From assembly GCF_963678975.1 (NCBI RefSeq), contig NC_089274.1, forward strand, positions 918,001-982,000: 64,000 nt of DNA, read 5' to 3'. Position 1 is the first letter of the stretch. Each line of letters begins with the position of its first letter. The translations under genes were made by a program, and so were the position numbers. Shown in pieces: positions 1 to 64,000 of the stretch. The notes below the pieces were generated by a model. It had not been told where the DNA came from. It ran no database searches and saw nothing but the letters and a program-made list of their open reading frames with translations. The stretch comes from Dysidea avara. Its lineage: Eukaryota; Porifera; Demospongiae; Dictyoceratida; Dysideidae.

Positions 1-277
1 TGTTCGGATAATCGAGGATCCATTGTATGTATGTGTAGTACACGAAAGTAATTGCTATGCCGAATATAGGAGTTTAAAATCAACTTGAATTCAAATTTTT
101 AAAAAATCCTTTGGTGCATGCCCCCAAAATTAAGCATGCTTTGCAGACCCTGATGTAATCCTGCAGCACACCACACAAAAAGGTCCACTTGAAGTAGATA
201 TTTCTGACATGATCCAACCATAGTTGCAGTCATGTGACAATATACATGATCAACCTACAATAACAGTCTCATGTGAT
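1..277. other. 3' flank of the DEX1-like gene, no gene seen
   Basis: This stretch lies beyond the stop codon of the DEX1-like gene. It is AT-rich, and I see no open frame, RNA or clear repeat boundary in it. It presumably carries the 3' UTR of that gene. Confidence 0.4.
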
Positions 278-3200
278 TTAATAAGTTGATGCTGTTCTAT
301 GTACAACTGGTAGAGGGGTGTGTCCAAAGTCTTGCAGTATCCATAGCAATGATAATGCCATACATACAAACGGGATCAGCAGGCACCACTTGAGGTTGTC
401 TTGGAAATGAAGATTAAACCTGTTTAACAAGTTATACAACCTGTTACGGTTACATAATGTCTCACTTGATGTCAAAGTAAGCGTGGTCACAAAATTGGTG
501 TTCATTACACACTCGGAGGGTGACAGTGCCATGCATGGGGGAGGGGGGAGTAGGGGAGGTAACAACATAAGTTGAGCTGTTAACTGAACACTCCACTACT
601 TCATCATGGAGTAGTTCATTGTTGCCTAGCAATACCTGTACACATAAAGGTTCTTTATTAATACCATGTCTCACATTAGGGTTACAATTAGTGTTAAATA
701 CAGGACACAACTCACCGACACTTTGACACTCTTGTAACGTAGGTAGTGACCACAAGTGAGGTGAAATGTTAGAGAGAAGTGACGTCCTGACACCTCTCGT
801 TGCTGTAAGCTTCGTTCTGATGGGACCACTGTAAACTGTATATACAACATCATCAAAACACTGCATTTATGCAGTCCAAAAGGTCAGCATGCCACACTAG
901 TTAGTTGACTGATACGATAAAACATGACATTATGTTGTATGTTTAGCCTTCTCCACATGATGTGATTGTTACATGGCCTCCGAATCCACCACTAATCGTT
1001 CACACACCAAATTTACTAGTAGGGAATCCTAAACGTCTTAATCTTCTCTGATTTTGAAATCTGAAATCTCTGAAAATTGTTGTTGTATAAAGTTCTGTAT
1101 ATTTCCTGTATTTGCAGCATCACGTATGCTAAGTCCAGCAACACCGCCAGCTTGCAGAGAACTCGAGAAAGGATTCCACTTATTTCCGTATACTACGTAT
1201 CACATGATGCTACTATTCTGGATATCTAAGATTTTAAATGCTCTGAAATCTTGCCATAAATTGCTTGAAATCTTGCCAAATCGCAAGATATGAAATCTCG
1301 TACAGGATTTTTTCCGAGTTACGGACCCCCCGTACCACACTATGTACAATGATGCATTCTTCATGGACTTACCAGTGTGTCCCATTCATCTTTGCTGACA
1401 GCGAAAGGTGTCGATTTGGCGGTAGCGCGTGATGGCTTCCTTTTGTAACAGAAATCATCTGTATTTTCATAGTGGCTACTAGCAAGAATTTATAATGGTG
1501 TAGGGCCCTAACACATTATACACTCCTGCTAGGGTGCTAGTAGGTGCTTTTCAAACAGTTCTTGATTCGTATTGCTGTGTAACGGGTTGAACATAGCTGA
1601 CAACTAAGCGTGATGGATTCTTCACTTTTCAGATGATAATTGATAGCTGGGGTGCGTGGCAGCATTTCTTTTTTTGATGCGGTATGTGTGGGTTCACCAA
1701 TCATAATAATTTTATTTTACAAAAAGTTTAACAAACAAATACACACAAAAAAATGGAATTTTCAACTAGAGTAGGGACCTTATCACATCGATAAAAAGTA
1801 CTGAAACAAGCTGGAGTAGTGCACAATATTAAATCACAGTAAAACAATAAGAAGTGTTATATCCCTACTGTGCATTTCTATTATAGTATCTTGAACACAG
1901 TAAGGATATAACACTTCTTATTGTTTTACTGTAATTTAATATTGTGCACTACTCCAGCTTGTTTCAGTACTTTTTATCGATGTGATAAGGTCCCTACTCT
2001 AGGATGTGCACTTGTAAAAACAATTAACAAACTACACCACACAAGTGTGTTAGCAATCCATTTAATACCTACCATACTGGTCTTGTGAGTAAACAAGTTT
2101 TGACCACTCCTCCAATACTCGGTGTGACCTCTATAAGAATAATGTACCACATAATTCGATTACTGATCACTCACAAGTTTGGCTGTTGAGTACTACGTAC
2201 ACAAATTAAGGAGCCGTCTCTAGTGGCAACCAGTAGCTCCGCCCCTATGGTACAGGTGATCACATACAGGTACAAGCCCACCCACCTGGTTTGCTGGGTA
2301 CAAAATCATCCACTAATAGACCAGAGTAACTAAATGCTCCAACTTCACTGCCAGTCCGGCAAGAACTATGCCCTTCAATTACATTGACTACTCCTGCCAT
2401 ATCAACCGTGATCTAATACAGCCAATGAAAAGTGCTGTAATAGAGGGTGTGGCTGACAGTACAGTATCCAATAGTTACCATATGGGTACAAATTTGAGTG
2501 TTATGCAATTTTGATGATCAACTAACGAGTCAGCACACAAGCTGTCAACGAGGGGGTTACCATTAAGTACAGTGAAAAGGTCTCTATTATTTGTTCAACT
2601 GAATATAAGGACTCAATAGAAAACTCTTCATAGCAAGGATACACACTATGGTCCCAGCAGTACCAGTACAGTAAGGTGTACACCACAACAATATCCTCTT
2701 GAAGTTATGTACAATAATGATCACTACTTCAAGGAGGGACATATCCCATTCATCAAAAACATCATAGACACACCCACTATTATAAAGCTCACAACGTGCA
2801 GGATGTAGGTGCGTTTTTCTGTTGGTAGTCCTAGCAACAACACAGGAGCCTCCATGTTGACTCGTAAATGAAATGGATAGTTCTCCACCAGCTGACCAGT
2901 AGCTCCATGCACTGCCCATACTGACCTGAGGAGATCATGTGACTCATGTAATTACATGCTCTATTAATAGAAGAAAATGGGTAAGATAGATATTATAAAT
3001 CATGACCTCAGTAATGAGGCCAAAGTCATTCCAAGTGGTTAGGTCATTACAAGTTTGGAATTTTCAACTAGAGTAGGGACCACTGTACATCGATAAAAAG
3101 TACTGAAACAAGCTGGAGTAGTGCACGATATTAAATCACAGTAAAACAATAAGAGGTGTTATATCCCCACTGTGCATTTCCGTTATGGTATCTTGAGCAC

Positions 3201-6200
3201 AGTAGGGATATAACACCTCTGATTGATTTAATATCGTGCACTACTCCAACTTGTTTCAGTACTTTTTATCAATGTGCTATGGTCCCTACTCTAGTTGAAA
3301 ATTTGTTATTTTTTGTGTACTTGTTTGTTAACTTTTTTGTAAAATAAATTATTATGACTGGTGAACCCAAGCATACCGCATCAAAAGAAACCGCGCACTC
3401 CAAACCGTGCATCATTTGATTCTGAGTTAGAAAACAGAATGTAGCATGAGGTCTAGCTAGTACTTTCCAAGGCAAATTTAACTTAGCATGATATAATTTG
3501 GAAATAATTTTTGAATAAAATTTGTAACACTGGAAGAATAAATGCTACTAAGCTAGATTTACACTATGTATAATATTAATTTTAGACTACACTCCCCAAA
3601 AGGAATTTTGAAAAATTAACCTGAGATTGAATATTTGGTGGCAATTTTGACTGAAGTTCAATGTTTATTAAAGTTCAAATACTACTAAACTAGAAAGCAG
3701 AAATAGTAGGACAAGCCACATGTAGGCTACACTAAAGCACAAACATAGGTCAAAATAGTTGTATAAATATCTGCTATAGATATTGCTGGTGTGTGACTTT
3801 CATCTCCAGATAATTTCTTTTCACATCAAGCAGGGTAGGAATGGAGACAGCAAAACCAAAACTCCAGGTATTTTAGTTGTTTAAACTGATACACTGTTCC
3901 TGACTGTTTTATTAGAGTAAATGGCTGCTTTATTTTGATCTCTAAAATGTTGAGGGGCTCTAACCCACCTAGTTCCCCCTTGTGTTATATGGGTAGCATT
4001 TTCATGGACATATTATACACAGACATATATAAACTGCACCGAATTACTTCTAAAGTGCCTAGCTATGTACAATTGAAAAATTTTTGAACACTGGCCCCAC
4101 CCTAATCCACTCCTGACCAGACCAGTTGGATTGCTTGTTATGGCCCTGGAGGTAATATTATGAGGTCACGAAGTACACCTTAGCTATGATTGGAACCTAT
4201 TTGACATGGTCACTATACTACTATTTTTTTACTCTTCTACACCCTATACACTTACCCAGTGCTGGTTACTATGACAACATCCACGAGGCCATCACCTGAC
4301 ATGTCAGCAAAACGAACACTTGTAGTTATGGGGTCCTGCATCTCATGTTCCCATAGCAATGTTCCATCATGATTTACACAGACAACATTACCACTTTGAT
4401 CACCAACTATCATGTTGAGGTTGCCATCACCGGTAATGTCATGTACGGCTACCTAGCAACAATATGGGTTATGATTTTAATAATAATCCTAATATGGACC
4501 CATTAGGGCCAGTAAAGCAGCATGGAGTGACAATATTGAAACTGCTGAATGTAGTCCCAGTCAAACTTGATTCCAAAGTAAGCCAAACAGTCTGGAATCC
4601 GGCTGTATGTGACATACCTACCCACCTGTGATGTAATGGAGTCCACTGTTATGGGGAATCCCCTCCTGTTAGTAAGGTCATGTCCTGACAAGGTGTAGAG
4701 CTTTCCATTGGCTGATCCTATGATGATGTCATAGCCAGTTCCTGGTGACAGCTTAACGACAGTGGGTGTGGCCAGTAGATACGCAGGTTGATTAGATGAT
4801 GCCTGTGATATACAATAATATCCTAACTCAGTATACTAGATGTTATGTGACATCACATGATCAGCCACACCTTTGTAGTGTCTAGGATAACATGAGACAA
4901 GACCACATCCTGCTTGATGTCCATTACCATGACAACAGCAGACAGGAAATTGACCAGTTCATCAGCATGTAAACTGAGCTTCTCCAAACGGTGAGCATCA
5001 CTAAGAACAATAAGAAAACCACAAGGAATAAAATGTTTCAAAATGAAGTCACTAAAAGTGATGACCTGCTTTTGCAGGGACTCTTAAACTTATGGACTGG
5101 TCCAAACTGATATGCAATTTGTTATTTTAGAACTATACTCTGCCATTTCGTTTGGGATCTAAATCAAGCGCAAAATAATTCTTCAAAATTATACATGAAG
5201 CAATAAATACTTGAAATATATAAGAGTTCACAAACAGAAATCACTGAGTGTGACATCATTTCAGAAATGCTTACAGCAGATGTACCATAAAGTGCCAGCA
5301 CAAGTGATCAAGTACAGTGACACTTCTCTAAAAGGTCAAGTAGAACATCCTTTAGGTGTGAAATTGATTCATCTGTTTAACACAGCCACTTATTTACTGA
5401 GACCAAAAAATGTAGGCCACAGATAACCAGGTGATCTGTACCTCCTCACAAAAGGTATAAATCATAAAGTGCTACCTAGCTACAAAGAATACTGTGTGTG
5501 AGTGGCTGAAAGGTTCTAGGACGCACATAGAACAATACTACTGAGTGCTCACCATTAACAATTCACACACACACACACATGTACGCATGCTTACTACAAG
5601 TTAATAAACAAGTTCATGATAGTGTTACGATATTGGTTGGTAAATATACTGAAAGATTAGAAAGTACACAATTAATTTGTATACTTGGCTGTTTGCCTGA
5701 TGAGACCTGTCAACTGACATACTGCCATAGCTTAGCAGGTTCTACCAGTGGTGGCAAACGTTACTAGTAACTGATCGTCAGTTATTGTGGTGTTGGTAAG
5801 ATTTGCTGATTATCTGACATAATTTATTATGATGACAGTAATGATGTGATGCTTAATGTTTTATGCAGCAGTGATACTGATTACTGCCAAAAACAAACTG
5901 ATAAACAATTTCTGATGCTATAGCAATGCATTACTACTTAAATTGCATTACAAATTGTAGTGAGCTGGTGAAGATGGTCTGAGAATTATTCTGTGCAAAC
6001 TAGTATTAACATCACACATGTTTCAACTCAACTGCACTACAGTACCAAACACATTTGACAGACCATGCGCAGTACATGTGACAACATCCCCCCCCAGGCA
6101 CTACATAACTGACCTATACTGATAAGGATCATAGTAATAGGTAACTGGAATGACCAACTCTGACACTATCCCATCATCATTGAGATCAACTAATACTGGA

Positions 6201-7400
6201 GTGGCCAGTATGTGTGCGTCAACATGAACCAGTGAAGGATTGTCCTTATCAACACCTGGCTCTCTGTAACACTGGCCTGGATCACATGATCATGATAAAT
6301 ACTGATCCACTCACCTTGCACCTCTAAGAGATGATATGGTTCCCTGTTTTGTTGTGGCCGCATGTTGAGTGGAATTGCTCCTGAACCAATAGCGATCCAT
6401 TGGTAATGCTGGAATCTGATTGGATAGCACAACAAGGTGACAACACTGGCAGAAAATGCTGTAAACGTACTCTAATGGTTTCACCATAAACTTGAGATCC
6501 ATCTGTATTAAGGAACAATAACTCAGCATCGCTAGTAGTTACCATTATCTCAAATAACCCATCACCATTAACATCATACTATGGGGAAGAGAAGTAGTGA
6601 ACAAGTATGATAAAGCAAGGTCACCACAGACATGCCCCATTAAAGCAATGGGACACACGTAGTGCTAGGACAAGTAACCCCATGGGGCTGTATTGTGCTA
6701 TATGTCTCATAGGGGTACATGTGGACACCTGAAAATCCAGATCTTCCATTAATATAGCTGGGTGAATTGAGGAATTGTGAGTAAAATTTCTTACTCAAGA
6801 CAAATGGGTATTTCAGAGCATTGAACAATGGAATCTTATTATTACTTCAGTGTCAAATATCGCTACTGCTAATGTATACACACTACACAACATACCAGTA
6901 GTGGAGTACTATGGAATGACCGATCCTCTAGGTAGAATGGCCAGCCATCAATCACATGACCAGTCTCCCCATGTACCGCCCATACCTCCCCAGCAACATT
7001 AGCAGCAACAATGTCATTGTAGCCATCACCATCAAGATCATATAGTAATGGAGCTGATGTGAATGGAGCTGTTCTCAATGTGGATGACCAGATCAGCTCA
7101 ATAGGGTTCTCGTGCCTAAACCAATAACGAAAGGTGCAAAATAGCATCAAAGAAGTGGTTAGGATTCTTATGGTTGTGTGACAAGTAACAGCAGGGCTGT
7201 AGAGAGAGGGAACTACTAAACTTAGGAGATTTATTTATGTCATATACTAGTAAACGAGACGGCAAGACTGTTAGAGCGACGGAAAATACCAGTATTTAAA
7301 TAATGCACACCCACTTGCAATCCGCCGGATTCACCAGGTGAGGGAAACACGTGGCTAGTAGCACAACGGCTAGTGTACCTCTTATCTTGTTCATTATCAT
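278..7400 (-). CDS. DEX1-like FG-GAP repeat membrane protein
   Basis: About 658 residues in some 15 exons: 7400-7315, 7115-6896, 6578-6471, 6415-6315, 6263-6114, 5000-4871, 4802-4626, 4452-4256, 2925-2793, 2412-2286, 2244-2201, 2130-2073, 828-716, 635-466 and 440-278. The protein opens with a signal peptide. Repeated FG-GAP/beta-propeller units follow with calcium-type loops such as YDLDGDGYNDIVAANV, YDVNGDGLFEIMV and DITGDGNLNMIVG. The last exon holds one C-terminal transmembrane helix and a short tail. Order of motifs and C-terminal layout match the plant DEFECTIVE IN EXINE FORMATION 1 family, an extracytoplasmic calcium-binding propeller; its role in animals is unknown to me. Phases close throughout. 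The exons at 2130-2073 and 828-716 are the least certain, since about 15 residues expected from the family are missing between them. It starts 230 bp from the divergent FAM117-like gene. Confidence 0.8.
1370..2002 (-). mobile_element. Fold-back composite repeat, copy 1
   Basis: Positions 1766-2002 form a near-perfect palindrome: CTAGAGTAGGGACC at the left matches GGTCCCTACTCTAG at the right, with arms of about 100 bp around a short unpaired centre. To the left, about 1370-1760 matches, in reverse, the non-palindromic segment that follows fold-back arms at 49337-49700 and 54020-54450 (TATGACTGGTGAACCCA and ATCGACACCTT words). No coding capacity is visible, so it is non-autonomous. It sits in an intron of the DEX1-like gene. 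Confidence 0.7.
3058..3480 (+). mobile_element. Fold-back composite repeat, copy 2
   Basis: Positions 3058-3303 are a second copy of the fold-back at 1766-2002, with the same arm sequence and the opposite overall orientation. It is followed by the same tail (TTTTTGTAAAATAAATTATTATGACTGG, then a GCATCAAAAG word near 3380). Copies 1 and 2 lie 1 kb apart in introns of one gene. A transcript crossing both could form long double-stranded hairpins. Confidence 0.7.
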
Positions 7401-7630
7401 ACGATGAGTGTAGTCGTTAGTTGTGATCTTGTCGGATCATGCCTCACTGTCACCCCGCCTTCCTCAATATACACGTGGCTTGTAGGGGTGTGTCCCAATT
7501 AGTGCGAAAATAGACGCCTTCGTTTGGTACCTTGTGTCTTCCCTAAGTCAGTTAACTAACAAGCGCGGGGTAATAGTTCTTGTTGGCGCTGTAATTGTTT
7601 TTCGCCCGTGGTAGCTGTCCTAGCCTGAAA
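7401..7630. promoter_or_regulatory. Shared divergent promoter, DEX1-like / FAM117-like
   Basis: Only 230 bp separate the two start codons, so the genes probably share one bidirectional promoter. It is more GC-rich than its surroundings and contains a CACGTG E-box at 7472-7477. I see no convincing TATA box. Confidence 0.6.
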
Positions 7631-14402
<6,772 letters not shown>

Positions 14403-14628
14403 TCCAGCCCCACACCCTTCACACAAGTCAAGAAACATTTTTATCATTTGATGTGTATAGTCTAGGCAGAGTTATCCCTTGTATATGTACAGGTGTCTGT
14501 ATATTATATAATTCTCTATATTATAATATCCGGCTATGAAGCGGGTGAAGTACAGAAGGATACGGAGTGTTGCATCACACGACACCTGTCAGCGGTTACA
14601 TATCGATTGTGGTGTCTCATTTTTGGAG

Positions 14629-17600
14629 ATGGATAATGATGATACGTTACACGAGCTATTGGAAGAAGCGGAAGCGTTAATGGATGCGTCTCCCGAGAAG
14701 GCGATGGAAATGTTGGAACAAATAGCAATGACGGAAGTGTCCACAAAAGCTGAGGAAGATATAAAATGTAAAGAAATTGCAACGTTACAATTAGGGAAAC
14801 TTCTAGCGAAGAGGAACATGGCGAATGGTAAGGTCATTGTAGAGTTGTAAGTAAAATTGGATATGTGGGCTCACGTGACACTTAAATTACTATAGAACTT
14901 GGTGATTTGATTCGAAAGTCACGAAAGTTTCTCCCCCTTTACTCGAAGGCGAAAGCAGCTAAGATAGTACGCGAGTTAGTCGATTGTTTCTTGGACATGA
15001 AATCTTCCACTGGCATTGAGGTGAGCTGATCGTTATATTAGGGTGTTTTGTGTCTAAATTCTTCTGTTCTTCAAGGAGTATTTAAGGATTACAAATGTAG
15101 TAAAAGTATTAATTTTTGTGGAACAAATTTTCATGTTTGAGACATTAATCATATAAACTGCCTTGTGGTTACTGGTATTTCAGTGTTTGAATGTGTTTTA
15201 TAGCAATTGTGTGAGCTTGTCTACTTTTATCCAGTTGTGATATGACAAAGCCTGTTATTAAACTGAAAGCACAAGATAGCTAGGTCTTCGTTTAAGATGT
15301 GTTTACTAAACTACGAAAACTTGCTCCGCAAAATTGGGTTGTTTTGAAGTGTTGCTGTACACTTGCCAGCACAAAGCAGGCAAGCATTGTATCTGGTGAC
15401 ACAATATACTGTAACAATCTTGCCAGACTGTATGGGGTTTATTACTCAGTATTAGTGTCTGCACCTAATTAATATGGTGCATGTCTTACACAAAATGTTG
15501 CTGTATGAAGCTGCACAAGTGCATACTTAATTTGCATTGTAAGCAACACTGTTGTGGCTGCTACCTTTGGATTGGAGCTAGGGTCTGGTGACCATAGTAT
15601 ACAGTACCTGTACGACCGGAATGCAAATGTGGTTTCAAATTGTGTGTGATGTAACATATTACAGCACAAAATTTTGTACTTAAATCTTTACGGCAGGTGT
15701 ACCTTGGAGTCTCACTCAGAGAGTATCAGCTGCTTTCCAACTACTCCAAATTTGGTTGCCATGGTTATTGTGTTATTCATGGCATAAACTACACATTTTG
15801 TCACAAAATATTCTGGATACTGCAATTTGATTGGCTCTACCACTATAGTGGTAGTAACACTAACACCACATACTACAGTCACCAGACCCTTATTCTATAA
15901 TGTGAAGGGGTGGGTGCTGCCAGACTAGGCTAGTGTCATGTAGACCAGACCGACTTATTTCTTTTGTGTGTGGATGGGAAAAAAAGTGGTCTGGTACAGA
16001 ATTTCTGTGTAGAGTTCTACGGTGAGTGATGATTGGTGAAGTCATTCTCTTCTTACTCTATTAGGCACTGTGACTATTATACTACAAAGTATCAGCAACC
16101 TGTTTATACTACAGATCGCTCTGAATGAGGTTGATTCAATGCGGTTTATACTACGAAGGCCAAACCCGCTCCAATCAGCAAAAAAAAAAAAACTTAACCC
16201 ACAATTGAAGTTTCATTGAAGCAGAGATTATTGATGATTTGAGCTCTCTATTTGTACCAGGTTAGTAGGCATGATAAAGTCTTAAGTGTTGGCGACAACC
16301 TCTCAATCAATTCTGTCAAGTTAGTTAACTATTCATTCACATTCATACCTGTTTGTTTTTGAGTCCTTGTGTTGTTCTTGAGGTTGTCCTTCCTTATCGT
16401 CTCCTAAAACTTTGCTGTTGCTTCATTTCATCATTACAGTCGCCATTTTAGCTGTAGTCCTCCATATCTTTATTCTGTTTATTAGAGCCAAATCAAACTA
16501 CAGGGCAGCATCTGTTTGTATTGGGTGAGTGGAGCGAACTAGATCAAACCAGACCCCCAACCTTAATAGGTCCACTCCAGAGCGGTTTGATATGGTATGC
16601 GTTTACACTAACTTGGAAATCACTCTGATCCAAGATAGTTCGTGTAAATGGGCTGTATGTTGCTCAGTAGTGAACCCTATTAGGGTTAGGGGTAACCCTA
16701 ACCCTAATTCCTTCCAGATGAGTTATATAGCTGCATGTGCATTGTACGTGTCAGTCCCTCTTCACCAGAGTCATGCCAAGCTATGCTTACAGTGAAAGCA
16801 GAGGAGTTAACTCTTGGTAAAAGTAACAAGTCATTGAGACTTGTGCCAAAACAACATACAGTGTCCTGTAGTAGTTTGTGTCTATCCTTTATCATGTTCA
16901 CCCCATATATGGTGTTTGTTACTAATATTACATGTGGTGGCAATAAAGCTTGAACACCAAAGCCACATTCATGTGTTCATTTGAAAGAGAGTGGCAAGTA
17001 AAAGTTGATTTCGTGGAGTATTCAAATTCATAAAGTTATCTCACAGCGTTATTTTCAGAGTTGTAGTTTTTATTCACCATTCAATTCCACAAACTACTCT
17101 CTGTGTGTGCTATAAACTGTGAACATTGCCTTTAATACCTTTTTATGATAATTAGCTTTATTACATTTTGACTGCAATGAAAGTGATTTTGTTACTCTTT
17201 CATTATGTCACTTTTGTTTAGTTGTATAATAGTTTTATTGCTTTGAGATAGTCACTGATAGCCCTAACCCTAACCCTAAGGAGATAGTCACTGATAGCCC
17301 TAACCCTAACCCTAAGGAGATAGTCACTGATAGCCCTAACCCTAACCCTAAGGAGATAGTCACTGATAACCCTAACCCTAACCCTAAGGAGATAGTCACT
17401 GATATATGACACTTGTATAATGTATGTGACCACTAGATGTGATTATGCCTTGAAGGCATTTAAAGCCACTTTGCTGCTGCAGGGCTAAACCACACTAATA
17501 GTACAAGAGTTCATAATATACTAAGGAGAGTATCCTACTCTCATATACCCCTGTAGAAGGGCGTATCGTGAAGTTATGACGTAACGACAAGATGTTGTGG

Positions 17601-20600
17601 TTTGTGATGTACGAGCAGCTGTAAAAGTTCAAGAATCGTTAACACCATTTCACACTCACGATGCTCAGGATAGCCGTATTCGCGAATGGCTTAGCAAGAA
17701 ACTCCTATGAAACGGTCTTAACCCATGAAGGAATGATGGTAATTCGGTGAGAAATGCTTAGAGTTGGAGTTAATTTGGTTGCTAGCGACGTTGGTAGGCA
17801 CGCGTTCAATCGATATTCTGTTCAACTAATGACATCATTAATTATACAAAGAAAAACGGGCGAACTCAGAATTTCTACGTCATAACTTCACAATACGCCT
17901 TTCTACAGGGGTATATGAGAGTAGGATACTCTCCTTAGTATATATATATTATGAACTCTTGATAGTACATATTGTATTACCATATTGAACAATATTTCCA
18001 TTGATAGTAAGGTGTCATCATTTGATTTAAATTGTGTCTTACTTTCTATTGCAACAGAAATGATAGCTAATTGATTACCAACTAGCATGTAGCTAGGACA
18101 TCTTATACTGAGGTCTAGTGACCCAAGGATGATGTGGGTAAGGGCTACTTACAAATTTATACCGAGGTCTTAGTTTCTGTGTTTTAAATATATTGGAAAA
18201 TTACTTGTGAGCAAAACAGTTGAAGAGAAAAGTGACATACTAACTGCTAGCATCTGCTAGTGTCATTGTTACAATAGTGTTTTTATCGGTATCTATGACA
18301 CCACCCGTCTGCTTGACCACAGTCAAAGGCTAATACGTTTAATGATGCATCACTTTACTCTATGTGATGATAGTAAACTCACAAGTAGCATGTGTCTTCT
18401 GGGGTTCCACTGAATATCTACTTGTGATCATCTTCATGCAGGGAACTATACCAAGGTGTAAATTTTTTTGTTGTATTGACATGTTTCTTTACATGTTAGT
18501 ACAGTATAGATGGTATCATACAGTACAATAGTATTGTATATTAGGGATCATGAAGGTTTGGGCTTTTCTGGCCAAAAATATCATCCTAAACCAGCTACCT
18601 CACAATACCTTCATGGTGTCTTGGCAGTATTACCAAGCCCAAAAGTGCCTTCAGTACAACCCGAAACGCTCCTAATAGGTTGCTACAGTTTTTAAAAAAG
18701 AATTTATTCACTGGAATTTATGATTGACTGAGATGATGCCTTCAGACAAGCATAACTTGATAATGGCTGGAAGTGCCATGTGATGGCTTCCCTATATGTA
18801 TCGTCTGAGTTTTCCTTTGTGACTGGATTGATTGCAGAGGTCCTTCTCCTAGTGTCCTTTGTTTGTAATGCTTTGTAACGGGCTGAAAATAAAGTGTAAT
18901 AGTGTAATGGCCACTTACTATTCTATCTCTAATTCAGTTGTGGGTATAGACATCATGTAGGGAATTAATGTAACTTGTTTCACTGCTTTTTATTTCTTTG
19001 ATCTCTATTTTTGCTTGTACTTGTTTATGCTGTGATATCAGGAAGTAGATAGCTGCACTTGTAATGATTGGTTGACTAGAGGAAACAGAACACAATGACC
19101 ACTGTCAACAATCTGTCATTCGGGATACCACCCCCAAAGGCTCACTGGAGATCAGCAACGAGATCGATATACTCTAATAAAGCAGTCACCTATTACTGTA
19201 TGCTAATAGAACAGTCATACATGTATGTCATAGTTATGATAGAATATTTAATTTACAACATGAAGTAGGTATCCATAAGGTAAGCATGGGAAAGTTCCAA
19301 TAAAAAGTTTCATTGCTAGTTACAATGTAGTGAGTAAATTGTTTGGAGAAAAGCTTTCTGAGGAGTAATGTATGAAATTTTCACTTTGAGACTTCTTGTT
19401 CTTGTTAACTCTTCTTGAGCTATCTATAAAAGTGCTCCGCCCTGTAGTACACACAGCACCTTCATGATGTCAAGACACCATGAAGGTATCCCAACCTTGT
19501 AATGCGCACAGCACCTATCAGACCCTTGAGCTCCTAGTAAGAAAATTTTCTCCATCTTAATGCTTGTTACTATGTTCAGTTCAGAGTGCAGTGAGAATCA
19601 AATAGTATTTATAAATGAATAGCTGGAATAATTCTAATGTCACTCACAAGCTGGTCTTATTCCTTGATCACTTGTACAGGAATATCGACCTTACTGAGTG
19701 GGAAGTAGGCTGGAGCATTTGTAACTGTTTATTGAATGAGTAGGTCACCTTGACGAGATCTAATATTGTAATCAGTTCCATTGATCAACCTTCCCAAACA
19801 CTACCATGTATCTGTGAGACTATTGGCTGTAATCTGATGTCTTAAATTCGATAACTAGGATAATTGGATCATTTCAGGTTTAAAGTGATTACAACATTTC
19901 TCCTCAGTAATTTGATTAACTAGTTAATAACATGGTGGTACTGTTGTCATGGCAACGGTATGCTTGTCCTGTATTAGTGTCCACTTTTAATTTGATTTTT
20001 CACTTCACAACACCAAAATTGTTATAGCATAATAAGAGTCTGTTTTGGAAGGAACTTAGACCAAATATAATTCATTCAGGGAACGCATATTAACCATCGT
20101 GAACCATTAAACCATTTTGGTATCTACGTCTTGTCTGTATAGAAGACACCATTAGAACTGTTGTTTCTGTGTCTGTCTGTGTGCGTGCGTGCATGCGCGC
20201 GTGTGTCAAATAATCAAGCTAGAATTCTTCCATCCACACGTGGAAAATTTGGTGGTGAGTTCAATTTAGTGAGTTTGAAACACTGCCAAATTCCATATAC
20301 AAGGTTCAGATAATTATTCAGCAATGTGCCGGGAAGTGTGCTGAAATAGGAAAGTATGACAAACACACTGCTAGCATTACAATGCAGGGTGAGGTGTCAT
20401 GCTTGGTGTGCTTTTCGTTCTCGACCACGCACGAGTTGCTGGAATTTTTCTAAGTCCATCCAAACACAAGCATTTCTCCAAAAGATCAAGTCATAACACA
20501 CATGGATGTTAGAAATACCCCAAAATGCCAATTATTTGGCTCAATAATATTTCTACTGAGTACTGACTAATTCAGCTTCTCTATCCCATCATGTTGCTGT

Positions 20601-23600
20601 GACTAGCTTTGTGCTGTGTGCTATGGTTGAAGGAAGTGCCTTGTATGTGCTGTAGGTTGAGTAGTGATAATTGTGTAGACACTTGTTAACTCTTGCTTAT
20701 ACTGTATTGATATGTTTCTGATATATCCTAAATGCGGAACTGGTAGGGTAGAAAACAGGAATGGCTCTATTTACTTCAACAATTCTAGTGTGATTGCATA
20801 ATCATGCATCGAATTATGCAATATTGATGTAGATTAACCTGTTACCAAGGTAATGATAATGAGTTCTACTGGACACCAGGTTTGTTAGTACTGGGCACTA
20901 TCTGGGATAATGCATTCTAGTGTTCGACATATGCAAGGTTCAACAGCAAGTAGCAGTGGTCAGAGCAGTATCCACCCTTCCCTTCCCTTATACTAGCGGG
21001 TTCAGGTCTCTAGTACAACCTGGAGTATTGGATTGGGAACACTCCTAATAAGGGTATTCAACCTAAAGTAGGTTAATAAGGGGTCGGAAGTTAGCCTCCA
21101 GGTATTCAGGGGGCTGGTTAAGGAAGATCACAGTAGGAATCAATTAGGATGGCTTACTTGTATGGAGGGGGTGGTCAGCCTCGGACACTCCAAACACAGT
21201 ACCTGAAGAGGAGTTTGGTAGTGTCTATATAGCAGTCATGAATATGAGGGGTGGCCAGTATTGTGGCTTGAATGCCAAGCTAAGTCTACCGAATCCTCTA
21301 GCAAACTGTTTGCTAAATACACACCAACCTGCTTAATCACCAGCTAGAAGTGATTATATGTCCATACCAAAATATATTGAATCTCACAATCAAGAGTATT
21401 TTGTTGTGTTTCAATTGTGGGGGAGGGGATATTTTTGAGGAATAGCAGCTTGAGGAGCTCTTTCAAATATCCTAAATTACAATTCTTTAAAAGGTAGTGT
21501 AAGTCGCCAATTATGGGCAGGTACCAATTATCGGTTGGCGCTTGTAAAGTATACAGACTACGGAGTGTATAGTACCACTGTGAACTGTTATTACCCTCTA
21601 AAACATTTCTTACAATTTTTATCATTCAGTAATGCACAAACTGAAATCTCTTGATGCTTAGTACTCAACGTATTTAGCATAAACTTTGTTGTTTCTTTGT
21701 GAAGTTTTTGTGGTATATACAGTCTGTATGATTTCCTATATAAAATTATTTTACGTAACTTCATGGTTAGCCAGCATAGCTTGTAGAGCACTTTAGGAAG
21801 AATAATATCAGTGTTTGAGTATGAGAGAGTACAATATCAGTGTTTGAGTATGAGAGAGTACAATATCAATGTTTGAGTATGAGAGAGTACAATATCAGTG
21901 TTTGAGTATGAGAGAGTACAATATCAGTGTTTGAGTATGAGAGAGTACAATATCAGTGTTTGAGTATGAGAGAGTACAATATCAGTGTTTGAGTATGAGA
22001 GAGTACAATATCAATGTTTGAGTATGAGAGAGTACAATATCAGTGTTTGAGTATGAGAGAGTACAATATCAGTGTTTGAGTATGAGAGAGTACAATATCA
22101 GTGTTTGAGTATGAGAGAGTACAATATCAGTGTTTGAGTATGAGAGAGTACAAAGTTTGCTACAGTTCAGCTACATGTAGTTGTGGTACCACACAGGTTA
22201 TTTATGAGATCATGAGGTAATTAATTTGCTGATTAAATACTCCATCAGTTTTATCTGTATTGTGGCACAGGCACACACAGTATATGTGTGGGACCATTAA
22301 ACATTGGTCTTATTAATGAGGTCATGAAGTACACCTTAGCTATGTTTAGGACCTCCTTGACATGGTCACTATAAGGCCTGCTGGGGATACATTTCACACA
22401 CACATCATGACATACCATCCCATTGTTGAAATCTATTGGTTTTGTACATTATTTGACAATTGCTAAATCAACTAGTCCAGCTGATAAACTGCTGCCTTCA
22501 CTGTGTATCATGTACACTCCTGTAGAAGTTGTCATGTTTTTCCTCCATTATTATATAACCCCAGCAGCTGGTAATTCTAGTCAACAAATTGTTCACATGT
22601 CCACCTCCCCTCCCTGACATGCAGTACAACATGACACTTTCCCCACTGACATGAGTTCCTTTCAGTTGTTACAACTGCAATTGGTCCAGACTCCAGGCTC
22701 CCTAACCAACAATCATCAGTGATCACTATGGTGAGTCCTTATACTGAAAACTGGTTCATTGACAAATGGAAAGGCTAATGGTTTTCTTTGCCACAACTGG
22801 TCGGAGACATGCTTACCATATATGTGACTGGATTTAGGAAAAACACGTCCCAAATTGCACATTAGAAGTTTCGAGATAAACAGTTTTAAAGAATTCAAGT
22901 CGGCATAACTCACCAAGGATAGCAAGCATGAGTATGAAATTTTTTATTACTTTCAGACCACTTCCAGTACTTGTAGAGTTATTGCCACACCACCCAGAAA
23001 GGACGTCTGTTAAAACCACGCTCAAGTAATGCTGAGGGTCAAACTGTTTGTACGATAGTGAGCTATCCACTGGTGGTGTTAGTTTGATTTCGCAATTTGG
23101 ATTGGTTCTGTAAAATCTGGTCACATGTGTATCTGATTAATTACAATAAGAGATTTGCTATTTTCAGAGTTGTATGTTAGGTTTGTGCCTACAACACTTA
23201 GCTCCTGATGTTGTTAAGGTTGTATCTCAATAATTTGTCTTTTTGTACTAATCACACAAAATTATGTGGTAGTCCAACCTCACCTTTTACTAAACTATTA
23301 CATCACAACAACAACATAGTTTTGTTGTCAACATTAGGTTTGTATCAGTCAGTCACAAACAACACTATCCCTGCAGTAGTCAGTCACTGCTAGTGTATGC
23401 ATAACTGATGGCTGGCTATGATAACATGTGTGGGTGCCCTCTAATGCCATTATGGGGATTGTTTATTTATGATTAATATTTTAGGCCAAAGTTTATTCAC
23501 ACTGGGTCGTAGAGCGCCTGACTGGCTTCACCAAGCTTGTGCCTGTTACCATAGTGATTGCAAGATATTTGTCACATTGCTCACAAAAAAGATAAAAGGT

Positions 23601-26600
23601 GGTGAGATTAAAAGGATGATTAAAGGTTGTTTGTTGTGATACAGAGAATTGTTTGGTTGCCTGATGTGTTGTTTGGATGGTTTCCCAAATATTTTTGTCT
23701 TTTACACATTTGCTACATGAATGAACACTGAGCAGCAGTCGGTGTATCATGTGAAGATTTGGAAATTTAGTACTTTGCAATGTACTCACTGTACAGTAAC
23801 CCTTTTATGATTTTTCTATTTTGTAATTCTCTCTCTGTATATGTGTGTGTTTCTTGTGCTTGGTTACTGTATAGCCGGAAATTTTCGAGGGACGAAATTC
23901 ACGATGATAGCTTCGTGAAAATATAATTGTGAAATGTTTCAGTTTATACACATAGATATTACCCGCTTTCTAGACTTTCATGAATTAAAAAACATGAAAA
24001 TTGTATTTTGCACAGTTACGTGAAAGTTTCATCCCTCGACAATTTCCCACTATATGGTATATTTCAATGTCTATTATTAACTAAACAGGAAAAAGAATCA
24101 TAAACCTCAGCTGTGTGTCTTTTTTTTGTAAAATGCCTTTGTAATCCAACAATGTTTACTATACCAGTAAACTTGTTGGATTATTTTGCTACATAGCAGA
24201 GAACAGCTTGGGACCAGCCAATAACATCAAGGTGTCCTGATAGTGTCTGGAATGTATCGGTATCCTAAAGTGCCACTGCAAGTGAAGAAGCTGCAGCTGT
24301 CACGATTGTCGCTCCTAACATGTCAAGTGTTATAAGTGTGGCCACTTGAAATCATCAAATGTATTGCTAAGAAATTGTAACCTTTTTCTAAATAAGGTGA
24401 ATATTTGGCAAACTATTAAATCACGATCATTATTGCTAGTAGCAACCAAACTAGCACTGTGTGAGTGTTTTGCCAAACAACTTCTATCCCACATCCGAGT
24501 AGCTGTGTTTTTACTAGCTGTCTACTACCCAGCAATTATTAGCTAGTAACACATTTTACTAGTCAAGTGGATTGTATTGGAATATGATTTATGTTTGTTT
24601 ACCTTATAACACATGTCACCTTGATGTATTCATGGTAACTGCCATGAATACATCAGGGGGAAACTGCACTAAAGCAAACACAAACTGTGCTCACTGTATC
24701 AGTGGTAGGGAGAAATTGTTAACTGGTAATTGTATTGGTAGATTGATCTCTGCAATGAGTGTATTGAGTGGGCCAAACAAGAGAAAAGAACGTTTCTTCG
24801 TCAAACACTCGAAGCTCGTCTAATTGTTCTATATCTTGATACTGCCAACTACACTGCTGCTATTAATCTCAGTGAGTTGTTGTGTTGCTATGGGTTACCA
24901 AGTGATGTTACTGTAATTAAGGCACAGTCCTGCTGAAGGAGTTAAAGAAACTCGATGACAAGGCATTGCTGGTTGAGGTGCAGCTGCTAGAGAGCAGAGT
25001 ATACCAGAAATTAGGTAACATTCCTAAGTCTAGGTAAGAAATTGTTAAAATACATCGCACAACCGTGATGGAGATATTTGACCAGGGCTGCTCTCACTTC
25101 TGCGAAGACAACTGCCAATTCCATATACTGCCCACCAAAACTACAGGTACATTAGATACCTTTAGTATTGTTAAGATTATGTGTGCGTGTTGTAGGCTTC
25201 CTTGGACCTGCAGTCTGGTAAGTCACAGTTAATCAGTTTGTAGATTCTTGTGTGTCTGCTTATTATTGTACAGATATGAGTTATGTTATTTGTGCAATAA
25301 CAGTTTACCCTACTATGTGTGTGGTATTGAGATAGTAAAAGATTGATTGTGATTGGTTCTATCAACAGTGGACGACTTGTTTATTGCTGCGGTTACCCTC
25401 CTCTGCAGGTATTTTACACGCCCAAGAAAAAGATTTCAAAACTGCATATTCGTATTTCTACGAGTCATTTGAGGTATGCAATTATCCTAACATAGCAAAA
25501 ACAAACCAACAAGTCAAAAATTACAGGGTTACGACTCCATTGATGACCCAAGGGCCATCCTCGGGCTCAAGTACATGTTGCTATGCAAGATCATGTTGAA
25601 CAAGTGAGCATGGTTACCACCTGACAAGTGTCAGAAGTATGGACCAGATAAAGGGTCGGTCACAATCTAGAGCAGAGGCACCTTTTGTCCACCTGTGACT
25701 TCACTTGATCAGCTGTTTCATGAGCAAAAATCTCAAGAGGATAGGGTTGGTAGATTAACAGGAATCAGTGCAAAGAGTGCAAAACTAGTTTGGGGGCATA
25801 GTCTCAACAAATTGAAGTGGCAAACTGTTTGCAGCCACTTGTATTTCTAGGCAGGTTTTGAGAAGAACTTTGCAGATTTGCAGTAGTTAAATGAATGAGA
25901 CCTGTGTACCTAAGCCCCGCCAAATACAGTAATATCAAAGAAGTGAACATGTGTTCACTCCCAATAGTTTTGTACTGGAACAAGTCATGTTTTCATGTTG
26001 TAAACATGTTTGTTTGTTAGTGGTATTTTAGCTTCACTATTTTAAATTCTTTTTAAAAAAAAAAGAATCAGTCACGCCTGTGAAACAACTAATCAAGCCT
26101 TACCGCTGGAAACCTGTGAGGTCCTCAGTTAAGCCTAAAATTGCAAACTGGCAAAGTGATGGGCCAAGATGGATTGTGATCTATCAAATATTTGATGGTC
26201 TTATTTTTGATGCTGTTGGGGTGTTATTGTGCAATGACAAATATTTTCCCCGCTAGTCCTGAAGATGTGCAAGTGTTAGTAACAAGCAGATTAGCTCTGA
26301 GATACACTGGCTGTGAGGTATGTAACGTGTACTGTTAATGTGGACACTTGAGGACACCTACATAATCCAGACACTTAGTGAAAATTGGGATACTTTGATA
26401 ATCAGGACACTATTGGTTGGTCCCAAGCTCTACATTTAGGTTGGCATAATTTTCCTCAGCTGGATGCGATGCAAGGTGTTGCTAAGTGCAGTGAGAACAG
26501 ATCAGTGTCAGAATTTGAGAAGGTGAGGGGACGGGTTGGGAGGAGGTGATGTCACTTGGGATGTGGTTGATAGACTGTGTCTCAGTATCAGAAGGATATC

Positions 26601-28183
26601 TCTGGTGATCCCATTGTACAGGTGTGTGTGTGTGTGTGCGTGCGTGTGTGTTTGTGAGTGATACACTTGATATACTGAAAGTTTACTTACTGAATAATGA
26701 AGATTTTTACTCATTTAGTCCCAATCTCTCCCACACACACAAAATAGTGTAGCATTACAATTCTTAGTTTGAAGTGATAAAGTATTTACTATCAAGGCCA
26801 GTCATCCTGTGTTAATCAGTTCACAGCTTGTTTTACTAACAATATCATATTTCATTGGTGAAAGCCACTAGGTGTTAGACATTAACTGAATTACTATCTT
26901 ATAGTTTCATCTGGATGCTCTTTATGATACTTTACTGGAGCAGAACCTGGCAAGAATAATAGAGCCGTTCTCCCAAGTTGAGGTCTGTTATATTATTTAT
27001 TGGTGTAAACAAGTAGTGTGTTCCTGTTTGTGGTCTTGTCCATTCTAGGCTAATGGAATTCATTGTATAATTAATAATTATTGCTACAAATAATTTCACA
27101 GGTGACAGTGTTGTATTTTTCCAGGTGCATCATATCAGTGACATCATAAACCTTCCCCTGGTCAGCTGCTACTGCCATATTGTTTACTGTTTGTAACATT
27201 TCCCACCCATTTAGCATACTGTGGAGAGGAAGTTGTCACAAATGATACTGGACAAGAAGTTACATGGTAGGAGTTAGCTGGACAATTTGCTCTATTCTTG
27301 ATAGGCTTATAACTGCTTATTTAACATTCTCCATCAATGTGTAATTGTGACTGGGAAAACTGGTTTTATCACCCATGGCAGCAGATTTGATTTTTCCCTA
27401 AGAAAGCTAATTGCCAAACAAAATCAGTCAGTCTTGAGTGGTCTCTTTTCCCAAGCCCAGTGGTGAGCTGTATGACCAGTCTGGAGCCTTTATGGAGCTT
27501 TGGCAAACCTCGGGATGCTGTACAGCTCTATGGTGTTGAATATAGATCTGTGCTGTAAATTTCCTTTTGTTTTAGCCAAGTCTGAGACCTCAATGGCCCA
27601 TAATTGGCTCCTGTTTCATTAAAAAAAACAAAAACAACCTTTTGCCCTCTTCTCCACCCTGATACAGACAACCTTGTGTTAAAAACTATCTAAAATCTAC
27701 AATGGCAGGAAACTTAGCTGTTAGTTGGATGCTCTGGAAGGTAAGGAATTGGTGTAAAAAAAAATTAGCTTCAACTATTGGTGACAAGAATTCATAATAA
27801 AAATAGTGAGGGCTCACTATTTTTATTATGATTTCTTGTTGGCAAGCTACAACACATTAAAAACTGGCAACCAGCATTTCTTGATGCTTTTAAATAAGCG
27901 ATAAGACTGGTTTTCCCAGACTAGGTTGCAATTTATGCTACATTAGCAATACACTGGAAAAAATTTTTAACAGTTGTACAAATGTTGTGTTACAAAATTT
28001 AAGCTTGATGTTAAAATCACTGGTGGTCTATCCTTCACAGGTATACTGGACCAAGGCTCAGGGGTGCTGATAGTTTATGATGAGGGGTTGACTGACTTAA
28101 CGTACACTGCTGCTCTAGACACAATCAATCACATGGGTCAAGTTGTAGATGCTCTTTATGAGAAGGCAAAGTCATTGCCATGA
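14629..28183 (+). CDS. PSMD11: 26S proteasome non-ATPase subunit 11 (Rpn6)
   Basis: 423 residues, close to the 422 of human PSMD11. The 15 exons are 14629-14827, 14896-15020, 24742-24871, 24922-25033, 25086-25146, 25196-25217, 25409-25473, 25527-25603, 26257-26317, 26460-26522, 26574-26621, 26905-26982, 27125-27160, 27215-27266 and 28041-28183. Phases sum correctly. Rpn6 is a lid subunit: an N-terminal TPR-like helical solenoid that clamps lid to base, then a C-terminal PCI domain. Diagnostic blocks include [91 protein letters not shown] and [15 protein letters not shown]. An in-frame ATG lies upstream at 14536, but homology begins at the ATG chosen. Intron 1 carries a TCACGTGA box at 14871. 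Intron 2 (15021-24741) is 9.7 kb of repeats. Confidence 0.95.
16674..16708. repeat. Inverted telomere-like repeat
   Basis: CCCTATTAGGGTTAGGG is followed immediately by GTAACCCTAACCCTAAT, so (TTAGGG) units sit head to head in a 35 bp palindrome. Single TTAGGG-type units occur in inverted order, which is unlike a simple telomere end. Confidence 0.7.
17245..17404 (+). repeat. 36-bp minisatellite carrying telomeric (CCCTAA)3
   Basis: Four tandem 36 bp units, GAGATAGTCACTGATAG plus CCCTAACCCTAACCCTAAG, with a partial fifth. Each unit holds three CCCTAA telomere-type hexamers behind a unique 17 bp spacer. It lies 0.55 kb from the inverted telomeric palindrome at 16674. Confidence 0.9.
17504..17961. 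mobile_element. MITE with about 75-bp terminal inverted repeats
   Basis: The left end CAAGAGTTCATAATATA...CTAAGGAGAGTATCCTACTC is mirrored at the right end by GAGTAGGATACTCTCCTTAG...TATTATGAACTCTTG. Pairing continues inwards through the TACAGGGGTAT and GAAGTTATGACGT words. The unpaired centre is about 300 bp and has no transposase frame. Confidence 0.8.
18540..18910 (-). mobile_element. Composite repeat fragment, copy 3
   Basis: Reverse-oriented, diverged copy of the tail segment seen at 49350-49980 and 54020-54745. It shows the TTAGGGATCATG...TTTGGGCTTTTCTGGCC end, the CTTGGCAGTATTACCAAGCCC block and the GTAACGGGCTGAA block. It is non-coding. Confidence 0.6.
21806..22153 (+). repeat. 29-bp tandem repeat, about 12 copies
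   Basis: The unit AATATCAGTGTTTGAGTATGAGAGAGTAC is repeated about 12 times with almost no divergence; two copies have CAATG for CAGTG. Such homogeneity points to recent expansion. It lies in PSMD11 intron 2. Confidence 0.95.
23871..24058. mobile_element. Small TIR element
   Basis: The left end TATAGCCGGAAATTTTCGAGGGA is mirrored by TCCCTCGACAATTTCCCACTATA at the right, with inner GAAA...TTTC and TTCGTGAAA...TTACGTGAAA relationships. The span is 190 bp and non-coding. It is probably a MITE. Confidence 0.55.
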
Positions 28184-28389
28184 CAATCACATCTTAGCTA
28201 GGATTGTAACTGATTATTACTATTATTAAAAATATTGTTAATAATTTAAAAAGCAGAGAAAACATGTACACATTGACAATTTTAAGTGGAATGATAAGTT
28301 CATGGTGAGAAACAGTTACTAGATAATATTTACACAAGGAGAAGTGATTATGGGATTGCAGTGATCATAAAAGTTGCATAAGATTTGGA

Positions 28390-30298
28390 TCAGCTTGGTG
28401 AACTGCTTGTAAATGATTTCTCCTTCATAGAAGATTCCAACACAGTTGCGCTTGACAAAGTTTGTTTAGATATGAGATGGCGGTAGTAGTAGACAATAAC
28501 TCCACACAAGATCAGAACAGCCACCATAATGACCACACAGATACAGAGTAGTACTATGAACATGTAGAAGACAACAATCGTCTCATGATTGTCATCGTCT
28601 GTGTCATGTTCTCTACCCAATGGTGGTGAAGCTCTTGTAGTTGTGCTTGGTGTAACAGTGCTGGTCATTGTGCTTCTTGTTGAGGTGGTCTTGATTGTGG
28701 AGGGAGTTGAGGTGATAACCAGAGGTTCTACATAAAAGGAGACATGTAATAAACAATTGAGGTGACTACTAAATAATGCATAGTGACATGTTCCAGACTA
28801 CACTACTTCAGAGTGACTTGTAATAAACACTAAAAGTGTCACTTACCACAACCGGATTGTTCAGTGTCTTCATCATCACAAGGTGGTCCAGGTCTTCCTG
28901 GAGTAGTTGGTGATGGACGATTACAATAGTTACTGAAGCAACAGGTTATGTTGAATGATGACTTGTTCGTACAAGTGAACTCTCCTTGTACCCCAGCATG
29001 TACACAAGAGGTAGTATGAATACCATCTCCCATGCTGTACGAGGCACAGGCATAATCAGTTTCACAAACTTCAGGCCCATCCGTACACTGACTGCAGTGA
29101 CACATAAACTGAACACCCGGCCTGCGAAGGTCTATTTCTGTTGCAGTTGGTTCTTCAGTTGTGGGGAATATTGGGATGTCAATGATTCCTGTGTCTGGCT
29201 TGGTTGGCATGCCTGTTTGCTGTGGACTTGCAGTATTCCCGATTAGTTGAGGTATGTAACTTGTCGTTGCTGTCATACTAATCGGGGATGACGGACTGGG
29301 CCATTCATTTGGAATTTTCTCATTGTTACACAAGTCACCACGACAACATGTTGTCTTTTCATCACCACTGTGTGACTCAGTACATTTCTTTATACAACCT
29401 CTTTCGTAAGATATAACAGTACCCAATCTTCTGATAGTTGTATAACATGAATCCTTGTTTGATCTTAGAGTACACTTTTGGTTCTTGCACCTTCTACTAC
29501 CGACACATCTACAGGCAGTCTCCTGGGGCTCTTGAGTTTCTGAGAGCAAACAAGAAATCATCAATTACAACTAAAGTACAGATTAATTAGAAGGGACATG
29601 TCATACACCACAAACATTCACCATCAAGGTGATAAATAAACAGCCGGTGATTGTGGACACCCAGGCCCTTACTAAACCAGGCCCATTGAGAAAGCCTTCT
29701 TGTGGTTGAAAACAGTTTAGTAACCATTTAGCAACACCCTCTACAAAGTGATGGACATCACACAAACAAACAGTCCCACACTTCAGGGGAGACATGCAGC
29801 CTGGGACATCTTCTAACACATGATTTGGACAGGAAACCAAACATGGCGCCCTTGCAGCTGTCAACACAACACAACACATCAAAACTAATGGGGCAGCTGC
29901 AAGGAACAAGTTATTGTGGCATGCCTTAGCTAATCACCTTGAAAGTGCTCAGCATTACACGAGTCAGTGTCATTACAACACAAGTTCTTGTGAGCACTAC
30001 TGTCAGTGTATGCACAAATCACAGATTGTGCAGCATCAGTAACACATCCTTTGCGCAGCACAGTCCTTTGTCCTGATATATCTGTGATTAGCTGTGAGTA
30101 ACAAGCACCTCTGGCCCCAGCATCACATGTGTCTTTCTCAACAGCACAATCTGCGGTACACTCGCACATTAGACCACCTACAAGATTCAGTAGGTTATTT
30201 GTAGGTACAAGTTAATAGCAACAATACTTACAGGTTAGTAACGGTAGTTCTGCTACCATCATCACTAGTAGTACCGGTAAGTGTAACCAGGCCGTCAT
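28390..30298 (-). CDS. Membrane protein with three TGF-beta-receptor-type ectodomains, no kinase
   Basis: 445 residues in four exons: 30298-30232, 30177-29938, 29539-28847 and 28727-28390. Phases close. Exon 1 encodes a hydrophobic signal peptide (WLHLPVLLVMMVAELPLL). Three cysteine-rich modules follow at about residues 23-100, 112-175 and 249-310. Each opens with a CxC pair (CECTADC, CRCVGSRRC, CHCSQC) and closes with a CC...CN knuckle (CCNDTDSCN, CCRGDLCN, CCFSNYCN), the three-finger plan of activin/TGF-beta type I receptor ectodomains. Module 1 is closest to that family (TCDAGARGACYSQL). Linkers and stalk are Pro/Thr/Ser-rich. One transmembrane helix at about 388-413 precedes a roughly 32-residue Ser-rich tail with no kinase. 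It could bind TGF-beta-like ligands as a decoy or co-receptor, or be an Ly6-type surface protein; function is inferred. It faces PSMD11 tail to tail, 206 bp away. Confidence 0.8.
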
Positions 30299-32195
30299 CT
30301 CTTACTTGCACCACCTGCAGCGGGACACGCACGCATGAGCTAATCGCTGCTAGATGCCTTGAACACACAAGCAGGCTCACTGGATGGGAAACCTACCAGA
30401 GTTGATATATAACTTCTTCGAATTACACGCTTGAAGGGGCGGCCTTACGCTACTAACTAAGTTACACGATATCTCGAGCCGCTTATATACTGAAATGTCA
30501 GGCATACAAAGGCTTCTTGATCACTGCAATTCTTAGCTGCTGACAGTCCCTAACTGAAGAACAATTCGACTCATCATTAACTCGGTCAAAACCATCTCAC
30601 TTCCGTAATTGGTTCACGGGAGATCAAAGGGCACGCAAGAATTCGTCAACAGGTAATATTGTTTATTATTCGCTATGCAGATGACGTAATCGATTTATGA
30701 TAACAGCTTTCACTAACATAAAAAGCTAGATGAATCCCGTGATGTACACATCACAGTTAATCTACACATTGCATACAATCTACCTGGCCCTAGCTAGACT
30801 ACCATAGATAGTATATTCTCTGTACCTGGTACAGAGAATAGTAATCTATGGACTAGCTGTCCAACCAGCTGGTAATTAAAAAATCAAATTTACTGAATTC
30901 AAACAATCAAACATGAATGCAACTGTGCATGAGGTGTAAAATATGCATTAGCTCAGCCTGGCTTCCCTCACAGCTCTTCCGTTGCAGCACAGTGGAGCAG
31001 TTATCAATAGTACACCTCTTGGGCTATGTGTAACAACCATTGTCTGCCAGAATTTGTGGTGATGTTGCCAATCACGCTCCTCTGGGTTGCACAGAAATAT
31101 TGAACTTTACCTCAGTGTTGTGGAGAGACCCTCCAACCTGACTGAGGCATCTTGATTATCAACATCATGGTGTCCTAATTTCAGGGGTCTAAATGAGTAT
31201 ACACTAACACAAATGGAACCACTGTGGCCATGAACAAGTGTCCTGATTATCAAGGTGCCTTATTTAAGGACATCATTTCCAAAAGGATGTTTCGTATGTA
31301 ATTACATATCACTCCAGCAGTACTGATGTTCTGTAGTGTAGAGACATCACAGAGTATAGGCCTGTTGGATCTGATCATTATTTTAACTTGTCCAGCTTGG
31401 GTATAGTCATCAATCATTATTTTCTAATTTCAGTGAAAGACCTCAGCATTTGTGGCTCTAGTGAACTGTAGAATATCATTACAATCTCTGCAACTTAATT
31501 GCTATGTAATCTGCAATGATTGAAGGTGTGAGAATAATTATGTTGGAATTTGTATGTTAAGTGGCAATTAATCAGATTTTAATAACAGTAACATTCCAAT
31601 AAATATTTCACTATGTATAGTTGATGGGAGGGAGTAGTATAGGCGTCACTTACATAAACAGATAAAAGAGGTTACAAGCACCCTGGAATGTACCTTTTCA
31701 AACATATTTAATGTTTAAACAGGCTATATAGAACAGGTGTCCATAGACCTTCACCTTCAGCACTTGTGCTGTAAAGCCAGATACCTTACATGTAGTGAGA
31801 ATTGTTTTATTACAGTTTGCAAGCAAACGATTGTTACAAAGTGTGCCTTACCATTAAGGTGCCCAGGATAATTAATTATGTAGTCAACTAAGTGTCTGGA
31901 TTATGTAGGTGTCCTCATGTGAGAGTTAGTGTACCAAACAGGGGATCATGTATAGCAATGGCATATAGCTATTTATAGAAAACAAGCTTGGTTGTTATAA
32001 TATCACTCCCTAACAGTTTGTTACTCTTCAGACATGTTAGGACAACTGTGATGATGGGTCACTTGTATGTCATCTTCACTGAATGGTCTCTGTTGTCGGT
32101 AAAACACCTCCAGATGAAATGTTTATAATTCACATACTTGCAATTCAAATAATTCAATACAAAACAGTTTACAACTGCTCAAAACTAGTGTCTCG
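30299..32195. other. Intergenic region with repeat fragments
   Basis: Between the start of the receptor-like gene and the stop of the flotillin. The first few hundred bases presumably hold the promoter of the receptor-like gene. A short hairpin (TATTCTCTGTACC / GGTACAGAGAATA) is at about 30812-30840. From about 31100 there are fragments of the CTTGATTATCAAGG...GTCCTGATTATC repeat also seen at 26370, 31850, 35640 and 56215. I see no gene. Confidence 0.5.
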
Positions 32196-35100
32196 TTATT
32201 CTATTTGTTTTGAGGATTCTTGTGGTAGCTGGTTAGTGTCCTTATCTAGTAGAGATCCAATGTATTGTGGGATATCCACACCTCCAATGTCTTTTAGTAT
32301 ATCTAGAGTGGGTGGGACCGAGTGAGCCACACCCCTGATAAAATCTGCAGTAGCATTCTTCCCTGAACCATTCCCGCCATCCCAAACAACAACCTGAGGC
32401 AGTTGAGTTCACAACATTAACACTACAGGACAAAATACCTTATCAAATTTGATGTTGGAAATTGCCTTGGCTGTCTGCTCGGACAAGTGATCGAGATGAT
32501 CAAGCATTAATAGTTTAAAGGCTGCTTGAGGATCGCTATTACATTGAGCAAGTATTTGACCCAAGCCATCAGCCTTCGCCTTCAACCGAGAAAACTCTCC
32601 CCTGTAATCATGTGATCACTTGTAAGCCATAAAAGATGTAGTGCTTACTTGGCAATTGCATCTTGTTCAAGGAAGGTAGCTTGTGCCACACCTTCTGCTC
32701 TAATCTTGGCCTGTTCTCTTTCTGCTTCAGCATCAACGATGATTTGACGTTTCATAGCAAGAGCTGGTGCCTCTAACTCTGCTCGCTTTTCGGCTTCAAT
32801 CTAAACCACATCAAATGATACTACTCAATGTAGGAAACATACTAGCTGGGCTTATGATCAGTCATAATGGATTGTACTGAATGGAATTAGAAATGTTATG
32901 ATACACAAGATTACCACCTTTTCTGCCAGAGCTAGAGCTGCTTTAGCTTGTGCCAAATTCTCAGCCTCTTGAACAGCAGCTTTAGCTTGACGCTCTCTAG
33001 TCTCAGCTGCCTGGAAGAACTCAGCTCTCTTAATTTGTAACATTGAGTTAGATTCCGCCACTACACATAACAGTAGACAATTGGTCACTTCACAAGGAAT
33101 ACATTACACCTTGGGTTTCAGCTTGGTTCTCTCCAGATATTGCCTCAGCCCTCAAAGCAGCAACTTGCACAGTTGAATCTCTCTCTGCCTGTTTCATTCC
33201 GATGACTTGATCCTTCTCTGCTTCTGCTACTTGAATCTGTTAAGAGACAGAGAGAGGAATAAGTATATCTTGTATTGGTCATTTTACCTTCATTCCTTGT
33301 TCAGCTTTAGCTACTCCAATAGCTCCTAATTTATCTCTCTGAGAAACATCTACCCTATAATGGTCACATGTATTTAAGGTGGGTGTGGCATGTATACAGT
33401 TATATACAGTTTCAAGGGTCTTTAAAAAATTGTGAATACAAATAGTGTTCATGAGTTTGTGAAAGAACAAAAGTACTAGTAAATGAGGTGTTTCAATAGA
33501 GTGTAAGCAGCACCATTTATGAAAACAAAATTGGTAAAAATTACAACCCCTAAAAATGTATAAAGTTACCTAGCTTGGTTGATGGCTTCAGAGGCAGCCT
33601 TTTGTCCAAGTGCCTCAATGAATCCTGACTCATCCGTGATGTCTCGAATGTTGACATTAATAAGAATTAATCCAATCTTTTGTAATTCAATTCCAACTTG
33701 CTATAGTACAATAAATAATAATTGCAGTTACTAGTACACAAACTTACCCTCTCAATTTCATGCACAAACTTTTCTCTGTTACGAGTAATCTCCTGAATTT
33801 CCATCGATGCTACCACCTATGAATAGATCACTTAAGTCCTTTCAAAAACAGCCTTTAACACAAAAGTATCCTGATCTACTATTTACTGGGCAGACCAGAC
33901 GTGGGGCAAATAACGCCTCAAGGAAAATTATACACATACACATGATTACAGTACATTAGTTATATGTCTAGTAATTGATTAGTAAATACGTCAATGTTTT
34001 CCGACTCAATCACTGAAGTTGTCAAGTTGTTCCACTCAACGATTGTTCGTGGGGAAAGGAGTGCTGATAGTAACTGTTTCGTGTACCTGGATGGTTAAAG
34101 TGGCTAGGATGGTGGTGTCTAGTTGAACATTGTGTGGTAAAGAAGTATGATGATTGTGATAGGCCAGACAAGTTGTGGATTCAATTATAAAAAGTTTGCA
34201 GTCTGCTAATCTTACGTCTTGATTCAAGGGTGGTCCAGTTTAAAGTACTATCAACAACCTCTGGCTAATAAAAGACTCATGATAAATCACATCTCAATTA
34301 CTCCAGTTAAAATTTCACTTATGATCAATTAATCAAATTGTGTAACTTTGTAGGTCAAAGCAATTATCACAGAATTCCAACATGATGATAACAAGTTTGG
34401 TCAGTACTAAACTATTGAAATCAGATGAAAGCTTCGCTACCTTTGATGCTTATGATCAGATTTGAATTTTAACAGACACCATATATGGCAAGCTATGGTC
34501 ACACACATCATGATTAGCAAGTGGTTCACAATACCCAACACTTCAGTGTGCGGGTTGATAAATCTTTTGATTGGCAAGCGATTTATAGCGATACACTCCT
34601 GAGTGTCAGTGATACACTCCTGAGTGTCAGTGATACACTCCTGAGTGTCAGTGATACACTCCTGAGTGTCAGTGATACACTCCTGAGTGTCAGTGATACA
34701 CTCCTGAGTGTCAGTGATACACTCCTGAGTGTCAGTGATACACTCCTGAGTGTCAGTGATACACTCCTGAGTGTCAGTGATACACTCCTGAGTGTCAGTG
34801 ATACACTCCTGAGTGTCAGTGATACACTCCTGGATGTTGTACACACACAATGATTCAGTACTAGGAGACCATTATTGATTTGTTGATGTTTAGCTGTCCA
34901 AATAATCACTTGTGTCACATGGTGGCTAGTATAGCATGACACAGTGGCCATTTTGTTAAAGTTGCTGCACTACAGTTACTATGGATGGTAGCAAGAGTTA
35001 ATAATATGGAGATGACAGTATCTGACATCATATAGTCCTGTAATAGATAATTGCGTAGAAGTTAAATGGCTTCTTTTCCACATAAGGTATACATTTCTAG

Positions 35101-38100
35101 TATTTGTTTGCTTCCTTATCACCCGCACGAGGATGTTTGAGAATATTATCCTACTGAACCAGCAAATCATTGAAGACTGAACAAGAATATAATGAACAGT
35201 GCTCCTTCAATTACAAAACGCTCGAAGGCAGGTTTTGCTTGTTAAAATAACACATACTGTTGTGTCTGGGATCTTTGTGGTTACATATGAGTCAGTCTAC
35301 CTTACACCGAAAAGAAGACATTTAACTTCTGCACAATCATCTATTACAGGCATATACAATGTTTCTCGGGTATTTGCATTTAGCAGATCAGCTTCTCCAC
35401 TCTTGATGGTAGTAATGGTATTCACACTGTAAGAATTTCCTTGAAGTATAAACCACAAATGATTGATAACATAGCAAAAACTTTTGAAGCAGCACATATC
35501 ACTGGCCATACTATCCGTGAAGCTCATAAGTGCTTACTATTCATGATCTCTATAACTGACTCACACACAAAAGCCATCACTGCTCACACAAATACAGCAA
35601 CATGACAAGAGGGGTTGTTAGTGTATTTGATGATACAGTGGAACCTCTCTTAACGGTCACCTGAATTGGGCAGTCACCTCAACATAGCAGCCATGTGACT
35701 ACGGTCCCGACCAATTCCCAATCAGTTTGTACAGAAATAGCTTGCATTAAGCGGTCACCTCTATAACACGTATAACAGCCAGCTTTAGTAGTCCCAAACA
35801 GCACTTCGCTACACAATAGGCCTCTCACAAAGCGGCCAGTTAATTACATCCATTATGGTGAGTAAGCTAGCTGCACTACTTTATACTTCTGTAATACGGA
35901 AAAGTTATAAACTCAGTATAGAAAAGCTCATGGCCACTCCATGACTTTGCCTCTTAGTGTGATTCTAATTAAAGCTCACCTTACTATCTTGATCCTGGAT
36001 TTGCAATTGTGTAGTTAACAGTTCTGGGGTCGCCGGGTTTTATTTATCTTAGAGTAATAAAATTGGTATATTTTCAAAAAGATAAGGATGTTGGATTGTT
36101 AATTTGGGGAGATATTTTGAATGGTAAAAAGTTTCCCAGTTGATTGACAATATTAGTCGGGGGTTGTTTATATTTGTTATTTAGTATTGCCCATTGAGTG
36201 GTTTATTTATTTTAAATATAAATCAATGAATCCAAAATGGACAATCAAAGATTATCCAGTTACTCCGACTTCACATATTGTATTAACTTTGGGACTATCA
36301 AATTCAATAGTTTTGGGTGCAACAATATTGGGGATTGGGGTGTTTAAGGGTGATTTTTTGAGCCTTTTAATGTCGGGAGGGGCACCACTTATATTAGGTC
36401 CTGTTTTGAAACTGCTAGTTATTTGACATGAATAATTTCTTTAGGAGTTCGTTTGGCAGCAAATATTTGTGCTGGGCATTTGCTTTTGAGTATCATTTGT
36501 ATTATTTGTGAATAAATTTATTAAGTATGGGCTGATATTCTCTTGAATTGGATATCCTGGTTATTAATATAAATAACATAATTTTTCTCTGAATCGGAAA
36601 ATAAAGTCCATACATAAATAAATATACAACTATCAGCCCCACCCCTCCCCCCCTACTAATAAAGAAAATAACATTTTACAATTTAATTTTTTAAATTCTA
36701 TAATTAATAGTAGAGGCAAGACTCGAACTTGCACCTTTAGACAATGACTCTAATGACCTACCATTAGTCGACTCTACAAACGAATGGCAAATTCTATTCT
36801 ATTCAATTGAATAGAATTTGCCATTCAATGAATACAAAAATTGACACTTTGTATCCATTTTTGTATTCAGAGTGGCAAATTAAATTTTCAATTTAGTTTG
36901 CCATTATTCATGTAATTAGCCAAATCTCCAATTAATTGTTTAACTTTCAGGATTACCCAGGCACAAGGACTAACTGTATGTCCCAGTGAAAGCTACTTAA
37001 CCAATAGTCCTTATTACATATTTCCTTTTGTAAATTGTTAAGAAGTGCATACACATACCTAGCTAGCTACTACACTGCTGTTAATGTAGCTTATTAGACT
37101 TAAGTTATTAACATTACTGCATGAATATTATAGGGACTAAAACTAAACGATGACAAACTGACTTAATGCATTGCTTCAGCCGCAGTATCTTCTTTACCTC
37201 TTCTCTGCCTGTATACAGCTTTATGCCAGTCGTACTTCATATAGCTTTAGTCTTCCCACCCTATCCATCCAGTGACCCTTTGCTCGTTTTTCATTAGACG
37301 TCTAATAAAACAATTACTCTATTATCTAGTACTGTCTTCCACTATGAATTAAGTCTCACCAAAATTGCCTCAACTTGTGACCACTCAAATCTCAAAATGT
37401 GATCATGTGATGCTATGCATTATATAGAAGTTGACAAAGCAATCTTTGTAAACTGGATTATATAGGTGAGCTTTCATGATATCAAAAGTACCGCAAGTTG
37501 CTCAAAAAAGAAAAAACTATGTATTTTAGATGCTGCAGTTTACCAGGCTCACTGCCCGGACAGGCCTGGTTTAGCTCTGTCCCTGCAACATGTGGCCATG
37601 ATGTTGGCTTTTGGAATTGCTATTGGCTGCTTTGGTCTGGTGATGTTGTGAATCAACTTTTGCATGTTAGGCCATAAAAGAATTCAAGTGAACTGTGTGG
37701 GTCTTTCCATCTATTAGGTGAGGTGTTGTAGTGGTCTCGGCACTTGTGCAATGTTGTACAAAACCACAGTCAGTGCAATGTATTGTATATTACACTGTGG
37801 TCAATGTGATATAAGTTATAACACTTGTTGTGGTACTTGTTGTGGTCTGCAAAACTGCAAACAGTGTGTTGTAAGTTATAATGTAATATTTTCACACTTC
37901 AGATCAAAGGAGTTGCCTGGGCTACATTTCGTATGTAGCCCAGCTAGCCAGGCTACATATGAAATGTAGACCGGGCTACAACTGGGCAGCAATTATATAG
38001 AACTTGAGGCTGAAATGGATTGTGGGGATCGATTGATACTCACGTGATTACGATGTATGACTTGGATTTCGCCATGAAAACAACTCAGACAGAGAGCGTT

Positions 38101-41100
38101 TTGTTATCCTTGCCATCCTACGAGTTGAAAAATGTTGGGCTAAGGTGAGAACTACTGTAGTGCTATAGCTTATTCACCGATTATTTCCGCACGTTTTCGA
38201 ATACAGACACACCCCCATCACGAAGCTACCAGCACTGATTAAAACATTAAACTCGTGTAACCAAAATTCTCTGTGATATTTGTAGGATATGTTCATTCAT
38301 TGTAGCCGAACATAACCAGAACGTACTAGTTTGCTGACCCATAATCGAAAATTTTAGGTATACATATATAACATATCCAGTGGCTGCTCTCGTATTGGCT
38401 TGGGCAATTGATCGCCCTGTTAGGCTATCAGCCTGATAAGCGTTACATATTAGCTGTAACACAGGGCATTTGGGCTTTGCCTGATATGTATGCCTTCTGC
38501 CCTCAGGTAGTCAGGCATACATATCAGGCAAAGCCCTCATTCCCGTGTTACAACTGTTACATGTACTCACTACGGTCTGCAGCAGTGCCATATACAATTT
38601 ATAGCACTGGAGGCTATTAATAGTTACATTATAACATACAGAAGTTGATCAGTGGATAACCTTAACAAGGCAGCCATATTTGATCATTATAGCAATTACT
38701 TATAACAAATACATCATTAACTACACCATAAAATAGTTTTCCTTGAATGACTTATTAATGAAATTCTTAACCAACACAATCTCACGTAGTTACCTTTACA
38801 ATAAACATCGTTTACAAAACAAGTTAATGGACTGATGCAGTCATTTCGGTTTGCAGGCGACTACCATTGAACGTGTTACCAAAACTATCATTGTATAAAC
38901 ATTGTATAAACATTGATCAACTAATGGAATGAACAACGATAAAAGACACTAGATTGGTGATGATGGTGTGAGCTACAACGTGATGACAATCGGTGGCTTT
39001 GGTTGTTACAAACAAGAACAACACAGTATAATAAAACATCATACAGTACAGTAGTAGGTTTGGGCTTTCTTGCCACAAAATATCACCTAGAAAAGAGCCA
39101 CACTTTTCCCTTCATGACAGCTTGTCAGTATTGGTTAGGCATGACCAAGCCCATAAATGTCTTCAGACCATTTCAATAAGTTTCTATACAATTTTAATTA
39201 AATTAAGTTTCTACTCTACTGACTGCCAGCCAAGCTGACAATGGATAAGGCTGCAGGCTTGGTTTCTCCAACGTTCCACATCACTTCATCCAGGGATTTT
39301 TCTAGAAAATAAATTCGGTGGGGGGGGGGGGGGGGGGGGGGGGGGAATCCGAGTTTTTCAGAAATTGAGGGGGGGCAGAACTTAAATTAGGCTAAATTTG
39401 TTTTATTGTAGCTAGCTAGCCATCGACTAAATTTTATGATTTCAAATCAATTTATCATTGGGCTGGTTGAGGCAGAGTTCAGGGGGGGGCTAAATGCCCC
39501 TTTGCTCCCCCCCCCCCCCCTAGAAAAATCCCTGACTTCATCCCAAGACGTGCCTGTTCACCAACTTCAGTACGTATATTACATGTATCCTGGACTTACC
39601 TTTGCGTTCCAGTTCTACCATAAAGTCGGGTTGTTAAGTGCATGCGCTTAAAATTTTTGGAGAAAACATTTTGTAAAAATCACACTATCTGTTAGGCACA
39701 TACGCCTAATAAATAATTATGGCGAGTGTAACACGGAATCACTATGTTGTAATTGTGTAGTTAATAGTTTGTGCTGGTCACCACACCAGTGTATAAGGAA
39801 ATCAGACTCCATTTCTGGGTGAAATCCTTTGTGATAAACAAGATTATCACTATCCAGATGGCTGATTTGCTGTATACATAGCGAAGGGAGACCTCAAGGG
39901 AGATGCAAGCACTTGAGGAGACATTAATTTTCAGTACTTTCAGCTTTTCTTCCCGTGTGTAACTTTGTTGTCGCATTTGGCCATGTGCGCTTATCAGCTA
40001 TGGTTAATCACAAGAAATGTGTACGTACTTAACAAATAATATGTGCTTAATAGACACATGCGCTTAACAACCTGACTCTACGGCATTCACTGACAATGAA
40101 ATGTGTTAATTCATGATACACTGTAGCTGTGGCTGGGTTGATTAGCTATCATGCTAAATGTCCATATATTCTTTAGCAGCTGGAATGATTGTGTGTTATA
40201 AAAGGAAACAACAAGTAGAAGTCGGACTAGAGATCAAAGAAAAAAAAAAGGGGAATAATTAAGAAGTTATGAAATCTGACCTAAGAGCCCTGCAGAAATA
40301 CTTACACCCTGATCACACTACCTTCTAACCAGGATTGAGCACGGCACAGCTCGAAACAGATTGCAACGTGAATCAATTGAGCCGTGCCAGACCCGGTCCA
40401 GCACGGCACGACAAGAAGAGTATGGGTTGGCCCAGGATAGGATACAGTGTGAATGCACTGGGCCAACTAAGGCAAACAATACAACTTGCTTCTGTTCGCC
40501 ACATAGCAAGTATACTCTATGCTCTAAAACAGCTCTTCAAAATGGCTATGATGTACCGTAGTTCTAGTAGACTTTGTGACAGTTAAGCTTGAACGACACG
40601 TTAACATTCCTGGTGAAAGGAGCACCCACTAGCTTGAACATGACAGCTATAACATTGTACAACTTGGTTCTACGCTTCCTCGCTACAATTCTAGTGCCTT
40701 TTATTAAGCGCCTAAATAATTGAAAGCTATTATTCGGCACTTGCACTATCGAGCTCGCATCAGATGCAGTAGCGTGAACAAGGGCCAACCCGAGTTCAAT
40801 AACCCGAGTTCAATAACCCGAGTTCAATAACCCGAGTTCAATAACCCGAGTTCAATAACCCGAGTTCAATAACCCGAGTTCAATAACCCGAGTTGAAAAC
40901 ATCCTGGCTAACCCGGAATAGTGTGAATGGGCTGTAATGGACAAATAATCTCCTAATTCAGTCATGGGTATAGACAGAAGTATAGGCATAAATGTCCATT
41001 AGAAAATGGTACACATAATATGCTTTGATCTTTGGGAGACAATGAGGTCTTTAACATCCACTAAGAGACCTGCTAGCAGGTTCTTAAAATGGTTAGAAAC

Positions 41101-44100
41101 CTGCTAGCAGAAAAGACCTCAAGCATTGCAAATCTCACTTTCGATCATTGATTTGCTAGGATAACAGCCTGCAGTGGGTGTAGTCACCAAAAGTCAACAC
41201 GAGTTTGACCATTCCATTCTTTTTATAAGCACACCTAAAACAATTCCATCATGGGAGGTACCACTTAGTGTTGTAGCTATGTTTGTCAGGATGAATGGAG
41301 AAGTACAGCAATATCACAGGAAAATTCTGTTTAGCGCCTATCTGTTTTCTACAGTGTTATAAGCACATTTCGTCTTCAATTAAACTGTAGAAGCACTTTA
41401 CCAGAGACCTAGATGGGTGAGCTTCTTTGTAGAATGGTTATTTGTGTTATTTGTAATGTGAGTGTGGTCCATACGCTAAATCAAGCCTGGTCTTTATACT
41501 GCTGTTGTGCCATAAATACAACAACTCATCGTCATCATAATCACTCAAGCCAACTGTTACATTAATTCACCTGTTCTTCACACTGCCACAGCAAGTGCAA
41601 TGGTAGCAACTGGTCAGCTTCCTTATCGAGACAATTAACTTCACTAGTGTCAGTCTTCAGGAAGTAGTGATGAGGTGCTAGCTTCTCAGCTCTTTGACAA
41701 AAAGATGTTCTACCTTCCACACTCATGTTAAGTTTGCGTGACAATTTTAAAATGACATCTAATCCAATCCCACAATGACCCCACCTATGTGCCAATATAA
41801 AATGTTTTCATTTTCTAAGTCAGTTAGAGACCACGCCCTCATATCTTTGTGTTTTAATACCTCGGCTTAATTCCATAAAGATCCTTGTCCTAGGTCTCTA
41901 ACCTACACTTAGTATATCTGCAGGTATAGACAACCTCTCCTGTTTTGCAACTTTTGTTGATCCCTAATCCAACTTCTACTTGTATAATTAAGTGTAACCT
42001 TACAAAAATTGTTGATCGCTACAGTTCTCATGTCACTCCTAGAATGGAACCAAAACTTCAGGAGTTCCTACAACTCTGGTCAACATCAAAACTACTCAAG
42101 TATTATGGAAAGTGCTACCACCTGAATGTTATGACACTGTCTGTAACAGCATTGATAGGTCTACTAAGTCTCAAATATCATTAACAAGCTCCAGTGATCT
42201 ATTACACATGTTGGTTGTTACATTTTTTTTGTCTCAAACTTTATCACCCAGCAGAGTGAACTTTGTCTCTATACATATGCCAGAGAAGGGCAAATGCAAA
42301 GTAAGCACTATCAAAAAGATTTCGTGTTAATTGTATAACTTACATTCCTTTAATTGCAGAAAATAAAACTAGTGTTGTAGACTGTAAGGCACCCTGGAGC
42401 CATTTTCCCTTGTGGATGTTTGTCTTCTATTGTGTATAGTGAGCTCCTAATCACGTGAGTAAGTCTCCAATGGATTATATAAAACCATTGGGGTTGATTA
42501 CACCATTGGATTAATTTAGCAAAGAAATGCTTTCGATTGGCACATACACTTTAGCATATCTTCCCAAAATTGGTTCTCTGTACATCACGTGAATGCGTTG
42601 GACCTCCTCCACATATATGAGCTACTATGCAATACTATGATTACCATGGCTACTGAATATAACAGGCTTGAGAAACTAGTGTTTTTTAATGCCATTAACC
42701 ATGCTACAGGTGTACATGTGATGTACTTGAATCCTACATCGCTCATCACATGTGGTAGTTAATCAACATCATTACATCACTACTTTTCAAATTGAAATTA
42801 CTCGGAATTGTAAATTGTTATGTATGTATTCCCTGCGAGTTCAAAACTATGAAAAACAGAAAACCACAATTCTATTGGACACAATGGAGGAGTACACACA
42901 TGTTATCACTAGTCAATGGTTGTCATAGCAGCTACCAGTAAACATGGTGTCAATTACATAACCAAGTAACGAGAGAGATGGAATTTGAACAAGCAGTGAA
43001 AAGCTTTTACTTGTGGCATGTGATAAAAAATGAAGTTCTGTGTCAAATCCCTTCTTACCCTCACAACATCAACTTGTTTCAAGTAGCACCAAAGCATTTC
43101 TGTGCTCCTCTGAGTTCACCTTTTATTTATTAAGGCTTAATTTACCTTTATAGCACAAGTGCTGAAGGTATGTAACTAGTCCTACAGCCTGTTTAAAGTT
43201 GTTACAAAAAGTATGTTTGAAAGGTGGAGACAGGAGAAAAATCCTTGACTGGACCTGAGCAGCCTCGAACCTGCAGCCATCCGATTAATGCTTGAACGCC
43301 TACAGGAGTCTGCCAGACGGTCAGGATGTTTTCTCCTTGTCAATTTCATGTATATGTATCCAAGCTAGGAACTCTAGAGAGTGACTTATTATCTCAAAGT
43401 GCCCCATGTGGAACCTGGTCTAGTCTTGCACTGTCAGACTACAGATGCCCTGAGCTTTTTTCAGGATGATAATGGAACACCTGGTTAACTTTCATCATGC
43501 CATGTCATGTTGCGGGTTAGCGAATTCCTTATGGAGTTTCACTGGTTAAATGGAGTTAATCTGCGGGTATCACACTCGGGTCTCAGGCACATATGTATAA
43601 ATGCCTGCTGTCATCACATGCATGAAATTTGGCACAGCTTTATTGACAACGAGGTCAGGATCAGTCTTCTGAAACTGCTTTTGTGACTATATACCGAGTA
43701 TGTGTCTCGAGGCTATGATGACTCTTACATCAACCCAATAGGTGGTACTCTGTCTCGATGATGAGACCATGCAGAGACTGATTGTTGGTGCGGCGGACCA
43801 TCTCTGGGACACGGCTTCCAGTGAACCATCATCTCAACAGCAACAACCATCTACCTCTACTTCGACAAACTCAGGTCCGGCGAACTCAAGCAGTAAGTGT
43901 CACTTTGTCACATTCATCGTGTCCTAGCAACACTGTAGTATCAGTGCTTGCACCTAAAGGTTCAATCAGCGGATGGGTTAATGTCGCTGGAAGCACTTTA
44001 ATGGAGGCAGTCGAGGTGGCTTTCTTTCTCTTCTTATTAGTGCTCCCCTTGGTCTTTCGAGGGGAATCCCACGAAAGGAGAGAACCACAGGAACTCCACC

Positions 44101-47100
44101 TTGACATTCAATAATCTGCCAGCTGGGGCAAATGGATGGCGTAAGCATGGCAGCTAGGCTGTAAGCACACAGCAACCCTCCATCAATAAACATGGCATGT
44201 TGGAGCAGTTAAGAGTACCCTCATTCCCCTATACTGGCAAAGGCAGGAAGCACAGGCTCATCAGGAGAGGAGTGGTGTCACAAGAAGTCGTGCACTAGCA
44301 TCAAGCACAGCCCACAGTAGCACACAGTGGGAGCAGCAAGTAATAGCATGCCTCGCTGTAGCACACAGCGACTTGGTAATCAACACCGTCACTAGCCCAC
44401 AGTGATGGCAGGATAATTAATGGCAATCTACTGGATTGGTCACTCTCAATGCTAATGATTCACTGTAGCACACAGGAATGGCTGGAAACAATCAGCACTG
44501 TTCTTGACAACCAATGTAACACATAGCAACTACAATTTAAACCTAGAGGGCAGTGCACAAAACTGTAGCCAAGAGTAGCATGGCAACAGACCATGAGAGC
44601 ACACCATGGCAGTATAAAAGTGGGGCAGCATGGACATGGGGCAGCATGGACATGCACCAGTTGGTCTGGTTAATATGTATGCTGTATGCCTAGCCAGAGC
44701 CAGCATACAGTGTTGGCAGACTTGTTTATTATTTATGTAATTACATACCACAGGTCACCACAACCTGGGAGGAATGCCCTCTTCAGCCCAGCTCTAGCAA
44801 CAGGTCTACATGTGATGCCTACAGCTAGCACGGCAAACACTTCAGATAGTGGGAACTCAGGAACTACACTCAACCAACAGGCAAATAACAATGCTAACGT
44901 GTGAACCATCACTGGTGCAATCAAAACTGGTCAAACTTGACAGTAGCAGTTGCTCAACAGGGGGCAGTGGGCCATCTCCAAGCAACAAGCATGTATTGGT
45001 ATCACTCAGCCTCCCAACGCTGGCTCAGAAGATGATTGACCGGATCAAGGCAGGGGAGTACATTGACTCTAATGAGCTCCCTCCTGCCAGAGGCTTGAGT
45101 AAATCTGTGCCACCACACCCTTGAGGGCCAAGTAGTGATGATCCAGGCAGATTACCTAGCAGCTTCACGCAAGTTGATTCCCAACTTTGAGACATGGGCT
45201 CAATGTTTTGCTTTGTATGCTGCAATTAGGATAACTGAGCAGCCATCTCTGGCAGAAGACCTGACGGCCTACTTTTTCTCTGGCCAAGAAATACCCCTGG
45301 CCATCATGGATATTATACGACCAGTCTTTCCGAGAGGAATCAGCGTGGATGCCAGACCAGCTATGGGGAAAAGAGGATGCAAGCCTCTATGCCAGGTACT
45401 TTAATGGCAGCCCAACCGGGTCATCAGAGGAATGCTGTTGGAACTGTCAGACAATGGAACACCCCTCAGCAACGTGCCCCTACAAGCCACAATTCAAGAA
45501 AGCCAAACAAGAGGAATCCAAGGCAGAGCCCTGCAAGAAATATAACTTCAACAAAGGGCAGGTGCAGTTTTGGAGCTAGTTGTCATTATCCCCACAAATG
45601 TTCAGCTTGTGGAGGGGCACATTCTCTCACCTGTTGCTACCGGTTACGACAAGGAGCTAATAGGAAAGAACGAAACAATAAGTAACAAGGCGTGATGCAA
45701 ACTGGCAAACCACTGAAACAAAAGACATGATAATGGCTAATTTGGACTTACGTGATTGCTATGCTATAGTGGCATTGATTTTGTGTCAACTGAATACATT
45801 CATAATATGAATATAATTAATTGGGGATGTACACATTAGCTACTGCGACATGGTACAGATAGTCATTGTGCCACCTGATCATTCTGCAGGTGGCAAGTCA
45901 TACAAGTACACAGCCAAACTCGCTCGACTGGATAAATGTGTAGAAGTACCGGAGCATTCCAGTCACTTATGTACAGTGACGACGCCAGTGAACTTGCACT
46001 TCTGGGAGGAACACTTCAACACCCACGAAGACAGTCAGTTCTCACACCTAATTGTTAAAGGTTTGAAATCAGGTTTTAGAATTGGGTTCGAGAGAAATAC
46101 AATATCCCTACAAAGGGCAAAATCAAACATGGCATCAGCTGAAACCCATCCAGAAGTAGTAGCAGCATACCTGGACCAAGAACTAAAAGCTGGCAGGATA
46201 GCACTAGTTGGGACGGAAGAAGTTGCTCAGCATCTAAACATTCACGTGAGCTCTTTTGGGGTTATACCTAAAAAAGGGAAGTCAAACAGATGGAGGCTAA
46301 TTCTGGATCTGTCGTCACCAGCAGGGTGAAGCGTAAATGACGGAATATCAAAAGAAGGGTGCAGTGAGTACAAGCAGCAGAGGTTCTCAACTTGGGCAAG
46401 GGAGCCCAGATGGGAAAAATGGATACACAGCAGGCCTATTGCAACATCCCGGTGGCCCCAGAAGACAGACCCCTCTTAGGCATGCTGTGGCAGGGAAAGG
46501 TCTACATAGATACACCTTTCGGGCTTCATTCAGCACCGTTGATTTTCTTGGCAGTAGCCGACGCATTAGAATGGATGATGATACAGCAGGGAACATCATG
46601 GGTTGTACACTATTTAGATGACTTCTTCACCTTGGGCCCCAGGGATCCACCAGTCTGCGGAAACAAAATGGAAATTATGGCAGCAGTGTGTAGCAAAGTG
46701 GGCTTACCAGTCGTGCCTTCAAGGACCGTTGGCTCAGCAACAACTATAACATTTCTGGGGATGGGATTGGATTCTGCTAAGGGAGTGATAAGGCAGTGAT
46801 AAGGCTTCCTGAAGAAAAACTACACTCACTCAAAGAATTGCTGCAAAGGTGGCGTACTAATATGGCATGTAGGAAGCGCGAGCTGCTGTCCTTACTAGGC
46901 CTGCTCAACCATGCCTGCAAGGCAGTACGTGCAGGAAGGTCCTTCCTCAGAAGGCTGATAGACGAGTCCACTAAGGCGAAGCGGTTGGAACACTTTATTA
47001 AGCTTAACGAGGAGGCCCGGTCCGATTTAGAATGGTGGCATTGCTTTGTGGAGGATTGGAACAGGGTCTCCATGCTTTCGTCACTAAATAAGCAGCGACC

Positions 47101-50100
47101 AGTGGCAGTCATTACCGCAGATGCCTCCGGTACTTGGGGGTGCGGCACAGTGTGCGACAAGGAATGGTTCCAGTTATGCTGGAATGGAAGATTGGCACAG
47201 TCGCACATCACAGTAAAAGAACTTACACCGGTAATGGTGGCAGTTGCAATATGGGGGCAAAAATGGATCGGTTAATCCATTCTGGTCCGATCAGACAATA
47301 TGGTAACTGTAGTAATTATAAATAGCGGCACCAGCTACAATAGTGATGCGATGCACCTCGTACAGTGCTTAACTTTTATAGCAGCAAAATTTCAACTAAC
47401 GATATCTGCGGTGCACATTGCGGGACAGTTGAATACTTTAGCTGATGCAATCTCAAGAAATAACTTACAATTATTTTTCTCCTTGTGTCCACAGGCGCAC
47501 CTCCGCCAGATGCCGATCCCAACAACCTTAGTGGACCTGTTACTAAGTGCATGCCTGGACTAGACCTCCACGCAGTGGACCAAGCTGTGGAACAGTACTT
47601 TTCCGCTCGGCTAGCCAAGGACATATCAAGCTGGACAGAAACACTACCTAACTTTTTGCACTATCTCCTCCTTCCCAACATCGGAGCAGAGGAAACACTT
47701 TGTCATTTTACTGTCTTGCTAGCAAGCAAAGGGATGGATAGCCTACAGCACAATAAGAATGTATATATCTTCAGTGCTTCAGCAGCAAATTTCAAAGGGA
47801 CTTCCTGAGCCTAGAGTGGATGGCATGGCAAAGTTATCCCAGGTGCTAAAAGGAATCCGTTCGTCATCAGCAGGACTGTTGAAATTCATACAACTTCCAA
47901 TAACTCCAAAAATATGTCCTGAATCAAAGACAATCGGGAATCAAACGGACTAAACGACGACAAGATAACAGTTTGGGCGGCTATGATGCTCTGCTTCTTT
48001 GGCTTTTTCCGCTCAGGAGAAATATGCACACCATTAAGGCAATACAAGGCATTTGACGTTTGCAGATATCACAGTGGTTGCCGATGATAACAGGAGCCTG
48101 CAGCAACTAAGAATACACCTGAAAAAGTCCAAGACTGATCCACTGGGAGTAGGGGCAATCGTGTGCATCAGCAAGACAGGGGAAAAGCTGTCCTGTAGCG
48201 GCCACACTCTCCTGGATGGTGAAGAGAGGGAATGCCAGTGGACCACTTTTCCATTATGCGGACAGATCGCCACTCACTCAGCAGCTATTCGTGGTAGAAC
48301 TACAAGAGACACTCCACAGCATTGGAGAGGATCCACAGAAATACGGAGGCCATAGCTTCAGGATAGGGGCTGCAACAATAGCGGCGGAGTAAGGGATCAA
48401 TGACTCTACAATTAAACTATTAGGCCGCTGGCAAAGTTTAGCTTACCAAAGATACATCAAGATCTCTTCAACTAGTCTCGCAAGCTACTCTCAGAAGCTA
48501 CTCTCAGACACTGATTAAGCCAATAAGTACTTCCAGCAGTGGTCATCAGTAAGCAGACTCAAGGTAGGCAGGACTTGTAGCAACTATGCGAAATTCATTA
48601 TGTACAAACTAGCATAATTATACTCCATACAGATAATTAAAAAATAAAATTGTATGTTCAGTGTCTCTGGATTTAGTAACGACAGATCATTTGGGGAGGA
48701 ACTCTTTGGGTGATATCAGGTACTCACCCCATGATCCGGAGAGAATCAAGATCTGAGTACATAGCTAGATAGAGAACCTGTCAAGCAATTTATTGGAACA
48801 TATCCAACATCAGCTCACGTGATATGTAGCTAAGCTTGATGGGCGCCGCGACATCCAAGGAAAATTCCTCCTTCTGCCAAACTCGTCTTCGTCAGGTTCA
48901 GTGATACAAAAGATTAATCTCTGTTGACAGTAATCCACACTCCACAATATGACATTGTGTGATGAAAGTTAACCAGGTGTTTCATTGTCACCCTGAAAAA
49001 GTTCAGGGTGTCAGAACAACTTTGCTATTCAAACTATACCAAACCCTCTCGCAGCTAGATGCTTATAATTACAAGTTTAAGGAAATATCAGGAATTTTAA
49101 GTTTGATTAGGGATCATAGAAAAAAAAAAGTAGGGAAACAAGGGAGGTTGCCTACACCTGCAGATATACTAGTGAACATTTAATCCCTAATTCAGTCTAC
49201 AGCTACCCCAAGACCAATAGGGATTAAATGTTCACTAGTATATCTGCAGGTGTAGGCGACCTCACTTGTTTCCCTACTTTTTTTTTTCTATAATCCCTAA
49301 TCGAACTTAAAATTCCTAATATTTCCTTAAACTTGTTTGTTTACTATTTTGTAACATTACTATGACTGGTGAACCCACGCATACTGCATCAAAAGAAAGG
49401 ATGGCACCAGAATTAATGTTTTGTCTGAACGTGCGCCCCAGCTGTCAAATACTGCTTCAAAAGTGCAGTGGCCATTACTCTTCACTTTCAGCTATGTTCA
49501 GCCTGTTACACAGCGTCACAAACGAAGAACAGTGTTAAAATCGTCCCTGCAATTAATCCAGTCACCATGGAAAATACGGACGATTCCCGTTTACAAATGT
49601 ACTGTGTAGGGAAGCCATGCATCGCGCTACCATGAATCGACACCTTGGGCTGTCAGCAAATAGAAATGGGACACAAAGGAGGACAAAGGTAAGTCATCCA
49701 TGATGCGTGCATTGTACATACTGCGGTACGCCAAAAGGCACATCTTGGGACGAAGCGACGTCGAACAGGCAGGCAGGCAGGCAGTAGAAAATTCCACTGA
49801 ATAAACTTTTTAAAAATTCGAAGCAATTTATTGGAAGGCACTTTTGGGCTTGGTTGTACCTAACCAATACTGCCAAGGTGCCAGGATGGAGTTGTGAAGC
49901 TGGTTTTTGGGTGAATTTTTTGGCTAGAAAAACCCAAATCTCCATGATCCCTAATGTACAGTAGTAACAGTACTACCGTACTGTATGATCAATCGTTAAG
50001 TGCTGTGCAAAGAGTGGGGTCTGACCACACGAGACTACAGCTAGATCATTGAGGACACGGTTGCCATGATCGGTTTCTCTAGCAAACCAATCAATCAAAT

Positions 50101-51398
50101 GTTTTAAATAATTTTGTGGTCTCGGTGTAATTAGGGAGCCTTGATGAAAAAATAACACCTCCATATGATTTCCTTACATGACAACTAGTAAGGTTGAATA
50201 TGAAAGGCAAAGTGCAGGTACTTGCAGGAATACCCATTACTGTGGCATAAAATGATGGCTGTGTGATGTGCCATTTAGTATCTAGCCTTTCAGGAAAACA
50301 GGCTGGCAGGCAGACCAACAACTGATTTTTTAATAAAAATAAAAATTCATGCCACTGACACCAGATTTAGTAGAGCACATGATGGATACCACTTTTCTGT
50401 AAAAAAAAAAAAAATTAACAGAAGTGCCCTGCATGGGGGATCTCTACTATGCTACTGTATCATATATATCATGTTGTATGGATGTGTCTCTTAATAAGTT
50501 ATGACCCTCAAATCCACACAATATAGACCTACTTGTCTCAACTGTCCCAAGATGATTTCCTCAGCTCCGTGCTTGATGTCACTTGCCTCTTGTGTCTGTA
50601 AAATAACTATATAATCTCATAACTTTCTTGTTACTGATAGCAACACACCAGTAATCGTATGGCTGCATTCTGCATCACATCAATATCAGTTCCTATGGCA
50701 ACAGTAAAGACACTGGGTACATTGACTCTAATGTTTTCCAATGAGAGAGCTCCTTTTAAACCAATGTCCAGCTATAAGATGGATAGCAGATGACATATTT
50801 GTAATGTACTCACATACCTGCATTGGCTCCAGACTGAGGTAGCGATAATCCTGTAGTATTGGTAACACTAGGGTGCCACCTCCGTGAAGTGTTTTAGATA
50901 TGGGACCAGCCTGTAAACCAAGACCACGTCCATATACCACAAGCACCTTATTACTGGGACACCGTCGATATCGAGTCAACACCAATGCCAATAAGAGCCC
51001 TATAAGAAGTGTACATCACTTTAGCATCACATGACTAGCACCACACCCCCTATTCCAAGGCTAAACACTGCAGCACTTCTCTTAGGGGAGATCTGTCCTT
51101 GTTGTGACATCCACATTTCACTATCCCTCTTGAGGTTCATGTCGTCACTTCCTCCAACGCGGAACTCATCCTTGTTCTGTTGTGCATTCAGACCAAGCAA
51201 TGGAGGCGTTATGTGTAGCTTATCACGTAACGTATAGTAACTGTAGCCTCCTCCCCCAGCCAGCACCGCCACCAGCAACCATGATGACTTCCGCTGCAGT
51301 ACGCGTGCGCTGTTTCCCACTTTCGAGTGGAAGCTTCGACGCCAGAGGGGTCCGTATGGTGCCACCCTACCCCTTAAACCATTGGCTATGAAGAACAT
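32196..51398 (-). CDS. Bacterial-type flotillin/SPFH protein with N-terminal leader
   Basis: 589 residues in 12 exons: 51398-51047, 50999-50818, 50771-50649, 50595-50533, 33816-33748, 33700-33570, 33354-33288, 33236-33110, 33060-32918, 32800-32649, 32601-32439 and 32393-32196. The phase sum is correct. The first 55 residues are Arg-rich and lack acidic residues (GRVAPYGPLWRRSF), like a mitochondrial presequence, with hydrophobic stretches near 39-55 and 110-125. The SPFH/PHB domain follows: RCPSNKVLVVYG, HGGGTLVLPILQDY, LDIGLKGALSLENIRVNVPS, IGLILINVNIRDITDESG. Then come Ala/Glu-rich coiled coils and a C-terminal VVVWDGGNGSG...LKDIGGVDIPQYIG block. That C-terminus is typical of bacterial flotillins and unlike metazoan FLOT1/FLOT2. 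Intron 4 (33817-50532) is 16.7 kb. The gene starts head to head with TRAF. Confidence 0.85.
34588..34832 (+). repeat. 21-bp tandem repeat, about 12 copies, palindromic unit
   Basis: The unit TGATACACTCCTGAGTGTCAG is repeated about 12 times with no visible divergence. Each unit holds ACACTCCTGAGTGT, a near-perfect palindrome. The 21-bp period is a multiple of three, so artificial heptapeptide frames run through it on several frames. Confidence 0.95.
35636..35850 (+). mobile_element. Tigger/pogo-like non-autonomous fragment
   Basis: CAGTGGAACCTCTCTTAACGGTCACC resembles the terminal inverted repeat of many Tc1/pogo-type elements. Repeated GGTCACCT and AGCGG words follow. No transposase frame is present. 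Class assignment rests only on the end sequence. Confidence 0.45.
36000..36600 (+). pseudogene. NUMT: decayed mitochondrial atp6
   Basis: 36187-36426 reads PTSHIVLTLGLSNSIV...GATILGI..FKGDFLSLL...GAPLILGP, the core of mitochondrial ATP synthase subunit a. After a frame change around 36410 the signature SLGVRLAANICAGHLLLSI follows at 36443-36500. Several in-frame TGA codons fall where Trp fits (36140, 36191 region, 36424, 36512), as expected of the sponge mitochondrial code. Frame breaks and nuclear stops make it non-functional. It sits in flotillin intron 4. Confidence 0.8.
36709..36778 (-). tRNA. Mitochondrial-type tRNA-Met(CAU)-like copy
   Basis: On the minus strand: acceptor GTAGAG pairs with CTCTAC; D-arm GACT-AATGGTA-GGTC; anticodon stem TTAGA/TCTAA with loop GTCATTG giving anticodon CAT; T-arm GCAAG-TTCGAGT-CTTGC. 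All four arms form. The anticodon loop lacks the usual purine after CAT, so it may be a decayed copy. Its position about 110 bp after the atp6 NUMT suggests mitochondrial origin, but it is on the opposite strand. Confidence 0.6.
38053..38144 (+). other. Candidate first coding exon, unassigned
   Basis: An ATG 5 bp after a TCACGTGA box (38040-38047) opens a 30-codon frame (MYDLDFAMKTTQTESVLL...) that ends at a good 5' splice site, TAAG|GTGAGA. The layout copies the starts at 57764 and 58756. I could not find a continuing exon, and resemble no family with it. It may be chance. Confidence 0.25.
38440..38570. repeat. Hairpin with 21-bp perfect arms
   Basis: GCTTTGCCTGATATGTATGCC at 38474-38494 is perfectly inverted at 38514-38534. 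Weaker pairing extends outwards (TGTAACACAGGG against CCCGTGTTACA). Probably the remains of a small fold-back element. Confidence 0.7.
39040..39190 (-). mobile_element. Composite repeat fragment, copy 4
   Basis: Contains the GTTTGGGCTTTCTTGCCA...CAGTATTGGTTAGGCATGACCAAGCCC block of the composite repeat family in reverse orientation. Only the terminal 150 bp is present. Confidence 0.5.
39291..39534. mobile_element. hAT-type MITE with 8-bp target duplication
   Basis: Terminal inverted repeats CAGGGATTTTTCTAG (39291-39305) and CTAGAAAAATCCCTG (39520-39534) are perfect. They are flanked by an exact 8 bp direct repeat ACTTCATC at 39283-39290 and 39535-39542. CAGGG ends with 8 bp target duplications are typical of hAT transposons. 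The interior contains a run of about 36 G and has no transposase. Confidence 0.85.
40310..40935 (+). repeat. Interspersed repeat with expanded 14-bp tandem array
   Basis: Paralogue of 13338-13815. Ends CACACTACCTTCTAACC and AATAGTGTGAATGGG form a short inverted pair. Near the right end the unit CAATAACCCGAGTT is repeated about eight times (40796-40893), while the other copy has only one such motif. The expansion therefore postdates the split of the copies. Confidence 0.65.
41571..41784 (-). other. Orphan exon-like open segment
   Basis: A 71-codon open segment bounded by CATAG| and CAG|GTGAAT splice-like sites (GHCGIGLDVILKLSRKLNM ... EADQLLPLHLLWQCEEQ). Composition is protein-like, but I recognise no family and find no partner exons. 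It could be an exon of a nested gene or remains of a transposon protein. Confidence 0.25.
43245..43330 (-). repeat. tRNA-like (SINE-type) sequence
   Basis: On the minus strand a TGGCAGACTCCTGTAGG box resembles an RNA polymerase III A box, and CAGGTTCGAGGCT resembles a B box about 50 bases later. Arms do not fold into a clean tRNA. It is probably a tRNA-derived SINE head. Confidence 0.35.
43730..48530 (+). mobile_element. Degenerate DIRS-type retrotransposon (gag-like, RT, RNase H, tyrosine recombinase)
   Basis: Order on the plus strand: a Gln/Ser/Thr-rich segment near 43742-43895; a gag-like region at 44850-45690 with Cys/His knuckles (CCWNC...CP at 45430-45480, then a CCCH-like cluster); reverse transcriptase at 45850-46800 with WRLILDLSSP and the catalytic YLDDF near 46612; an RNase H-like TADASGTWGCG near 47120; and a tyrosine recombinase at about 47490-48500 with HSFRIG (HxxR) and a final RWQSLAYQRYI. 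The RT-RH-YR order is diagnostic of DIRS/Ngaro/PAT elements, which integrate with a recombinase instead of a DDE integrase. Stops (46327, 46798, 47273, 48390) and frameshifts break every domain. I could not identify its terminal repeats by eye. Confidence 0.85.
49071..49985 (+). mobile_element. Fold-back composite repeat, copy 5 (fullest)
   Basis: 49071-49336 is a palindrome: ACAAGTTTAAGGAAATATCAGG... mirrored by ...CCTTAAACTTGT, with AGTATATCTGCAGGTGTAGG in the arms. The non-palindromic tail 49337-49985 follows (TATGACTGGTGAACCCACGC, CAGCCTGTTACACAG, GAATCGACACCTT, TTTTGGGCTTGGTTGTACC). There is no coding capacity. Arms differ from copies 1 and 2, though the tails are shared, so the arms evolve or swap faster than the tail. 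Confidence 0.7.
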
Positions 51399-51489
51399 TG
51401 TGCTCCCACCTTGAGACCACGTGCGGGATCTGGTGATACAATTAACACATGGTGAGCTGTGCACAAGACAAGGCACTCTGCGGGATGTC
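51399..51489. promoter_or_regulatory. Shared divergent promoter, flotillin / TRAF
   Basis: Only 91 bp separate the flotillin ATG (51398, minus) from the TRAF ATG (51490, plus). A CACGTG E-box lies at 51418-51423. Transcription starts of either gene probably lie inside the other's first exon or this gap. Confidence 0.6.
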
Positions 51490-52755
51490 ATGTCAGCGAT
51501 GGAGACCATGGGTGGATACGAGTACAGTTTCGTCGAGTTATTACCGGACGAGCTGGTGTGCAAGATTTGTCAGTATCCAGTGCGTGATCCGCTGTTGAGT
51601 GAATGTTGCGGCCAAAACTTTTGCAAGAGTTGTCTGGACATCTACGCGGATTCCAATGCAACATTTTGCCCATTCTGTAGAAGGAACAACTTTAATGCTT
51701 TTCATGACAAGCGTACAGAGCGAGTTGTATTGTCATATCACGTGAGCTGCAGTGGAGAAGGCTGTAAGTGGAGAGGCGAGCTACGGCGCGCCGAAGAACA
51801 TGAAGAATATTGTGATCACGTGGACATCAAATGTACCAATGGGTGTAAGGAGTCAGTGAAGCGGAGACATATGCAAGATCACTGCAACAAATCTTGCAGA
51901 TTGAGACAAGTGGTTTGTCAGTTCTGTTCAACAAGGGGCACAGCAGAGTTCATCACTAGTGAACACTTTGATACTTGTATTAATGTTCCCATTGAATGTC
52001 CCAACCATTGTGGGGTCGATAAGATGCCACGAGATGATCTGTGTAGCCATCTTGAACTGTGTCCTCTGGAGAGAGTGTTGTGTGACTATTCTGGCTGTAG
52101 AACCAAGTTATTGCGCAAGCAGAAAGAACACCATAATTGTATCAATGCTGCTCATCATTTAGAGTTGGTGTCCCAGAAATTAGAGCAGACACAAGCAGAG
52201 GTGAAGGAGCTGAAGACAAGTTGTGCTAACCTCACAGAATTAGTTAAGGTACTCATCTCATCACATCCCTCCTTGCCATGGTCGGTCAGATTGCTAGCTG
52301 AGTGTCAATTAAGTATGCATGGCCAGTGTCCATTTGTTGTCAAGGTTACGGACATCGGGCTTGTGAAGTACCAACATCTGACAGTGTACAGCAATGAATT
52401 CCACTCTGGTCACCATGGATACCAGTTGCGACTATCACTAAATTTGTCTCACCATGGTAACACCAGACATCCCCAACTATTGTTAGGATGGCAACTACTA
52501 CCTGGTGACCATAACAACCATCTAGCCTGGCCAGTAAATGCCCTGATAAGACTGGAAGTATTAAACCAGTTGAATGACTCGCACCATGTTTACTGTACCA
52601 GTAAGGTCAGTCATCTTCAACAAGTCACAGTGTCGTCTCCGAAGATACACAATATACAACTTGTCAACAGTAGAACTACAATGAACTATTCTTATGTCAG
52701 TGATAATGTGATGTATGTCCGAGTAGTGGAGACCACATTTGAACCAATTCATTAA
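51490..52755 (+). CDS. TRAF-family RING/zinc-finger/MATH protein, intronless
   Basis: 421 residues in one exon. A RING finger spans about residues 24-64 (VCKICQYPVRDPLL, CGQNFCKSCL, FCPFC). TRAF-type zinc fingers occupy about 95-225 with regular Cys/His spacing. A coiled coil lies near 230-265 (LVSQKLEQTQAEVKELK). A divergent MATH/TRAF-C domain at about 275-420 keeps the HHGYQLRLSL, DHNNHLAWPV and VMYVRVVE landmarks. TRAFs are receptor-proximal adaptors and ubiquitin ligases in TNF/TLR-type signalling. The ATG at 51490 is chosen; the frame stays open upstream without an ATG. Lack of introns is odd beside its intron-rich neighbours and may mean retroposition. It ends 80 bp from the citrate synthase stop, tail to tail. 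Confidence 0.9.
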   Translation: MSAMETMGGYEYSFVELLPDELVCKICQYPVRDPLLSECCGQNFCKSCLDIYADSNATFCPFCRRNNFNAFHDKRTERVVLSYHVSCSGEGCKWRGELRRAEEHEEYCDHVDIKCTNGCKESVKRRHMQDHCNKSCRLRQVVCQFCSTRGTAEFITSEHFDTCINVPIECPNHCGVDKMPRDDLCSHLELCPLERVLCDYSGCRTKLLRKQKEHHNCINAAHHLELVSQKLEQTQAEVKELKTSCANLTELVKVLISSHPSLPWSVRLLAECQLSMHGQCPFVVKVTDIGLVKYQHLTVYSNEFHSGHHGYQLRLSLNLSHHGNTRHPQLLLGWQLLPGDHNNHLAWPVNALIRLEVLNQLNDSHHVYCTSKVSHLQQVTVSSPKIHNIQLVNSRTTMNYSYVSDNVMYVRVVETTFEPIH

Positions 52756-52835
52756 TTTAACATTTTTTAATACATTATAACTTGTGATTGCCTACTGCTA
52801 CTATAATGAACAACAATCTATCATAAAATGTTCTG

Positions 52836-55800
52836 TTATGCTTTAACGAGCTTCTTCAAGCCTTCTGTGCTCATTGACTTGGGTCGTTCAAGGGGTAGTC
52901 CAAGAGCTCGGTCCCACACTAGTGAGCTGAGTACCCCCAGAGCACGTGACACTCCAAACAGCACAGTGTAGTAACTCATCTCTGTCATACCATAATACTA
53001 CAGGGTTAAACATGTAATGTGATTAGGGTGTGTTGTATTGGTTTAGTACATCACTAGAAGGTCAACATGACCAGGCTGTAGAGTATGATCTGATCCAGTT
53101 ATTGCACTAAACTATTCCACTCAGCAGCAATGTTATGATATATTAACACTACAGGTACCCAGCCACAATAACTTTCACACATTTGGCTACCATCTGACAA
53201 TACTCACTGTAAAGTGCTATTAATAGTGTGTGTGTGAGCACTGACGAACTCCATAAATGGCAGTGTTTTCCGACATACCATTGCAAGCAAGAAACTAAGA
53301 TGAAATACATATCAAGCCCTGTTGTGCCTACTTTTTTAGTAAGACTATTTATATATTTTCAGTACCTGTGCAATATCATTACATGTCCCCCTTGTTTCAA
53401 ATAATCTTACACACTGGTCTGCCATGATGTATGAACACTTGGCATACTTCAAATTTAAACAATGGTACTTATTACAGGCTATTAAACAACTGGAAGCCCA
53501 GGTCTGAACTACAGGTAGAAAGTGGCTACATGTGTTTCCTTTCAAATTTAACACACAACTAAAAATAATTTACAATCTCCTAATAAGCAGTACACAATTG
53601 TGGGGGTGACAATGATGATGAGGTGGTAAATGGATCATTAAGTAAAATTCATTTCCATGCTCCATTATTCATCTACAAAATTGTGTTGATAATGTCTTTG
53701 ATCTGGGTACATTCAATCATGTGATGAAAGTCATTACTAAACCAAAACTTGAGTACAAAATATCAACCACCATGTCACTGGATGCTGATGATACAATATA
53801 CAGAAGGCTGAAACAAATAATTCTAATCGTGTTTGATAAGTTTAAGCTGAGAAACATTTCAAGATATTTAAACCAATATACGTACAGTGAAAATTGTACA
53901 GTCTATACTCAAGACTGAATTAAGAATAAATGTTCACTAGTATATCTGCAGGTGTAGGCGACCACCTTGTTTCCCTACTTTTTATTCCATGATCCCTAAT
54001 CGAACTTAACATTCCTAATTTTCCTTATAATAGTTTGCTTGTTTTTTGTAACATTATTATGACTGGCAAACTCACACATAAAGAAAGCATGGTGTCTGCC
54101 AGAGTTAATGTTTTCATCTGAACGTGCACCCCAGCTATCAATTATTGACTCATTATGCGATACTTTCAGCTATGTTCAGCCTGCTACACAGCACTACAAA
54201 TGAAGAACAGTAGGAGAAGTGCCTCTGCAATCAATCCTACCACCACAAAAAATACAGACAATTCATGCGCCAATAAAAAATAAATAAAAATCCAGTCACC
54301 ACGGAAAATACAAATGATTCCCGTTTACAAATGGGCAGCCACCCATCACACTACCATGAATCTGTCAGCAAAAAGAAATGGGACACAAAGGAAGACCAAG
54401 CTAAGTCCATGATGCGTGCATTTTACATACTGCAGTATACCAAAAGGCACATCTACAGATGAAGCAACATCAAACAGTGAAATAATAAAGCCTGTAGCCT
54501 TAGCCATTATTGAGTGAAGGCATCAGGCAGGCAAGCAGTTAGTCGGTCAGTAGAAAATTCCATTAAAAAAATTTTTTTTAAGTTTAAATTTTGTAGCTAC
54601 CTGTTAAAGCATTTACAGTTGTATACTGAAGGCACTTTTGGGCTTGACCAATACTGCCAAGGCACCAGGATGGTATTGTGAAGCTGGTTTTTGGGTGATA
54701 TTTTTGGCCAGAAAAACCCAGTACTACTGTACTGTATGATTATGATGCACAAACATTAGCTACAAGTACACAGAACAATTGAGAAAGTGTTTCTTTGCAC
54801 TTAAGTGTACTGAACAATTGAGAAAGTGTTTCTTTGCACTTAAGTGTACTACTCATCCCATGTCAATCCATAATAAGGACAACATCACTTTGTTAGCAAT
54901 ACACACACAGCCTGGTCATGTGGGACTGACACGCCCTCATATTTGCAGAAGTGACATCACTACACATCAGAGTATTAGTAGTGTGATTATGTCATTAAAT
55001 CATCGGGCAACTCAAGCTCCCCAGGGGAGGGGGTACACGATGACACATACATACCCGTAGAAGCACACCACTGTGGGCATCCACGTTGGGCCACGGGTTA
55101 GCAGCCTTGCCATGTTCCAACAGTATGTCAGGTACAATCTGTTACAAGAAATAAAGCACATTTTACAGACACCATCTTATTCTTACCTTGTACAACTCTG
55201 CTACTAATTTGAACATTGGGTCATTGGGAAGATGTTTGAAGGCAAATTCTTGTTGGCATGTGTAACGAGGATCAGTTTTCCGCAGTACAGCATGACCATA
55301 ACCAGGCACAACCTGTAATGGATTAGTGTGGGCAAGGTGTGTAGTAACTGAATTATAAAATATTCTCATTTTTGATTAACAGGTTACACCAAGAATATAA
55401 TAATGATATACTCCTATAAGTGTAGTTGTATGTACAGGTATGGATTAAATTATTGAGTTCATATGATATTGCAACATCAAATAATATGATCGCAAATTTC
55501 TGTTAATATGCTAACAGATACACTCACTCTTCCACTATTCAGTGTGTTCCACACGTACTCCTTCAACTGTTCATTGGTGTAATTCTCTCCTAACACTTCC
55601 ATGCTCTGTTCTAGCCACACCAAGACCTCCTGGTTAGCTAGTCCGTGAAGTGGTCCAGCTAAACCACACATGGACGCAGCAAACGACAAGTAAGGATCTG
55701 ACAAGGCACTGCCAACCAAGTGACAAGCATGAGCACTGACATTGCCACCCTCATGGTCGCTGTGGATGGTGAGGTAAAGTCGCATCAGCTCAGTGAACTG

Positions 55801-57464
55801 AGGGTTGTCATAGCCAAGCATGGTGGCAAAGTTGGCGGACCAATCCTTGTCAGCTGATAGTGTGCCAATTTTACCATCACGGTAAAGATTGCAGTATATG
55901 GCTGCAGCCAATGGCGGTAGCTTAGCTATTAGATCCATTGTATCCTCAAAAGTATGCTGTAGAGAGGAGACAAAATACCTTATTAACTGTCTTGTACTTT
56001 GATGATAGATAAATTATTACCAGACCTTTAGTACTTATCTACACACACACACGCACCACCTCCATATAAAGTAAAAACAGCAGATAGCGGCCACAGTAGC
56101 CAGTGCTGCTAAATGACAAGCACTCACATTTCTCATCAGTACATTTGTTAATCCTAAAAAGTGTTGATGTTTTAAAATGTTAAAATTCTATTCTACTCTG
56201 GGACCGACCAATAGTCAATAGTGTCCTGATTATCAAGGTGTCCTGATTATCAAGGTATCCTGATTATCAAGGTATCCTGATTATCAAGCTGTCCTGATTA
56301 TCAAGGTGTCCTGATTATCAAGCTGTCCTGATTTCCCAGGTCAATGTCCAAAAGTAACTATCAATCACTCACTTCCCAGTAGTCAGTTTTGGGTGCTCCC
56401 TCAGAATAAGCTTTGGCAAATTTGCTTTCACTCTGCATGGCAGCGATGGCTGAAGCAAACTGGCTCATTGGGTGAAGAGTGGACGGGAAATTGTTCAACA
56501 GTTGTACTACATGTTGAGGTAGTGCTGCACGGGACGCCCACTCCTTGGATACCTCTGCTACCTGTTACCATGACAACATACAAATCCCATCAGCACTGTT
56601 ACAAATCTTACTTGTTCGTCAGTTGGGATATCTCCAGTTATCAACAACCAGAATAGTCCCTCAGGCAAAGGCTCATTTCCACCTGGTGCTTTAGGCAGTA
56701 GCTACACACATTACTAACATCAATAAACTTGTAACATCATCCACATTACCTTCTGACACTCCGGGATGCTATAACCTCTAAATCTTATACCCTGCAAATG
56801 CAATATAATAGATGCCACTTAGCAGCAATCACATCACCTCTTCTGGGTCTAATACTGATGTCTCTGTAACCAGGCCCTTGATACCTCGCATTCCTCCGTA
56901 CATCTATTTGCCAGATATAGACACTTGTTGTTACACATTGTATTACATACCATATTGACAGTGACCTCGCCGACTTTTGTGTCACCATGAGCAGCTCTGA
57001 ATTCCTTGACTTCTTTCTGTTTCTTGACCATTTTGTTCTGTAGTACATCCTTTAGCGATGACTGCAAAACATTGTACCTATCAATATTAAGCCCCACAAC
57101 TCCCTCCCCGCTCGACCTTTAAAAAATCTGACCATCCAAAACTTTTAGTGCCTACTCGAATTTATAGGCTATGCACCTCCTGCAAGAATTACTTGTTCCC
57201 CAAAGTACACCGGGTAGGGATTTGACATTCGTCGTGTCCCCACAGGACGGGAATTTGGTTTTTGAAAGCCCGGGAGGGGAATGATCTGACACAAACGTTT
57301 ACAATAGCATACCGCATAACCTCTGTGTATCGCAGGTACATAGCTACGCCTAGAAACAACCTAAGAATGATATGTAATAGTTACAAGTAGTTCGATAGAG
57401 TCTTTACTTACCCTTCCAAGCAGCAATGAGACGGCCATGGTCGCACGTGATGTCGCAAGGTCAT
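52836..57464 (-). CDS. CS: Citrate synthase, mitochondrial
   Basis: About 462 residues, near the human 466. Exons: 57464-57412, 57349-57313, 57061-56951, 56903-56838, 56791-56750, 56701-56612, 56561-56373, 55956-55528, 55312-55187, 55138-55055 and 52997-52836. It condenses oxaloacetate with acetyl-CoA in the TCA cycle. Hallmarks: [49 protein letters not shown], the catalytic histidines in [12 protein letters not shown] and [16 protein letters not shown], and the aspartate in [10 protein letters not shown]. Exons 2-11 leave a remainder that requires two extra bases in exon 1. The natural-looking leader MAVSLLLGR from the ATG at 57438 is therefore one base out of phase; the upstream ATG at 57464 restores phase with an unusual leader. 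One extra G at the splice junction (sequence error or allele) would also explain it. Confidence 0.95.
53925..54745 (+). mobile_element. Fold-back composite repeat, copy 6 (one arm plus tail)
   Basis: Begins with the right arm only (AATGTTCACTAGTATATCTGCAGG, as at 49215) and continues through the same tail as copy 5, ending in the TTTTTGGCCAGAAAAACCCAGTACTACTGTACTG block. The missing left arm shows that the elements can lose half of the palindrome. It lies in the last intron of citrate synthase. Confidence 0.65.
56215..56345 (+). repeat. 18-bp tandem repeat
   Basis: The unit TGTCCTGATTATCAAGG is repeated about seven times with GTATCC and AGCTG variants, in citrate synthase intron 7. The same word occurs singly in Tigger-like fragments at about 26400 and 31240, so the array grew from a transposon fragment. 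Confidence 0.85.
57444..57449. promoter_or_regulatory. CACGTG E-box at the CS / COX16 start
   Basis: A CACGTG core lies between the two candidate citrate synthase ATGs and 14 bp upstream of the COX16 ATG. The two mitochondrial genes are divergent and must share promoter elements. Confidence 0.5.
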
Positions 57465-57753
57465 GCAGGGACGATTGTGGCATCGAGTTAAAGACAACCA
57501 CTTCTTAAAATTTGGTCTTCCCTTCTTAACTTTCATGATACTTGCTCCTTTTGGGCTGAAAGAATTCCAGGCTGTTCGCTACAGTATTAAAGATCGCAGG
57601 CAAAGCACGTTAACTGGAGAAGAGGCGCTACAGTTCAAACACAAGAAGGGTGCTAAATTCGATCTCGAAGAAGAGTTACAAAAGACAAGAGAGAAGTTAA
57701 ACATTGATAACTGGGAGAACAAGAGGATATCCCGTCCTTGGGAAGAGGAATAG
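57463..57753 (+). CDS. COX16: Cytochrome c oxidase assembly protein COX16
   Basis: 96 residues in one exon, slightly shorter than human COX16 (106). A short basic N-terminus precedes a single membrane segment ([19 protein letters not shown]). Then follow RYSIKDRR and the family's C-terminal [18 protein letters not shown], where the W..KR..RPWE core is diagnostic. COX16 is an inner-membrane factor for COX2 copper-site maturation. Its ATG overlaps the outer citrate synthase ATG on the other strand (CATG). Its stop lies only 10 bp before the TFIIA gamma ATG. Confidence 0.9.
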
Positions 57754-57765
57754 CTATCACGTGAT
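57754..57765 (+). promoter_or_regulatory. CTATCACGTGAT box in the COX16-TFIIA gamma gap
   Basis: The whole 10 bp gap is CTATCACGTG and runs directly into the TFIIA gamma ATG. The same 12-mer, CTATCACGTGAT, lies in the ELP2-DUF1349 gap in the same orientation to the downstream gene. TCACGTGA is a palindromic bHLH-zipper-type E-box. Confidence 0.5.
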
Positions 57766-58078
57766 GAGTTATCATCTGTACAGAAACACTACAATAGGGG
57801 TATGCCTACAAGACACCCTGGATGAGTTGATTGATAAACAACTAATCACTCCAGAACTAGCTCATGATATATTGGTTCAGTTTGACAAAAGCATTAACAC
57901 TGCTCTGTCCAAGGTTAAGATAAAGTACAATTTCCGTGGTTCACTTAGCACGTATCGTTTCTGTGATAATGTCTGGACTTGTGTACTCACTGATGTGGAG
58001 TTCAGGGACAGTCCTGATGCTCTCAAAGTGTCTAAAGTAAAAATTGTAGCCTGTGATGCCAAAGGATCCAATGAATAA
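57764..58078 (+). CDS. GTF2A2: Transcription initiation factor IIA gamma subunit
   Basis: 104 residues in one exon (human 109). It begins [22 protein letters not shown], as the family does, and keeps LVQFDKSIN, the [16 protein letters not shown] block and the strongly conserved VKIVACD near the end. TFIIA gamma pairs with TFIIA alpha/beta to stabilise TBP on DNA. The frame is open upstream, but this ATG matches the family start. It may be cotranscribed with COX16. It ends 45 bp from the DUF1349 gene, tail to tail. Confidence 0.95.
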
Positions 58079-58123
58079 CATTATAATAGTACAAAATAAT
58101 TCTCATAATTGTATAAGCATACA

Positions 58124-58756
58124 TTAATTTTTATGATCAAATGCCACAGTGTCCAGGAATTTCATCTGATGGAAGATTGTAGTCATTCCAGCCTTGGTGG
58201 GGGCGCACGTGTACACACCAGCAGACACGGTAGTATCCGGAGAATCAACACCGTCCAGATGGGCTATACGCATGAACACCCACTGGTCATTACGGTAGTA
58301 TTCAGCGACTAAGCTGTCCCTTATCTTACTAACGCGCACTCTAACATGAGAACTATCACCTCCCCAGGACTGTGTGGACCAATCACTATAGTGATTCGTG
58401 ACGACGGCACTCATCCGCGGAATTCCGTCCACGTATTCTATTCCAGTTTTCATCCATCGTTCAGAATCAATTTTTACAATTATGCCAGCCTGGTCGAACT
58501 GGTGTACCGCCTTGAGACTGAACTCCGTCTCTATGCTCCAAGTGTTTATACTAGTCGGAGCCTTGCAGGTCAGAGTGACACCATCGTGTTTCACAAATGG
58601 AGGGTCATAGTAAGTTATCCGCCAGAAGTCAGTCTTATCAGCTGGCTGCACCAGTAGCCCCACCCCGTCTTTGATACTATGCGAGGTTGAGCGGCCCTCC
58701 CACTGCAGTGAGTCTGGTAGCTGCTGTGAGTGCGCGAAGTCAACACTAAAGCTCAT
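58124..58756 (-). CDS. DUF1349 family protein
   Basis: 210 residues in one exon. The frame contains LQWEGR near the start, then DFWRITYYDPPFVKHDG, FDQAGIIVKIDSERWMKTGIEY, VVTNHYSDWS, and VGVYTCAP-like SAGVYTCAPTKAGM near the end. This is the DUF1349 concanavalin-like beta-sandwich, related to yeast REE1 (regulation of enolase). Biochemical function is not established. The ATG at 58756 follows the ELP2 stop by 18 bp on the same strand. Confidence 0.85.
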   Translation of the reverse strand: MSFSVDFAHSQQLPDSLQWEGRSTSHSIKDGVGLLVQPADKTDFWRITYYDPPFVKHDGVTLTCKAPTSINTWSIETEFSLKAVHQFDQAGIIVKIDSERWMKTGIEYVDGIPRMSAVVTNHYSDWSTQSWGGDSSHVRVRVSKIRDSLVAEYYRNDQWVFMRIAHLDGVDSPDTTVSAGVYTCAPTKAGMTTIFHQMKFLDTVAFDHKN

Positions 58757-58760
58757 AATG

Positions 58761-58772
58761 ATCACGTGATAG
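58761..58772 (-). promoter_or_regulatory. CTATCACGTGAT box in the ELP2-DUF1349 gap
   Basis: Read on the minus strand, CTATCACGTGAT lies 4 bp before the DUF1349 ATG, just after the ELP2 stop. It is identical to the 12-mer preceding TFIIA gamma. Confidence 0.5.
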
Positions 58773-58774
58773 TT

Positions 58775-61700
58775 TTAATCAGCAGGAACTTCAGTGATGA
58801 CAGAGAACACCCTAATACAACCATCACTACCACATGTTGCTAGTCTATTATGGGATGGTGGACTCTTTGATGACTGTGGTTGCCATGCCAACCTCTTTAC
58901 AGTAGATGTATGACACCAGCTACATGACAGCTAAGGAATTACCCTTACATAGGAGAGAAGCTTTATCTTGAACAGTACACAACTTCTTGCATGGCCTACA
59001 ATGGACAACCTTTCAAATATATATAGAGCCAGACCTGTTGTGACTAACAATCTAGTGTTTTTCTCTACATTGAAGGCAGAAGAGTTAAGGGGGATAGTAC
59101 TATGTGAAGTGTAAATTCTATAGAGGGGGACTGGGGGCATGCCTCCACAAAAATCCAGCTAGGGCAAATTTAACATACTGACTGAACACTGATTGTTTTA
59201 TTAGAGTATCTTGGTCACCCCTATTTTCAGGGCGCTTGTAAGTGCCTAAATAGGGTTGGCAGCACCAGACTAGTCATCATGTCCCTTATGTGTACTCCAT
59301 ATATGGTAGTGTTATTGTAAAGGATACAATTTCTCAAATCTCCTGATCACAATGATGTCGTTCCAGTCAAACACACACAACATTATCATACCATCATCTT
59401 GACCAACTGCTAACAAGTAACTAAGTGAGATTAGTAATAGTTAGAGATTGGTAAGTGTGTTAATTCCTCACTTGTTGCCATGACTACATGGAGCAAAGTC
59501 CACTGTAGTGGCTGCATCACTGCATTCCAATGGCTTTACTGTAGGTTTCCACCCACCCCCACAATCTTGACCATCACTCTGGTTACCATGGTTACTCCAG
59601 ATGTGAACCTGCAGTACAACCATGAAATAAATGATCATGTGATCTCACACGAGCACCATTTAGTGGGTTATATTCATGACAATATCATGGATTTCACTAC
59701 CGTAATCACAAATTTTTATGGATTTGACTGAAAGCCAATCAAATTTAAGTATAGCCATTCAAATCTCAATATAATTGGCTTGTTTTCATGTGACAGCATT
59801 GACTTTGATGACAACGGTTGTGCAAATTATGATAACATGAATAGTACAAGAATAAGCAGATAGTCTCTCATCACCTTCTTATCTCTGGATGCAGTCACAA
59901 AACACCGGTCATCATGTGACCAGCTACATGACCAGATGATCCGGCTGTGGTGCCGAGACTTGGGGTCCAAACTGGCAGCCAATGAGAATAACTCTGAAAA
60001 AATAATATTACACATAATTAGTGCCTAATGCACACACAACACAATGAATGCATCTCATCCCCAAACATCAAAGAATTTCCTGTACACTAACAGTTAAAAT
60101 TTGGTAGGGATACTGGGGCAGCTATGGGGAGGCTAGGTGGATGGAGTAGAGACAGCCCTTAGAAGCTGTAGATGGTGACTGTTCTATTAAAGTAATTTTG
60201 TTTAGTTAGGGGGGAGAGAGCCTTGGCTGTTGAATATACAATATTAAAACTAATATTAAGTATCACATTCACAGATAAAACCATTTATTGGCAAGAAGTT
60301 GATGTTTAAGTAAAGGTTGAACACAGAGAAAATTTCAGATCCCGGCTGTTGTGGCTCCTTTGGAGCATGCCTAGACGCACATTGCTGGGGATCAAGTCAC
60401 CACTAGGTCTGGGATTTTTTTCTGTGTTCTATTCACAGGCTTTAAGCCTTCTCACAGTTCCCTATGGGATAGCATTTCACAGACACATGTCTTATATTAT
60501 TGCACTGAAAATTTACAAATCATGATATTTTACAAAACAAATTCAAAGATCAAATGAAAGTACTACCCAAACACTGGCTGTGAACTAGTCACAAATACTC
60601 TAATAGAGAATACACTTAATTGGCTAAATACTCTAATAGAACAGTCACTTTCATAGTAAGGTAACTAAGGTTTTGTTATATTTACTAACCTTTGTCTTTG
60701 CTGTCATCGCATTTCCATAGTGACCAGCACCGGTCCCTAGATACAGCCAATAACATTGTTCCATTATGAGAGAAACACAATTGTGTGACTGTCAGCGTGT
60801 GGTGAGTTAGAAGGCCCTGCTGAGTCCATGACGACACATCCCATATTCTAATTGATGCATGCTCTTGTTTGGCAGCCTACAACAACACACATTAACAAGG
60901 AGATAAAAGAAATAAAATGGTGGACAAAATGTTCAAATACCCTGAGTGATTTCAGTAGTCGATCAATTATTGTATTAAGGTGTCTTGATATAGTAACCAC
61001 TAAATACACTCTGAAATTGAACATGAGGCAGATTTCTAGAATAGCTATACTAGGGTGACTGTTCTATTAGAGTACCTCGATCTTTGTACATAACTCTGAA
61101 GTTGTACACAGAATCACCTCAGCAATATAATTTTCACAAGCATACAGAGAGTACTCTTTACTACTGTAGTATGACCGACTGTGTATTTATATTATGTCAT
61201 TGATTATGATGTAATCTTGATCATGTGACTTAGAGTATAGTACATGCCGGCATGTGTGAATCTCCTACAACTACCTCCCTCCCTCCTACTGTACCCAAAA
61301 GTGTACTACATGTTGACGTTATGTATTTTTGGTTTTCCTCACTGTGAATGTTGATAATCTCGTGTACTGAAACAATCATTCAGACACCAGCTGCAATTCA
61401 GCTTCTACTATCTTAAATATTCTAATTATGCCTTAGCCCTAATTTATTATAAACTATTGCTTTACATGAAGCTACTATTAGACCAACATTCCCCACACAC
61501 ACTCTCTCTGTAGTCTTGTGAAAATGCTGGACCGGATGATCCCATAATATAAGCCACTCACTACACTAATAAAACTGTCATTTGAAGACAACTGAAGGTT
61601 CACTATATATTCCTAGTCTAGTGTGGTTTTACCTTACTGGCTGATGCTACCAGCGTGCCATCAGGACTGGCTGCTACACAGAACACCTCATATCCGTGAC

Positions 61701-63768
61701 CATACCTAAGAGATGAGATAGTTACTCCACATAATTTACAGTAAAGCAAAATATCATCTGTGAGAAGTTAATGAGTACATGAATACAGTAATGTGTGTGT
61801 AGTGTGTGTGGCACGCACGCATGCACGCACATGCGTGAAGAACAGGAAGGCTCCTAGTAGCTCAGAGATCTTACTTGAGATGGTGAAGATGGGGACTAAT
61901 AATGAAGTGTTTTGTGGCTCACTTAGAACTGTGTGGAAGGAACAACTGGTCCCACAAGAATGGGTTGATGTCATCTTGATACCATCTCCAAGAAGGAAAA
62001 TTTGAAGCGTTGTGATAACTGGAGAGGGATTTATTTGTTAGAGGTGGTTGGCAAGGTGGTAGCTAGAATTGTTTAGAACCAGTTACAAGAGCTTGCTCCA
62101 GTGTGGTTTCAGCAGGGCTGTAATGATAATTTATTATTGGGCAAGTGTCAGAGAAAGCTGTGGAACATCAGACAAAGTAGATTTCATATTCGTTTAATTT
62201 AAGATAGGCTTACAATTCAATGCCACGTGAAGCTCTTTGGAAGGTGCTTGGGAAACTTGGAGTACAGGAAGTATTGATAAACGTTGTGAGGTCTTTTCAT
62301 AAGAACATGACTGCTCAGATGAGAGTTATTAGAGGGAATTGATGTGACAATGGCTTGAGACAGGATGTACTATTGCCCCCAACAATATATTCTAGTGTCA
62401 ATACAGTAGAGGGTGTAGGAATTATGACCAACAGCTGTTCCGTAGATCTACCAGTGGGGTGGAGGAACTCAATATTGATGAGTGTCAGTTTGTAGACAAT
62501 GTGGTAGAGACCATTACAGCACATCACTCTACTGCAGCTGGTCTTGGGTGATCTTGCTGTACTAACTGTCATGAAATGAATCCAACTAACATAATATCAC
62601 AGAACATGTACCTACCTCATCAGTGAACATTGTTATGTATGGAAGAGAGTACTGCATAAGAAACACCTTGTTCATCTGAACCGTTTTCACCATCGATGTA
62701 TTAGGAACATTCTTGGGATAAGCAGGAAGAAGTAGTGGGAGCAGCATATCAGTTTGGAGACAATTCGTCAGATGTGGGGTGATTCTGAGACCATCACTGA
62801 GAAGCTGATTAGATGAGGGTTGGAGTGGCTGGGACATTTAACAAGAATGGAAGAACACAGGACCCCTAAGAGAACATTGTTTGGATGGTTGCCCAAGAAA
62901 CGACCACCTGATGGGATGCAAAAGATATGGAGAAGGCAGACCTTAAGACGGCTGAGCTATTGGATACTTGGTACATCTCGGCACTTCACAGAGATCAGTG
63001 GGACAATCTATATAATGAAAAGATGTGCAGCAGTCAACATCATTTGAGAGTAGCTTTACCAGCAGTGCAGTAAACAGTATGCAGCAGGACCTTCTGTAGG
63101 GAGCAGGACCTTCTGTAGGGAGCAGGACCTTCTGTAGGGAGCAGGACCTTCTGTAGGGAGCAGGACCTTCTGTAGGGAGCAGGACATAAATGCAATTGCA
63201 CCAACAACAAGGTGCTCCACAGTGTTCTATTAGTGGAAGATGGTTTTAGAGTAAAGATCTTTTAACTGGTTTAGTGACCTGAAACGACACAAATGTTTGG
63301 CAGAAAGATCACTGCCAGTTAAAGAACAATAAGAGGCCATTAAATGTTCATTGTGTCACCATTGGTTCCACAGTAAAGGAGGATTAACTGTTCACAAGTG
63401 CAAGACTGACAAGGCAATGTCTTGAGCCTCTTCATACACCTGTAGACCTTTACAGTAGTGGAGAGGAAGAGGTGTGTGTATGTAGTGTGTGTGTAGTGTG
63501 TGTGTGTGTGCGCGTGCGTGCATGTGATGTGTATAGTGTGTGTGTCTGTGCACAATGAAAGCCTTACAATTTCTGCACCTCTGGCCACAATGTGTTCTGG
63601 ATCAGGTGATCCTCAAATGGAGGAACTAAGACAAGCCATCTAACATCACATAATCACAGTTACCATGACGACCACCTTTTAGAGAGACAGGCTCAAATAA
63701 GGCCACTTCAGGTTCAGTGAAGATGTTAGTCCTAACAGAATACGATGAATCCTTATTGGTTTGATCTC
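58775..63768 (-). CDS. ELP2: Elongator complex protein 2, C-terminal part
   Basis: Eight visible exons: 63768-63676, 63625-63568, 61705-61633, 60876-60690, 59993-59875, 59608-59472, 59420-59328 and 58919-58775. They encode about 300 C-terminal residues; the N-terminal WD40 repeats lie past the right edge. Family landmarks: [29 protein letters not shown] split over exons, [51 protein letters not shown]...ASRDKKVHIW, and a last repeat ending [18 protein letters not shown]2 is the double WD40-propeller scaffold of Elongator, which modifies wobble uridines of tRNA. Phases close across all eight exons. The 1.9 kb intron 63567-61706 carries a LINE fragment. Confidence 0.9.
61830..63060 (+). mobile_element. 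Decayed non-LTR (LINE) reverse transcriptase fragment
   Basis: Frame pieces read [62 protein letters not shown] and, near 62820-63010, the LINE C-terminal [16 protein letters not shown]...[11 protein letters not shown]. The order matches the RT and C-terminal zinc-knuckle regions of jockey/CR1/RTE-like LINEs. Stops and frameshifts are frequent. It is antisense to ELP2, in its intron. Confidence 0.75.
63083..63184 (+). repeat. 19-bp tandem repeat
   Basis: The unit GCAGGACCTTCTGTAGGGA is repeated about five and a half times with no divergence, directly after the LINE fragment. Confidence 0.9.
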
Positions 63769-64000
63769 CTGTAAGAAATGAGATCAGATATTACATTGTC
63801 CTAATTACAGACCAAAAATGCCATGTGGTTAGTAACCTATTTCACTCCTCTTCTTTATTTCACTCTACACTTTTAAGCACAATACTATATTTCCTAACAC
63901 TGTAAAATCAATGTTTAGCTCTATCAAGATATTAATTAGTTGTAATAAAAGCTTATAGTGAACTTAGTTAGCTAACACAAGAGTTGCCTACAAACAAGAC
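63769..64000 (-). other. ELP2 intron running off the window
   Basis: AT-rich sequence upstream of the first visible ELP2 exon. It begins at a good 3' splice site (CTTACAG) and shows no coding sequence, so the remaining N-terminal exons must lie beyond 64000. Confidence 0.6.

Follow-up and report, generated by a model that had tools for sequence, protein, structure and literature searches.

The window analysed here, a 64-kb stretch of the Dysidea avara genome (C3:918001-982000 of a 550.8-Mb, 108-contig assembly), harbours on its minus strand four exons that join in frame and encode a product of 445 residues. Exon 1 (30232..30298), delimited by its open frame, a GT donor, phase 1 and hydropathy, carries the ATG and a hydrophobic N-terminus (residues 1-22, boundary set by us) that is predicted to be a signal peptide; an in-frame TAA begins six bases upstream of the ATG. 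Exon 2 (29938..30177) encodes a first cysteine-rich module, exon 3 (28847..29539) encodes module 2, a linker and module 3, and both are of phase 1-1. Exon 4 (28390..28727) contributes the end of the stalk, a membrane helix, a 33-residue tail and the stop codon. The introns (30231-30178, 29937-29540 and 28846-28728) are 54, 398 and 119 bp long, all GT-AG and all in phase 1.

Modules 1 (residues 24-97, 29954-30175) and 2 (residues 110-174, 29325..29519) are separated by a 12-residue spacer, and a linker of 67 residues with a Ser/Thr/Pro content of 42% (residues 180-246, 29109..29309) connects module 2 to module 3 (residues 247-309, 28920..29108). The stalk comprises 71 residues, 52% of which are Ser, Thr or Pro. 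Hydropathy revealed one strong membrane stretch in the 445-residue protein (residues 384-412, 28492-28578, limits set by us), the C-terminal part thus featuring a membrane helix and not a GPI-type end. No kinase is present in the cytoplasmic tail (28393-28491), and Pfam detected neither a GS motif nor a Ser/Thr kinase in the 445 residues. The signal peptide, Ser/Thr-rich stalk, single membrane helix and short kinase-less tail that the first-pass annotation had described are therefore all found in this frame by splice reading, hydropathy and Pfam.

Each of the three modules contains ten cysteines, with CxC at the start and CC-x4/5-CN at the end, which confirms the three CxC...CC...CN modules noted earlier. 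A six-frame scan of the 64-kb window for this cysteine pattern returned three places, corresponding to the three modules, and no further module in introns or flanks. In 100 simulated windows with matched dinucleotide statistics the pattern occurred ten times in total and at most twice per window, and ten out of ten cysteine-preserving shuffles lacked any Pfam family match at E up to 10. On the basis of the simulated windows and the shuffles we rejected a chance cysteine pattern.

We also searched the window for a hidden kinase exon, with two receptor kinases from this genome as tblastn queries. The best E was 0.57, and no such exon was found in the window with these two queries. The stop codon is separated by 206 bases from the end of a convergent neighbouring frame, which encodes an RPN6 C-terminal helix domain. 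About 2 kb beyond the opposite end of the gene lies a frame that we take to be flotillin-like, and the piece of it given to Pfam had no match. Searching the genome with the whole protein retrieved this gene alone, in four pieces, the search being a loose one that distant copies may escape. Module 1 was the sole place found for PF01064 in the genome.

Pfam was run on the single modules, the cut-offs being 20.9 bits for Activin_recp and 21.2 bits for Toxin_TOLIP. Module 1 matched Activin_recp above cut-off (35.5 bits, E 2.1e-8) and no other family, Ly6 included. Module 2 gave 18.6 bits with Toxin_TOLIP and 15.5 bits with Activin_recp, both below cut-off, and module 3 reached a sub-cut-off 14.6 bits with Activin_recp and matched no other family. 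UPAR_LY6 was not matched by any of the three modules at E up to 10. For calibration, the receptors ALK4 (37.8 bits) and BMPR1B (72.0 bits) matched Activin_recp only, and a PSCA fragment scored 48.7 bits with Toxin_TOLIP, 42.9 bits with UPAR_LY6 and 15.8 bits with Activin_recp. This calibration identifies module 1 as receptor-type by profile, and it leaves a score of about 15 bits on Activin_recp with little weight of its own, as the PSCA fragment attains it as well. Comparing each module with the Activin_recp and Ly6 profiles, as the first-pass annotation had proposed, hence yields a receptor assignment for module 1, a slight preference for toxin/Ly6 for module 2 and a sub-cut-off Activin_recp score for module 3.

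Module 3 is ALK4-like according to PDB sequences, with the ALK4 ectodomain (E 9.3e-5) and an ActRIIB-ALK4 fusion (E 8.1e-4) as nearest matches, followed only by complement factor H (E 1.7) and by no Ly6 protein; its cysteine spacing (1-2-6-5 and 0-4) is the same as that of ALK4. The nearest PDB sequences of module 2 are cardiotoxins (E 0.0028), PSCA (0.11) and ALK2 (0.41), so that this module, with a CxC start and a Ly6/toxin-like core, is ambiguous. Module 1 matched PDB sequences weakly (BMPR1B, E 2; PSCA, E 3.6), and its cysteine spacing is near that of BMPR1B. In a cysteine-fixed comparison, module 1 resembled Ly6/toxin fragments more than ALK4, and Ly6/toxin fragments were likewise favoured for module 2. 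The cysteine pattern of the modules is compatible with a three-finger fold; AlphaFold2 predictions were of low confidence, both for exon 3 alone (mean pLDDT 34.8) and for module 3 aligned with the two other modules (mean pLDDT 44.3). Some inner cysteines are out of register in the module alignments (A1-A3), and a profile comparison of A3 with A2 was discarded as circular, since A3 contains the modules. The proposal that the modules are of the TGF-beta type I receptor type is thus borne out for module 1 by Pfam and for module 3 by PDB sequences, whereas module 2 is ambiguous and the cysteine-fixed comparison speaks against it for module 1.

As that comparison favours Ly6/toxin fragments, we kept as a rival, possible although rather unlikely, that the product is a Ly6/uPAR-like multi-domain surface protein engaged in adhesion, recognition or protease docking, which would have no more than the three-finger fold in common with the receptors and bind no TGF-beta-family ligand. 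The cardiotoxin and PSCA neighbours of module 2 and its top profile, Toxin_TOLIP, agree with this reading, as does the existence of triple and multi-LU proteins (PMC6600238, in excerpt). However, not one of the three modules matches UPAR_LY6, which the PSCA fragment does, the score of module 1 on Activin_recp is above cut-off, ALK4 is the nearest match of module 3, and the protein possesses a membrane helix rather than a GPI-type end. The view that the protein is Ly6-type throughout is weakened by the Pfam calibration.

The ten-cysteine LU pattern, which all three modules display, is common to Ly6/uPAR proteins and type I receptors according to the excerpt of PMC6600238. The same excerpt describes uPAR, a GPI-anchored protein, as an example of a triple three-finger protein. 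Among the matches listed from the open PMC literature (titles and abstract openings) there was no report of tandem TGF-beta-receptor ectodomains, the arrangement whose triple version the first-pass annotation had considered a new architecture. In common with uPAR and other multi-LU proteins, the D. avara protein would expose three three-finger-type domains in a row on the cell surface, but those proteins are GPI-anchored and Ly6-type, whereas this one is anchored by a membrane helix, and its modules 1 and 3 are receptor-type. With the type I receptors ALK4 and BMPR1B it shares a signal peptide, one membrane helix and, in modules 1 and 3, an ectodomain of the type I kind; it differs from them in having no GS motif, no kinase and three ectodomains instead of one.

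With one receptor kinase as query, and with 150 of the 589 candidates scored, the genome gave at least 23 matches that reached E 1e-8 or better. We read 12 of these as at least nine TGF-beta-receptor kinase genes; the remaining 11 matches are weaker and were left out of the gene count. At least five type I-like genes are located on C12, two of them with a GS motif above cut-off. One (L035) is nearest to TGFBR1, and two (L036, L037) were placed as type I-like by BLAST only. At least four type II-like genes are located on C10, with L041 nearest to ActRIIA and L038-L040 placed by BLAST and a CCC-type ectodomain. Pfam was run on seven ectodomain items that come from six of these nine genes (L010, L039 and L040 being left out); three of the items scored 12.3-13.4 bits with Activin_recp and four had no match, so the score of module 1 greatly exceeds those of the receptor-kinase ectodomains encoded in this genome. 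Among the exons that could be placed (L008 and L010 fall outside this set), the ectodomain exons of L035, L036, L039 and L040 are in phase 1 on both sides, like those of the present gene, and the ectodomain acceptor of L037 is in phase 1 or 0. The two GS-bearing type I genes (C12:2984254 and C12:3007481) lie 23 kb apart and are 96% identical in their kinase regions and 63% identical in their ectodomains, as if the ectodomains diverged fast.

One type II kinase gene, L041 (C10:15832500-15842400, minus strand, 3594-1433), has two tandem three-finger-type ectodomains. Its first exon is one open frame comprising a signal peptide and two modules that are 36% identical to each other and are not recognized by Pfam; a phase-1 intron of less than 400 bp follows, and then a membrane helix and the type II kinase in frame. 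The premise of the first-pass annotation that a receptor carries one such ectodomain therefore fails in this genome, and an arrangement of ectodomains in tandem becomes more plausible. L041 resembles the present gene in its tandem three-finger modules, Ser/Thr-rich linkers and the phase-1 intron before the membrane exon, but it has two modules of type II-gene character and a kinase, and its sequences are not close to modules 1-3. Tandem ectodomains thus recur in the D. avara genome, and the present gene and L041 together suggest tandem duplication of the ectodomain within genes of the receptor family. In L038 (C10:15478000-15487900), exons encoding CCC-type ectodomains (2759-3181 and 5596-5915) lie upstream of one kinase exon; a signal peptide and module exon is followed 2.4 kb on by a second module exon, with phase-1 edges throughout, the kinase exon included. 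This may be another receptor with tandem ectodomains, or it may be two adjacent genes, the latter because a single module was seen for each of the sister genes L039 and L040 within the 10-14 kb upstream that were scanned.

The genome contains 29 TGF-beta ligand matches, all 29 above cut-off and two with an internal stop. Seventeen are located on C8, where 14 of the 29 cluster within 0.28 Mb (C8:33782109-34059518), suggesting recent local duplication. The total is high by comparison: eight ligands and five receptors are given for the sponge Amphimedon and nine ligands and four receptors for the ctenophore Mnemiopsis, each reportedly lacking the known diffusible antagonists (PMC3169577, in excerpt), and eight ligands and six receptors for Halisarca, where the excerpt of PMC8235796 reports that an inhibitory Smad was not found. 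By contrast, a Chordin orthologue is present in the homoscleromorph sponge Oscarella (PMC11226491, in excerpt). A kinase-less multi-ectodomain surface protein, encoded alongside 29 ligand matches, is a concrete candidate for tuning of the pathway in such animals.

Since the protein contains no kinase, catching or gathering TGF-beta-type growth factors appears more plausible than signalling. Our best reading, held tentatively, is a pseudoreceptor of the TGF-beta receptor superfamily that crosses the membrane once, lacks a kinase, carries its three ectodomains in tandem and traps dimeric ligands. Its anatomy, the gene model without a kinase, and the matches of module 1 to a receptor-type profile and of module 3 to ALK4 are direct observations, whereas ligand binding, avidity and the direction of the effect are predictions from sequence. 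A dimeric TGF-beta ligand brings together two receptors each of type I and type II (PMC8235796, in excerpt). In a putative mechanism the type I-like modules 1 and 3 would bind such dimers, and the linker, which would be flexible and probably O-glycosylated, would keep these two modules apart. One chain might then grip a dimer at its two type I sites and withhold it from the kinases; by retaining the ligand at the cell surface with avidity, the protein would compete with the signalling receptors. Engineered traps pair ActRIIB with ALK4, ALK7 or ALK3 ectodomains and sequester ligands with altered selectivity (PMC8443706, in excerpt); like the D. avara protein they combine several receptor ectodomains in one kinase-free molecule, but they are man-made soluble Fc fusions of type I and type II ectodomains, whereas the D. 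avara protein is natural and membrane-bound, with type I-like modules.

A ligand trap is more likely than a helper. As an unlikely alternative, the protein might act as a co-receptor that concentrates ligand and passes it to the kinases, raising signalling. The anatomy expected for it is identical to that expected for a trap, and a long stalk bearing several ectodomains could serve for ligand presentation; betaglycan is a ligand-presenting co-receptor that raises signalling. Against this stands BAMBI, a kinase-less type I pseudoreceptor with one ectodomain, which inhibits receptor assembly. BAMBI and the D. avara protein are alike in being single-pass with a type I-like ectodomain and no kinase, but the latter has three ectodomains on a Ser/Thr-rich stalk. 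That the locus is instead a broken or mis-modelled receptor gene, either decayed or with its kinase exon elsewhere, is highly improbable, for although the gene model is built on genomic sequence alone, the 445-codon frame is intact with in-phase consensus splice sites, all three modules have their full set of ten cysteines, a signal peptide and a membrane helix are in place, no kinase similarity was found in the window with the two kinase queries, and the convergent gene follows closely past the stop codon.

A broader version of the trap reading, which we regard as speculative and somewhat doubtful, is that a natural multivalent trap, made up of tandem type I-like ectodomains, would provide a membrane-bound layer of antagonism in an animal rich in ligands, the tandem arrangement being a general device of the lineage that is also used on signalling type II kinases (L041).

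Two minor features of the gene concern its possible products. Retention of intron 2 would lead to a stop two codons on (29937-29920 of the window, minus strand) and, speculatively, to a secreted lone module 1. The cytoplasmic tail ends in TSSSPS (28410-28393, minus strand), an SSxS-type end that may be due to chance in a Ser-rich tail. Receptor-activated Smads end in SSxS, and in a still bolder speculation the SSPS end might serve type I kinases as a decoy substrate.
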